Shown here piece after piece: positions 1 to 36,363 of a DNA stretch of 36,363 bases. This DNA is from a virus: positions 1-36,363 of IMG/VR virus record IMGVR_UViG_3300045972_000282; one strand, written 5' to 3'. Numbering within the stretch: position 1 is the stretch's first letter; each line of letters opens with the position of its first letter. The notes below the pieces were generated by a model. It was not told where the DNA came from. It made no database searches and saw only the letters and a list, made by a program, of their open reading frames with translations. A program made the position numbers and the translations under genes.

Positions 1-21
1 GTTTCAACGGCTTTTAATGCC

Positions 22-59
22 AAAAAAGAGGGGTTATCTGATGATAACCCCTTGTTTTT
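22..59 (-). terminator. Rho-independent terminator of tRNA-Arg (left copy)
   Basis: A perfect 9-bp stem, GGGGTTATC (30-38) with GATAACCCC (43-51), closes a four-base loop. On the minus strand it is followed by TCTTTTTT. On the plus strand it is followed by a T-rich tract as well, so it can work in both directions. It sits just downstream of the CCA end of the tRNA fragment and of the integrase stop codon, and so may also end integrase transcription. Confidence 0.85.
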
Positions 60-61
60 AT

Positions 62-107
62 TGGCGCGCCCTGCAGGATTCGAACCTGCGGCCTACGGCT
101 TAGAAGG
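62..107 (-). pseudogene. tRNA-Arg(TCT) 3' fragment carried by the phage att site
   Basis: Reading the minus strand gives the anticodon loop CTTCTAAG, variable region, T-arm (GGTTCGAATCC) and an acceptor strand ending in CCA. The 5' half is missing: the sequence changes to phage DNA at 108. This is the phage-donated copy that restores the 3' end of the tRNA on integration. It has no promoter or 5' half here and should not make a tRNA. Confidence 0.9.
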
Positions 108-120
108 GCATAGAAAAGTT

Positions 121-1263
121 TTATTTATCAGTAGTTTTCGCTTTTTGTTGACGATTGGTTGACGGTTTCCGCTTTTCAAGTAGGTCAAGCGACTGTTTCA
201 GATCATGCGGGGCAAGGTGTGTGTACCGCATTGTCGTGGATAGTGATTTATGGCCGTGCCACTCTTTAACCCTGACAACATCAACCCCGGCGATCAGCTG
301 CCGCGTCACCGATGTGTGCCGAAGCACGTACGGGACAAAATCTTCGTCCTGCTCTCTTCCCAGTTTCTTCCGCATCCATTCCCATGATTTGTCAACCTGG
401 TAGATATCGATATCAAACAGCCGCCCAGATTCATTTTTTACTCTCTTTTTTAGAATCGCCTTGACGCGTTTGGTCATGTGGATGCTGCGGGGTTTGTCCG
501 TTTTGTTGATCCAGATGGTGATCATGTTGGTATCAAAGTTTATGTCGCCCAGGGGAAGGTTGAGCAGCTCCCCTGATCTCATGCCAGTATCAACCAGGCA
601 GACGACCAGATCAGGCATTTCAACATAAAAGCCCCGGCGTTGTTTTGCCGGGTCCACCTCGGAAAATGTTTTAATGATCTGTTTCTCTTCGGCGTCGGAG
701 ATGATACAGATCCGGCCCTCGGTCTCCGGATCGAACTCGATGAACTTATAAGAAAGGTCATTATATTTGAGGATGGCCCGTAACGTGCTGCGGTATTTAT
801 TGGCGGTTGTGTCTCCGGTGCCGCGATCAGCAAGAACCTTGGCCAGCTGCGTCATGTGCTTTTTGCCGATGGTATTGATGGGGATATCGCCTATTGCCTC
901 CTGAAGCAATTCAGCGCGCCTGCGGCTTCCTTCACCATCCTTTTTCTTTTTCCAGCGGGCTTCGTACAGGGTTGCGATCGCAGTGGACAACAGGGGGGAT
1001 TCCTGGTTGATCTGATAGGTATCGTAAAAGATTTCAGCTTCAGCTTTTTTAAGGGCTGATTCTGCGTGCTGTTTCTGGCGGCCTATGGCTTGAATGTGGC
1101 GCTTTCCATCAACAATAACCTTGATGTACCAGTCTGTGGAATATGCGGGAGCTGCGCCACATTTGGGGCAGGGTGGGATAGTGGGAAGCAGTTCGGTGTG
1201 CCAGTTCTGCTTCCCGCACCCTGGACAGCGCAGGATCTTGAATATGGGGTTCTTGATGGCCAT
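121..1263 (-). CDS. int: Tyrosine recombinase / phage integrase with N-terminal zinc ribbon
   Basis: A 380-residue site-specific recombinase that would integrate and excise the phage at tRNA-Arg. A zinc ribbon (C13, C16, C32, C35) precedes an arm-type/SAM-like region (about 45-180) and the catalytic domain (about 190-360). The catalytic set is R229 (DTGMRSGEL), K254 or K257, R315 and H316 (VLRHTSVT), H338 (GHKS) and the nucleophile Y347 (TTMRYTHL). In box II the usual HxxR has Tyr (Y312) at the His position. The gene ends 14 bases from attL, which is normal for integrases. Its last codons overlap two GTTGACG repeats that recur beside attR. The start codon is ATG at 1261-1263; the neighbouring cargo gene ends at 1266, so the two are probably co-transcribed. 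Confidence 0.95.
   Translation of the reverse strand: MAIKNPIFKILRCPGCGKQNWHTELLPTIPPCPKCGAAPAYSTDWYIKVIVDGKRHIQAIGRQKQHAESALKKAEAEIFYDTYQINQESPLLSTAIATLYEARWKKKKDGEGSRRRAELLQEAIGDIPINTIGKKHMTQLAKVLADRGTGDTTANKYRSTLRAILKYNDLSYKFIEFDPETEGRICIISDAEEKQIIKTFSEVDPAKQRRGFYVEMPDLVVCLVDTGMRSGELLNLPLGDINFDTNMITIWINKTDKPRSIHMTKRVKAILKKRVKNESGRLFDIDIYQVDKSWEWMRKKLGREQDEDFVPYVLRHTSVTRQLIAGVDVVRVKEWHGHKSLSTTMRYTHLAPHDLKQSLDLLEKRKPSTNRQQKAKTTDK
143..166. promoter_or_regulatory. Candidate integrase arm-type sites (left), inside the int 3' end
   Basis: Two copies of GTTGACG (147-153 and 158-164) sit 11 bases apart. The 24-base block that contains them matches 36166-36189 near attR at 22 of 24 positions and in the same orientation. 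Paired short direct repeats flanking both att sites are the expected layout of integrase N-domain (arm) binding sites. Their position within the coding sequence for the C-terminal tail of the integrase is unusual. Function is inferred. Confidence 0.6.
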
Positions 1264-1265
1264 GA

Positions 1266-1826
1266 TTACAGTTGATCGATATTATTTTGTTCGCTTTTTA
1301 CGGTTGATTTTTCAAAACTATTTTTTTCATGGTAAAGGAGCCGCTGATTAACTTCGAACCGATCACCATCCAGCATCAATGATATGTATGATCTGGGTAT
1401 TTTCCATCCGGAAAAATATGATAAATGCCCTACGGCCACGGCCATACCCCAATGTTGTGGATCGTTTTTGTATAAATCATTTTTCCAGTCGATTGACTCT
1501 TTATCTGGGGCCCCATACTTTTTTGAAAGAAGATCAAGCATTGTATTGTAATCATCAATATAATCAGTCGTATTGGTGTGTTTTGTGTAGTTTGTAATAA
1601 TTGCGTTCACCAATTTATCGTTTTCAAAGTTGTACAAAACTAGGGTTTTAATACCGGCCAATGATGATTTGAAACCCAATGCATCTTTTTTAACGTAGTC
1701 CGGTTTAACTTTTTCTATCGCCATCACTTTTTTCTTTGAATCTCCCCAGGATACATTTCTTAAATCAGCAGAAAAAGAAGTTGTGCATGTTACAATCAAA
1801 GCTATTAATATTATTAATGTTTTCAT
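1266..1826 (-). CDS. Secreted hypothetical protein (probable lysogenic-conversion cargo)
   Basis: A 186-residue protein with a clear Sec signal peptide (MKTLIILIALIVTCTTSFSA, cleavage near residue 20). The mature part starts LRNVSWGDSKKKVMAIE. This WG-x2-KxxV pattern is common in small secreted proteins of unknown function. A strong ribosome site (TAGGAGGT, eight bases before ATG) precedes it. It is visibly AT-richer than its neighbours and lies between int and the repressor, transcribed leftward, the usual place for cargo (moron) genes expressed from the prophage. A single Cys lies only in the signal peptide and does not form a good lipobox. The function is unknown; periplasmic or extracellular localisation is inferred. 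Confidence 0.75.
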   Translation of the reverse strand: MKTLIILIALIVTCTTSFSADLRNVSWGDSKKKVMAIEKVKPDYVKKDALGFKSSLAGIKTLVLYNFENDKLVNAIITNYTKHTNTTDYIDDYNTMLDLLSKKYGAPDKESIDWKNDLYKNDPQHWGMAVAVGHLSYFSGWKIPRSYISLMLDGDRFEVNQRLLYHEKNSFEKSTVKSEQNNIDQL

Positions 1827-1904
1827 GTTTTTAACCTCCTACGACATATCCTGTCTTTGTAATATGATAAAAAACTTTCATTCAATGAGCTTAAGGGAGC
1901 TGTG

Positions 1905-2060
1905 ATGAAAGATTATGCCCAGATGTACCACAAGCGTTATAAAATGCCAATTAAACCAACCGTAAAACTCCATCAGATCCGAAAGTTGATATTGTCTGGT
2001 TTGCCACCTGAAATTATTGTAATGCTGATTGCTGCCCTGGTGATCCCGCTGAGAAAATAA
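1905..2060 (+). CDS. Small hypothetical protein with hydrophobic C-terminus
   Basis: A 51-codon ORF beginning MKDYAQMYHKRYKMPIKPTV and ending in a hydrophobic stretch (PPEIIVMLIAALVIPL) before RK. The N-terminal half is basic and tyrosine-rich. An AAGGGAG ribosome site lies about seven bases before the ATG; a GTG three bases upstream is the other possible start. It is divergent from the secreted cargo gene and convergent with the repressor gene, with a hairpin between the two stops. The C-terminal segment could be a short membrane anchor. No family is recognised. Confidence 0.5.
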   Translation: MKDYAQMYHKRYKMPIKPTVKLHQIRKLILSGLPPEIIVMLIAALVIPLRK

Positions 2061-2064
2061 CAGA

Positions 2065-2086
2065 AAGGCCGCAACGCAGCGGCCTT
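2065..2086. terminator. Hairpin between convergent genes, possible bidirectional terminator
   Basis: A perfect 8-bp stem, AAGGCCGC (2065-2072) with GCGGCCTT (2079-2086), has a six-base loop. It lies between the stop of the small plus-strand ORF (2060) and the stop of the repressor (2089). The flanking tracts are AT-rich but lack a clean T run on either strand, so efficiency is uncertain. Confidence 0.5.
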
Positions 2087-2088
2087 CA

Positions 2089-2502
2089 TTATTTATATTT
2101 GTCTCTGATTTCGGCCATCATTTCTTCAATCATGGCCAGTCTTTCTTCTCTTGTTTTGCCCCTGACTTTTACTTCTAGGTAATCTGCCATCAATTTTACT
2201 TCTGGAGAGTAGCCGTCACCAATCTGTTCTGCAATGGTCTGGTGAACTTTATCTATCGTCCCAGTGAATGAGGCGGTGTCTGGTCTTTCTGCTGTTCTAA
2301 AGTCCCCATTAACATCTGACAAAAAAGTCGCAATAGGAATTGAATAAGCTGCCGCTATTTTCTTCAGAGTATCGAGCCGGAGTTCAGATTCGGAGTAAAG
2401 GATCTTGGTGATCGTCCCGTTGCTGATAGAGCACTTACGGGCAATCTCTGTTTGGGAGATACCTTCTCTTACCAATTTTTTAATAAAGTCCCGGGCGCTC
2501 AT
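2089..2502 (-). CDS. CI-like XRE-family phage repressor (no peptidase domain)
   Basis: A 137-residue protein with an N-terminal helix-turn-helix of the XRE/lambda repressor class (about residues 8-60; ISQTEIARKCSISNGTITKIL is the HTH core). The C-terminal part (about 75-137) is charged and helical, probably for oligomerisation. There is no S24/LexA-type Ser-Lys autoprotease, so induction would not be by classic RecA-stimulated self-cleavage. It is transcribed leftward, opposite the Cro-like gene at 2567, which is the standard layout of a genetic switch. It should hold the lytic genes off and maintain the prophage. Its first 35 residues closely resemble the small XRE protein at 2782, suggesting duplication. 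Confidence 0.85.
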   Translation of the reverse strand: MSARDFIKKLVREGISQTEIARKCSISNGTITKILYSESELRLDTLKKIAAAYSIPIATFLSDVNGDFRTAERPDTASFTGTIDKVHQTIAEQIGDGYSPEVKLMADYLEVKVRGKTREERLAMIEEMMAEIRDKYK

Positions 2503-2566
2503 GTTTTTTATACTACCACATAAAATTATGTTGACTTAAATTATTTTACTGTGGCATAAACAGGCC
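2503..2566. promoter_or_regulatory. Divergent promoter/operator region of the lysogeny switch
   Basis: The 64 bases between the divergent repressor and Cro-like starts are very AT-rich. They contain TTTATACTAC (2507-2516), repeated exactly at 2762-2771, and a 14-bp palindrome ACATAA-AA-TTATGT (2518-2531). A second A/T-flanked site, TTTA...TAAA, lies at 2545-2560. A rightward promoter candidate is TTGACT (2531-2536) with an 18-base spacer and CATAAA (2555-2560). That would start transcription at or next to the Cro-like ATG (2567), giving an almost leaderless message. Operator assignments are inferred from symmetry and repetition only. Confidence 0.65.
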
Positions 2567-2761
2567 ATGGAATTCAAAGCGCAAAAACTGATAGATTTAA
2601 GATGGGACAAGCGGATGAAGCAAGTGGAATTAGCCCGTTTGTTAGGTGTTAAGCCGCCTGTAGTCAACAGCTGGGAGAAGGGCAGACATGCCCCTTCTGG
2701 TGCTTTGCTTCTGAGGCTTGCCGAGACGTTGTGTGTTGAACCGTCTTTTTTTTACCAATAA
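2567..2761 (+). CDS. Cro-like XRE-family regulator
   Basis: A 64-residue protein consisting of little more than one XRE helix-turn-helix (about residues 10-58; VELARLLGVKPPVVNSWEKG). It is the first gene on the lytic (rightward) strand, divergent from the repressor. By position and size it should be the Cro counterpart that competes for the switch operators. Only a weak ribosome site (CAGG) is visible, in line with a possibly leaderless transcript. It is less similar to the repressor than is the next gene, so it comes from a different XRE lineage. Exact role is inferred. Confidence 0.8.
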   Translation: MEFKAQKLIDLRWDKRMKQVELARLLGVKPPVVNSWEKGRHAPSGALLLRLAETLCVEPSFFYQ

Positions 2762-2782
2762 TTTATACTACGGTGTAATAAA
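2762..2782. promoter_or_regulatory. Candidate operator over the start of the third XRE gene
   Basis: An imperfect 21-base palindrome with arms TTTAT/ATAAA and an inner AC-G-GT centre lies between the Cro-like stop and the next ATG, whose first base it includes. Its left half, TTTATACTAC, is identical to 2507-2516 in the main operator region. A protein bound here would block transcription or translation of the gene at 2782. No good ribosome site is present, which suggests the start is controlled or weak. Confidence 0.5.
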
Positions 2783-3078
2783 TGACAGCTCGTGAGTTTT
2801 TAAAACAGAAGATCGCCCAGGGTGAAAGCCAGTCCTCGATAGCAAATAGGATTGGCACCTCACAGGCAACTATTTGGAATCTGATAAACGGTAGGGAGCC
2901 TTCATATTCAATATTGTCAAAATTGGCAACAGTGTATGGCTCTGAGTTTGACACTGAAGGCGTATATCTGAAAGTGGACTACCGTATTTCGGACAGCGAC
3001 ATAAATAAGATAGCCACCGCCGTTGTTGATTTGATTGCTGAGCGTTTAACCAGGAAGGAGTCCAGGAATGAACTCTGA
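2782..3078 (+). CDS. Second early XRE-family regulator, paralogue of the repressor N-domain
   Basis: A 98-residue protein with an N-terminal helix-turn-helix (about 8-55; ESQSSIANRIGTSQATIWNLI) and a helical C-terminal tail (about 65-98). The N-terminus MTAREFLKQKIAQGESQ lines up with MSARDFIKKLVREGISQ of the repressor, with matching M, A, R, F, K, G, S and Q and the following IA and TI. It may fill a CII-like or second-repressor role, or form mixed dimers with the repressor. It is transcribed with the Cro-like gene and overlaps the Xis-like gene by 11 bases. A repeated operator-like element covers its start. Confidence 0.75.
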   Translation: MTAREFLKQKIAQGESQSSIANRIGTSQATIWNLINGREPSYSILSKLATVYGSEFDTEGVYLKVDYRISDSDINKIATAVVDLIAERLTRKESRNEL

Positions 3079-3352
3079 CAAGCGAATTGAAAATATCGAA
3101 TCAATGCTGGAGAAGCTTCTGGCTGCCTGTGCATACGAGACACAGGTTCCGATTTCCCTTCGTGATGCCGCTGTGGCCTGCAACGTTACGTTGCGATGGC
3201 TACAAGAGCGGGTCAACCGTGAAGAGATCACCGCATACCGCCATGATGAGACTACCAGCTGGCGTGTATTCCCGAAAGATATACGGGCCTTTTTGATGGC
3301 CGAATCCAACCAAAAGCCTGCAAGGCGTATGCGGGTACTACGGAGGGCGTAA
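3068..3352 (+). CDS. Small HTH DNA-binding protein, excisionase-like
   Basis: A 94-residue protein. The N-terminal third is helical (ENIESMLEKLLAACAY). It is followed by a winged-helix/MerR-type motif of the HTH_17 (excisionase) sort: LRDAAVACNVTLRWLQERVN, then EITAYR and a WRVFPKDIRAFL strand-helix. The C-terminus is Arg-rich. Proteins of this shape act as recombination directionality factors (Xis) or early regulators. There is no other Xis candidate in the element, which favours that reading. The start ATG has AAGGAG about seven bases upstream and overlaps the previous gene by 11 bases; its stop overlaps the next start by one base. Confidence 0.6.
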   Translation: MNSDKRIENIESMLEKLLAACAYETQVPISLRDAAVACNVTLRWLQERVNREEITAYRHDETTSWRVFPKDIRAFLMAESNQKPARRMRVLRRA

Positions 3353-3513
3353 TGGCTCCACCTGATCCATGTAAGGGTTGTAAGTGGGAAGGATGCCGGA
3401 CGGCAGGTTTGGTGAACAGGTTGGCAATCGAATATTGGTTGATGGAGCGCCCGTTTGGTTGTCCGGATTACGAAGAAGAAAGATTCCGAGGCTTGGAGGG
3501 TTGTCATGCATAA
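3352..3513 (+). CDS. Small cysteine-rich protein, possible zinc-binding
   Basis: A 53-residue protein starting MAPPDPCKGCKWEGCRTAGL, with C7, C10, C15, C37 and C51. The CxxC-x4-C arrangement and a later GCPDY suggest a metal-binding knot. The ATG overlaps the previous TAA by one base (TAATG), and the stop lies inside the next gene, so translational coupling is likely. Family unknown. The Cys spacing and gapless overlaps argue that it is real in spite of its size. Confidence 0.6.
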   Translation: MAPPDPCKGCKWEGCRTAGLVNRLAIEYWLMERPFGCPDYEEERFRGLEGCHA

Positions 3514-3718
3514 GCAACAGTTCAAAAGATGGCAGGTGATCGCAGGCTCGTTGTTGTTCGTTGCCGTGATGGGTTTGGTCGGTTCAATCGACCAGGACAG
3601 CAAACAGGCCCACATCGATGAGAAAACCCATGTAAGGGATCAGGTCAAGCAGGCTGTTGATCGTGATGAGAATATCTGGACAGCGTACTACGTCGAGCGT
3701 TCGAGGGCTGGCAAGTGA
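3506..3718 (+). CDS. Small single-pass membrane protein
   Basis: A 70-residue protein with a short basic N-terminus (MHKQQFKRW), one transmembrane helix (about residues 10-30; VIAGSLLFVAVMGLVG) and a charged, probably helical tail. The ATG at 3506 has GGAGGG five bases upstream, and I prefer it to an in-frame upstream start at 3455 that would add an unsupported 17-residue leader. It overlaps the previous gene by eight bases, and its stop overlaps the next GTG start (GTGA). Its function is unknown; it could be a membrane-acting early protein. Confidence 0.6.
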   Translation: MHKQQFKRWQVIAGSLLFVAVMGLVGSIDQDSKQAHIDEKTHVRDQVKQAVDRDENIWTAYYVERSRAGK

Positions 3719-4335
3719 TCGAGCTTTTCAGATGCCATCGCCTTGATGCTTCAATCAGCAAGCGTACCTGTGAGATCAACCGGGCACGCAAAACAGATAT
3801 TTATAAAGATGTGTATTCAGTCAAAGCCTGTGAAGGCTGCAGCGGCCTTGGTGGCCCTGTGACAATCGATCTGGAGGCCACTGTGGCGAAAAAGATTTGT
3901 AGCGTTGATGGATGTTCGAGCGTGATCCATGCGCGGGGTATGTGTTGGAAGCATGAAAGATCGGTCCTGGGTGTTGATCCCAACACTGGCAAACCAATCA
4001 GCAAGGCTGGTGCTATCAAGATTACCAAGAAGGCAACCAAGAAGCCCGCCCCCCATCCTGTCCCTGCCCCCAAAGTGGTCAAAGAGATACCGTCCTGCCC
4101 AGAATGTGGCGTGATCCCATGCGCGTGTTTCGATGAGATGGGTTCGGTGTCATCCGTCACTGATCGTGCGCCATTGAATTTCGGTGGTGTTGCCCAGGTG
4201 GAAGAGTTGAACGCCATGATCGAGTCTAAACGTTTGGAATGGATAGCTGATCTGTACGGCTGCACAACCGAGCGATCACGCGCCAAGGTGTTTCTGGCTA
4301 TGGTTGGCTCGATTGAAGGGCTGGTGTACCAATGA
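3715..4335 (+). CDS. Hypothetical multi-zinc-finger protein
   Basis: A 206-residue protein starting with GTG in a GTGA overlap. It contains three Cys clusters: C7/C19/C39/C42, C62-x4-C67-x9-C77-x2-H80 (CSVDGC...RGMCWKH) and C128-x2-C131 with C136/C138. The middle motif resembles zinc knuckles found next to HNH-type phage nucleases and other nucleic-acid-binding phage proteins, but no HNH core is present. A Lys/Pro-rich linker (about 100-122) separates it from the third cluster. The helical C-terminus ends ERSRAKVFLAMVGSIEGLVYQ. It is probably a nucleic-acid-binding early protein; exact function unknown. Confidence 0.65.
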   Translation: MIELFRCHRLDASISKRTCEINRARKTDIYKDVYSVKACEGCSGLGGPVTIDLEATVAKKICSVDGCSSVIHARGMCWKHERSVLGVDPNTGKPISKAGAIKITKKATKKPAPHPVPAPKVVKEIPSCPECGVIPCACFDEMGSVSSVTDRAPLNFGGVAQVEELNAMIESKRLEWIADLYGCTTERSRAKVFLAMVGSIEGLVYQ

Positions 4336-4487
4336 TATGCCCCAATGAGACCTTGGCCGAGACATTACAGCCCGCAGGGCTGCACTCAGAGGTTTCAGGG
4401 GTTGCGCTCCCGGCCCCCGTTCCCTTCCTTCAGGATAAAGAAATCTCATCCAATCATCCTAAAGGGGGAAGTCATGGCACGAAATGA
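4332..4487 (+). CDS. Small hypothetical protein overlapping its neighbours
   Basis: A 51-codon ORF (MICPNETLAETLQPAGLHSE...) whose ATG overlaps the upstream TGA (ATGA) and whose end runs 14 bases into the minor-tail-Z-like gene. The ATGA overlap, typical of coupled phage genes, is the main support. The composition is ordinary and there is no recognised domain or membrane segment. If it is not a gene, this stretch is a 138-base spacer. Confidence 0.4.
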   Translation: MICPNETLAETLQPAGLHSEVSGVALPAPVPFLQDKEISSNHPKGGSHGTK

Positions 4488-5106
4488 GTTCGTATCGTTA
4501 CGTATTGAAGGGCTGAAGGAAGTAATCGAGGCACTCGATGCTAAGCAGGCACAGAGGGCATCAGCCAGCGCCATCAAGCGTATGACAGAGATGGTCAAGA
4601 CTGAAGCATCAACAGTCATTCGCAATGACTATGCAATCAAGAAGTCTGACCTTGACCCCTTCATGAAGGTACGACCACCACAGTGGAACAATCCTTCCTC
4701 CAGTATCACAGTGACAGGCAAGCCAATCAGCCTGATGTATTTCAATGCCAAGCAGTTGACTGCCCAGAATAGGGTGATCAGCCGGACACAGGGCAAGCAA
4801 CTGAAGCGCGCTTCCCGCTCCCTTGGTCAAGGTGTGACCTACCAGATTCTTAAAGGTCAGTCGAAGAACCTCCCCAACGCATTCATCCAGTACGACTCGC
4901 GCCTTCAACGCCTGATAGTGTTCTACCGTAAGGGCAAGGGCAGGGACACGATCAGATCAGTGAACGTGGTTACCATCGCCAGCCTCTTCGTCAACCCCAA
5001 GACAATGGACGCCATCCAGTCGAAGATCAACGACAACTGGAACCGGATCTTTAAGCATGAGCTGCTGGATGGACCGTATGGTCTGAACGGAAAGGCAAGG
5101 CGATGA
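4474..5106 (+). CDS. Prophage minor tail protein Z-like (tail completion)
   Basis: A 210-residue protein that I recognise as the phage minor tail protein Z family. An N-terminal alpha/beta start (FVSLRIEGLKEVIEAL) is followed by a helix rich in Ala/Lys, the AIKKSDLDPFM segment and a basic C-terminal half. The family length (lambda gpZ, about 190 residues) fits. In lambda, gpZ acts with gpU at the head-proximal end of the tail. Here it lies in the early region between a zinc-finger gene and the replication genes, about 18 kb from the tail module, which is odd. The ATG at 4474 has AAAGGGGGA five to ten bases upstream; an in-frame start at 4345 would add a low-quality leader. Confidence 0.75.
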   Translation: MARNEFVSLRIEGLKEVIEALDAKQAQRASASAIKRMTEMVKTEASTVIRNDYAIKKSDLDPFMKVRPPQWNNPSSSITVTGKPISLMYFNAKQLTAQNRVISRTQGKQLKRASRSLGQGVTYQILKGQSKNLPNAFIQYDSRLQRLIVFYRKGKGRDTIRSVNVVTIASLFVNPKTMDAIQSKINDNWNRIFKHELLDGPYGLNGKARR

Positions 5107-5237
5107 GAAAATCGCGGGTCCTTTCTGAGAGTAAAGGGTTACGGATCGCGAAGCCCGCGAGAAAACACTAGCTAAAGAATTTTTGGAATTGGAAATCAGG
5201 AAGTAGGACCGTTGCAAATTTTTGGAGTGGAGTGATT
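5107..5237 (+). other. 131-bp spacer with nested inverted repeats
   Basis: No convincing gene is present. Outer arms TCGCGGG (5112-5118) and CCCGCGA (5154-5160) enclose a smaller stem CCTTT/AAAGG (5120-5124/5133-5137). The end carries two GGAG motifs before the next start. A 22-codon ORF (5103-5171, basic) begins in the preceding stop codon and is in the same frame as the next gene, separated from it by a TAG. It could be a leader peptide but is unsupported. The element may be a structured mRNA leader. Confidence 0.3.
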
Positions 5238-5675
5238 ATGACGCAAGGAAACAGCAAGATAAACGGATTCACCCCGGCTGAAGCACTGGAAACCTTCAGC
5301 GGTTTTGCTCTCAGTCAGAGTGTTGTTTCTCCCTGGGTGTTTTCAAAACTGCATCCTAATAATGTTTTCACCTGTCCGGCCTGTGGCGATCCGATCAAGT
5401 CAGAGCGCTCTGCTGCCACCTTCAGATCAGGGGGCCGTGTTGCGTGCCTCTCCTGCAAAAAGTTTTTTACCAACCGCACCAATACCATATTGCATGCCTC
5501 TCAGCTGGAGTTCGAGCAGGTCTATCTGATCGCCGTGCTGCTGGCCTTCGCTGATCGTGTCGGTGCTGATCGCATCGCCGCCCGCCGTGAAATTGCTCGT
5601 ATCGTAGGACTCCATCCAGACAGCATCAAGAACTGGCAGGAAAACTTCACCGCCCTGGAGACCCCGCTTGTCTGA
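5238..5675 (+). CDS. Zinc-ribbon / helix-turn-helix DNA-binding protein
   Basis: A 145-residue protein with a zinc ribbon (C46-P-A-C49 ... C70-L-S-C73) followed by a helix-turn-helix (about 110-135; ARREIARIVGLHPDSIKNWQ). The combination resembles the N-terminal zinc-ribbon/HTH part of IS1 InsA-type proteins, but no transposase catalytic domain or terminal repeats are present. It is therefore more likely a phage regulator or replication accessory factor. The ATG at 5238 is preferred over the GTG at 5232 because GGAG sits at 5229-5232. Its end overlaps the helicase start by eight bases, tying it to the replication operon. Confidence 0.65.
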   Translation: MTQGNSKINGFTPAEALETFSGFALSQSVVSPWVFSKLHPNNVFTCPACGDPIKSERSAATFRSGGRVACLSCKKFFTNRTNTILHASQLEFEQVYLIAVLLAFADRVGADRIAARREIARIVGLHPDSIKNWQENFTALETPLV

Positions 5676-7314
5676 TCAATCCACTGAAAACAAGGTCATT
5701 GATATCAAGGCCGCTGTCGAAGAACGCAAGCGCCTTGAAGAGGCTGCGCTGGCCGGTAAGGAAAAGCCGGAAGGGCCACGCTTGACCAGCGAAAAAATAA
5801 AGCAGTGCCTTCAAGCCAACGAGCTGGGAGACGGAACGCTCTTCACTGCCCTGCATCATGGTTCGTTTCTGTACAACAAGACTCTGGACAAGTGGCTCAA
5901 GTGGGTCGGACACCACTGGGAATACGACTACATGGAAGAACGCTACCATGCTGTCGAATCTGTCGCCAAAGTCTACCTGGATGAAGCCTATGTACTCAAA
6001 GAAGATATCGAGCGGCTACGTGGTGAAGGCATCCGGGACGAAGCCAACCAACCTTTCCAGCTGCAGAAAGCATACTTCTCCCGGGTAAAACGCCTTCGCT
6101 CCAACTCCGGCGCGACCGCATGCCTGACCTACAGCCACCGGATAGAAGATCCCATCGCCATCAAAGGTGATGAGCTAGATACCAATCCTTGGCTGCTAAC
6201 TTGTACTAACGGCGTGCTTGATCTTAGAACCGGAGTCCTACGTGAAGGTCGCCCTGGTGATCACCTCCTGAAGTATGCCCCTCATGAATGGAAAGGCATT
6301 GACGAGCCATGCCCCGCCTTTGAATCGTTCCTGGCCAGCGCGCTCGATGGTGATCCGATGATGCAAGAAGACGAACGCGAGCAGCATCGGCTGGAAGTCA
6401 CCGCATTTATTCGCCGCGCTTTGGGGTATGGCATCACCGGACTATCCACAGAGCACATGTTTCTGGTCTTCAACGGACAGGGGCAAAACGGAAAAGGCGT
6501 CCTGGTTGAGACTCTTCGCTATGTACTCGGCCCGATCAGCGGACCCATCCCGGCAGAAATGCTACTCGATCAGGGCAGGGCGGCAACGCCATCGGGACCA
6601 ACTCCCCACATCATGGCGCTCAAAGGACTGCGTATTGCCTTCGCAAGTGAGACCGATGAAGGCCGTCGCTTCTCTCCTGGACAAGTCAAATGGTATTCCG
6701 GTGGTGACACCCTCAAAGGTCGTGACCTCAATGCCAAGGACTACATCGACTTTGACCCGACTCATCTACTGATCCTGCTGACCAACAACCTGCCACATGC
6801 ACCTGGTGATGACTTCGCTTTCTGGCAGCGGCTGAAACTGATCCCGTTCCAGTATTCATTTGTAGCCGAACCGGACCCAAGCAAGCGCAACCAGAAACAG
6901 CGCGACGACCAGCTCCGGGAGAAACTGAAATCGGAAGCCTCGGGAATCTTAGCCTGGTTGGTTCGTGGATGCCTAGAGTGGCAGAAGCAAGGGCTCAAAC
7001 CACCACAACAGGTCATAGGGGCCACGGAAGATTACCGGCTCAAGGAAGATACCATCAGCCAGTTTGTAGAAGAGTGTTGCGATGTAAAGGATGGTAACGA
7101 AGGCAACGCCACCGACATATATGTGATCTTCTCCCGCTGGTACAAGGTCAACGTGAGCAGCAAGAACAGCATCAAGCAGAAGAAGTTCGGGGAGATGCTG
7201 CACAAGCAGTACCGCAAAGAGAAGATCGGGGGCACCACACGGTACTTCGGATTGAAGCTGAAAGAGGGGATACACCAGCAGTACCCCGAGGAACTTGATA
7301 AACCAGGACGATGA
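5668..7314 (+). CDS. Phage replicative helicase, SF3 D5/P4-like
   Basis: A 548-residue protein starting with TTG (GGAG seven bases upstream) and overlapping the preceding gene. An N-terminal D5_N-like region (about 50-230; includes NPWLLTCTNGVLDLRTG) precedes an SF3 helicase ATPase. Its P-loop is GQGQNGKG (270-277, K276), a Walker B-like segment is LRIAFASETDEG (about 321-332), and the SF3 motif C region is LLTNNLPHAPGDD (about 370-382). This class unwinds phage or plasmid origins (P4 alpha C-terminal half, poxvirus D5). There is no primase domain in this protein; the CHC2/TOPRIM primase is encoded separately at 7663, on the other side of a candidate origin. It probably loads on the iterons directly downstream. 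Confidence 0.9.
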   Translation: MSDQSTENKVIDIKAAVEERKRLEEAALAGKEKPEGPRLTSEKIKQCLQANELGDGTLFTALHHGSFLYNKTLDKWLKWVGHHWEYDYMEERYHAVESVAKVYLDEAYVLKEDIERLRGEGIRDEANQPFQLQKAYFSRVKRLRSNSGATACLTYSHRIEDPIAIKGDELDTNPWLLTCTNGVLDLRTGVLREGRPGDHLLKYAPHEWKGIDEPCPAFESFLASALDGDPMMQEDEREQHRLEVTAFIRRALGYGITGLSTEHMFLVFNGQGQNGKGVLVETLRYVLGPISGPIPAEMLLDQGRAATPSGPTPHIMALKGLRIAFASETDEGRRFSPGQVKWYSGGDTLKGRDLNAKDYIDFDPTHLLILLTNNLPHAPGDDFAFWQRLKLIPFQYSFVAEPDPSKRNQKQRDDQLREKLKSEASGILAWLVRGCLEWQKQGLKPPQQVIGATEDYRLKEDTISQFVEECCDVKDGNEGNATDIYVIFSRWYKVNVSSKNSIKQKKFGEMLHKQYRKEKIGGTTRYFGLKLKEGIHQQYPEELDKPGR

Positions 7315-7662
7315 TGGCCGGAGCTTTTGTGGCTTCACTATAGGGTATGGGGGCAGTTATGCAGGACGGATAACAGGACAATAGGACGATAGCAGGACGG
7401 ACGCATTCCGTTTGTCCTGCTATTTAAACCGCTGAAACATAACAGCAAAATCTATGCATCAGGACGATAGGACGGACAACGCAGAAAGTCGGGGGGCTTT
7501 TAACCCCACTACAGGACGATAAGACTTTTATACATAATAGTCCTAATAGTCCTAAATAATAAAAAAGACTATAAAAACAAAGACTTTATATAGCAGGACA
7601 ATCGAAAAAACAAACGTCCTGCATCGTCCTAAAGTCCTATCAATCATCCTGGAAGGGTGTTT
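7315..7662. other. Candidate phage replication origin with 14 AGGAC iterons
   Basis: This 348-bp non-coding gap lies between the helicase and primase genes. AGGAC or its complement GTCCT occurs 14 times between 7363 and 7638 (starts 7363, 7375, 7383, 7394, 7414, 7461, 7469, 7513, 7540, 7549, 7595, 7616, 7626, 7634). About 0.5 would be expected by chance. The longer consensus is AGGACNATA; the left copies mostly point rightward and the right copies mostly leftward. A long inverted repeat has arms 7389-7398 and 7414-7423 (ATAGCAGGAC/GTCCTGCTAT). An AT-rich tract (about 7550-7592) could be the unwinding element. The last bases hold the primase ribosome site. Origin function is inferred. Confidence 0.7.
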
Positions 7663-9090
7663 ATGAATCTCGAATCAAGAGCAGCTCAAAACGGTCGCAC
7701 CTACAAACGGGTTTCCAACATCCATGGTGGCGAATACCACGGCCCGTGCCCCAGCTGCGGAGGTAACGACCGCTTCCATATCTGGCCGTCACAGGGCGAC
7801 CATGGGACGTTCTGGTGTCGATCCTGCAGACTTGGTGGAGATGCCATCGAATACCTGATGAAGATCGAAGGGCTGTCGTTTCCTGCCGCCTGTAAGGAAG
7901 TCGGCAAAGAGATCAGCGAGCAGGAAGAGTACCAGGCTCCAAAATTCAAACGTCCAGCTACCGCTGCCGAATCATTCACACCCCGCGCAACCGTTGCCGC
8001 TTCCGACTTGTGGATCGAGCACGCCACTAAACTGGTTGACTGGTCCCATGAGCAGCTCCTTGCAAACGATATGCAGATGGTTTGGCTTGCCTCCCGAGGA
8101 TTGTCTATCGAAGCCGTAAAAGCGTACCGACTCGGCTGGAACGCCGGTGAAAATGGAAAAGATCTGTACCGTGCCCGTGAAGCCTGGGGACTCGATACCG
8201 TCCTGAAGGAAGATGGCAAAACCAAAAAGAAACTCTGGCTGCCAATCGGACTCACGATTCCTTACTACATCGACGGCACGCTGCAGCGCATCCGGATCAG
8301 AAGACCGGAAGGGGAGCCAAGATATTACCTGGTGCCTGGAAGCAACATGGCCCCCATGGTTCTCGGTGCCGATTCCCGTGCTTTTGTCGTAGTCGAAAGT
8401 GAGCTTGATGCTCTCCTGGTGCATCATCTGGCCAGTGATCTGATCGGGGCGGTCTCCCAGGGTAACAGCACGGCAAAGCCGGATGCCTTCGCGGCAACCG
8501 CTTTGTCCAGTTCGCTCTCCATCCTGGTGGCCCTTGATAGTGACGATGCTGGGATGAACGCCTCCATCTGGTGGAAAAAACATTTCCCGCAGGCAGAGCG
8601 CTGGCCGGTACCGGTCGGAAAAGATCCGGGCGATGCCTTCAAAGCTGGCCTCAATATCCGTGAATGGATTCTGGCAGGATTGCCGCCGGTCTTCTCCGTA
8701 TCGGATAAACCGGACACCCCTGCAAGCCTCCCCCGTGTTCAGGACAATTCTGGAGCGTCCGTAGTTGCTCCTGCTGCCGAGACCGAACAGCCGGGCGAGC
8801 TGCTCACCAGAACAGCCACCACCTACACCGCAAAGGATGGCCGCCGTCTCACTGTCACCGATAACGTTTCCGAGTATGCCCGTCTGGTTGCCCTGGGCGA
8901 AATCGTTTTCGACTCTAAAGAAATCGCCCACGTAAAAACGCTCGGAGCTGATCAGGATCTAGCCGCCCGCTTTCTGGATGCCAAGCAGATGTTTCCCGGC
9001 AGCCGGATCATCGCATCAGATCCTGATTACCAAGCACCGACCGAATCTGACCGCACTCGCTACCAGGGCAAATACCACAACGCAAAATAG
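7663..9090 (+). CDS. DNA primase, CHC2 zinc finger plus TOPRIM
   Basis: A 475-residue primase. The DnaG-type zinc finger (C29, C32, C52, C55; GPCPSCGGNDRF ... TFWCRSCRLGG) binds template. A central region (about 110-235) precedes the TOPRIM catalytic fold, with E245 (VVVESELDAL) and D292/D294 (ALDSDDAGM), then a KDPGDAF segment (about 322-328). The C-terminal about 130 residues after TOPRIM are not recognised. It should prime phage DNA synthesis for the host polymerase, together with the SF3 helicase encoded upstream. GGAAGGG five bases before the ATG supports this start over a GTG at 7657 that overlaps the ribosome site. The clamp gene follows after eight bases. Confidence 0.92.
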   Translation: MNLESRAAQNGRTYKRVSNIHGGEYHGPCPSCGGNDRFHIWPSQGDHGTFWCRSCRLGGDAIEYLMKIEGLSFPAACKEVGKEISEQEEYQAPKFKRPATAAESFTPRATVAASDLWIEHATKLVDWSHEQLLANDMQMVWLASRGLSIEAVKAYRLGWNAGENGKDLYRAREAWGLDTVLKEDGKTKKKLWLPIGLTIPYYIDGTLQRIRIRRPEGEPRYYLVPGSNMAPMVLGADSRAFVVVESELDALLVHHLASDLIGAVSQGNSTAKPDAFAATALSSSLSILVALDSDDAGMNASIWWKKHFPQAERWPVPVGKDPGDAFKAGLNIREWILAGLPPVFSVSDKPDTPASLPRVQDNSGASVVAPAAETEQPGELLTRTATTYTAKDGRRLTVTDNVSEYARLVALGEIVFDSKEIAHVKTLGADQDLAARFLDAKQMFPGSRIIASDPDYQAPTESDRTRYQGKYHNAK

Positions 9091-9098
9091 GAGCCACC

Positions 9099-10259
9099 AT
9101 GAAATTCCACGTACCACAAAAAGAACTTTCAAACGTACTGAATCGCTGTGCCGCCATAGCATCTAAGCGGTCAACGTCGATGCCGATCCTTTCCCATGTC
9201 ATGCTCACTCCTGGGGAATCCTGCCTGAAGGTGCACGCCACTGATCTGGAGATCGGGTTCAGTGCGGCCATAGATGGGCTGGTGTGGGATGAGGAACGAT
9301 CTGAATCAAGCATACTACTCCCTGCCAAGACTCTGAATGAATGCGTCAAGCTGATACCTTCGGGAGAAGTAGTTTTTTATATCAGCGACTGCACTGCCAA
9401 GATCACTGGGGGTACCGTCTCGTTCACCTTGTCGGGGTTGGATGCATCAGAGTACCCCACTGCTGCAATAGAGCAGGGCGAAGAGCTGACCATCGATATC
9501 AGCAAACTTGTCAAAACCATCAAGCATGTCGCGTACTGCCAATCGACAGATGAAACGAAGCACACATTAAACGGAAGTTTCCTGCAGCTGGAGCACGATC
9601 TGGAAGGCGAACTGTTCGCGGTGTTATCAGCAACCGACGGCCATCGTTTGTGCCTCGATACGGAAGGGGTCTTCATCGGTTCGGATGAGGATGTCAGAGT
9701 CCCGCAGGAAATCCCCGCTGCCCTGCTTAAAGGGGTGATCGTACCGGCCAAAGGAATCGCAGAGCTGACCAAGCTATCCTGTTCAGATCCTGCTGTCCTC
9801 GGAGTTGTTGGTAACACCCTGTATGTCTCCCTGGGTGATGAGCGGTTGTCGATTCAATTAGTGGAAGGGGAGTTCCCGCCAGTGGCACGGGTGATACCAC
9901 AGAACCCGATCCACACAATCATTCTCAACCGTAGCCCGTTACTTGATGCCCTGGAGCGCTGCCGCGTTCTTACCAACAAAGAAAGTAGACGCATCAACTT
10001 GATGCCTGCAAATGGTGTTGTCGGTGTGTCAACAGCACAGCCACAAATAGGAGCTGAAGCAAACGACCATGTGACCGCAGAGTTTACCGATGATCCACCG
10101 GCCATGGCCTTCAATGTCGATTATATGATGCAGGCGCTCAGCAACATCAGCAGCAACCAGATTGAAATCAAGATCACCGACGCACTCTCTCCGATCATCA
10201 TCAACCCTGTGGGCAGCGACTTCCCGCAGGCAATCGTAATGCCGATGAGGGCTGAATAA
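9099..10259 (+). CDS. dnaN: DNA polymerase III beta subunit (sliding clamp), phage-encoded
   Basis: A 386-residue protein of normal bacterial clamp length (about 366-390). It starts MKFHVPQKELSNVLNRCAAI and contains KRSTSMPILSHVML, ATDLEIGF, LSATDGHRL and a C-terminus SDFPQAIVMPMRAE that matches the bacterial VVMPMR ending. Three clamp subdomains are expected; the dimer encircles DNA and tethers the polymerase. The ribosome site GGAGCC precedes the ATG. No DNA polymerase is encoded in the element, so this clamp presumably recruits the host replicase or phage-specific clients. It is sandwiched between the primase and a gene with a clamp-binding-like peptide. Confidence 0.93.
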   Translation: MKFHVPQKELSNVLNRCAAIASKRSTSMPILSHVMLTPGESCLKVHATDLEIGFSAAIDGLVWDEERSESSILLPAKTLNECVKLIPSGEVVFYISDCTAKITGGTVSFTLSGLDASEYPTAAIEQGEELTIDISKLVKTIKHVAYCQSTDETKHTLNGSFLQLEHDLEGELFAVLSATDGHRLCLDTEGVFIGSDEDVRVPQEIPAALLKGVIVPAKGIAELTKLSCSDPAVLGVVGNTLYVSLGDERLSIQLVEGEFPPVARVIPQNPIHTIILNRSPLLDALERCRVLTNKESRRINLMPANGVVGVSTAQPQIGAEANDHVTAEFTDDPPAMAFNVDYMMQALSNISSNQIEIKITDALSPIIINPVGSDFPQAIVMPMRAE

Positions 10260-10847
10260 ATGGCGAAAGATTTTGTCCAGATGGATCTGCTGGACTGGGG
10301 ATCTGAACCGGAACTGACAGAAGAATCGTTCAACGATAAGCAGCGCCGACTAATAGCTGAGCGTGACGGTATCATTCCTGGTTGTAAGCACCTATCGATC
10401 TGGAACCCAACGGTATGTAACAACTGCATGGATTGCACGTACTGGAATTCAGAAGAAATGATCGCATTCCGGAAGCATCCAGACACAGGAAACGACGGAG
10501 TTACCCATGAAAAGTTCGAACGTAATTTCATCACTTTGCCGAAAGCGTGTGGAGTAAAAATAGAGATTACCATTTCGCGAGGGGATTCCGGAAAATGGTA
10601 TTTCGGCCGGAGCCTGTCGATGTCTCAAGAAGGAAGTGGTTATGCGGCATGGCCTAAATTTTCTGAAAAGTTTGATACCCGATATGCCGCCATAAGCGCA
10701 GCGGTTATTGATACCATAAAATGGTTCCATGACCGGAAACTCCCGAAAAAAACTATGAATGTTGTGTTGGCTGGATTGGCAAAATTTACTGATTGTTTGG
10801 TCCCTGATGAAGAAGGCTCCGAAAGCGTTGGAGGGATATCGGCATGA
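10260..10847 (+). CDS. Hypothetical protein with N-terminal clamp-binding-like motif
   Basis: A 195-residue protein whose ATG follows the clamp stop codon directly (TAAATG). Residues 7-11, QMDLL, followed by DW, fit the bacterial clamp-binding pentapeptide pattern (QL[SD]LF and variants). A Cys cluster (C42, C53, C56, C59; GCK ... TVCNNCMDC) suggests metal binding. The middle and C-terminal parts (about 95-195) are alpha/beta with no family that I recognise. Given the gene order, a role as client or modulator of the phage or host clamp is plausible, but this is inference. It overlaps the next gene by four bases (ATGA). Confidence 0.7.
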   Translation: MAKDFVQMDLLDWGSEPELTEESFNDKQRRLIAERDGIIPGCKHLSIWNPTVCNNCMDCTYWNSEEMIAFRKHPDTGNDGVTHEKFERNFITLPKACGVKIEITISRGDSGKWYFGRSLSMSQEGSGYAAWPKFSEKFDTRYAAISAAVIDTIKWFHDRKLPKKTMNVVLAGLAKFTDCLVPDEEGSESVGGISA

Positions 10848-11095
10848 TGCACGATAAAGAAAAAGCCGTCCTGATCAGCATCGCCCTGGCAGCCATGGAA
10901 AGTGTGCGTATCGATGAGCGGCCCGGTACCACCAGATATAAAAGCATGGATATAGCATTGAACCAGGTGCTCAAGCTGATGAAGATTTATCGCCATGATG
11001 CATTCCCTCCGGCGCTGATCAGCAAGGCTTCAGCGGTACTGGATGATATGAACGACAGGATCAGAAGAGAGTTTGTCGAAGAAGTCGAGGCGTAG
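10844..11095 (+). CDS. Small helical hypothetical protein
   Basis: An 83-residue protein (MMHDKEKAVLISIALAAMES...) with an amphipathic helical look and a strongly acidic C-terminus (EFVEEVEA). It starts with ATGATG overlapping the previous TGA. No motif or membrane segment stands out. It is the last gene of the replication run before a 99-base spacer with a GC-rich inverted repeat. Confidence 0.6.
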   Translation: MMHDKEKAVLISIALAAMESVRIDERPGTTRYKSMDIALNQVLKLMKIYRHDAFPPALISKASAVLDDMNDRIRREFVEEVEA

Positions 11096-11096
11096 C

Positions 11097-11166
11097 ACCC
11101 CCCGCCGTGACCACCAAGCCTGCAGAGCGTGTTGTGAAATCTACGTAAACTGAGGACGGCGGGGGT
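11097..11166. promoter_or_regulatory. Long-loop GC-rich inverted repeat; regulatory element or cos candidate
   Basis: Arms ACCCCCCGCCGT (11097-11108) and ACGGCGGGGGT (11156-11166) pair over 11 bp with one bulged C and enclose a 47-base loop. The element fills most of the spacer between the replication run and the MazG-like gene, about 0.45 kb before the small terminase gene. A GC-rich partly symmetric site upstream of terminase is where lambda-type cos lies, but two genes intervene here. It could equally be an mRNA structure at the early/late border. Confidence 0.35.
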
Positions 11167-11194
11167 AATTATAACCAGTCACCCAGGAGGTACC

Positions 11195-11467
11195 GTGAGT
11201 ACAAAAGGCCCGGCATATCGTTTCCCTGAAACAAGATTCACCTGTAATTCTCCATTCATCCAGCTTGATCACGTCCGCAGCGAAGTGAAGGAACTCTGTG
11301 AAGCGTATGACAATGAGTCCATCGTGAGAGTCGCAGAGGAAGCGCTTGATGTGATCCACTCGCTGGAAACCTTCCTGAGGATACTCGAGCAACGTCAACA
11401 GGTCTCCGTCTCTATTTTGCATGACCTGGTGATCGAAAAGAACCGGCAGCGTGGTTATTATGTTTAG
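11195..11467 (+). CDS. MazG-like NTP pyrophosphohydrolase family protein
   Basis: A 90-residue all-alpha protein starting with GTG, with a strong AGGAGGT at 11185-11191. The pattern E30-x2-E33 (SEVKEL) ... E49-x2-D52 (EEALDVIHSLETF) matches the metal-binding ExxE/ExxD signature of the MazG/all-alpha NTP pyrophosphatase group. Its length is close to a single catalytic unit. Such phage enzymes hydrolyse (d)NTPs or alarmone-related nucleotides and may adjust nucleotide pools during infection. The substrate cannot be told from sequence. Its stop overlaps the start of the next small membrane protein. Confidence 0.65.
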   Translation: MSTKGPAYRFPETRFTCNSPFIQLDHVRSEVKELCEAYDNESIVRVAEEALDVIHSLETFLRILEQRQQVSVSILHDLVIEKNRQRGYYV

Positions 11468-11600
11468 CCCCCGCATGCTGCCCAATATCATGATCGCACT
11501 CAGCATCCTGGCTGCCATTGTGTATGCCTGCCATGGCGATGTTCGTAAAACTGGTTACTGGGCTGCTGCCGCCCTGCTTAATATCTGCGTCACCTACTGA
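11460..11600 (+). CDS. Small membrane protein upstream of terminase
   Basis: A 46-residue ORF (MFSPRMLPNIMIALSILAAI...) with two hydrophobic segments (about 8-24 and 33-45) separated by a short polar HGDVRKTG turn, i.e. a helical hairpin. Its ATG overlaps the MazG-like gene by eight bases, and it ends six bases before the terminase small subunit. Tiny membrane proteins in this position are common in phages of this type. Its function is unknown. Confidence 0.6.
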   Translation: MFSPRMLPNIMIALSILAAIVYACHGDVRKTGYWAAAALLNICVTY

Positions 11601-11606
11601 GGCCAC

Positions 11607-12248
11607 ATGACCACCCTTGACCCCCGCTCCGAACTTATAGCCGAATACCAGACAGCCAAGTCGGCCGGAAACCAGAAACTTGCTATGAGCATCTTACTGC
11701 AGATCGGGAAGCTCGACGCTATAACTCAGGGCAATACCCCCGAACCTGTCCCGGTACCGGAATTGTTTGCCACTCAGCAAGCCATTGTCAAACACCTGGT
11801 AGAGCAGGGGTGGAAATCAAATGACTCAACCCTTTCGCTTCATATCCAACAGCGGAAGCTGATTCCGTTGGCGGACGGCACATTCTCCCTGGCTGATGTG
11901 GAAGCATACGCCGCTGCCAACCTGATCAACAACCCGCAGCGCTCTGAAGAAACCAGCACCGATAAACTCAGCCTCGAAGCAAAGCAGCTTGAAAACCGTC
12001 GCCTTCGTATGAAGGTCGAGCAACAGGAAGGGCTGCTGGTCAACTCGGAAGATGTCAAGCGTGAGCTGGAGAACATGCTGGTCACCTTTCGCTCTCGCGT
12101 GCTGCTGATCCCCCGCAAGCTTTCCAGCCAGCTGGCCATGATGACCGACCAGCACAAAGTGGAAGAGGTCTTGACACGAGAACTGCGTGATTGTCTCTCC
12201 ACACTTTCCCAGTACCACATTTCATCACAGGAGGTTTCACCCGAATGA
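11607..12248 (+). CDS. Terminase small subunit, Nu1-like
   Basis: A 213-residue protein. The region from about 50 to 110 looks like a winged-helix/HTH DNA-recognition domain (FATQQAIVKHLVEQGWKSND ... FSLADVEAY). A long Arg/Lys/Glu-rich helix (about 125-150) and a C-terminal helical oligomerisation part (ELENMLVTFRSRVLLIPRKLSSQL) follow. This order matches Nu1-type small terminases that pair with GpA-type large subunits. It should recognise the packaging site and form the ring that feeds DNA to the motor. The large subunit lies downstream after one small intervening gene. It overlaps that gene by four bases (ATGA). Confidence 0.8.
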   Translation: MTTLDPRSELIAEYQTAKSAGNQKLAMSILLQIGKLDAITQGNTPEPVPVPELFATQQAIVKHLVEQGWKSNDSTLSLHIQQRKLIPLADGTFSLADVEAYAAANLINNPQRSEETSTDKLSLEAKQLENRRLRMKVEQQEGLLVNSEDVKRELENMLVTFRSRVLLIPRKLSSQLAMMTDQHKVEEVLTRELRDCLSTLSQYHISSQEVSPE

Positions 12249-12511
12249 CCACCAGAAAGATGGCAAGTTTTACAGTGTCCCCTTTGTTGTTAGAACAGGC
12301 TTTAATGATGCCGGAAGGCCATGAAATAGTAGGAGCAAACTGGGATTTCGCAGCACGCACAGTAAGATTGTTTGTAGAAGGTCCAGATCTTCCTCAAATA
12401 AAGGAAGGCGATATGGTGCCTAGTATCACTCCAATGGTTGTGCGTTATGCCAGCGGAGATGATGACAGACCTGCATATCATTGGAGTTGGAACATCAAGG
12501 CATCTGAATAA
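12245..12511 (+). CDS. Hypothetical protein between the terminase subunits
   Basis: An 88-residue beta-rich protein (MTTRKMASFTVSPLLLEQAL...; GHEIVGANWDFAARTVRLFVEG). The start at 12245 overlaps the small-terminase TGA; AGGAGG lies 11 bases upstream. The stop abuts the large-terminase ATG exactly. The sequence resembles small beta-fold accessory proteins that are inserted singly in phage packaging operons, but no named family is recognised. It was possibly acquired as a single-gene insertion. Confidence 0.6.
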   Translation: MTTRKMASFTVSPLLLEQALMMPEGHEIVGANWDFAARTVRLFVEGPDLPQIKEGDMVPSITPMVVRYASGDDDRPAYHWSWNIKASE

Positions 12512-14452
12512 ATGCAAACCGCTTCCGAACTCATAGCATCATGCATGCCCTGCCTGATGCCGCCTCCCATGCTCACGGTTTCCCAGTGGGCTGATGAGTT
12601 CCGCTATGTTTCCCGCCGTGTCTCTCCGGAGCCGGGCCGCTGGCGTACCGATCGCACTCCATATCTGAAAGAGATCATGGATTGTTTCAATGATCCCCAG
12701 GTGGAAACCATTGTCTTCCGCAAGCCCGCCCGTATAGGTGGAACGGAAGCCATATTGAACGCGCTCGGGTTCTACATCGATTATGACCCCAGCCCGATTC
12801 TGTACGTCCAGCAGACCGATGGACTGGCCGAACGATTCTCCAAGAAGATTCTGCAGCCGACTATTGAAGAAACCCCGGCGCTCTTTGCAAAAGTAGACGA
12901 AGCCCGTGCCGGAAAGAGTGGGTCCACCATTCTTGAAAAAGCATTCCCTGGGGGCGATCTGATCATCTCCGGTGCCAAGTCTCACACCAACTTTCGTATG
13001 GTGCACCGTCGCATCATCATTTGTGACGATATCGATGGATACGATGCTGATGTCGGCGGTGAAGGTGACCCCGTGTATCTGGCCATCGAGCGTTCCGCCA
13101 ATGCCCCGGATAAGAAAATATTTCTCACGAGCTCGCCATCGATCTCCGGATCATCGCGCATCGATCTGGCAATGCAGGACACCGACCAACGGTTTTTCAA
13201 GATCCCTTGTTTGCGCTGCGGGACGATGCAGGTTCTCGACTGGTCGGACCCAAAGAAACTTCCTTCCAGGTTGAGATGGCCTTCTGATCGGTACCATCAG
13301 GCGTGGTTCGAGTGTGAAAGCTGCAATGGGGAAATGAAGCATCACGAGAAAATGGAGATGCTGCGGGCTGGCCAGTGGGAAGCCACACGACCATTCAGCA
13401 ATGCTGCCGGTTTTGATGGTCTCTCCCAGCTCTACAGTCCGTTTGTATCCTGGGCGGCCATCATTGACAAATGGTTCAAGGCATCCAAAGACAGCGCCAC
13501 CCTCAAGGTATTTTGCAACACCGTCGCCGGTCAGTCGTGGGAAGAGGATGCCGTTGAAAACGTACCGGAGCAGCAGTTACATGCCCGCCGCGAAAAGTAC
13601 GCTGCAGCGGCCCCCATGGGTGTCACTGTTATCACAGCCGGTGTTGATATTCAGGGCGACCGTATCGAGGTTGAAATAGTCGGCTGGGGCAAGGGTGAAG
13701 AGTCATGGAGTCTGGCCTATATCATCCTGTGGGGCGATACCTTCAAGCCTGGTGTCTGGAACGATCTGGACGCCGTGCTGCAGGAACAGTTCGAGCATGA
13801 GTCGGGCATCATGCTGCGGGTCTCCAGCGTATCAATCGACAGCGGTTTCGCCACCGATCACGTTCACAAGTATGTACAGCCCCGGCAGAACCGGAACATC
13901 TATGCCGTCAAAGGCGACAAGGGTGCCATGGGTCACCCCCTGGTCAACAACCCCAGCACCAAGAACAAAAAGAAGATCGTACCGTTCATCGTGGGAACCT
14001 ACACAGCAAAGAGCAGTATCGCTGCCCGCCTTGCTATTGTAGGCGGTGGCCCTGGGTGTTGTCACTGGCCACACCTCGAAGCCGAGGGCGACCAGGAAGC
14101 CGGTGTCGACCAGTACGGTCTCGAATACTTCGCCCAGCTGACTGGCGAGCGCAAGTACAAAACCATGTACCGAGGGCTGGCAACCTATTACTGGAAAAAA
14201 ACAAGACCTCGAAACGAGGCGCTTGACTGTCGAGTATATGCCTATGCAGCGCTCGGTATTTTATACAACCGTGGATTCAAGCTGGAAAGGCATTGCAAGG
14301 AAATGGAGCGAAGGTACGAAGAAGCACTCGGAGAAAAGATCAGCGAAACAAAACAGCCGGAAAAAATAGCAGAAGATAAAATTCAAAAACCACGGAAGCA
14401 ACGCACATCAGGCGGCTTTGTAAGTGGATTCAGGGGGGGAATGCGTGGCTGA
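12512..14452 (+). CDS. Terminase large subunit, GpA family
   Basis: A 646-residue DNA-packaging ATPase/nuclease, close to lambda gpA (641). The N-terminal ATPase has a GpA-type P-loop variant (FRKPARIGGTEA, about 69-80) and a Walker B IIICDDID (168-175). A zinc-type CxxC pair (CLRCG ... CESCNG, about 235-275) follows. The C-terminal nuclease domain begins around VITAGVDIQGDRIEVEIVGWG (about 375-395). It translocates DNA into proheads and cuts concatemers, implying cos ends as in relatives. The Arg/Gly-rich C-terminus overlaps the next gene. Confidence 0.95.
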   Translation: MQTASELIASCMPCLMPPPMLTVSQWADEFRYVSRRVSPEPGRWRTDRTPYLKEIMDCFNDPQVETIVFRKPARIGGTEAILNALGFYIDYDPSPILYVQQTDGLAERFSKKILQPTIEETPALFAKVDEARAGKSGSTILEKAFPGGDLIISGAKSHTNFRMVHRRIIICDDIDGYDADVGGEGDPVYLAIERSANAPDKKIFLTSSPSISGSSRIDLAMQDTDQRFFKIPCLRCGTMQVLDWSDPKKLPSRLRWPSDRYHQAWFECESCNGEMKHHEKMEMLRAGQWEATRPFSNAAGFDGLSQLYSPFVSWAAIIDKWFKASKDSATLKVFCNTVAGQSWEEDAVENVPEQQLHARREKYAAAAPMGVTVITAGVDIQGDRIEVEIVGWGKGEESWSLAYIILWGDTFKPGVWNDLDAVLQEQFEHESGIMLRVSSVSIDSGFATDHVHKYVQPRQNRNIYAVKGDKGAMGHPLVNNPSTKNKKKIVPFIVGTYTAKSSIAARLAIVGGGPGCCHWPHLEAEGDQEAGVDQYGLEYFAQLTGERKYKTMYRGLATYYWKKTRPRNEALDCRVYAYAALGILYNRGFKLERHCKEMERRYEEALGEKISETKQPEKIAEDKIQKPRKQRTSGGFVSGFRGGMRG

Positions 14453-14657
14453 TTATATGACAATTGGACAGGTTGCAATGCGGTTCGGAGTATCGGTGCG
14501 AACCGTGAAAAACTGGTGGTTGACGGGTAAAACCTGCCTCGTTGTGTGGCGGCCCCATCACCTGGTGGGTCGGAGTGGAATCAGCTTCACGAAAAAGTCT
14601 GTAAAAGAATTTGAAGAAAAAGGGCAGTTAAAGCCCGAGGAATGGGGTCGCGGGTAG
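14445..14657 (+). CDS. Small HTH protein after terminase (AlpA/MerR-like)
   Basis: A 70-residue DNA-binding protein: TIGQVAMRFGVSVRTVKNWW is a MerR/AlpA-type helix-turn-helix, followed by a wing with a GRSGISFTKKSVKEFEE recognition/helix element. A GTG start (14445) with a G-rich ribosome site just upstream is chosen; ATG at 14457 is possible. Its position between terminase and head genes, right before six phased GGAAA repeats and a terminator, suggests it regulates that spot. Otherwise it could be a displaced Nu1-like DNA-recognition fragment. Confidence 0.7.
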   Translation: MADYMTIGQVAMRFGVSVRTVKNWWLTGKTCLVVWRPHHLVGRSGISFTKKSVKEFEEKGQLKPEEWGRG

Positions 14658-14668
14658 GTTTTATAAAC

Positions 14669-14722
14669 GGAAATTTCTGGAAATTTGTGGAAAAAGCGGA
14701 AAAGTCTGGAAATCTGTGGAAA
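14669..14722 (+). repeat. Six GGAAA repeats phased at about 10 bp
   Basis: GGAAA begins at 14669, 14679, 14689, 14698, 14708 and 14718 (spacings 10, 10, 9, 10, 10). Most copies read TGGAAAT or CGGAAA. Helical phasing places all copies on one face of DNA, as in arrays for cooperative binding proteins or bent A-tract DNA. The last copy lies in the terminator stem. Confidence 0.75.
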
Positions 14723-14750
14723 GGGGTGTCTGTCCTTTCCACTTTTTTTT
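14716..14750 (+). terminator. Strong rho-independent terminator inside the late operon
   Basis: A perfect 9-bp stem, GTGGAAAGG (14716-14724) with CCTTTCCAC (14734-14742), has a nine-base loop and is followed by eight T (14743-14750). It separates packaging genes from the connector/portal genes. Either transcription is attenuated or anti-terminated here, or a separate promoter serves the structural genes. Confidence 0.9.
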
Positions 14751-14766
14751 GTTCATCGTAAGTCAC

Positions 14767-15330
14767 ATGAGCTTACCGATCCTTTCCATAGAACCCGCCG
14801 TCATAACAGCTGGCGATACCATTACCTGGTCACGCTCCCTGCCGGACTATCCGGCCTCGGGCGGCTGGGTTCTTCATTACGCTCTCCGTGGTCCGGTGGC
14901 AATTGATGTAACTGCTGCTGCCGGTATTGGTTCTGAACACCTTGTTACCATCACCGCTTTAATTTCTGCATCATACACCGATGGCGTCTACACCGTTCAA
15001 GGATATGTCACCAACGGAACTTCCCGCGTCACCATCTACTCCGGCCAGATCATCATCCAGCCAGACCTTGTGCAGGCCGCTGCCGGATACGATGGCCGCT
15101 CCCATGTCAAACGTGTTCTGGATTCCATCGAAGCCGTTATCGAAGGCCGGGCCAGCAAGGGTGACCAGCAGATCACCATTGACGGCACAACACTGGTCAA
15201 GATGACCGCCACCGAGCTGCTCGATCTCCGTACCAGGTACAACGTTGAATATCGAAAAGAGCAGCAGGTTGCCCGCATAGCACAGGGTAAAAACTCCGGT
15301 CGTAAGATCGTCACGAGGTTCACGCGATAA
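14767..15330 (+). CDS. gpW-like head-tail connector with N-terminal beta domain
   Basis: A 187-residue protein between terminase and portal, the place of lambda gene W. Residues about 120-187 (YDGRSHVKRVLDSIEAVIEG ... TATELLDLRTRYNVEYRKEQQ) match the small alpha/beta gpW-like connector, which joins heads to tails after packaging. The first about 110 residues form an added beta-rich, Ig-like domain (ILSIEPAVITAGDTITWS ... GVYTVQGYVT), so the protein is nearly three times the length of gpW (68). The ATG at 14767 is used because an upstream in-frame GTG lies in the terminator stem. The stop overlaps the portal ATG. Confidence 0.7.
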   Translation: MSLPILSIEPAVITAGDTITWSRSLPDYPASGGWVLHYALRGPVAIDVTAAAGIGSEHLVTITALISASYTDGVYTVQGYVTNGTSRVTIYSGQIIIQPDLVQAAAGYDGRSHVKRVLDSIEAVIEGRASKGDQQITIDGTTLVKMTATELLDLRTRYNVEYRKEQQVARIAQGKNSGRKIVTRFTR

Positions 15331-17111
15331 TGGGAATCCTCTCAAAAATAGCCGAACGCTTCGGCGCGGTCAGCACTCCGAACCTGCCGGTACCAAAAGC
15401 CGAAACCCGTGCCTATGCTGCCGGACGTGTCAAAAACGTTTCCGCTGGTGACTTCGGTATGAGTCTGGCCAGCTGGTCAAAGAGCATGGATGCAGAACTG
15501 CGGTGGTCGCTGCGTACCATGCGGAACCGCTGCCGCATCCTGTACCAGAATAATGGCTACGCCAAAAAGTATATCACCATGGTTGTCAAAAACGTTGTCG
15601 GGCCTAACGGCATACATCTGCAGAACAAAGCCAAGGACTTCAACGGCAAGATGGACGACCTGGCAAATAAAATGATTGAAGAGCAGTTTTCCCGCTGGGG
15701 CAAAATCGGTTGCTGTGACGTAACCGGGAAACTGTCCTGGAAGGATGCCCAGCGCCTCTTCATCCGTACCGTCGCCACCGATGGTGAAATCATCGTCCGC
15801 AAGGTTCGCAACTTTTCCAACCCCTACAAATTTGCTCTTCAGTTCTTCGAGCCTGATCACCTGGATGAGAACTACAACGCAGTATTGAGCAACGGCAACG
15901 AGATCCGAATGGCTATCGAGTATGACAGCTGGGACCGTGCTGTGGCCTATCACATTCTTGTCAAGCATCCCGGTGATTATACCTACAGCCGCAATGCCCA
16001 GCATTACGAGCGCATCGCTGCCGCCGATATTATCCACGCCTATCTTCCCGAACGTGCCCGTCAAGGCCGTGGGGTGCCCTGGATGCATGCCGCCGTCGAT
16101 GATGTTGATAATATGGGTGCCTATGTTGAAGCTGCCATTATCAGCAAGCGTACATCTGCCAGCCGCATGGGCTTTCTCGTTCCGCCTAAGAATGATGACG
16201 GTGGTTTAACTGGAGAAGAAACAGACCATGGCGATCTGATCAGCGAAGTTGAGCCGGGCATGATCGAACAGCTCCCCCCCGGATATGAGTTCTTGAAGTT
16301 TGATCCCAGTGAGCCGGGCGGTGATTTCGACCCCTTCATGGCACGTACTCTCAAAGGTTTCGCATCAGCCCTGGACGTTTCCTATCACCATCTGGCCAGC
16401 GACCTTGCCAATGTCAACTACACGAGCTCCCGCACGGGAGAACTTTCTGATCGTGACACCTGGAGAACAATTCAGGACTGGATGATCGAGACCTTCAACG
16501 AAAATATTTTTACGGACTGGCTCGAAGTACAGTTGTTGGCTGGCCTATTGGCCTTCGGAAACGGCAACGTCCTACCTTACAGCAAGTTTGACAAGTTCTG
16601 TTCACCCTGCTGGGTTCCGCGCGGCTGGACATGGGTTGATCCTCTCAAGGACATCACCGCATCAAAGGTCGCTCTTGAATATGGACTCACCACCCGCACC
16701 CGGATCAGCGCCGAGTGTGGTGATGATTATCTGGATCTGCTCGATGAGATGCAGCAGGAAGAGTCCGCGATCAAGGCTCGTGCCTTCGATGTCTCCATGA
16801 CCTTCAACGGAGCTCGTAAAGATATGCCGGCCGCCCCGGTTGATAATGCAACCGTCACTGCACAGGAAGAACAGGCGCTACTACAGCAAACCGAAAACAC
16901 CAAAGCGTTCCAGAAGGTATCTGACCAGATCAGTGAATTGGCAAAGAGGGAATCTCCGGCCCCAATCATCACAGTCAATAATGCTCCGGCTGATATCAAT
17001 GTCCACATTCCCGAACCTGCCAAGCGCTCAGTCCGTAAAACCGTCACCCATCACCGAGATCCTGTATCCGGTGAAATAATAAGTTCCGAAGTTGTAGAAC
17101 AGGAGGAATAA
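15330..17111 (+). CDS. Portal protein, lambda family
   Basis: A 593-residue portal that forms the dodecameric vertex ring through which DNA enters. Family features are the N-terminal AGRVKNVSAGDF ... LRTMRNRCRILYQNNGYAKKYI segment, the core EPDHLDENYN, the stretch VPWMHAAVDDVDNMGAY, and YTSSRTGELSDR near the crown. It is longer than lambda gpB (533). The extra C-terminal tail (about 520-593) is Gln/Glu-rich and ends in a basic patch. Its ATG overlaps the connector stop by one base. A GGAG at the end of the gene serves the next ORF. Confidence 0.93.
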   Translation: MGILSKIAERFGAVSTPNLPVPKAETRAYAAGRVKNVSAGDFGMSLASWSKSMDAELRWSLRTMRNRCRILYQNNGYAKKYITMVVKNVVGPNGIHLQNKAKDFNGKMDDLANKMIEEQFSRWGKIGCCDVTGKLSWKDAQRLFIRTVATDGEIIVRKVRNFSNPYKFALQFFEPDHLDENYNAVLSNGNEIRMAIEYDSWDRAVAYHILVKHPGDYTYSRNAQHYERIAAADIIHAYLPERARQGRGVPWMHAAVDDVDNMGAYVEAAIISKRTSASRMGFLVPPKNDDGGLTGEETDHGDLISEVEPGMIEQLPPGYEFLKFDPSEPGGDFDPFMARTLKGFASALDVSYHHLASDLANVNYTSSRTGELSDRDTWRTIQDWMIETFNENIFTDWLEVQLLAGLLAFGNGNVLPYSKFDKFCSPCWVPRGWTWVDPLKDITASKVALEYGLTTRTRISAECGDDYLDLLDEMQQEESAIKARAFDVSMTFNGARKDMPAAPVDNATVTAQEEQALLQQTENTKAFQKVSDQISELAKRESPAPIITVNNAPADINVHIPEPAKRSVRKTVTHHRDPVSGEIISSEVVEQEE

Positions 17112-17114
17112 ACC

Positions 17115-17492
17115 ATGCCCGTCATTTATTCAGCAACACTCAAAACCACCCGCATGCAAGCGGTCGTTACCGCGCTGGGTTCCGGTGCCAAGCTGGTGCT
17201 GGGTACATCGGCTCTTTCCGGTGCCACTGGTGTACTGGCAACTGAAGTACTGCCAGCCACAGCCGGTACTGTTTCCGGTAACGTCCTAACGCTCAGCGGA
17301 ACCCCTCTGTCGGTTGCCTCCGCTGCGGTAGGTTCCCTGGCAAAAGCAGAGTTGAGAACATCAGCCGATGTTGTTGTTGTTTCTGGTCTGACAGTCGGGA
17401 CCAGCGCTTCAGACATCATCGTTGACACCACCACGATCAGCTCCGTAGGTCAGATAGTCAACATCAACTCCGGCACACTTACACACGGGTAA
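17115..17492 (+). CDS. Small beta-rich structural protein
   Basis: A 125-residue protein made of short Ala/Gly/Thr/Val-rich strands (MPVIYSATLKTTRMQAVVTAL ... GTSASDIIVDTTTI). This style is typical of small phage virion or fibre-associated proteins. It lies three bases after the portal stop, with AGGAGG upstream of its ATG. Between portal and protease other lambda-like phages have no extra gene, so it is accessory. Possibly a decoration protein; not proven. Confidence 0.6.
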   Translation: MPVIYSATLKTTRMQAVVTALGSGAKLVLGTSALSGATGVLATEVLPATAGTVSGNVLTLSGTPLSVASAAVGSLAKAELRTSADVVVVSGLTVGTSASDIIVDTTTISSVGQIVNINSGTLTHG

Positions 17493-17495
17493 ACC

Positions 17496-18803
17496 ATGCC
17501 CCACCACGCTTTCATAAATGGGAAAACCCAAGGCGGTGATGCAACCATCACTGATGCAAACGAGTGGAACGCCGCCCATACTCCCATAACATCAACATGT
17601 GCAGCGGTGCATACTCCCGGCACCGCAGTACCTTTGACTGTAACTGTAGGCGCTTCCAGCCAGGTGCTTTATGTAGAGCGTTGCGATATCACCTGTGACG
17701 GCGACAATGATGCTGATGTTGCCACTGTAGCAAATGGATCTGTGGTTGGTCAGTCTATCGACCTTGTTTGCGACAGCGTATCGGGGTCAACTACAAATAC
17801 ACTGACAATATCTGCAACCTTTACCGGAGGTTCGGGCACTACGTCATATACTCTGCCGTGGTCTGGCGCTGCCTTGGTTGGTGCCGGTATGAAAATAGTT
17901 TGGGACGGTGCCGGTTGGGTTATCTGCCAGGTGTACGATGAATGCCCGAACGATGCTATTGATTTTTATGTACCGCTAACCACCGACCCACCAGCCAAAG
18001 CAGGCATGCTCCAATTTTACGCTAAAAATATTGGCGGCCGGACTATGCCTAAATGGATGGGTCCTTCCGGAGTAGACACACCATTCCAGCCTTTTTTGGG
18101 ATTTAATAAAATTATTTGTGCTTCTCCGGCAGCATCGGGAACCACCGTGACTACCCATTTTGCTGCATTCCCACCGGGATGTATCACCAACGCCGGAACA
18201 GCAACAAACATTGCAATGGGCACCGGTGCAACCGTAAAAGCCAAAGCCAGATGGGCCGGTATCGCGTCCGGTACCACTGCAGGCAACATGGGCACCTGTA
18301 TCACTCCAAACTTTGAAGCCAATATCCAGTCCGGTTTTTTCTTCTCGGTTCGCTTCGGAGCTGGTGGAACGATCGTATCAGGTCAGCGCCAGTTTCATGG
18401 ATTGTGGGCGTCGACCACTGCGGCAACCAATGTTGACCCCACCGCTGCAGCAACCACGGCGAGGATCGGCATTGCTTATAACCTTACTGGAACGGCAGGA
18501 AATCTCTTAATTGTAGCCGGTACTGGTTCTCTGGCATTCGCAGCGGTTGACCTCGGGGCCACAAGCTTTGCAGTGAACAACTCCAATATTTTCGAGTTCG
18601 TGATGTTCTGCGCACCAGGTGCATCTTCAATTAGTTACAGAGTGACCAACCTTGAAACGAATGCACAAGTCACCGGAACAATATCTGGCAATATCCCGGC
18701 AGCATCAACTCTGCTGGCTGTGCAGAACTGGGTGACAAACAATGCGACGGCTGCAGCGGCCACTATGCTGCTGAACAAGTGGTATCTCGAATCGGACTAC
18801 TAA
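17496..18803 (+). CDS. Beta-rich virion protein of unknown role
   Basis: A 435-residue protein. The N-terminus MPHHAFINGKTQGGDATITDANEWNAAH resembles the start of many phage tail-fibre/virion proteins. The middle has a beta-sandwich-like Thr/Ser/Gly-rich stretch (about 60-150). The C-terminal domain (about 180-435) is beta-rich with many Ala/Thr and looks like a lectin-like or carbohydrate-recognition jelly-roll domain (inferred from style). It lies between portal and capsid with two other accessory structural genes. It may decorate the head and bind cells or surfaces, or be a fibre component. Confidence 0.6.
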   Translation: MPHHAFINGKTQGGDATITDANEWNAAHTPITSTCAAVHTPGTAVPLTVTVGASSQVLYVERCDITCDGDNDADVATVANGSVVGQSIDLVCDSVSGSTTNTLTISATFTGGSGTTSYTLPWSGAALVGAGMKIVWDGAGWVICQVYDECPNDAIDFYVPLTTDPPAKAGMLQFYAKNIGGRTMPKWMGPSGVDTPFQPFLGFNKIICASPAASGTTVTTHFAAFPPGCITNAGTATNIAMGTGATVKAKARWAGIASGTTAGNMGTCITPNFEANIQSGFFFSVRFGAGGTIVSGQRQFHGLWASTTAATNVDPTAAATTARIGIAYNLTGTAGNLLIVAGTGSLAFAAVDLGATSFAVNNSNIFEFVMFCAPGASSISYRVTNLETNAQVTGTISGNIPAASTLLAVQNWVTNNATAAAATMLLNKWYLESDY

Positions 18804-18806
18804 GTC

Positions 18807-19916
18807 ATGGCCTCGTTTAGTTCAGCATTCAGTTCGGCGTTCAATATTGCCTCTGCTGGTGGTTCGATAACCGGAAACCTCTCAGCAACAGAAGCACAAG
18901 ACACCGCCAGCATTATTGGTGGAATAGTTGTAACGGGCTCTTTAACAACCACAGATATCCAAGATACCGCCGCCATATCAGGCGGGGTCAAGGTAAGTGG
19001 CACGCTATCCGCCACCGACACAGTTGACACCGCTGCCATATCGGGCGGGGTAAAGGACAGCGGCAACCTGACAGTTACCGACACGATTGATACCGCTGCC
19101 ATGTCCGGCACTGTCAGCGTCTCCGGCAACCTGGCTGCAGTTGATACGGTCGATACTGCCGACTTCACGGGAACTATTGAAGCGCTGTCCAGTACCGTCA
19201 ACGGTGATCTAGCAGCAACAGACACAATTGATACCTCCGCCATCACCGGAAATGTTTTTGTATCAGGTTCACTGGCCGTCACCGACACGATTGATACAGC
19301 CAGCATATCAGCCGGAGTGTTGGTCAAAGGCAACCTGGCAGCAACAGACACAATCGATACCGCCGCTTTTTCTGGTGGTGTTTCCGTAAGCGGTTCTTTT
19401 ACAGCCTCAGATATTCAGGACAGCGCCTCGTTTACCGGTTCCATTCTGGTCAGCGGGTCACTGGCCGTCACCGACCTCCAGGATACTGCCGCCTTCACCG
19501 GCATTTTAAGCGATGGCAGTGTCAACGGTACGCTGGCAGCGGTTGAAGATCCGGACACGGCAGCCATCAATGGTGCCATCCAGATCAGCGGTAACCTGGC
19601 TGCCACCGATCAACCCGATATCGCCACCATTAATGGCTCTATCGAAGGCGGGGCCCCGGTTATTTCTTACGGTGGCGGGGGTGGTTTTCTTGCTCCCCGT
19701 GTTCCGTATCTTCCTGACCCGGCCAATGGAAGGCTGAATGCCTCGGAAGCCCCGGACGCGTGCCACATGCTTGGTGGTGTTTCGATATCGGGAGACCTGG
19801 CAGCAAGCGAGGCCCCGGATACCTGCAGCATGGAAATGGATATCTGGAGATCATATCACCGCAGACGCAGAAAAAGAGAAGCTGAAGAAATAACAGCCTG
19901 GCTGTTAGCCGCATAA
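18807..19916 (+). CDS. Virion protein built of about fourteen 21-residue repeats
   Basis: A 369-residue protein. From residue about 20 to about 350 it consists of a repeated unit, consensus SGNLAATDTIDTAAFSGGVSV, about 21 residues long. Fourteen copies can be aligned, two with short insertions and one gap of about 30 residues carrying GGGGGF. Conserved positions are G2, L4, the ATD/ATE turn, D11-T12-A13 and a late G. Such units suggest a beta-solenoid or fibrous stack. The C-terminus is highly basic (RSYHRRRRKREAEE), perhaps a DNA- or capsid-contacting tail. It lies directly before the protease-capsid gene. A head fibre or decoration role is inferred. Confidence 0.65.
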   Translation: MASFSSAFSSAFNIASAGGSITGNLSATEAQDTASIIGGIVVTGSLTTTDIQDTAAISGGVKVSGTLSATDTVDTAAISGGVKDSGNLTVTDTIDTAAMSGTVSVSGNLAAVDTVDTADFTGTIEALSSTVNGDLAATDTIDTSAITGNVFVSGSLAVTDTIDTASISAGVLVKGNLAATDTIDTAAFSGGVSVSGSFTASDIQDSASFTGSILVSGSLAVTDLQDTAAFTGILSDGSVNGTLAAVEDPDTAAINGAIQISGNLAATDQPDIATINGSIEGGAPVISYGGGGGFLAPRVPYLPDPANGRLNASEAPDACHMLGGVSISGDLAASEAPDTCSMEMDIWRSYHRRRRKREAEEITAWLLAA

Positions 19917-19926
19917 GGAGAACGAC

Positions 19927-21867
19927 ATGGCAGATAAAACCATCCAACTCAAACCACAAACCCGCAGCATCACGCTTGACCGTGCTGCCGTACAACAAGA
20001 CAGCCGTACTGTCGCCCTGGCTTTTGCCAGCGAGCAGCCGGTTGAACGCTACTGGGGGATTGAAATTCTTGATATGTCCCCTGGGGCTATGCGTACCGGA
20101 AGATTGTCTGCCGGTGCTCCCCTGCTTTGTGACCACGACACCCGCCTTCAAGTCGGCATTGTCGAAAGTATTTCTATTGGAACGGACCGCGTGGCGCGTG
20201 CCGATGTCCGCTTTGGGAAGAGCGGGCGTGCCGAGCAGGAATACCAGGACGTACTCGACGGAATCAGAACCAATGTCAGCGTCGGATACATTATCCACGC
20301 CATGGTTCTTGAGTCTGAAAAAGACGACGTGGCAACGTACCGGATCACAGACTGGGAGCCATACGAAATCAGCATGGTATCGGTACCAGCTGACTATGTT
20401 GGCAGCGGTGTTGGTCGTGGCAGTGAAACAACCTGGAAGGACCAGGAGATCGCCATCACGATCAAGACCTGTGAATGTGAGCAGGAAGTAACCGAACCGG
20501 CAGAAACCGAAATCGAAACTGAAACCAGTAGTTGTGACCCCAATACCACATCAACGGAGGAAAGAACCATGTCAGTGACCACAGAAGAAAAAATCGTCCT
20601 TATCGCTAATGCCCGTAAAGAAGCCCAGGCCGATGTCCGCGAAATGCTCGCCATCGCCGCAAAACGTCCCGATGCCCTTATGGAAATGGCCCGCGAATTC
20701 ATCTCGGAAGGTAAGGGATTGGAAGAGTTCCGCGCTGCCGCCATGGAGCGACTGTTCACAGCCTCCCCTGTGCAGGTATCTGCAGAGATCGGCCTGTCCA
20801 CCCGTGAGACACAGCAGTTCAATGTGCTGCGTGCCATCAATGCCCTTGCCAACCCCGGTGACCGTGCTGCCCAGGAAGCAGCAAAGTTTGAATTCGAGTG
20901 CTCCCGTGCTGTCTCTGACAATCTTCGTAAAGCACCGCAGGGTTTCTACATCCCGATGGATGTCCAGAAACGAGACCTGACTGTTGGTACTGCAGCCGAT
21001 GGCGGATACACCAAGCAGACCACCGTAATGGGAGCTAGCTTTATCGAGATGCTGCGTAACAAGATGTATCTGCAGGAACTGGGTTGTACGATCCTGTCCG
21101 GCCTCGTGGGAGATATCGCCATCCCGAAACAGTCCGGTGGAGCTACAGCATATTGGGTGGCTGAAAACACCGCTGTAACTGAGAGCCAGCAGGTTCTTGG
21201 TCAGGTTCCTATGGCCCCCAAAACAGTCGGTACATTCACCGATATCAGCCGTAAATTGCTGCTCCAGTCATCCATCGACGTTCAAAATATGGTCTATTCC
21301 GACTTGGCAACAGTTCTGGCTCTGGCTCTGGACTATGCCGGTATCAATGGTTCCGGTGCATCCAACCAGCCACGCGGTATCATCAACCAGGCTGGCATCG
21401 GTTCTGTTGCCGGTGGTACTAACGGCCTGGCACCAACTTGGGCAAATATTGTCGGACTTGAAACAGCTGTTGCTGTTGGTAATGCCGATGTCGGTCGCCT
21501 TGGTTATCTGACCACCGCTAAAGCCCGTGGAACTCTCAAAACTACTCAGAAGGCCACAAACCTGCCTTTCATCTGGGAAAACGGAGACAAGCCTGGCGAA
21601 GGTATTCTGAATGGATACCGCGCAGTAGCAACAAACCAGGTCCCATCCAACCTGGTTAAGGGATCTTCTGGTGCCGTTTGTTCCGCGATCATCTTCGGCA
21701 ACTTTGCCGATGCTCTGTTTGGTCTCTGGGGTGGATTGGATGTTCTCGTTGATCCTTACACTGGTGGAGCAGCTGGCACCGTTCGTGTCCGTGTTCTTCA
21801 GGATGCAGACTTCGCCATCCGTCGCGCTGAGTCCTTCGCTGCAATGCTCGACGCATTGACACCGTAA
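19927..21867 (+). CDS. Prohead protease-major capsid protein fusion (HK97 fold)
   Basis: A 646-residue fusion. Residues about 1-170 form an S78/HK97-type prohead protease: H70 (LLCDHD), S118 (TNVSVGY) and the motif WEPYEISMVSVPAD (143-156). Residues about 170-300 are acidic then helical, like a scaffolding delta domain. From about 330 on lies the HK97-fold capsid protein (GGYTKQTTV ... ISRKLLLQSSIDVQNMV ... GSGASNQPRGIIN). The protease should cleave the delta region during maturation. An in-frame ATG at residue 215 with a strong ribosome site would give free capsid precursor. It is likely the most abundant virion product, followed by a GC-rich hairpin. Confidence 0.93.
   Translation: MADKTIQLKPQTRSITLDRAAVQQDSRTVALAFASEQPVERYWGIEILDMSPGAMRTGRLSAGAPLLCDHDTRLQVGIVESISIGTDRVARADVRFGKSGRAEQEYQDVLDGIRTNVSVGYIIHAMVLESEKDDVATYRITDWEPYEISMVSVPADYVGSGVGRGSETTWKDQEIAITIKTCECEQEVTEPAETEIETETSSCDPNTTSTEERTMSVTTEEKIVLIANARKEAQADVREMLAIAAKRPDALMEMAREFISEGKGLEEFRAAAMERLFTASPVQVSAEIGLSTRETQQFNVLRAINALANPGDRAAQEAAKFEFECSRAVSDNLRKAPQGFYIPMDVQKRDLTVGTAADGGYTKQTTVMGASFIEMLRNKMYLQELGCTILSGLVGDIAIPKQSGGATAYWVAENTAVTESQQVLGQVPMAPKTVGTFTDISRKLLLQSSIDVQNMVYSDLATVLALALDYAGINGSGASNQPRGIINQAGIGSVAGGTNGLAPTWANIVGLETAVAVGNADVGRLGYLTTAKARGTLKTTQKATNLPFIWENGDKPGEGILNGYRAVATNQVPSNLVKGSSGAVCSAIIFGNFADALFGLWGGLDVLVDPYTGGAAGTVRVRVLQDADFAIRRAESFAAMLDALTP
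20556..20571 (+). promoter_or_regulatory. Internal ribosome site and start codon for separate capsid precursor
   Basis: GGAGG (20556-20560), eight bases, then ATG (20569-20571), in frame at codon 215 of the fusion. Spacing and strength match real starts in this genome. Initiation here would yield a 432-residue scaffold-plus-capsid protein (20569-21867) without protease, in the excess needed for a shell. This resembles the nested C/Nu3 starts of lambda in logic. Confidence 0.7.
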
Positions 21868-21873
21868 CAACCA

Positions 21874-21899
21874 GCCGGGGCGGGTGATACCGTCCCGGC
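21874..21899 (+). promoter_or_regulatory. GC-rich hairpin after the capsid gene
   Basis: Stem GCCGGG (21874-21879) with CCCGGC (21894-21899), extended by CGG/CCG inside. There is no T run, so it is not a classic terminator. It may stabilise or process capsid mRNA or lower expression of the following low-copy genes. A similar hairpin follows the tail tube gene. Confidence 0.5.
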
Positions 21900-21922
21900 A
21901 TTACCCTATTAAGGAGGTCGCC

Positions 21923-22171
21923 GTGATTGTACAGATCACTGAAAATATATTGATTGATGGCAAGCATACACCAGCAGGCGAGGTGATCGACATCGATGAG
22001 GAAACAGCAAGCAAGCTGATCCTGATGAAGCGTGCTTCGACAGATGTTGACGAAGATGCCGCAGCCGCCGCCCAGATCCTTGTTGATGAGCAGCTCGCTG
22101 CTGATGCTGAAGCCGCTGCAAAGGCTGCTGCCGATGCTGCCGATGCTGCAGAACAAGACGAAGAAGTATAA
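21923..22171 (+). CDS. Small acidic head-associated protein
   Basis: An 82-residue protein starting with GTG (AAGGAGGT four bases upstream). Residues 1-40 form a small beta fold with an HTPAGEVIDIDEETASKLI motif seen in short phage head proteins. Residues 45-82 are a low-complexity Ala/Asp/Glu helix. It lies between capsid and head-tail joining genes, like lambda FI in place, and may assist packaging or head completion (inference). Its stop overlaps the next ATG by one base. Confidence 0.6.
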   Translation: MIVQITENILIDGKHTPAGEVIDIDEETASKLILMKRASTDVDEDAAAAAQILVDEQLAADAEAAAKAAADAADAAEQDEEV

Positions 22172-22446
22172 TGCAGTTCTCTGTTGAAGATATGGACACG
22201 ATCCTTGACGCTGTTGGCAGTGATGCTCTGCTAAACTCCACCAGCGTCAAGGTGAAGTATCGCCCGAACAGCCTGAACGAAATGGGCGTACTGACCGACC
22301 GGCCACAGGCAACTATGAAAGCGTCATTACTGGCCAGTGTAAACCTCAAAACCGCTACATTGACGGTTGCTGGTGAAACCTTCCGCATGGTCAAGCCGCT
22401 GCCCGATGGGACCGGTTTTGTCATCGTCGGACTAACAAGGATCTGA
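22171..22446 (+). CDS. Head-tail joining protein (gpFII-like)
   Basis: A 91-residue protein, beta-rich after an N-terminal helix (FSVEDMDTILDAVG), with KVKYRPNSLNEMG and a terminal ETFRMVKPLPDGTGFVIVGL. Size, position after the head genes and before the tail terminator, and the general pattern fit the FII-like adaptor that plugs the portal and offers the tail docking surface. Sequence identity to a named family is not certain. Confidence 0.55.
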   Translation: MQFSVEDMDTILDAVGSDALLNSTSVKVKYRPNSLNEMGVLTDRPQATMKASLLASVNLKTATLTVAGETFRMVKPLPDGTGFVIVGLTRI

Positions 22447-22447
22447 C

Positions 22448-22891
22448 ATGGCCTTTACCGCCCGTAAAAATATTCTTGATGATCTGGAATACCGCCTGGG
22501 CATGGTCAAAATTGCCAATGGGTATACCAGTAATATCAACCTGGTTGACCGGCAGCGTGACACGGATGCAGAACCATTCAGCATAACCGAGTTACCCGCC
22601 TTCAATGTCCGTGACCAGAAAGCCGAGATTGTCCACAACATCAGCGACGATGAGCACACCTTACCCGTAACAATCGAAATGCATACATCTTCGCGGATCA
22701 CTGCCGCTGAAGCCGAAAACCTGCTGGCAGATGTTGCCCGCTGCGTCAACCTCAATAGCAACTGGAATGGATACGCCGACGGCACAACTATCGAATCACA
22801 TGAAATCGATATAACCCAGACCGGCGACGTTATCACTGCCGGTACTGTTGACATACTGATCCATTACACCACCGACAAGGGGGCCATATGA
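22448..22891 (+). CDS. Tail terminator protein (gpU-like)
   Basis: A 147-residue alpha/beta protein: N-terminal helix (RKNILDDLEYRLGMV), beta strands with ITELPAFNVRDQKAEIVH and LPVTIEMHT, a helix AAEAENLLADVARCV, and a C-terminal strand pair. This layout and its position just before the tail tube match tail terminator/completion proteins, which cap the tube and bind the head adaptor. The next gene overlaps by four bases (ATGA). Confidence 0.65.
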   Translation: MAFTARKNILDDLEYRLGMVKIANGYTSNINLVDRQRDTDAEPFSITELPAFNVRDQKAEIVHNISDDEHTLPVTIEMHTSSRITAAEAENLLADVARCVNLNSNWNGYADGTTIESHEIDITQTGDVITAGTVDILIHYTTDKGAI

Positions 22892-23070
22892 AAATTAAAT
22901 TCACCCAGTTGCGTGAACTTGCCGACGGCAGGATTGTCAATCTCGGCGACACGCTAGAATCACCAAAGGACGGCTCTGATGAGCTGATGCAGGCATACGT
23001 GGACAACGGTATTGCCGTTCCCGCCGCCTTCGATCCCAAACCAAAGGAGGTAATCGCAGATGCCAGCTAA
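22888..23070 (+). CDS. Small hypothetical tail-region protein
   Basis: A 60-residue protein (MKIKFTQLRELADGRIVNLG...) with a short beta-like N-terminal half and an acidic/Pro-rich tail (AAFDPKPKEVIADAS). It overlaps the tail terminator stop (ATGA) and the tail tube start by 11 bases, so it is probably translated. The first 45 residues resemble in style the small protein at 21923. Function unknown. Confidence 0.55.
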   Translation: MKIKFTQLRELADGRIVNLGDTLESPKDGSDELMQAYVDNGIAVPAAFDPKPKEVIADAS

Positions 23071-24136
23071 ACAATACATGGCTATCAGCCGCCAAACAGC
23101 CCGCAACGCGATGAACGGATCGCCCACGTACCAGTTTTACAAGATCAAAGGCAAACTTGAGCCAGATCTGGATGTGAAGGAAGAGGTTGTCCGTGAATGG
23201 GCAGGGCAGGACACCGCCCAGGGAGATGCCACCCATGACCGTACATCAACCGCATGGAAGTACGGAATGGAAGCCCGCGTGTTCCCTTCCGTAGAACTGG
23301 CCCTGCTGCTTGAGTTCCTGTTCGGATACAAGTCGGCTCCGTCCGTTGTTGATGCCACCGCGAACAAGGTCATGTTCAAAACCATCTCGGAGATGTTCGA
23401 TGTGGCAGCTCCGTTGGTCGATAATGCGATCGCTTTGCTTCCACATACTGACAAGGCCGGGACCACCTACCATCAGAAGTTTATCGGTGGCCGCATCAAG
23501 GGTGGAGAACTGAACTTCAAGGGTGGCGAAGATGTCAACATGAAGCTTGATTTCATCGGTGGACCGTGGATCAGCGCCCCGGAGCAGGCTGAAGTCGCCG
23601 GAATGTCATTTCCTGCTTCCCGTCGTTTCAAATCCGGCAACCTGACATGCTTCCTGGGTACCGGCGCAACTTTGACCGGGACCGCTCCCGATTATACCGA
23701 TATCGCCCCCGGCTCCATGCCGCAGTTCAAGCCCGACGATATGACCGTCAAGTTCGAGCCTGGCATTGATGACAAGTTCAAGATGAATGGTGAAGACGGC
23801 CCGAGCGTTACCGAGCGAACCGGTTCATGGAAGATCACCGCAGAATGGACCATCGATTTCAGCGACCCTGCCTCCGGCTGGTCTTCATATGATGCATGGT
23901 TCGCCCGTTTTTCCGCCATCCAGTATGCCGCTCTGATGTTGAAGGTTGACAGCGGGGAGGTCGCCGGTTCCACAACCCAGACTCGCCAATTGCTGCTGTA
24001 TGTCCCTAAAGGAAAGATCAGCAACGATGCTGTCGATCGCAAGAACGACGGCAGTAAAACCAAGATCAAGTTCAAGTATGAAAGCCTGGTCGATCTGACC
24101 GTCAATGCCTGTGCCGTAGCTAAACTGGTTTACTAA
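23060..24136 (+). CDS. Major tail tube protein
   Basis: A 358-residue tail tube protein. The N-terminal region has a tube-like start and the GHRQ-type loop region is replaced by DTAQGDATHDRTSTAWKYG. Beta-rich segments with MKLDFIGGPW and FEPGIDDKFKMNGEDGPSVTERTGSWKITAEWTIDF follow. The length fits two-domain tubes. Strong AAGGAGGT (23044-23051) precedes the ATG, as expected for an abundant protein. It is followed by a GC-rich hairpin and then the chaperone genes, the canonical order. Subunits stack as hexamers around the tape measure. Confidence 0.8.
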   Translation: MPAKQYMAISRQTARNAMNGSPTYQFYKIKGKLEPDLDVKEEVVREWAGQDTAQGDATHDRTSTAWKYGMEARVFPSVELALLLEFLFGYKSAPSVVDATANKVMFKTISEMFDVAAPLVDNAIALLPHTDKAGTTYHQKFIGGRIKGGELNFKGGEDVNMKLDFIGGPWISAPEQAEVAGMSFPASRRFKSGNLTCFLGTGATLTGTAPDYTDIAPGSMPQFKPDDMTVKFEPGIDDKFKMNGEDGPSVTERTGSWKITAEWTIDFSDPASGWSSYDAWFARFSAIQYAALMLKVDSGEVAGSTTQTRQLLLYVPKGKISNDAVDRKNDGSKTKIKFKYESLVDLTVNACAVAKLVY

Positions 24137-24143
24137 CCATATA

Positions 24144-24167
24144 AGCCCCTCTCTCCGGAGGGGGGCT
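24144..24167 (+). promoter_or_regulatory. GC-rich hairpin after the tail tube gene
   Basis: Arms AGCCCCTC (24144-24151) and GAGGGGGGCT (24158-24167) pair with two unpaired G. No T run follows, so attenuation or 3' mRNA protection is more likely than full termination. It lies between the tail tube stop and the chaperone ribosome site (AAGGAG). Confidence 0.5.
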
Positions 24168-24181
24168 GCAAAGGAGCAACA

Positions 24182-24610
24182 GTGAAAGTCAAAAACAACC
24201 GCCATGTATACCGTTATGTACCAGACTTCAAAGCCGTAGTTGATGGCGAAACCGTTTCCAACCGCAGGCTCCCGGCTGAAGATCAGATCGTTGTCAAGCT
24301 GACGGTGATCACCATCGATGAAGACGACGCCAATCAACGTGCCATGTTCCTGGCCATGAAGAAATTCAGCCCGGACAAAGCGCAGGAACTGAGTGAAAAG
24401 CGCCTGAATGAATTGCTGGAAAAGAAGTTCCATGGTGTTGAAGGCTTGGAAGTTGAAGGAATCTCCAATGAAGATCTGAATTGCTGGGAAGGGTTTCGGC
24501 AGGAAGCGCCCCGCAGCATAGTACAGGACGTGATCGCCGCGCTACGTTCGGAAGAGATCCTGAGCGAAGGTGAGCAAAAAAACTTTTTGCCGGGGTCAGA
24601 TGGTCTCTGA
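24182..24610 (+). CDS. Tail assembly chaperone, short form (gpG-like)
   Basis: A 142-residue protein starting with GTG and AAGGAG upstream. The N-terminal half is mixed beta (HVYRYVPDFKAVVDGETV ... IVVKLTVITIDEDD); the C-terminal half is helical (KAQELSEKRLNELLEKKF). Position between tail tube and tape measure is diagnostic of the G-type chaperone, which coats the tape measure during tail assembly and is absent from virions. Eleven codons before its stop lies an A AAA AAC slippery heptamer in the correct frame, leading to the long form. Confidence 0.85.
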   Translation: MKVKNNRHVYRYVPDFKAVVDGETVSNRRLPAEDQIVVKLTVITIDEDDANQRAMFLAMKKFSPDKAQELSEKRLNELLEKKFHGVEGLEVEGISNEDLNCWEGFRQEAPRSIVQDVIAALRSEEILSEGEQKNFLPGSDGL

Positions 24611-24621
24611 TCTGCTCCGGC
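24577..24621 (+). promoter_or_regulatory. Programmed -1 frameshift signal (slippery site plus stem-loop)
   Basis: The heptamer A AAA AAC occupies 24577-24583 with zero-frame codons CAA AAA AAC. After a five-base T spacer a stem-loop follows: GCCGG (24589-24593) with CCGGC (24617-24621), and TCAGA (24596-24600) with TCTGA (24606-24610) around a five-base loop. Heptamer type, phasing and spacing all match efficient bacterial -1 signals. The zero-frame stop (24608-24610) lies inside the stem. Confidence 0.88.
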
Positions 24622-25023
24622 CACTCCGGCAGCCCCTTCGAGTGCAGCGGCTGCAGCGATGAACAAAGGGAAGAACAAAACTGCGGCAACCATCAGCGGT
24701 TGCTGCATGAAATCCTGATCGGTGATGAATGGGATCAGGTGCCGGTAGACTACCACTACCTGTGGCAAAAGAAGATTGAAGACCTGAAGTTTTTCGCATG
24801 CCCCCTGTCGGTGATCACTGGCGAAACATGGGAGCTTTTGCGGATTGTCAATATGTGTACCAACGCAGCTGGAGAAATAATCCATCTGCCCGAGCCTGAA
24901 TATTCCATCCTGGACCAGTCGCCCCGATTTCTGAAAGCAGTTGAAATAGTCCGCCGTGAACGTAACAGCGAATGGTTCCGACAGCTGCAGCAAAAGTGGG
25001 CACAGGATAACAGCAAAGCATAA
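24583..25023 (+). CDS. T-extension of the tail chaperone, made by -1 frameshift (gpGT-like)
   Basis: After slipping, reading continues LFAGVRWSLICSG ... and runs open to 25023, giving a GT-like fusion of about 280 residues with the 24182 product. The extension holds Cys-rich segments (SPFECSGCSDEQ ... NCGNHQ) and then HEILIGDEWDQVPVDYHYLWQKKIEDL. There is no ribosome site for independent expression of this frame. In lambda the T part binds the tail tube protein and G binds the tape measure. The Cys cluster (CSGH, CSGC, NCGNH) may bind metal. It ends 14 bases before the tape measure ATG. Confidence 0.85.
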   Translation, partial: LFAGVRWSLICSGHSGSPFECSGCSDEQREEQNCGNHQRLLHEILIGDEWDQVPVDYHYLWQKKIEDLKFFACPLSVITGETWELLRIVNMCTNAAGEIIHLPEPEYSILDQSPRFLKAVEIVRRERNSEWFRQLQQKWAQDNSKA

Positions 25024-25037
25024 CCACGAGGCCAGCC

Positions 25038-27359
25038 ATGTCTGCTGATAAAGAAGTCACTTCCAAACTGGTAATGCAGGGCGACAACACCGGCCTGGTT
25101 TCCGCCATGCAAAAGGCGGAAGCGCAGGTCAAGATGTTCGAAGGTTCTGTGGCCAACGTCTCTGGCACACTCGGCAAGTTGACCGGGGTTGTCGGCATGA
25201 TCGGTGCCGTGCTGGCCGGTGGTGCCATGTTCAAAGATGTCGTCAACGAGACCAACAAGTGGACCGGCGAAGCCATGAAGCTTTCCAAGATGCTGGGCAT
25301 CACCACGGAAGAGGCCAGTGTTTTAAATCTGGCCCTGGGTGATGTGTACCTGACCATGGAAGATATGACCGCCGGATCTGCTGCCCTCACGAAAAACACC
25401 CTCAAGAATAAAGAGGTCTATGAGCACTACGGTATCGCCCTGAAGGATGCCAACGGTCAACAGCGATCGACGCTGGATATCATGACCGATGTGAACGCCA
25501 AGCTATTGACCGTCAAGGAAGGCCGTGATCGTGAGATTGCTGGCCTACAGTTGTACGGTAAAGGGTGGAATGATGCCCGTGGCTTACTCAAGTTGACCGC
25601 TGAAGCCATGGACGACGCCCGCAAGAAAGCAGAGGAGTTGCACATCATTGTCGGGCCTGAAGCGGTAGCGCGCACCAAGGCATACAAAGCCGCCATGAAT
25701 GACGTGGAAGATATCTTCATGTCTATGAAAATACAGGTGGGAAACCAGCTGCTTCCAATCCTCACCAACCTGGGGGTGTGGTTCAACGATGTCGGGCCCA
25801 CTGCTCTTTTCCTTTTTGAAGGTGCCTTGAAAGGCATCATGACGTTTGTGCATAGTGTGACCCTGGGTGTCAATATTTTGTGGGAAGTCTGGAAATCGTT
25901 CTGGGCTCAATTTTCTGCCACGTCTCAATCTCTGGTCGGAGTTGTTTCCAACGTTCTTTTGGGCGATTTCAAACAGGCGGCTGACTGGGCAAAATGGGGG
26001 TGGGGCGAGGTTACCAAAGCCGGTGAAACTGGCTTCGATAACATTGTCAGCAAAGCCACTGCCACAAATGAACAGCTTCAGAAATTATGGGGATTGAAAC
26101 AGCCCCGCGCTCGTGCTGAAAAACCATCCAACCAAACCGCCCCTGTAGACCCATACGACAAGGAAGCTAACTCCGGACTGATGGCTGCCGAGGATGCCAG
26201 GTTGAAAGCGGTGTTATCCGGTATTAAGTCCCGTGAGCAGGCCGAAAAGGAAGGCGCAGCCACATCAATTGTCGAGTGGGAATATTTCTACAAGACTGGG
26301 ACGCTGATGGAACTGGCATTCCAGGAAGAAAAAAACCGCATTGAAAAGGCCGCCCTAGAGAACACCATCGCGCTGATCGGGACGGAGATATCGGAGATTG
26401 AAAAATCCCGTGATGTCAAAATTGGATTAGCGAAGAATGGAAATGAACAGGAAAAGATTCGGCAGGACTCGAAAAAAGAAGCCGAAGAGAAAAAAGCCGA
26501 ACGGGCGAAGTTATATCAGGAGCTATACCGGCTTGATGTCCAGTACCAGACCGATACGGACAACCTTAAAACCCAAAAGTTGATTGACGATAATGCATCC
26601 CTCGGGATGTGGGCAGCTATCAAGGCCGAAAATTATAAACTGGCTCTTGACCAGGAGCGTGAATTTTTAGCGCTACAGGATGAAATGAGGGGGTCCGCAT
26701 TATCAACAGAATTGCTCCGTATTGACCGTGAAGCTCTGGCCCGTGAGCAAAGCTGGGCAATGAATACTGACAGCTTCGCAGTATATGAAGCCCGTATGAC
26801 CCAGATCACCATCCATGCCGAACAGCAGCGCACCAAAGCGAAGCAGCAGGAAACCTCCCGCCAAATGCAACTGGCTGCAGGTGGTTTTGGTTCCATGGCC
26901 TCCATTGCAGATTCCTTTTACCAGCTCTCTGGCAAAAAGAGCAAAGAGGCGTTCGTCGCGTATCAGGTCATGAAGTCCGGTGAAACTGTTATTTCGACAG
27001 CAGATGCTGCCATGAAAGCATACAGCTCAATGGCTTCCATCCCATATGTCGGGCCTGCCCTGGGTGCTGCCGCTGCTGCTGCTGCAGTTATGGCTGGCGC
27101 TGTACAGCTTCAAAGCATCTGGAGCGCATCACCTGAAGGCGGTGGAACATTGGCCAGCGTTTCTGGGGGTGGTGTCTCGGCTGGTGCTTCAGATGGTCTT
27201 GTCACTCAGCCGGTGGCACAACAGACACAAACCCCCGCGCAATACACCATTGTCCTCAATAACCCCATCGGAGAACGTCGCTGGTTTGAAGACAACCTGC
27301 CGGACATCCTCAAAGACATGAAGAGCAGAAATATCGACGCGGGGGTAGCTTACGCATGA
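25038..27359 (+). CDS. Tape measure protein
   Basis: A 773-residue protein. The N-terminus (KLVMQGDNTGLVSAMQKAEAQVKMFEGSV) is typical of tape measures. A Gly-rich hydrophobic segment (about 50-70) and a region with DIMTDVNAKLLTVKEGRDREIAGLQLYGK (about 150-185) are followed by Lys/Glu-rich coiled coils (about 380-620). A hydrophobic C-terminal part (VGPALGAAAAAAAVMAGAVQ, about 672-692) precedes a processed-looking tail. It sets tail length and probably helps DNA cross the membrane. By the usual 0.15 nm per residue, the length predicts a tail near 115 nm. It overlaps the next gene by four bases. Confidence 0.9.
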   Translation: MSADKEVTSKLVMQGDNTGLVSAMQKAEAQVKMFEGSVANVSGTLGKLTGVVGMIGAVLAGGAMFKDVVNETNKWTGEAMKLSKMLGITTEEASVLNLALGDVYLTMEDMTAGSAALTKNTLKNKEVYEHYGIALKDANGQQRSTLDIMTDVNAKLLTVKEGRDREIAGLQLYGKGWNDARGLLKLTAEAMDDARKKAEELHIIVGPEAVARTKAYKAAMNDVEDIFMSMKIQVGNQLLPILTNLGVWFNDVGPTALFLFEGALKGIMTFVHSVTLGVNILWEVWKSFWAQFSATSQSLVGVVSNVLLGDFKQAADWAKWGWGEVTKAGETGFDNIVSKATATNEQLQKLWGLKQPRARAEKPSNQTAPVDPYDKEANSGLMAAEDARLKAVLSGIKSREQAEKEGAATSIVEWEYFYKTGTLMELAFQEEKNRIEKAALENTIALIGTEISEIEKSRDVKIGLAKNGNEQEKIRQDSKKEAEEKKAERAKLYQELYRLDVQYQTDTDNLKTQKLIDDNASLGMWAAIKAENYKLALDQEREFLALQDEMRGSALSTELLRIDREALAREQSWAMNTDSFAVYEARMTQITIHAEQQRTKAKQQETSRQMQLAAGGFGSMASIADSFYQLSGKKSKEAFVAYQVMKSGETVISTADAAMKAYSSMASIPYVGPALGAAAAAAAVMAGAVQLQSIWSASPEGGGTLASVSGGGVSAGASDGLVTQPVAQQTQTPAQYTIVLNNPIGERRWFEDNLPDILKDMKSRNIDAGVAYA

Positions 27360-28117
27360 AAGGCCGTCCATCCTTCATCTATTCAATCGCTCCGGTAACC
27401 GCTACCGCTGCCGCTTCCGATACTGCCAGCGGATATGCTGCCCAGAACATCATGGAAGCCTGCGAAGATACCAGCTGGAAACCAGCCAATATCACCGGAA
27501 GCAAAACCATCAACATCAATCTTGGTCTGGTGTTGCCACTCGGTGCCGTGGCGATCCTGGGCCAATACCTGAACGGAATCACCCTGGAGATCCGTGGCAG
27601 CAACGACAATTTTGTTTCTGATAACGTCCAGCTTTCGGCCCCGACGGTAATCAACTCCCCGACTTTCAACACCGCTTATCGGCTTTTCACGGGCGTTGAT
27701 TACCAGTATATCAGCCTGATCATGTCCGGTTTCGGTGCATCATCCGAAATCATGCATGTTGCAGCTTGCCGTGAAGTCTCCCTGCCGTACCTGGAAGACA
27801 ACCACGATGCCGAAAGTTATCAGCCCACCGGAACGCATTTGGTAGCTCCATCAGGTGTGTATCTGGGATCATCCCAGCAATCCACCATGCGCAACCTGAC
27901 CCTTGACTTCGGCCAGATCCCGACAAGCATGTTCCCTGCGTTCCAACTCTGGGCTGAAGCCTGCATTAAGACCATGAAGCCTTTTTTCTATGTTCCGGAT
28001 GTTGATCAGCCCGAATGTCACTTCGGCTGGGCTGATGCTAAATACAAGTTTTCCGCCCCCTCTAAACTTGGCCGGCACAAGATCGCCGCCATACCCTTCA
28101 CATCGAGGCTGGCCTGA
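27356..28117 (+). CDS. Distal tail / minor tail protein
   Basis: A 253-residue protein directly after the tape measure (ATGA overlap), the position of distal-tail proteins. Residues about 10-140 resemble a discoidin/galactose-binding-like beta-sandwich (ASDTASGYAAQNIMEACEDTSWKP ... NINLGLVLPLGAVAILG ... LEIRGSND). Residues about 150-253 are mixed beta (VYLGSSQQSTMRNLTLDFG, FFYVPDVD). It would form the hub at the tube tip on which the tail-tip protein is built. A sugar-binding-like fold at this place could also touch the host surface; both roles are inferred. Confidence 0.6.
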   Translation: MKGRPSFIYSIAPVTATAAASDTASGYAAQNIMEACEDTSWKPANITGSKTININLGLVLPLGAVAILGQYLNGITLEIRGSNDNFVSDNVQLSAPTVINSPTFNTAYRLFTGVDYQYISLIMSGFGASSEIMHVAACREVSLPYLEDNHDAESYQPTGTHLVAPSGVYLGSSQQSTMRNLTLDFGQIPTSMFPAFQLWAEACIKTMKPFFYVPDVDQPECHFGWADAKYKFSAPSKLGRHKIAAIPFTSRLA

Positions 28118-31100
28118 TGCCATCACCCGCATTTATAGCAGCGGCATCAGCCGCAAATAGACAGCCGGTAGCGTTTCTTTCCATTGAAAATAATGATGCT
28201 GTCAAGCTCCCGATCAGTTCGCAAGATGATTGGCTCGCCTGCAGCCCATTTACCAATCTGAACAGATCCACTGAGCCGGGTCGTATCTTCATGAATACGG
28301 ATGACGCGGACTCATACTCAATCCATGAGCCATATTCGGGGCCATACACCCGCAGACCACTACCGGTCACTGGTGATTCCGGAAACGTATCTTTTGTTTC
28401 CGTATCGGGCACTACTGTCACCGCCTCGGGTGAAACAACCGTCACCAGCATCGGTGCCGCTACCGTTGGCATTGAACTAGTTTTCACCTGTACCTGTTCT
28501 ATGGCTAACCCATTTGTGACTGGGTACGTCTATCGGGGCAATCCGGTATTAGAACTCCATGGCCGCAAAGATGGCGGAGCCTGGACGAAGCTGAAGGATC
28601 TTGTTGTGGACGGCTCAAAGGGTGAAGCGGCCGACCATTACAAAACAACAGTTACGGTACAGGTCACTGACCTGGCTACCGGTAATTGGGATTTCAAAAC
28701 CGTCGTAGTCGCTCTAAAAGATATTTATACCGTCACCCCCTGGGTAACCGTTGGGCAAAATTCAGTTTATAACATCCGGGTAAAGCACCTGACCTGTAGC
28801 AAAACACGCCTAGTTAGTTATCTGCCAACCGGCGGCCTAACAACGTCCTTTGTCGGTTTCAGCTCGGTACCCGCATTGGCCAGTCGTCTGGAAATCGATG
28901 ATATAGTCCCGGCAGGTTGCTCGGCCACGTATCATGCCTATGGTGGTAATACCGTGGGTGTCTGGAATGATCTGGGTACGGTTGTTGACGGCTCAACCTT
29001 GCCAGCTTACCGTTTTTATTATTTCGCTGTGGCCATTACCTCCAACGGGACCGATACCCCTTTCCTGGACGAAATACGCGTCATCGGCGGCAACTCCCAG
29101 TACCTCTATTTTTCCACCCATAAGGATACCCCGATACAGGGCGCAAAACCATACATTGCCCCAGGGGGAATATCCTCTATTAGCAGCAAGATCGATCTCA
29201 GCCAGTCTGCCACCATTGGCGAACTGACCGCAAAGCTCCACTGGACAAAAGAAGTCGGGGATATGATCTCAACCGGCTACCTCAAAAACAAAACTATCAT
29301 ATGCAAGATCGGTTTTGTGGGACTGTCCGAACAGGATTACGAGCCGTATTTTGTTGGTACCTGGTACGACTACCAGGCTGACCACGAAAAACGGATCATC
29401 ACTGTCAAGACCCGCAATATCCTGAAGCGCTTTAACCGCAAGGTACCATCTGCGGATTACTTCCTTGACGCTGCCGGGCAGGCATTCGCACCACCAAAGC
29501 TGTTGACGCTGGCTGGTAACATCATGGACGTCATGTTGCAGCTGGCCGATCTGTTAGGGGTACCGGATAGATATCTGGACCGGTCATCATTTACCGGCCT
29601 GGCAGCGGGTTCCCGATCCGGCCCCGCCTGGCAGGTTTCCCGTAGTATCACCGAACCGATGGATGCCAATGAACTACTGAATGAACTGGCCGTATCCGCC
29701 GGGGTATTCCTGGTCGAAGGCCCGGACGGTAAACTAACCGCGCAGCTGTATGATGATGTTGTCACCTCCAACGCCGTTGATACTCTGGATGCCAAACTTC
29801 ATAAGTTCCGCCCTATAGATGGCGGCCAGAAAGAGCTCTTCACCCGCCAGACCATTTACTACCAGTTGATATCGGGTAAACCCGGCAGCTCCGCCAGTGA
29901 CTTCGGAAAGGGTCTGGTGTATGTCAACGTCAATGCGGAAATAGCCTGGCAGGAATCGGCAACGAAAGAATGGATGGACAAGTGGGGTTTATCGGTCACT
30001 GCCATCCAGAAACTTGCCCAGCGGCGTGATGGATGGTTTGCTAACCCACTGGCCACCGTCAAGGTTGAAAACGTCCCTCCGCGTTTCTGGGGGATTAAGA
30101 CCGGGCAGATCGTGGCGGTTGATAATCTCCAGTTTCCCTGCCCGTCAAATGAATGGCAGGGCTTCACAGATGGTACCCGCTTCCTGGTGATGAGCAAGAC
30201 CACCAACGATCCAACCAGTGAAAGCCTGGCCATATCGTACGATCTGATGCAGCTGGGCACTCCGGCGTTTATCCCGGACCCGGACTTCCCCAGTTATACA
30301 CCTTTTGAATATTTCCCGGCAGTTCGTAATCTGGCCCTGTCAGAACATCTTGTCCGGCTCGCTGGTGGGTCTGTGGAGACGATGCTGGATGTAGATTTCG
30401 ATCGTCCGATTGATTTCCATTATGGATCGGCAGCGATCTGGTCACGTCCTGCAGGTGGTACCTGGAAATATAAAGGCCTAACTGATCTGGGCGGCCCTGA
30501 AGATGCCCGTGTATTCAGTTTTGCTGTATCTGACAGCCAGACCGTTGAAGTGGCGGCGCTCACAGTCAACGCCGTAGGTCAGACCATGCCGATCGATATG
30601 GCTCCCAAGGTTTCCAGATTTATCATCGGTAAAACCGCACCCCCAGCCAATGTCACAAATTTCCACGCTATCCCGATCATTACTGGTGGGCTCCGTTTCA
30701 GTTGGTCGTCTGTGGCTGATGTGGACGTTTCCGAATATGTAATCAGGTATAGCCCAAAAACTAACGGTGCTGTATGGGACGGAGCATCCGAGATAATCAG
30801 AAGCTCTGCTCTGTATGCAAACCTTAATACCGCTCTGTCCGGCACATACTTCATCAAGGCAATCGATACCACCGGCCATTATTCTCCGGCTGCGGCCAGT
30901 TATGTTGTCTCTGCGATTCTGTCCCAGATTTCATTGACCAACCACGTTACCATCACGGAACACACGGGCTGGTCCGGTACTAAAGACCGCTGCCATGTCA
31001 CATCCGGAGAGCTGATCATTGACCAGGCTTATTCGGTACCGGGCAATCCCCCGCCAATATCCAGCGGAGCAATCTATACCAGTGCAACTGAAGTCAGTTT

Positions 31101-31413
31101 TGCTGAACCAGTAACCGTGAGGGTATCTGCAAAGTGTGACTGGATTGCACTGATCCCATCATTCGACTCTGTGCAGAGCATTGACAATATGGCCAGCTGG
31201 GACGGTGCCACAGGGAAATCAACGGTGCAGGCTTACATCACCACATCACAGGATGGCAGCGCTCCATCATTCAAGCAGCCACTTTTTGCCGGTGATTACA
31301 CTTTCCAGCGGGCAAAATTCAGCGTTGAAGTTATTCGCTGGTATCCCGATTTCGTAAAGATTAAAGAACTCGTTTTCAACGTAGAATTACACGACACAGC
31401 CATAACGATATAA
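28117..31413 (+). CDS. Tail-tip hub / host-specificity protein with Fn3-like domain
   Basis: A 1098-residue protein. Residues about 1-340 are beta-rich, with inserted Ser/Thr-rich repeats. About 350-625 look like the phage hub (late-control beta-barrel and associated domains; ISSKIDLSQSATIGELTAKLHW ... NELLNELAVSAGVFLVEGPDGKL). A fibronectin type III-like domain lies at about 840-935 (PPANVTNFHAIPI ... GTYFIKAIDTTGHYSP). A C-terminal beta domain (about 940-1098) may be the receptor-facing part. It plays the part of lambda gpJ/Tal: closes the tube, triggers DNA release and sets host range. Its ATG overlaps the previous stop by one base. Confidence 0.75.
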   Translation: MPSPAFIAAASAANRQPVAFLSIENNDAVKLPISSQDDWLACSPFTNLNRSTEPGRIFMNTDDADSYSIHEPYSGPYTRRPLPVTGDSGNVSFVSVSGTTVTASGETTVTSIGAATVGIELVFTCTCSMANPFVTGYVYRGNPVLELHGRKDGGAWTKLKDLVVDGSKGEAADHYKTTVTVQVTDLATGNWDFKTVVVALKDIYTVTPWVTVGQNSVYNIRVKHLTCSKTRLVSYLPTGGLTTSFVGFSSVPALASRLEIDDIVPAGCSATYHAYGGNTVGVWNDLGTVVDGSTLPAYRFYYFAVAITSNGTDTPFLDEIRVIGGNSQYLYFSTHKDTPIQGAKPYIAPGGISSISSKIDLSQSATIGELTAKLHWTKEVGDMISTGYLKNKTIICKIGFVGLSEQDYEPYFVGTWYDYQADHEKRIITVKTRNILKRFNRKVPSADYFLDAAGQAFAPPKLLTLAGNIMDVMLQLADLLGVPDRYLDRSSFTGLAAGSRSGPAWQVSRSITEPMDANELLNELAVSAGVFLVEGPDGKLTAQLYDDVVTSNAVDTLDAKLHKFRPIDGGQKELFTRQTIYYQLISGKPGSSASDFGKGLVYVNVNAEIAWQESATKEWMDKWGLSVTAIQKLAQRRDGWFANPLATVKVENVPPRFWGIKTGQIVAVDNLQFPCPSNEWQGFTDGTRFLVMSKTTNDPTSESLAISYDLMQLGTPAFIPDPDFPSYTPFEYFPAVRNLALSEHLVRLAGGSVETMLDVDFDRPIDFHYGSAAIWSRPAGGTWKYKGLTDLGGPEDARVFSFAVSDSQTVEVAALTVNAVGQTMPIDMAPKVSRFIIGKTAPPANVTNFHAIPIITGGLRFSWSSVADVDVSEYVIRYSPKTNGAVWDGASEIIRSSALYANLNTALSGTYFIKAIDTTGHYSPAAASYVVSAILSQISLTNHVTITEHTGWSGTKDRCHVTSGELIIDQAYSVPGNPPPISSGAIYTSATEVSFAEPVTVRVSAKCDWIALIPSFDSVQSIDNMASWDGATGKSTVQAYITTSQDGSAPSFKQPLFAGDYTFQRAKFSVEVIRWYPDFVKIKELVFNVELHDTAITI

Positions 31414-31422
31414 GGGGGCCCG

Positions 31423-32340
31423 ATGAGCCAGCATGATTACGACATAACGGCAACAGACGCAGATACTGGCATGACTATGCGGGGTGCTATTAATGCCGCT
31501 TTTCAGGCATTAGTCGGTAACAATTGGGGAACGACTGCCCCGGCTTCTCCATATGCACATATGTTCTGGGTGGATACATCCGGAGCTATCCCCATTTTGA
31601 AGATACGAAACGCAGTAAACAACGCCTGGATATATTTGTTTTCTTTGGGATCTGCTCAAATGCTGCTGGAAAACGATATCGTAATAAACGGGATCACCAT
31701 TGGCAAAGGCCCTGGCGGAATAAATACAAACACAGTTTTTGGTTTGGGGGCGTTCGCTTCCAATGCAACCGGATTTTTAAATATAGCTTTTGGCCAGGGG
31801 GCTATGGCCGGCAATACAATTGGCAATGGCAATACTGCATTAGGTTGCGAATCAATGTCGGCAAATACTCAAGGCAACTGGAATATTGCTATTGGCTATT
31901 CATCAATGGCCACAAGTACGACATCGAGTAACAACGTGAGTATTGGTTATTACGCATTCACGAGCCATACAACTGGTGACAATAATATTGCCATCGGAAA
32001 TGACTCTGGCAATGGTTATGGCCCGAGCAATCTGGATGCTCCTAGTTGTACCAACTCAATTTTTATTGGGGTATCTGCCCGCGCTGGAGCCAATGGTGGC
32101 GATAATGAAATAGTAATAGGAAAGGATGCTTACGGCAGTGGCAGTAATTCAGTAACACTTGGCAATGCTTCGATTACCAAAACGGTATTAAGCGGAGTCA
32201 TCAAAAAACGTGCCCTCGATCCTGCTCCGGCATCAGCCACGGCTGCAGGTACTCTGGGGGAGATCAGAGTCACCGCCACACATATTTACGTTTGTACAGC
32301 AACCAACACATGGGTAAGAACTGCCCTGACAACCTGGTAA
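31423..32340 (+). CDS. Tail fibre with YadA/Hep_Hag-like repeats
   Basis: A 305-residue protein. The N-terminus (MSQHDYDITATDADTGMTMRGAINAAFQALVG) is a common attachment region of phage fibres. The centre (about 105-245) has repeats with NTALGCESM, NIAIGYSSM, NVSIGYYAF, NNIAIGNDS and NSVTLGNAS motifs of the trimeric autotransporter (YadA head) left-handed beta-roll. The C-terminus is short (GTLGEIRVTATHIYVCTATNTWVRT), a motif frequent at ends of fibres. It probably forms a trimer that binds the host cell. Confidence 0.8.
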   Translation: MSQHDYDITATDADTGMTMRGAINAAFQALVGNNWGTTAPASPYAHMFWVDTSGAIPILKIRNAVNNAWIYLFSLGSAQMLLENDIVINGITIGKGPGGINTNTVFGLGAFASNATGFLNIAFGQGAMAGNTIGNGNTALGCESMSANTQGNWNIAIGYSSMATSTTSSNNVSIGYYAFTSHTTGDNNIAIGNDSGNGYGPSNLDAPSCTNSIFIGVSARAGANGGDNEIVIGKDAYGSGSNSVTLGNASITKTVLSGVIKKRALDPAPASATAAGTLGEIRVTATHIYVCTATNTWVRTALTTW

Positions 32341-32349
32341 GGAGAGAAC

Positions 32350-33099
32350 ATGAAACGCCTGATAATAATGGTTCTGATTATGGCAACCGGCTGCGCCTTC
32401 GCAGCTTCACAAAAAATCTATGAATTCCCTGATGCGGGCAAGATGAAGGATAGCGACCGCGTGTATATATACCAAAACGCAAGCGGGAACCGGAACCTGA
32501 CAGGTTCTCAGTTCAAATATGAGGCATTAGGTGGTGATGGTGTCATGGTCAAAATGGCCATGAATACCTACACGAGCCAGTGGGCGGGTCCGAATAGCCA
32601 ACACCGGCGGGTTTCGGAAATAAGAAACTATCTCGGGAAAATCACCTATTACGTCACGGCAGCTGGCCGGATGGTCATCGGTGGTGAACCAAGGCCGTTT
32701 GCAGTAACAGCAGTTGTCCCAGCAAGTGGCACTACCGGAATTTATAACAACTATTCAGCACGGGCTTGTGCCTTTACAACATGCTCAACCATGACCGGCG
32801 TTTATTGGACGGGCAAAAAATGGACGGGCAGCAAATATATTACCTACAACAAAACCGTTAAATCAGTTTCATCGTCTACAGACCAATTCATTGTTGGAAA
32901 AACGCTGAATCTCGTTTCGGGCGACCAGCTTAAATATACCTTTGCTGATTATTCGGTTGCCGCAGCCACGACCTACACAATGAAAATATGGTTGGAAAAC
33001 TTCCGCCGGTATCAACAGGACGGAGAATGGACGGCTACATGCCCAGGCATGACAGACACTGGAGATGGATACTGCGAAGCCACATTTACGACGAGGTGA
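32350..33099 (+). CDS. Secreted protein with tail-fibre-like N-domain
   Basis: A 249-residue protein with a Sec signal peptide (MKRLIIMVLIMATGCAFA, cleavage near 18/19; the ATGC at 12-15 also resembles a weak lipobox). The mature N-terminus, YEFPDAGKMKDSDRVYIYQNASGNRNLTGSQF, resembles the fibre-attachment motif (Gt-ElvpvvqgGxtkxtTxxQL) of phage tail proteins. The remainder (about 95-249) is beta-rich with four Cys, possibly disulphide-bonded outside the cytoplasm. GGAGAG precedes the ATG. It lies just after the tail fibre gene in the late operon. A signal on a tail-like domain is unusual. Confidence 0.65.
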   Translation: MKRLIIMVLIMATGCAFAASQKIYEFPDAGKMKDSDRVYIYQNASGNRNLTGSQFKYEALGGDGVMVKMAMNTYTSQWAGPNSQHRRVSEIRNYLGKITYYVTAAGRMVIGGEPRPFAVTAVVPASGTTGIYNNYSARACAFTTCSTMTGVYWTGKKWTGSKYITYNKTVKSVSSSTDQFIVGKTLNLVSGDQLKYTFADYSVAAATTYTMKIWLENFRRYQQDGEWTATCPGMTDTGDGYCEATFTTR

Positions 33100-33102
33100 T
33101 GC

Positions 33103-33210
33103 ATGGAGCAGCTCGATTGCCTGGTGGCTTTAAGCCTTTTATCAATACTGGCTCGTATTATATGGGCGTCAATACCGGAGGCTCCAAATGATAGATCTGA
33201 CACCCCTTGA
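33103..33210 (+). CDS. Tiny membrane peptide overlapping the next gene
   Basis: A 35-codon ORF (MEQLDCLVALSLLSILARII...) with one hydrophobic helix (about 6-24) and GAGGTGA just upstream of its ATG. It overlaps the end of the preceding region and the next gene by 23 bases. A competing 30-codon ORF starts at 33099 in another frame, without a membrane segment. I prefer the hydrophobic one, with low confidence. Confidence 0.35.
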   Translation: MEQLDCLVALSLLSILARIIWASIPEAPNDRSDTP

Positions 33211-33490
33211 ACATGTTGGACTTGCCATTGTCCCCACGCTGATCGGCTGGGTGTTCGGCAATCCGGTTGCCGGTGCCTGCTTCGGTATCGCGCTTTTTAT
33301 TGGCCGGGAGCACGCCCAGGGAGAACAGCGGGCTATCCAGCGCTTTTACAATAACACCCGCAGCGCCGCCCCTTGGTTTTGCGGATTTGAATGGAGGGCA
33401 TGGAAAGATGATAAAGGTTCTCTGCTTGATTTTGCTTGCCCTGCTGTTGTCTGCATTGGTCTTGCTGTGGCTCTTGTATATTGGTTTTAA
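33188..33490 (+). CDS. Membrane protein of the lysis region
   Basis: A 100-residue protein with two N-terminal hydrophobic segments (HVGLAIVPTLIGWVFGN and VAGACFGIALFIG, about 9-40) ending in a REHAQGEQRA motif. A central polar part follows, then a C-terminal helix (ACPAVVCIGLAVALVYWF). The GREHAQ-containing type is frequent beside phage lysis genes. It might be a holin or holin-associated protein, but its role is not proven. A smaller ORF for another membrane peptide lies in the next frame over its 3' end. Confidence 0.65.
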   Translation: MIDLTPLEHVGLAIVPTLIGWVFGNPVAGACFGIALFIGREHAQGEQRAIQRFYNNTRSAAPWFCGFEWRAWKDDKGSLLDFACPAVVCIGLAVALVYWF

Positions 33491-33521
33491 AATCGTTGAA
33501 AAAGATTTGAAACACTATTGA
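33408..33521 (+). CDS. Tiny membrane peptide nested in the preceding gene's 3' end
   Basis: A 37-codon ORF (MIKVLCLILLALLLSALVLL...) that is almost entirely one transmembrane helix with a short charged tail (KIVEKDLKHY). GGAGGGCATGGAAAG precedes the ATG. It overlaps 83 bases of the previous gene in another frame and continues 31 bases beyond it. The presence of an intact hydrophobic peptide after the upstream stop supports selection for it. Function unknown. Confidence 0.45.
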   Translation: MIKVLCLILLALLLSALVLLWLLYIGFKIVEKDLKHY

Positions 33522-33532
33522 TGGGAGTTTGT

Positions 33533-33937
33533 ATGAAAAAAATTATCAGTACCGTTTTACTGCTGACATTAGTTTTGGGGTTTACAGCCTATGCCTTTGA
33601 CCCAGGCGTATATGACATGGTTATACAGGCTGGAGAAGACTATCAGTTGACGCTGCAGCTGGCAGATAGTACCGGGGCAGCCGTCAATCTCTCCGGGAAT
33701 ACCTATGCCGCCCAGTTTAGAAGCGCCCCTGCTCCGGCCGGTATCGTATTCGCCACATTCAGCGCCAGCAGTTCCGCTCCCTTGGCCGGACAGGTCGCTG
33801 TTAGGCTTTCCAAGGATCAGACTGTCGCCCATTCTGGAAAAACAGGAGTATGGGATTTAAGACAGACCACCGGTGGTGGGGCTGTTTCATATCTTATATC
33901 GGGCAAAGCAGTTGTGCGCCCTACGGTAACGAGGTGA
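33533..33937 (+). CDS. Secreted protein with tail-type beta domain
   Basis: A 134-residue protein with a Sec signal peptide (MKKIISTVLLLTLVLGFTAYA, cleavage near 21). The mature part, VIQAGEDYQLTLQLADSTGAAVNLSGNTYAAQFRS, resembles a beta-sandwich common at the N-terminus of phage baseplate/tail adhesin proteins (BppU_N-like), including the later GQVAVRLS ... GKTGVWDLR. Those relatives normally lack a signal. GGGAG five bases before the ATG supports this start rather than the in-frame TTG at 33518. It may be an exported structural protein or a surface protein that mimics tail parts; its role is unknown. Confidence 0.65.
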   Translation: MKKIISTVLLLTLVLGFTAYAFDPGVYDMVIQAGEDYQLTLQLADSTGAAVNLSGNTYAAQFRSAPAPAGIVFATFSASSSAPLAGQVAVRLSKDQTVAHSGKTGVWDLRQTTGGGAVSYLISGKAVVRPTVTR

Positions 33938-33941
33938 ACTG

Positions 33942-34172
33942 ATGAAACTACTAATTGCGTTGGTTCTGGTTTTATTCCCTGTGGTTTCTTTTGCCGACGG
34001 GGTGACGATCACAATTCTTAATCCTTCGCCCTCGGTGATTACAATTACCAGCTCTACTTCCCCGGGCGTCACAATCAGCAGGGTTGGAGATAACCAGGCA
34101 TCAGTGGTCGTTCCTGGTCTGCGTATCATCCAAGGAGTTTTGCCCAGCGAATCAAGGATACTTACTTACTAG
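33942..34172 (+). CDS. Small secreted Ser/Thr/Ile-rich protein
   Basis: A 76-residue protein with a Sec signal peptide (MKLLIALVLVLFPVVSFA, cleavage near 18). The short mature part is strand-rich (VTITILNPSPSVITITSSTSPGVTI). GAGGTGAAC precedes the ATG, four bases after the preceding stop. It has no Cys or known domain. Together with the two preceding signal-bearing proteins it forms an exported set in the late operon. Confidence 0.6.
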   Translation: MKLLIALVLVLFPVVSFADGVTITILNPSPSVITITSSTSPGVTISRVGDNQASVVVPGLRIIQGVLPSESRILTY

Positions 34173-34180
34173 GAGCGAAT

Positions 34181-34513
34181 ATGACCGAGAACGTATCTCA
34201 CGCCATCATATATATGGCCGGGGGAATCACCGCGCAGGCTCTTAATATGATCATACGAGTGATAAGGGATTGCCTAAAAAGCAGGGCACGATACCGGATG
34301 AGACAGAAGCACAGACATGCCAGATCCACAGACACCATCAACAATCCAAATAACTCTGGCACAACTGTTTTCGATTCTGGGGGCGGTGGTGTCCCCGGTG
34401 CTTCTGCTACTCGGGTACCTCTGGACACTTACTGTAGAAAGAATCAAAAAGACGGAAACCCGCCTCGACGAAGGGTCGAAGACCATCAACGGATTGAAGG
34501 TGTCGGTTGCTGA
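34181..34513 (+). CDS. Basic hypothetical protein overlapping the coiled-coil membrane gene
   Basis: A 110-codon ORF with a good ribosome site (TAGGAGCGA). The first 45 residues (MTENVSHAIIYMAGGITAQAL ... KSRARYRMRQKHRH) include a weak hydrophobic segment and a basic patch. The remaining 65 codons overlap the gene at 34317 in another frame and look like a by-product of that coding sequence (Gly/Pro/Arg-rich). It probably starts for real; the importance of its C-terminus is doubtful. Confidence 0.4.
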   Translation: MTENVSHAIIYMAGGITAQALNMIIRVIRDCLKSRARYRMRQKHRHARSTDTINNPNNSGTTVFDSGGGGVPGASATRVPLDTYCRKNQKDGNPPRRRVEDHQRIEGVGC

Positions 34514-34676
34514 ACACACTAACGATATTGACCATGTTGTCTTGTCTATGCGCGACCACTATCAATCGTCCGACGAATATCGGCATGAAACAGATGAAAA
34601 GATATCCGGAATAAAAAGCGACGTAAAATCTATACAGACCCGCTGCATTGAACGGGAAAAGGCAGGGAAAACATGA
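34317..34676 (+). CDS. Membrane-anchored coiled-coil protein
   Basis: A 119-residue protein with one transmembrane helix (about 12-36; LAQLFSILGAVVSPVLLLLGYLW) followed by a heptad-like polar tail (ERIKKTETRLDEGSKTINGLKVSVAEHTNDIDHVVLSM ...). The layout resembles XhlA/haemolysin-type or holin-associated phage proteins. It lies immediately before the putative endolysin (four-base overlap, ATGA). The ribosome site is weak, so coupling to the overlapping upstream ORF is likely. A role in lysis is inferred. Confidence 0.65.
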   Translation: MPDPQTPSTIQITLAQLFSILGAVVSPVLLLLGYLWTLTVERIKKTETRLDEGSKTINGLKVSVAEHTNDIDHVVLSMRDHYQSSDEYRHETDEKISGIKSDVKSIQTRCIEREKAGKT

Positions 34677-35266
34677 AATCAATTAACGAACTATTCCGGC
34701 TGGTGATCTTGGTCAATGAGCTGGACAACAATACAAAACTGGCCTTCACCTTTTCTGATCCGGACGGCGTCCGTTCGGGGAAGTCCGGTTGGTCATTCGG
34801 GGTATGCCAGTTCGATACCAGAAACAATAACCAGGCGCTCGCTTGTCTGGCTGAATGTGGTTTCAACTCCGGTGAGATTCACGGTGTTGTCGACCAGACT
34901 ATTGATGTCCGTCCCTTTGCTGCTCGATTAAAGGAGTATTCGGACATTATCGCAAAGTATGATGAAGCACAGCTTTCCCGCTGCATCTTTTCCGCCATGG
35001 ATTTTTACGCCCGCCACAGTATTCCCGTAACCGATACCGGTGCCATCCTGGCCAGTGCTGATTACGTCAACCAGTACGGTTCTCAGGGTGATGGCTTCGC
35101 GGCTTACATGAAGAGCCTGGGGCGTCCTGTTGTGGCCAATGATATTTTAAAATTCAAACTGGAACACACAGTTTATGGCAAGCGCTGCCCAAAGGATTGC
35201 CAACGACGGTTTGATAACCTGGTTGATATCCTGGACAGGGAAGGAATCGAATATGGCCGGGGGTGA
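34673..35266 (+). CDS. Putative endolysin (lysozyme-like)
   Basis: A 197-residue protein. It contains FSDPDGVRSGKSGWSFGVCQFDTRNNNQAL (about residues 27-56), a GxxSxGxxQxD pattern like the substrate-cleft segment of lysozyme/transglycosylase-type phage enzymes. The rest is helical, with RCPKDCQRRFDNLVDIL near the end. There is no signal peptide, so export would depend on a holin. It lies between membrane proteins and the spanins, where an endolysin is expected and no other candidate exists. The catalytic Glu cannot be assigned by eye (E16 and D30 are options). Confidence 0.5.
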   Translation: MKSINELFRLVILVNELDNNTKLAFTFSDPDGVRSGKSGWSFGVCQFDTRNNNQALACLAECGFNSGEIHGVVDQTIDVRPFAARLKEYSDIIAKYDEAQLSRCIFSAMDFYARHSIPVTDTGAILASADYVNQYGSQGDGFAAYMKSLGRPVVANDILKFKLEHTVYGKRCPKDCQRRFDNLVDILDREGIEYGRG

Positions 35267-35405
35267 TTCATTGAAAGAACCTTGCCGCCGATGTGGTGAT
35301 GACAAAGCCTACCGGCGACATGTCCCGCTGCGCGTGGAAGGTTTTATCGTGTACCGGATACTGTGCCGGAAATGCATCGAGCTTCAGCTGGAAGAAAATA
35401 AATGA
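35253..35405 (+). CDS. Small zinc-ribbon protein
   Basis: A 50-residue protein with C11-R-R-C14 and C38-R-K-C41, a two-knuckle zinc ribbon, and a short acidic C-terminus. The ATG at 35253 lies inside the end of the endolysin-like gene, with GGAAGG upstream. Its end overlaps the next region (AATGATG). Function unknown; the perfect CxxC pairs make chance unlikely. Confidence 0.6.
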   Translation: MAGGDSLKEPCRRCGDDKAYRRHVPLRVEGFIVYRILCRKCIELQLEENK

Positions 35406-35416
35406 TGGAGGTGGTT

Positions 35417-35695
35417 ATGGGACCATTTAGAGAATCAATCAACAACCTGATACGGAGTGACCGTCCCGAGAGTGTGTCCCGGTTGCTGGCACTTGTAACC
35501 GGTATTAACCTGGTGGGGTGGGTATGGTATGCACAGATAAACAATAAACTGGATGCTCTTCTGGCTACGTTGGCAGTGCTGCTTCCGTTCCTATTGACGT
35601 TGCTAGGACTGAAACAAATGGACGACAGAAAAAAGATGGAGGTCAATAATGCCAGTGTTCCTGCTGCCGATTACCCAGTGGATCTGGGCAAATAG
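35417..35695 (+). CDS. Probable holin (two transmembrane helices)
   Basis: A 92-residue protein with two hydrophobic helices (about 22-40, LLALVTGINLVGWVWYA; about 47-66, LLATLAVLLPFLLTLLGL) joined by a short polar turn and ending in a charged tail (KQMDDRKKMEVNN). GGAGGT at 35407-35412 points to the ATG at 35417 rather than the ATG at 35402. Size, topology and neighbourhood (endolysin-like gene upstream, spanins downstream) fit a class II holin that releases the endolysin. Other membrane proteins in the region could share this role. Confidence 0.6.
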   Translation: MGPFRESINNLIRSDRPESVSRLLALVTGINLVGWVWYAQINNKLDALLATLAVLLPFLLTLLGLKQMDDRKKMEVNNASVPAADYPVDLGK

Positions 35696-36002
35696 AAAAA
35701 TCGTTGCTGAAGTTTTTTGTTTGCTCTTGGGGCTGGCTCTGATCTGGTGGTTTGGTATACACAACCCCCGCGTAATTAAAGAGCAGGCACAGCAGATAGA
35801 GGCGCAAAAAAGGGAAATCGTCGCAGCCCATGAAGCGATTAATCTGCTCACCAACATAGAAAGGGCACATGATGAAACTGACAAAAAATCAGCTGACAAC
35901 CAGACTAAAATCCGGATTAGTCGCAAGCCTGGTCTTGATGGTGTGTTTATCAATGACGGGATGCTGGCAGCAGTGTATTCAGCCTACTCCACTTCCAACT
36001 GA
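35649..36002 (+). CDS. i-spanin (Rz-like)
   Basis: A 117-residue inner-membrane protein: N-terminal transmembrane helix (about 18-36; IVAEVFCLLLGLALIWWFG), then a coiled-coil periplasmic part (about 42-85; EQAQQIEAQKREIVAAHEAINLLTNIERAHDETDKK) and a C-terminal tail. It overlaps the holin-like gene by 47 bases and the lipoprotein gene by 134 bases. The Rz/Rz1 overlap is diagnostic. It bridges the envelope with the outer-membrane lipoprotein to fuse membranes in the last lysis step, so the host is Gram-negative. Confidence 0.82.
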   Translation: MPVFLLPITQWIWANRKIVAEVFCLLLGLALIWWFGIHNPRVIKEQAQQIEAQKREIVAAHEAINLLTNIERAHDETDKKSADNQTKIRISRKPGLDGVFINDGMLAAVYSAYSTSN

Positions 36003-36165
36003 GAACCATCCTGTGATGTATGGGGTGATATTCAACCCCCAGGGCGAATACTGTATTACTGATAAGTCGAGGCGGGATATGTTGGTCAATCTGGAGATGT
36101 ACCGGGCTGCCCTGGAGAAATGCAACGGGACAATCCTGGAATATAACAAGACGGTGCCGCGTTGA
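35869..36165 (+). CDS. o-spanin lipoprotein (Rz1-like)
   Basis: A 98-residue lipoprotein. A long signal (about 1-31; basic N-terminus, then LVASLVLMVCLSMTG) ends in a lipobox with lipidated C32. The mature part starts CWQQCIQPTPLPTENHP, Pro-rich like other Rz1 proteins, and has a short helix near the end (RRDMLVNLEMYRAALEKC). The start lies within the i-spanin gene in another frame and the stop lies beyond it: the overlapping, not embedded, spanin arrangement. It is the last gene of the phage before the attR arm sites. Confidence 0.85.
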   Translation: MMKLTKNQLTTRLKSGLVASLVLMVCLSMTGCWQQCIQPTPLPTENHPVMYGVIFNPQGEYCITDKSRRDMLVNLEMYRAALEKCNGTILEYNKTVPR

Positions 36166-36243
36166 TTTTGTTGACGATCCGTTGACGGTGTAAAATGTCG
36201 TAAAGTGTAAAACAATGTGTAAGCTGTTGATATTGTGTTGACG
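36166..36243. promoter_or_regulatory. Candidate integrase arm-type sites (right)
   Basis: GTTGACG occurs at 36170-36176, 36181-36187 and 36237-36243, with a related GTTGATA at 36225-36231. The first pair lies in a 24-base block that matches 143-166 at 22 positions. GTGTAAAA occurs twice (36188-36195 and 36205-36212) and may be a Xis or IHF-type site. The third GTTGACG abuts the att repeat. The AT-rich 78 bases hold no gene. Confidence 0.65.
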
Positions 36244-36350
36244 GTTTCAACGGCTTTTAATGCCAAAAAAGAGGGGTTATCTGATGATAACCCCTTGTTT
36301 TTATTGGCGCGCCCTGCAGGATTCGAACCTGCGGCCTACGGCTTAGAAGG
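36244..36350. repeat. attR: right copy of 107-bp attachment-site direct repeat
   Basis: Identical to bases 1-107. Here the repeat continues into CCGTTGCTCTATC, the rest of the tRNA, so this side keeps the functional tRNA gene. Confidence 0.95.
36265..36302 (-). terminator. Rho-independent terminator of tRNA-Arg (right copy)
   Basis: The same 9-bp stem as in attL (36273-36281 with 36286-36294) and the same minus-strand T run, placed just after the 3' CCA of the tRNA. It also blocks the late operon from reading into the host chromosome through its plus-strand T-rich side. Confidence 0.85.
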
Positions 36351-36363
36351 CCGTTGCTCTATC
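36305..36363 (-). tRNA. tRNA-Arg (anticodon TCT), 5' end outside the window
   Basis: On the minus strand the window shows GATAGAGCAACGGC (D-arm end and anticodon stem), loop CTTCTAAG with anticodon TCT, the GCCGTAGG side, the T-arm with GGTTCGAATCC, the acceptor strand and an encoded CCA end at 36305-36307. About 17 more 5' bases lie past the window end. It is the integration target of the phage and stays complete after integration. Confidence 0.92.

Follow-up and report, generated by a model that had tools for sequence, protein, structure and literature searches.

The array of short repeats between the helicase and primase genes of this virus is very probably the replication origin of a temperate phage, and belongs to a kind in which iterons are linked to the gene of a helicase. 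The window analysed is the whole virus record of 36,363 bases, which carries an integrase, HTH regulators, a helicase-primase-clamp module and head genes. A sequence-only reading had put forward positions 7363-7638 as an origin candidate. That proposal is now supported by conservation of the array beside the helicase gene, by the likeness of its geometry to the origins Sfi21 and P4 crr, and by an AT-rich patch of the type expected of a melting site.

The array and flanking genes

Exactly 14 AGGAC or GTCCT cores are found in the 276 bp, the number originally reported. The expectation is 0.33-0.46, compared with about 0.5 as first given, and the Poisson probability is 1.5e-18 to 1.2e-16. AGGAC forms the densest pentamer cluster of the window and no other pentamer reaches 14 copies per 276 bp. 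The suggestion that most cores extend to AGGACNATA is correct if one mismatch is allowed, there being four exact copies (7375, 7383, 7461 and 7513) and five with a single mismatch, but does not hold for exact copies. A 15th AGGAC (7305-7309, plus strand) is placed inside the 3′ end of the helicase gene and is also kept in four of the compared loci, L004, L005, L007 and L092. A degenerate copy, AGGAT, occupies 7646-7650 on the minus strand.

The flanks are as previously described. On the plus strand, 5668-7314 encodes an SF3/D5_N helicase (Pfam D5_N 3.1e-27; PHROG primase/helicase families), the likely initiator, and on the 3′ side of the array 7657-9090, also on the plus strand, encodes a DnaG-type primase with a Zn ribbon, for which the ATG at 7663, behind GGAAGG, is the likelier start. 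Helicase and primase are thus two separate genes with the array between them, and not the fused alpha protein of P4-type systems. Directly after the primase gene is a full-length gene for a β-clamp (DnaN-like, 9099-10259), with relatives in L004, L005 (start only), L007, L009 and L091. Ahead of the helicase, and overlapping its start, is a gene (5232-5675) for a protein with a zinc ribbon and an HTH-like segment, to which no family is assigned; an unrelated small ORF occupies its place in L005. The replication region also includes a minor-tail or neck-type protein (4345-5106; Pfam Minor_tail_Z, phrog_27), distant from the other structural genes; relatives of this protein are located in the corresponding place upstream of the helicase in L004, L006, L083, L091, L092, L093, L107 and L135.

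Order within the array

The orientation of the cores had been described as tending to switch from rightward to leftward. The switch is real but was understated, as 12 of the 14 cores can be matched, each with a core of opposite orientation, into six pairs that share one axis (7506.5), with a precision of 1 bp. The pairs are 7375/7634, 7383/7626, 7394/7616, 7414/7595, 7461/7549 and 7469/7540, and the two positions of each add up to 15009 or 15010. Among randomised arrays, 20,000 in which positions were drawn at random and 20,000 in which spacings and strands were shuffled, not one reached six such pairs.

The cores are arranged in blocks, in the order A(++), B(+-), C(++), C′(--), B′(+-) and A′(--). 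Block A (7375-7387, plus strand) is a tandem pair with an 8-bp period. Block B (7394-7418) consists of a plus iteron at 7394 and a minus iteron at 7414, 20 bp apart, and forms a local inverted repeat. Block C (7461-7473, plus strand) is the inner tandem pair, again with an 8-bp period, and provides the left half of a widely conserved core. On the other side of the axis are C′ (7540-7553, minus strand), the inner inverted tandem pair with a 9-bp period, B′ (7595-7620), with a plus iteron at 7595 and a minus iteron at 7616, 21 bp apart, and A′ (7626-7638, minus strand), an inverted tandem pair with an 8-bp period. The steps between cores are 8, 11, 20, 47 and 8 on the left and, from the outside inward, 8, 10, 21, 46 and 9 on the right. 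The outermost left iteron (7363-7367, plus strand) has the degenerate AGGAT as its dyad partner. The core at 7513-7517 (plus strand) is off the axis, some 27 bp left of C′; positions listed for seven relatives place a counterpart single copy 21-28 bp left of C′.

An inverted repeat noted inside the array is confirmed, with arms at 7389-7403 and 7409-7423 (87%). It belongs to a nested series, however, and in the largest member the arms are at 7362-7390 and 7623-7651. The AT-rich stretch, which had been called the centre of the array, is present but lies to one side, with the 7540/7549 pair to its left and 7595 to its right. No 41-mer in the window is richer in AT than the one found here between C′ and B′ (7553-7593, 0.85 AT), which represents a candidate unwinding element. 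The patch recurs at the same position in relatives.

Inverted repeats, if transcribed, could act as a structured RNA or, as DNA, a cruciform, a long hairpin controlling expression of helicase and primase or copy number. The array transcript does fold far better than shuffled sequences (z -7.25) and the arrays of many relatives fold strongly too, but any mirror-image array of iterons will fold, and the inversion of the iterons explains the strong folding such that a hairpin need not be invoked. The arms of the hairpin consist of tandem repeats of 8-9 bp (39 of 62 loci, with none at shifts of 6-7), for which a stem has no need. Mismatches in the arms display no bias to G-U (11 G-U, 37 other). 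The fold leaves the inter-block spacers unpaired, and yet their lengths match on the two sides (47 and 46 bp). The right end of the L067 array is all-forward, and Rfam gave no match at E ≤ 1. We judge a role as RNA or cruciform to be very unlikely, albeit the least unlikely of the alternatives to an origin.

Conservation in related phages

The array is carried by helicase relatives in viral contigs (L004, L005 and L007, 71-81% identity), by Desulfuromonadales genomes (L091 and L092, helicase identity 73-75%) and by L009, a locus reached via the primase. A scan of the viral collection for the tandem-pair DNA pattern, with no protein input, gave 61 stretches. Eight new loci found in this way are flanked by relatives of the helicase and the primase (L067, L059, L032, L043, L083, L072, L062 and L084), with helicase identities of 38-63%. 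Pattern matches in two viral contigs, L030 (2614-2670) and L088 (1848-1904), comprise six same-strand AGGAC within about 55 bp; no helicase or primase relative was detected at either.

There are six dyad pairs in L007, five in L004 and four each in L005, L092, L083 and L059. Few exact AGGAC pairs are seen in L091 and L009, in the former because many of the cores are AGGAT. The array begins at or just past the helicase stop (7314) and the same is true of the relatives. It is kept despite the insertion of a small ORF, on the helicase side in L007, L009 and L092 and on the primase side in L005. Loss of the repeats from related phages had been named as an observation that would count against an origin; they are retained beside the helicase in relatives, with the exception of L006 (7171-7600) and L093 (5536-6150), where the helicase identity is 50% and there is neither a primase relative after the helicase nor an iteron dyad.

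The pattern of conservation bears on a further possibility, that the array serves in partition, as a centromere-like site, or in packaging. Sites of the parS type and pac sites also hold tandem and inverted short repeats. Against this, none of the genes examined beside the array was identified as ParA/ParB-type, and the terminase is 5 kb distant. In the relatives it is the helicase gene that accompanies the array, and an AT-rich patch is characteristic of melting sites. Of the alternatives considered we regard this as the least likely.

A geometry independent of the repeat word

In more distant relatives the word changes, and examples include TGGACNAT, GGAAGATT, GGGAGGAT, ATGACGAT, GGACAGAT, GTTCAGAC, ATATGAT and CTGACAAT among others, while the tandem-then-inverted layout just after the helicase stop stays. 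The geometry was expressed with no word given, as four 6-mers that make a tandem pair with a period of 8 or 9 and, 45-85 bp on, the inverted copy of that pair. The maximum score is 36, a cut-off of 31 was applied, and the region downstream of the helicase was limited to 480 bp. A version requiring equal periods missed the window (17/23), whereas the four-word score allows 8 or 9.

Scores of at least 31 were obtained in 50 of 86 regions just after D5_N/SF3 helicase genes as against 1 of 738 control windows drawn from those loci. The loci were taken one per species and are not fully independent. The array of the window scores 33, and L007 and L009, which fall beyond the 480-bp limit and are additional to the 50, score 36 and 33. 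A scan for the dyad fails in about 40% of loci. The 86 loci had also shaped the score, and a held-out test was therefore carried out on D5_N genes of other classes, the class names being inferred from the named loci used as centres. This gave 9/27 versus 0/134 for Bacilli and 4/7 versus 0/35 for Gammaproteobacteria. In actinomycete genomes there was no enrichment (2/13 versus 3/65).

Positive controls were recovered, the annotated Sfi21 origin with 36/36 and P4 crr with 33/36. The second P4 origin scores 30, which is not above its shuffles. Mycobacterium phages Yuna and CrimD, AcaML1, Arthrobacter GlobiWarming and Pseudomonas MR14 beat all 30 of their shuffles; the score of 33 for Findley is equalled by two of 30. 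No significant score was obtained for phiSASD1, Shaeky, Mysterium and BAjuniper (primase/helicase followed directly by their own DNA polymerase I), nor for Warda, GMA4 and Javan159. A match in DS11, located away from the visible GGGAGT repeats of that phage, was left uncounted.

Long gaps follow the primase/helicase gene in CrimD (L178, 2671-3079) and Yuna (L175, 2850-3284); in record NC_014459 the CrimD gap occupies 47,921-48,327. These gaps are filled with GGCACAGAT words in tandem-plus-inverted order and are predicted origins, of which we found no mention in the part of the cluster K mycobacteriophage paper available to us.

On balance we lean towards the view that helicase-linked origins share a geometry that does not depend on the word, namely facing tandem pairs with a period of 8-9 bp, 45-95 bp apart and beside an AT-rich patch, and that this is kept across several bacterial phyla with the word rewritten in each lineage. 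Since the geometry is kept while the word is rewritten, the origins of many unmapped phages, CrimD and Yuna among them, should then be predictable from sequence alone. The array of the window would be an extended, six-pair form of the same geometry.

Most phages with D5-type helicases have origins that are apparently unmapped. If the geometry is the code, the repeat word need not be known in order to predict the origins of many phages and prophages. The drift of the word under a fixed spacing also offers natural material with which to study DNA recognition and the paired placement of a self-loading ring helicase.

Recognition of the array and a possible mechanism

Which protein reads the array? 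The products named 5238, 5668 and 10260 had been suggested as candidates. Comparison favours the 5668 helicase, which we infer binds through a C-terminal winged helix, and speaks against the other two. The 5232 zinc-ribbon/HTH protein shows just 28% identity in L007 and is not detected in L005, both of which have the array, and most loci with the geometry lack relatives of the 5232 and 10260 products. Clamp relatives are likewise absent from most of these loci, and the geometry is kept at places with no detectable primase relative (L101, L127, L130, L137, L158 and L160, for example). The helicase is present at every compared locus by selection.

The same observations are relevant to the idea that the array is a cluster of operators for a phage repressor or activator (the 2089 or 2567 HTH protein, or the 5232 product) controlling the primase and later genes. 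The array does precede the primase gene and the phage encodes several HTH proteins. The persistence of the array where the 5232 protein is divergent or not detected is difficult to reconcile with such a role, as are the missing relatives of 5232 and 10260. In addition, no σ70-like promoter or terminator was found in the array, and a tandem-plus-inverted geometry downstream of helicases that have no repressor in common is a poor fit for an operator. We consider regulation by operators very unlikely.

The AlphaFold2 (AF2) model of the 5668 helicase has a pLDDT of 85.6 and residues 446-540, approximately, are predicted to form a winged helix (Pox_D5-like). In AF2 models the order of elements at the C-terminus is H-b-H-H-b-b, and Pox_D5 is matched in 14 of 16 relatives. 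Foldseek matches the helicase fold to ASFV PrimPol and to poxvirus D5/E5. The C-terminus gives a weak match to the RFX winged helix (E 0.025, TMt 0.66); the P4 alpha domain is not among the matches listed for it. The distance between words tracks the whole helicase and not clearly the C-terminal domain in particular. The partial Mantel value for word against C-terminal domain beyond the helicase core is 0.15, with 6 of 300 permutations as high, and that for the core given the C-terminal domain is 0.33.

With respect to mechanism, the C-terminal winged helix of the 5668 helicase may bind the AGGACNAT words, and the two mirror-image halves of the array would position a pair of helicase hexamers in head-to-head orientation. 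Remodelling driven by ATP might then melt the AT-rich patch at 7553-7593, following which the 7657 primase and the 9099 clamp, with a host polymerase, could start synthesis. A complex of fixed geometry would explain why the word drifts together with the helicase while the spacing is kept. The GC skew has no clear switch at the array.

Comparison with known origins

Iteron origins of plasmids that depend on DnaA have DnaA boxes beside the iterons. There is no exact TTATNCACA beside the array and a single site with one mismatch, at 7528; such one-mismatch sites are no commoner in the window than expected by chance. An origin of this type was rejected. The sequence-level characteristics of a helicase-linked iteron origin are present. 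The gene of a D5_N/SF3 initiator has the putative origin directly downstream, short iterons occur in oppositely oriented sets, an AT-rich region is flanked by C′ and B′, and the C-terminal winged-helix domain is predicted.

This kind of origin is already known, from P4, Sfi21, PICI/SaPI and Cch2. The AGGAC unit itself does seem to be undescribed, as first stated, but the type of origin is not new. We found no description of the AGGAC unit or of a cluster K mycobacteriophage origin in the literature searched, which covered few subscription journals and from which earlier reports may be missing.

The Sfi21 origin (NC_000872, feature 34487-34784) is, like the array, AT-rich and directly downstream of a primase/helicase gene, and has a tandem pair, TTAGTTACTTAGTTAC, facing its inverted copy across a gap of 71. 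The word is different and the AT-rich run of Sfi21 is between the two pairs, whereas the most AT-rich stretch of the window is outside the inner dyad, between C′ and B′. In P4 crr the annotated type-1 repeats, a tandem plus pair and then minus copies, are directly downstream of the gene for the alpha primase-helicase, and binding of the repeats by a winged helix of alpha has been reported (cited in PMC4234260). P4 differs in that alpha fuses primase and helicase, in the 120-bp duplicated crr with a distant second origin, and in the word.

The pri-rep origins of PICI/SaPI, compared here by published description, are downstream of Rep, have an AT-rich region with one of two iteron sets on either side, and are able to drive the replication of plasmids in E. 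coli (PMC6092414). They belong to satellite islands and have different words. The layout was described as peculiar to such islands (PMC6092414); our results suggest, with the PICI side taken from that description, that the class to which it belongs is wider and takes in full phages.

SCCmec Cch2 is, like the 5668 product, a stand-alone D5_N helicase with a separate primase, and through its C-terminal domain it binds AAGTG iterons of 5 nt that immediately follow its gene (PMC7581432). The putative origin of Cch2 has only three of these iterons in one 23-bp stretch, and the primer is provided by an A-family polymerase pair, not by a DnaG-type primase (PMC7581432). Set beside these systems, the new features are the AGGAC unit, an extended dyad of six pairs that separates the helicase gene from the primase gene, the location of the AT-rich patch beyond the inner dyad, and a geometry that recurs across phyla without a fixed word.
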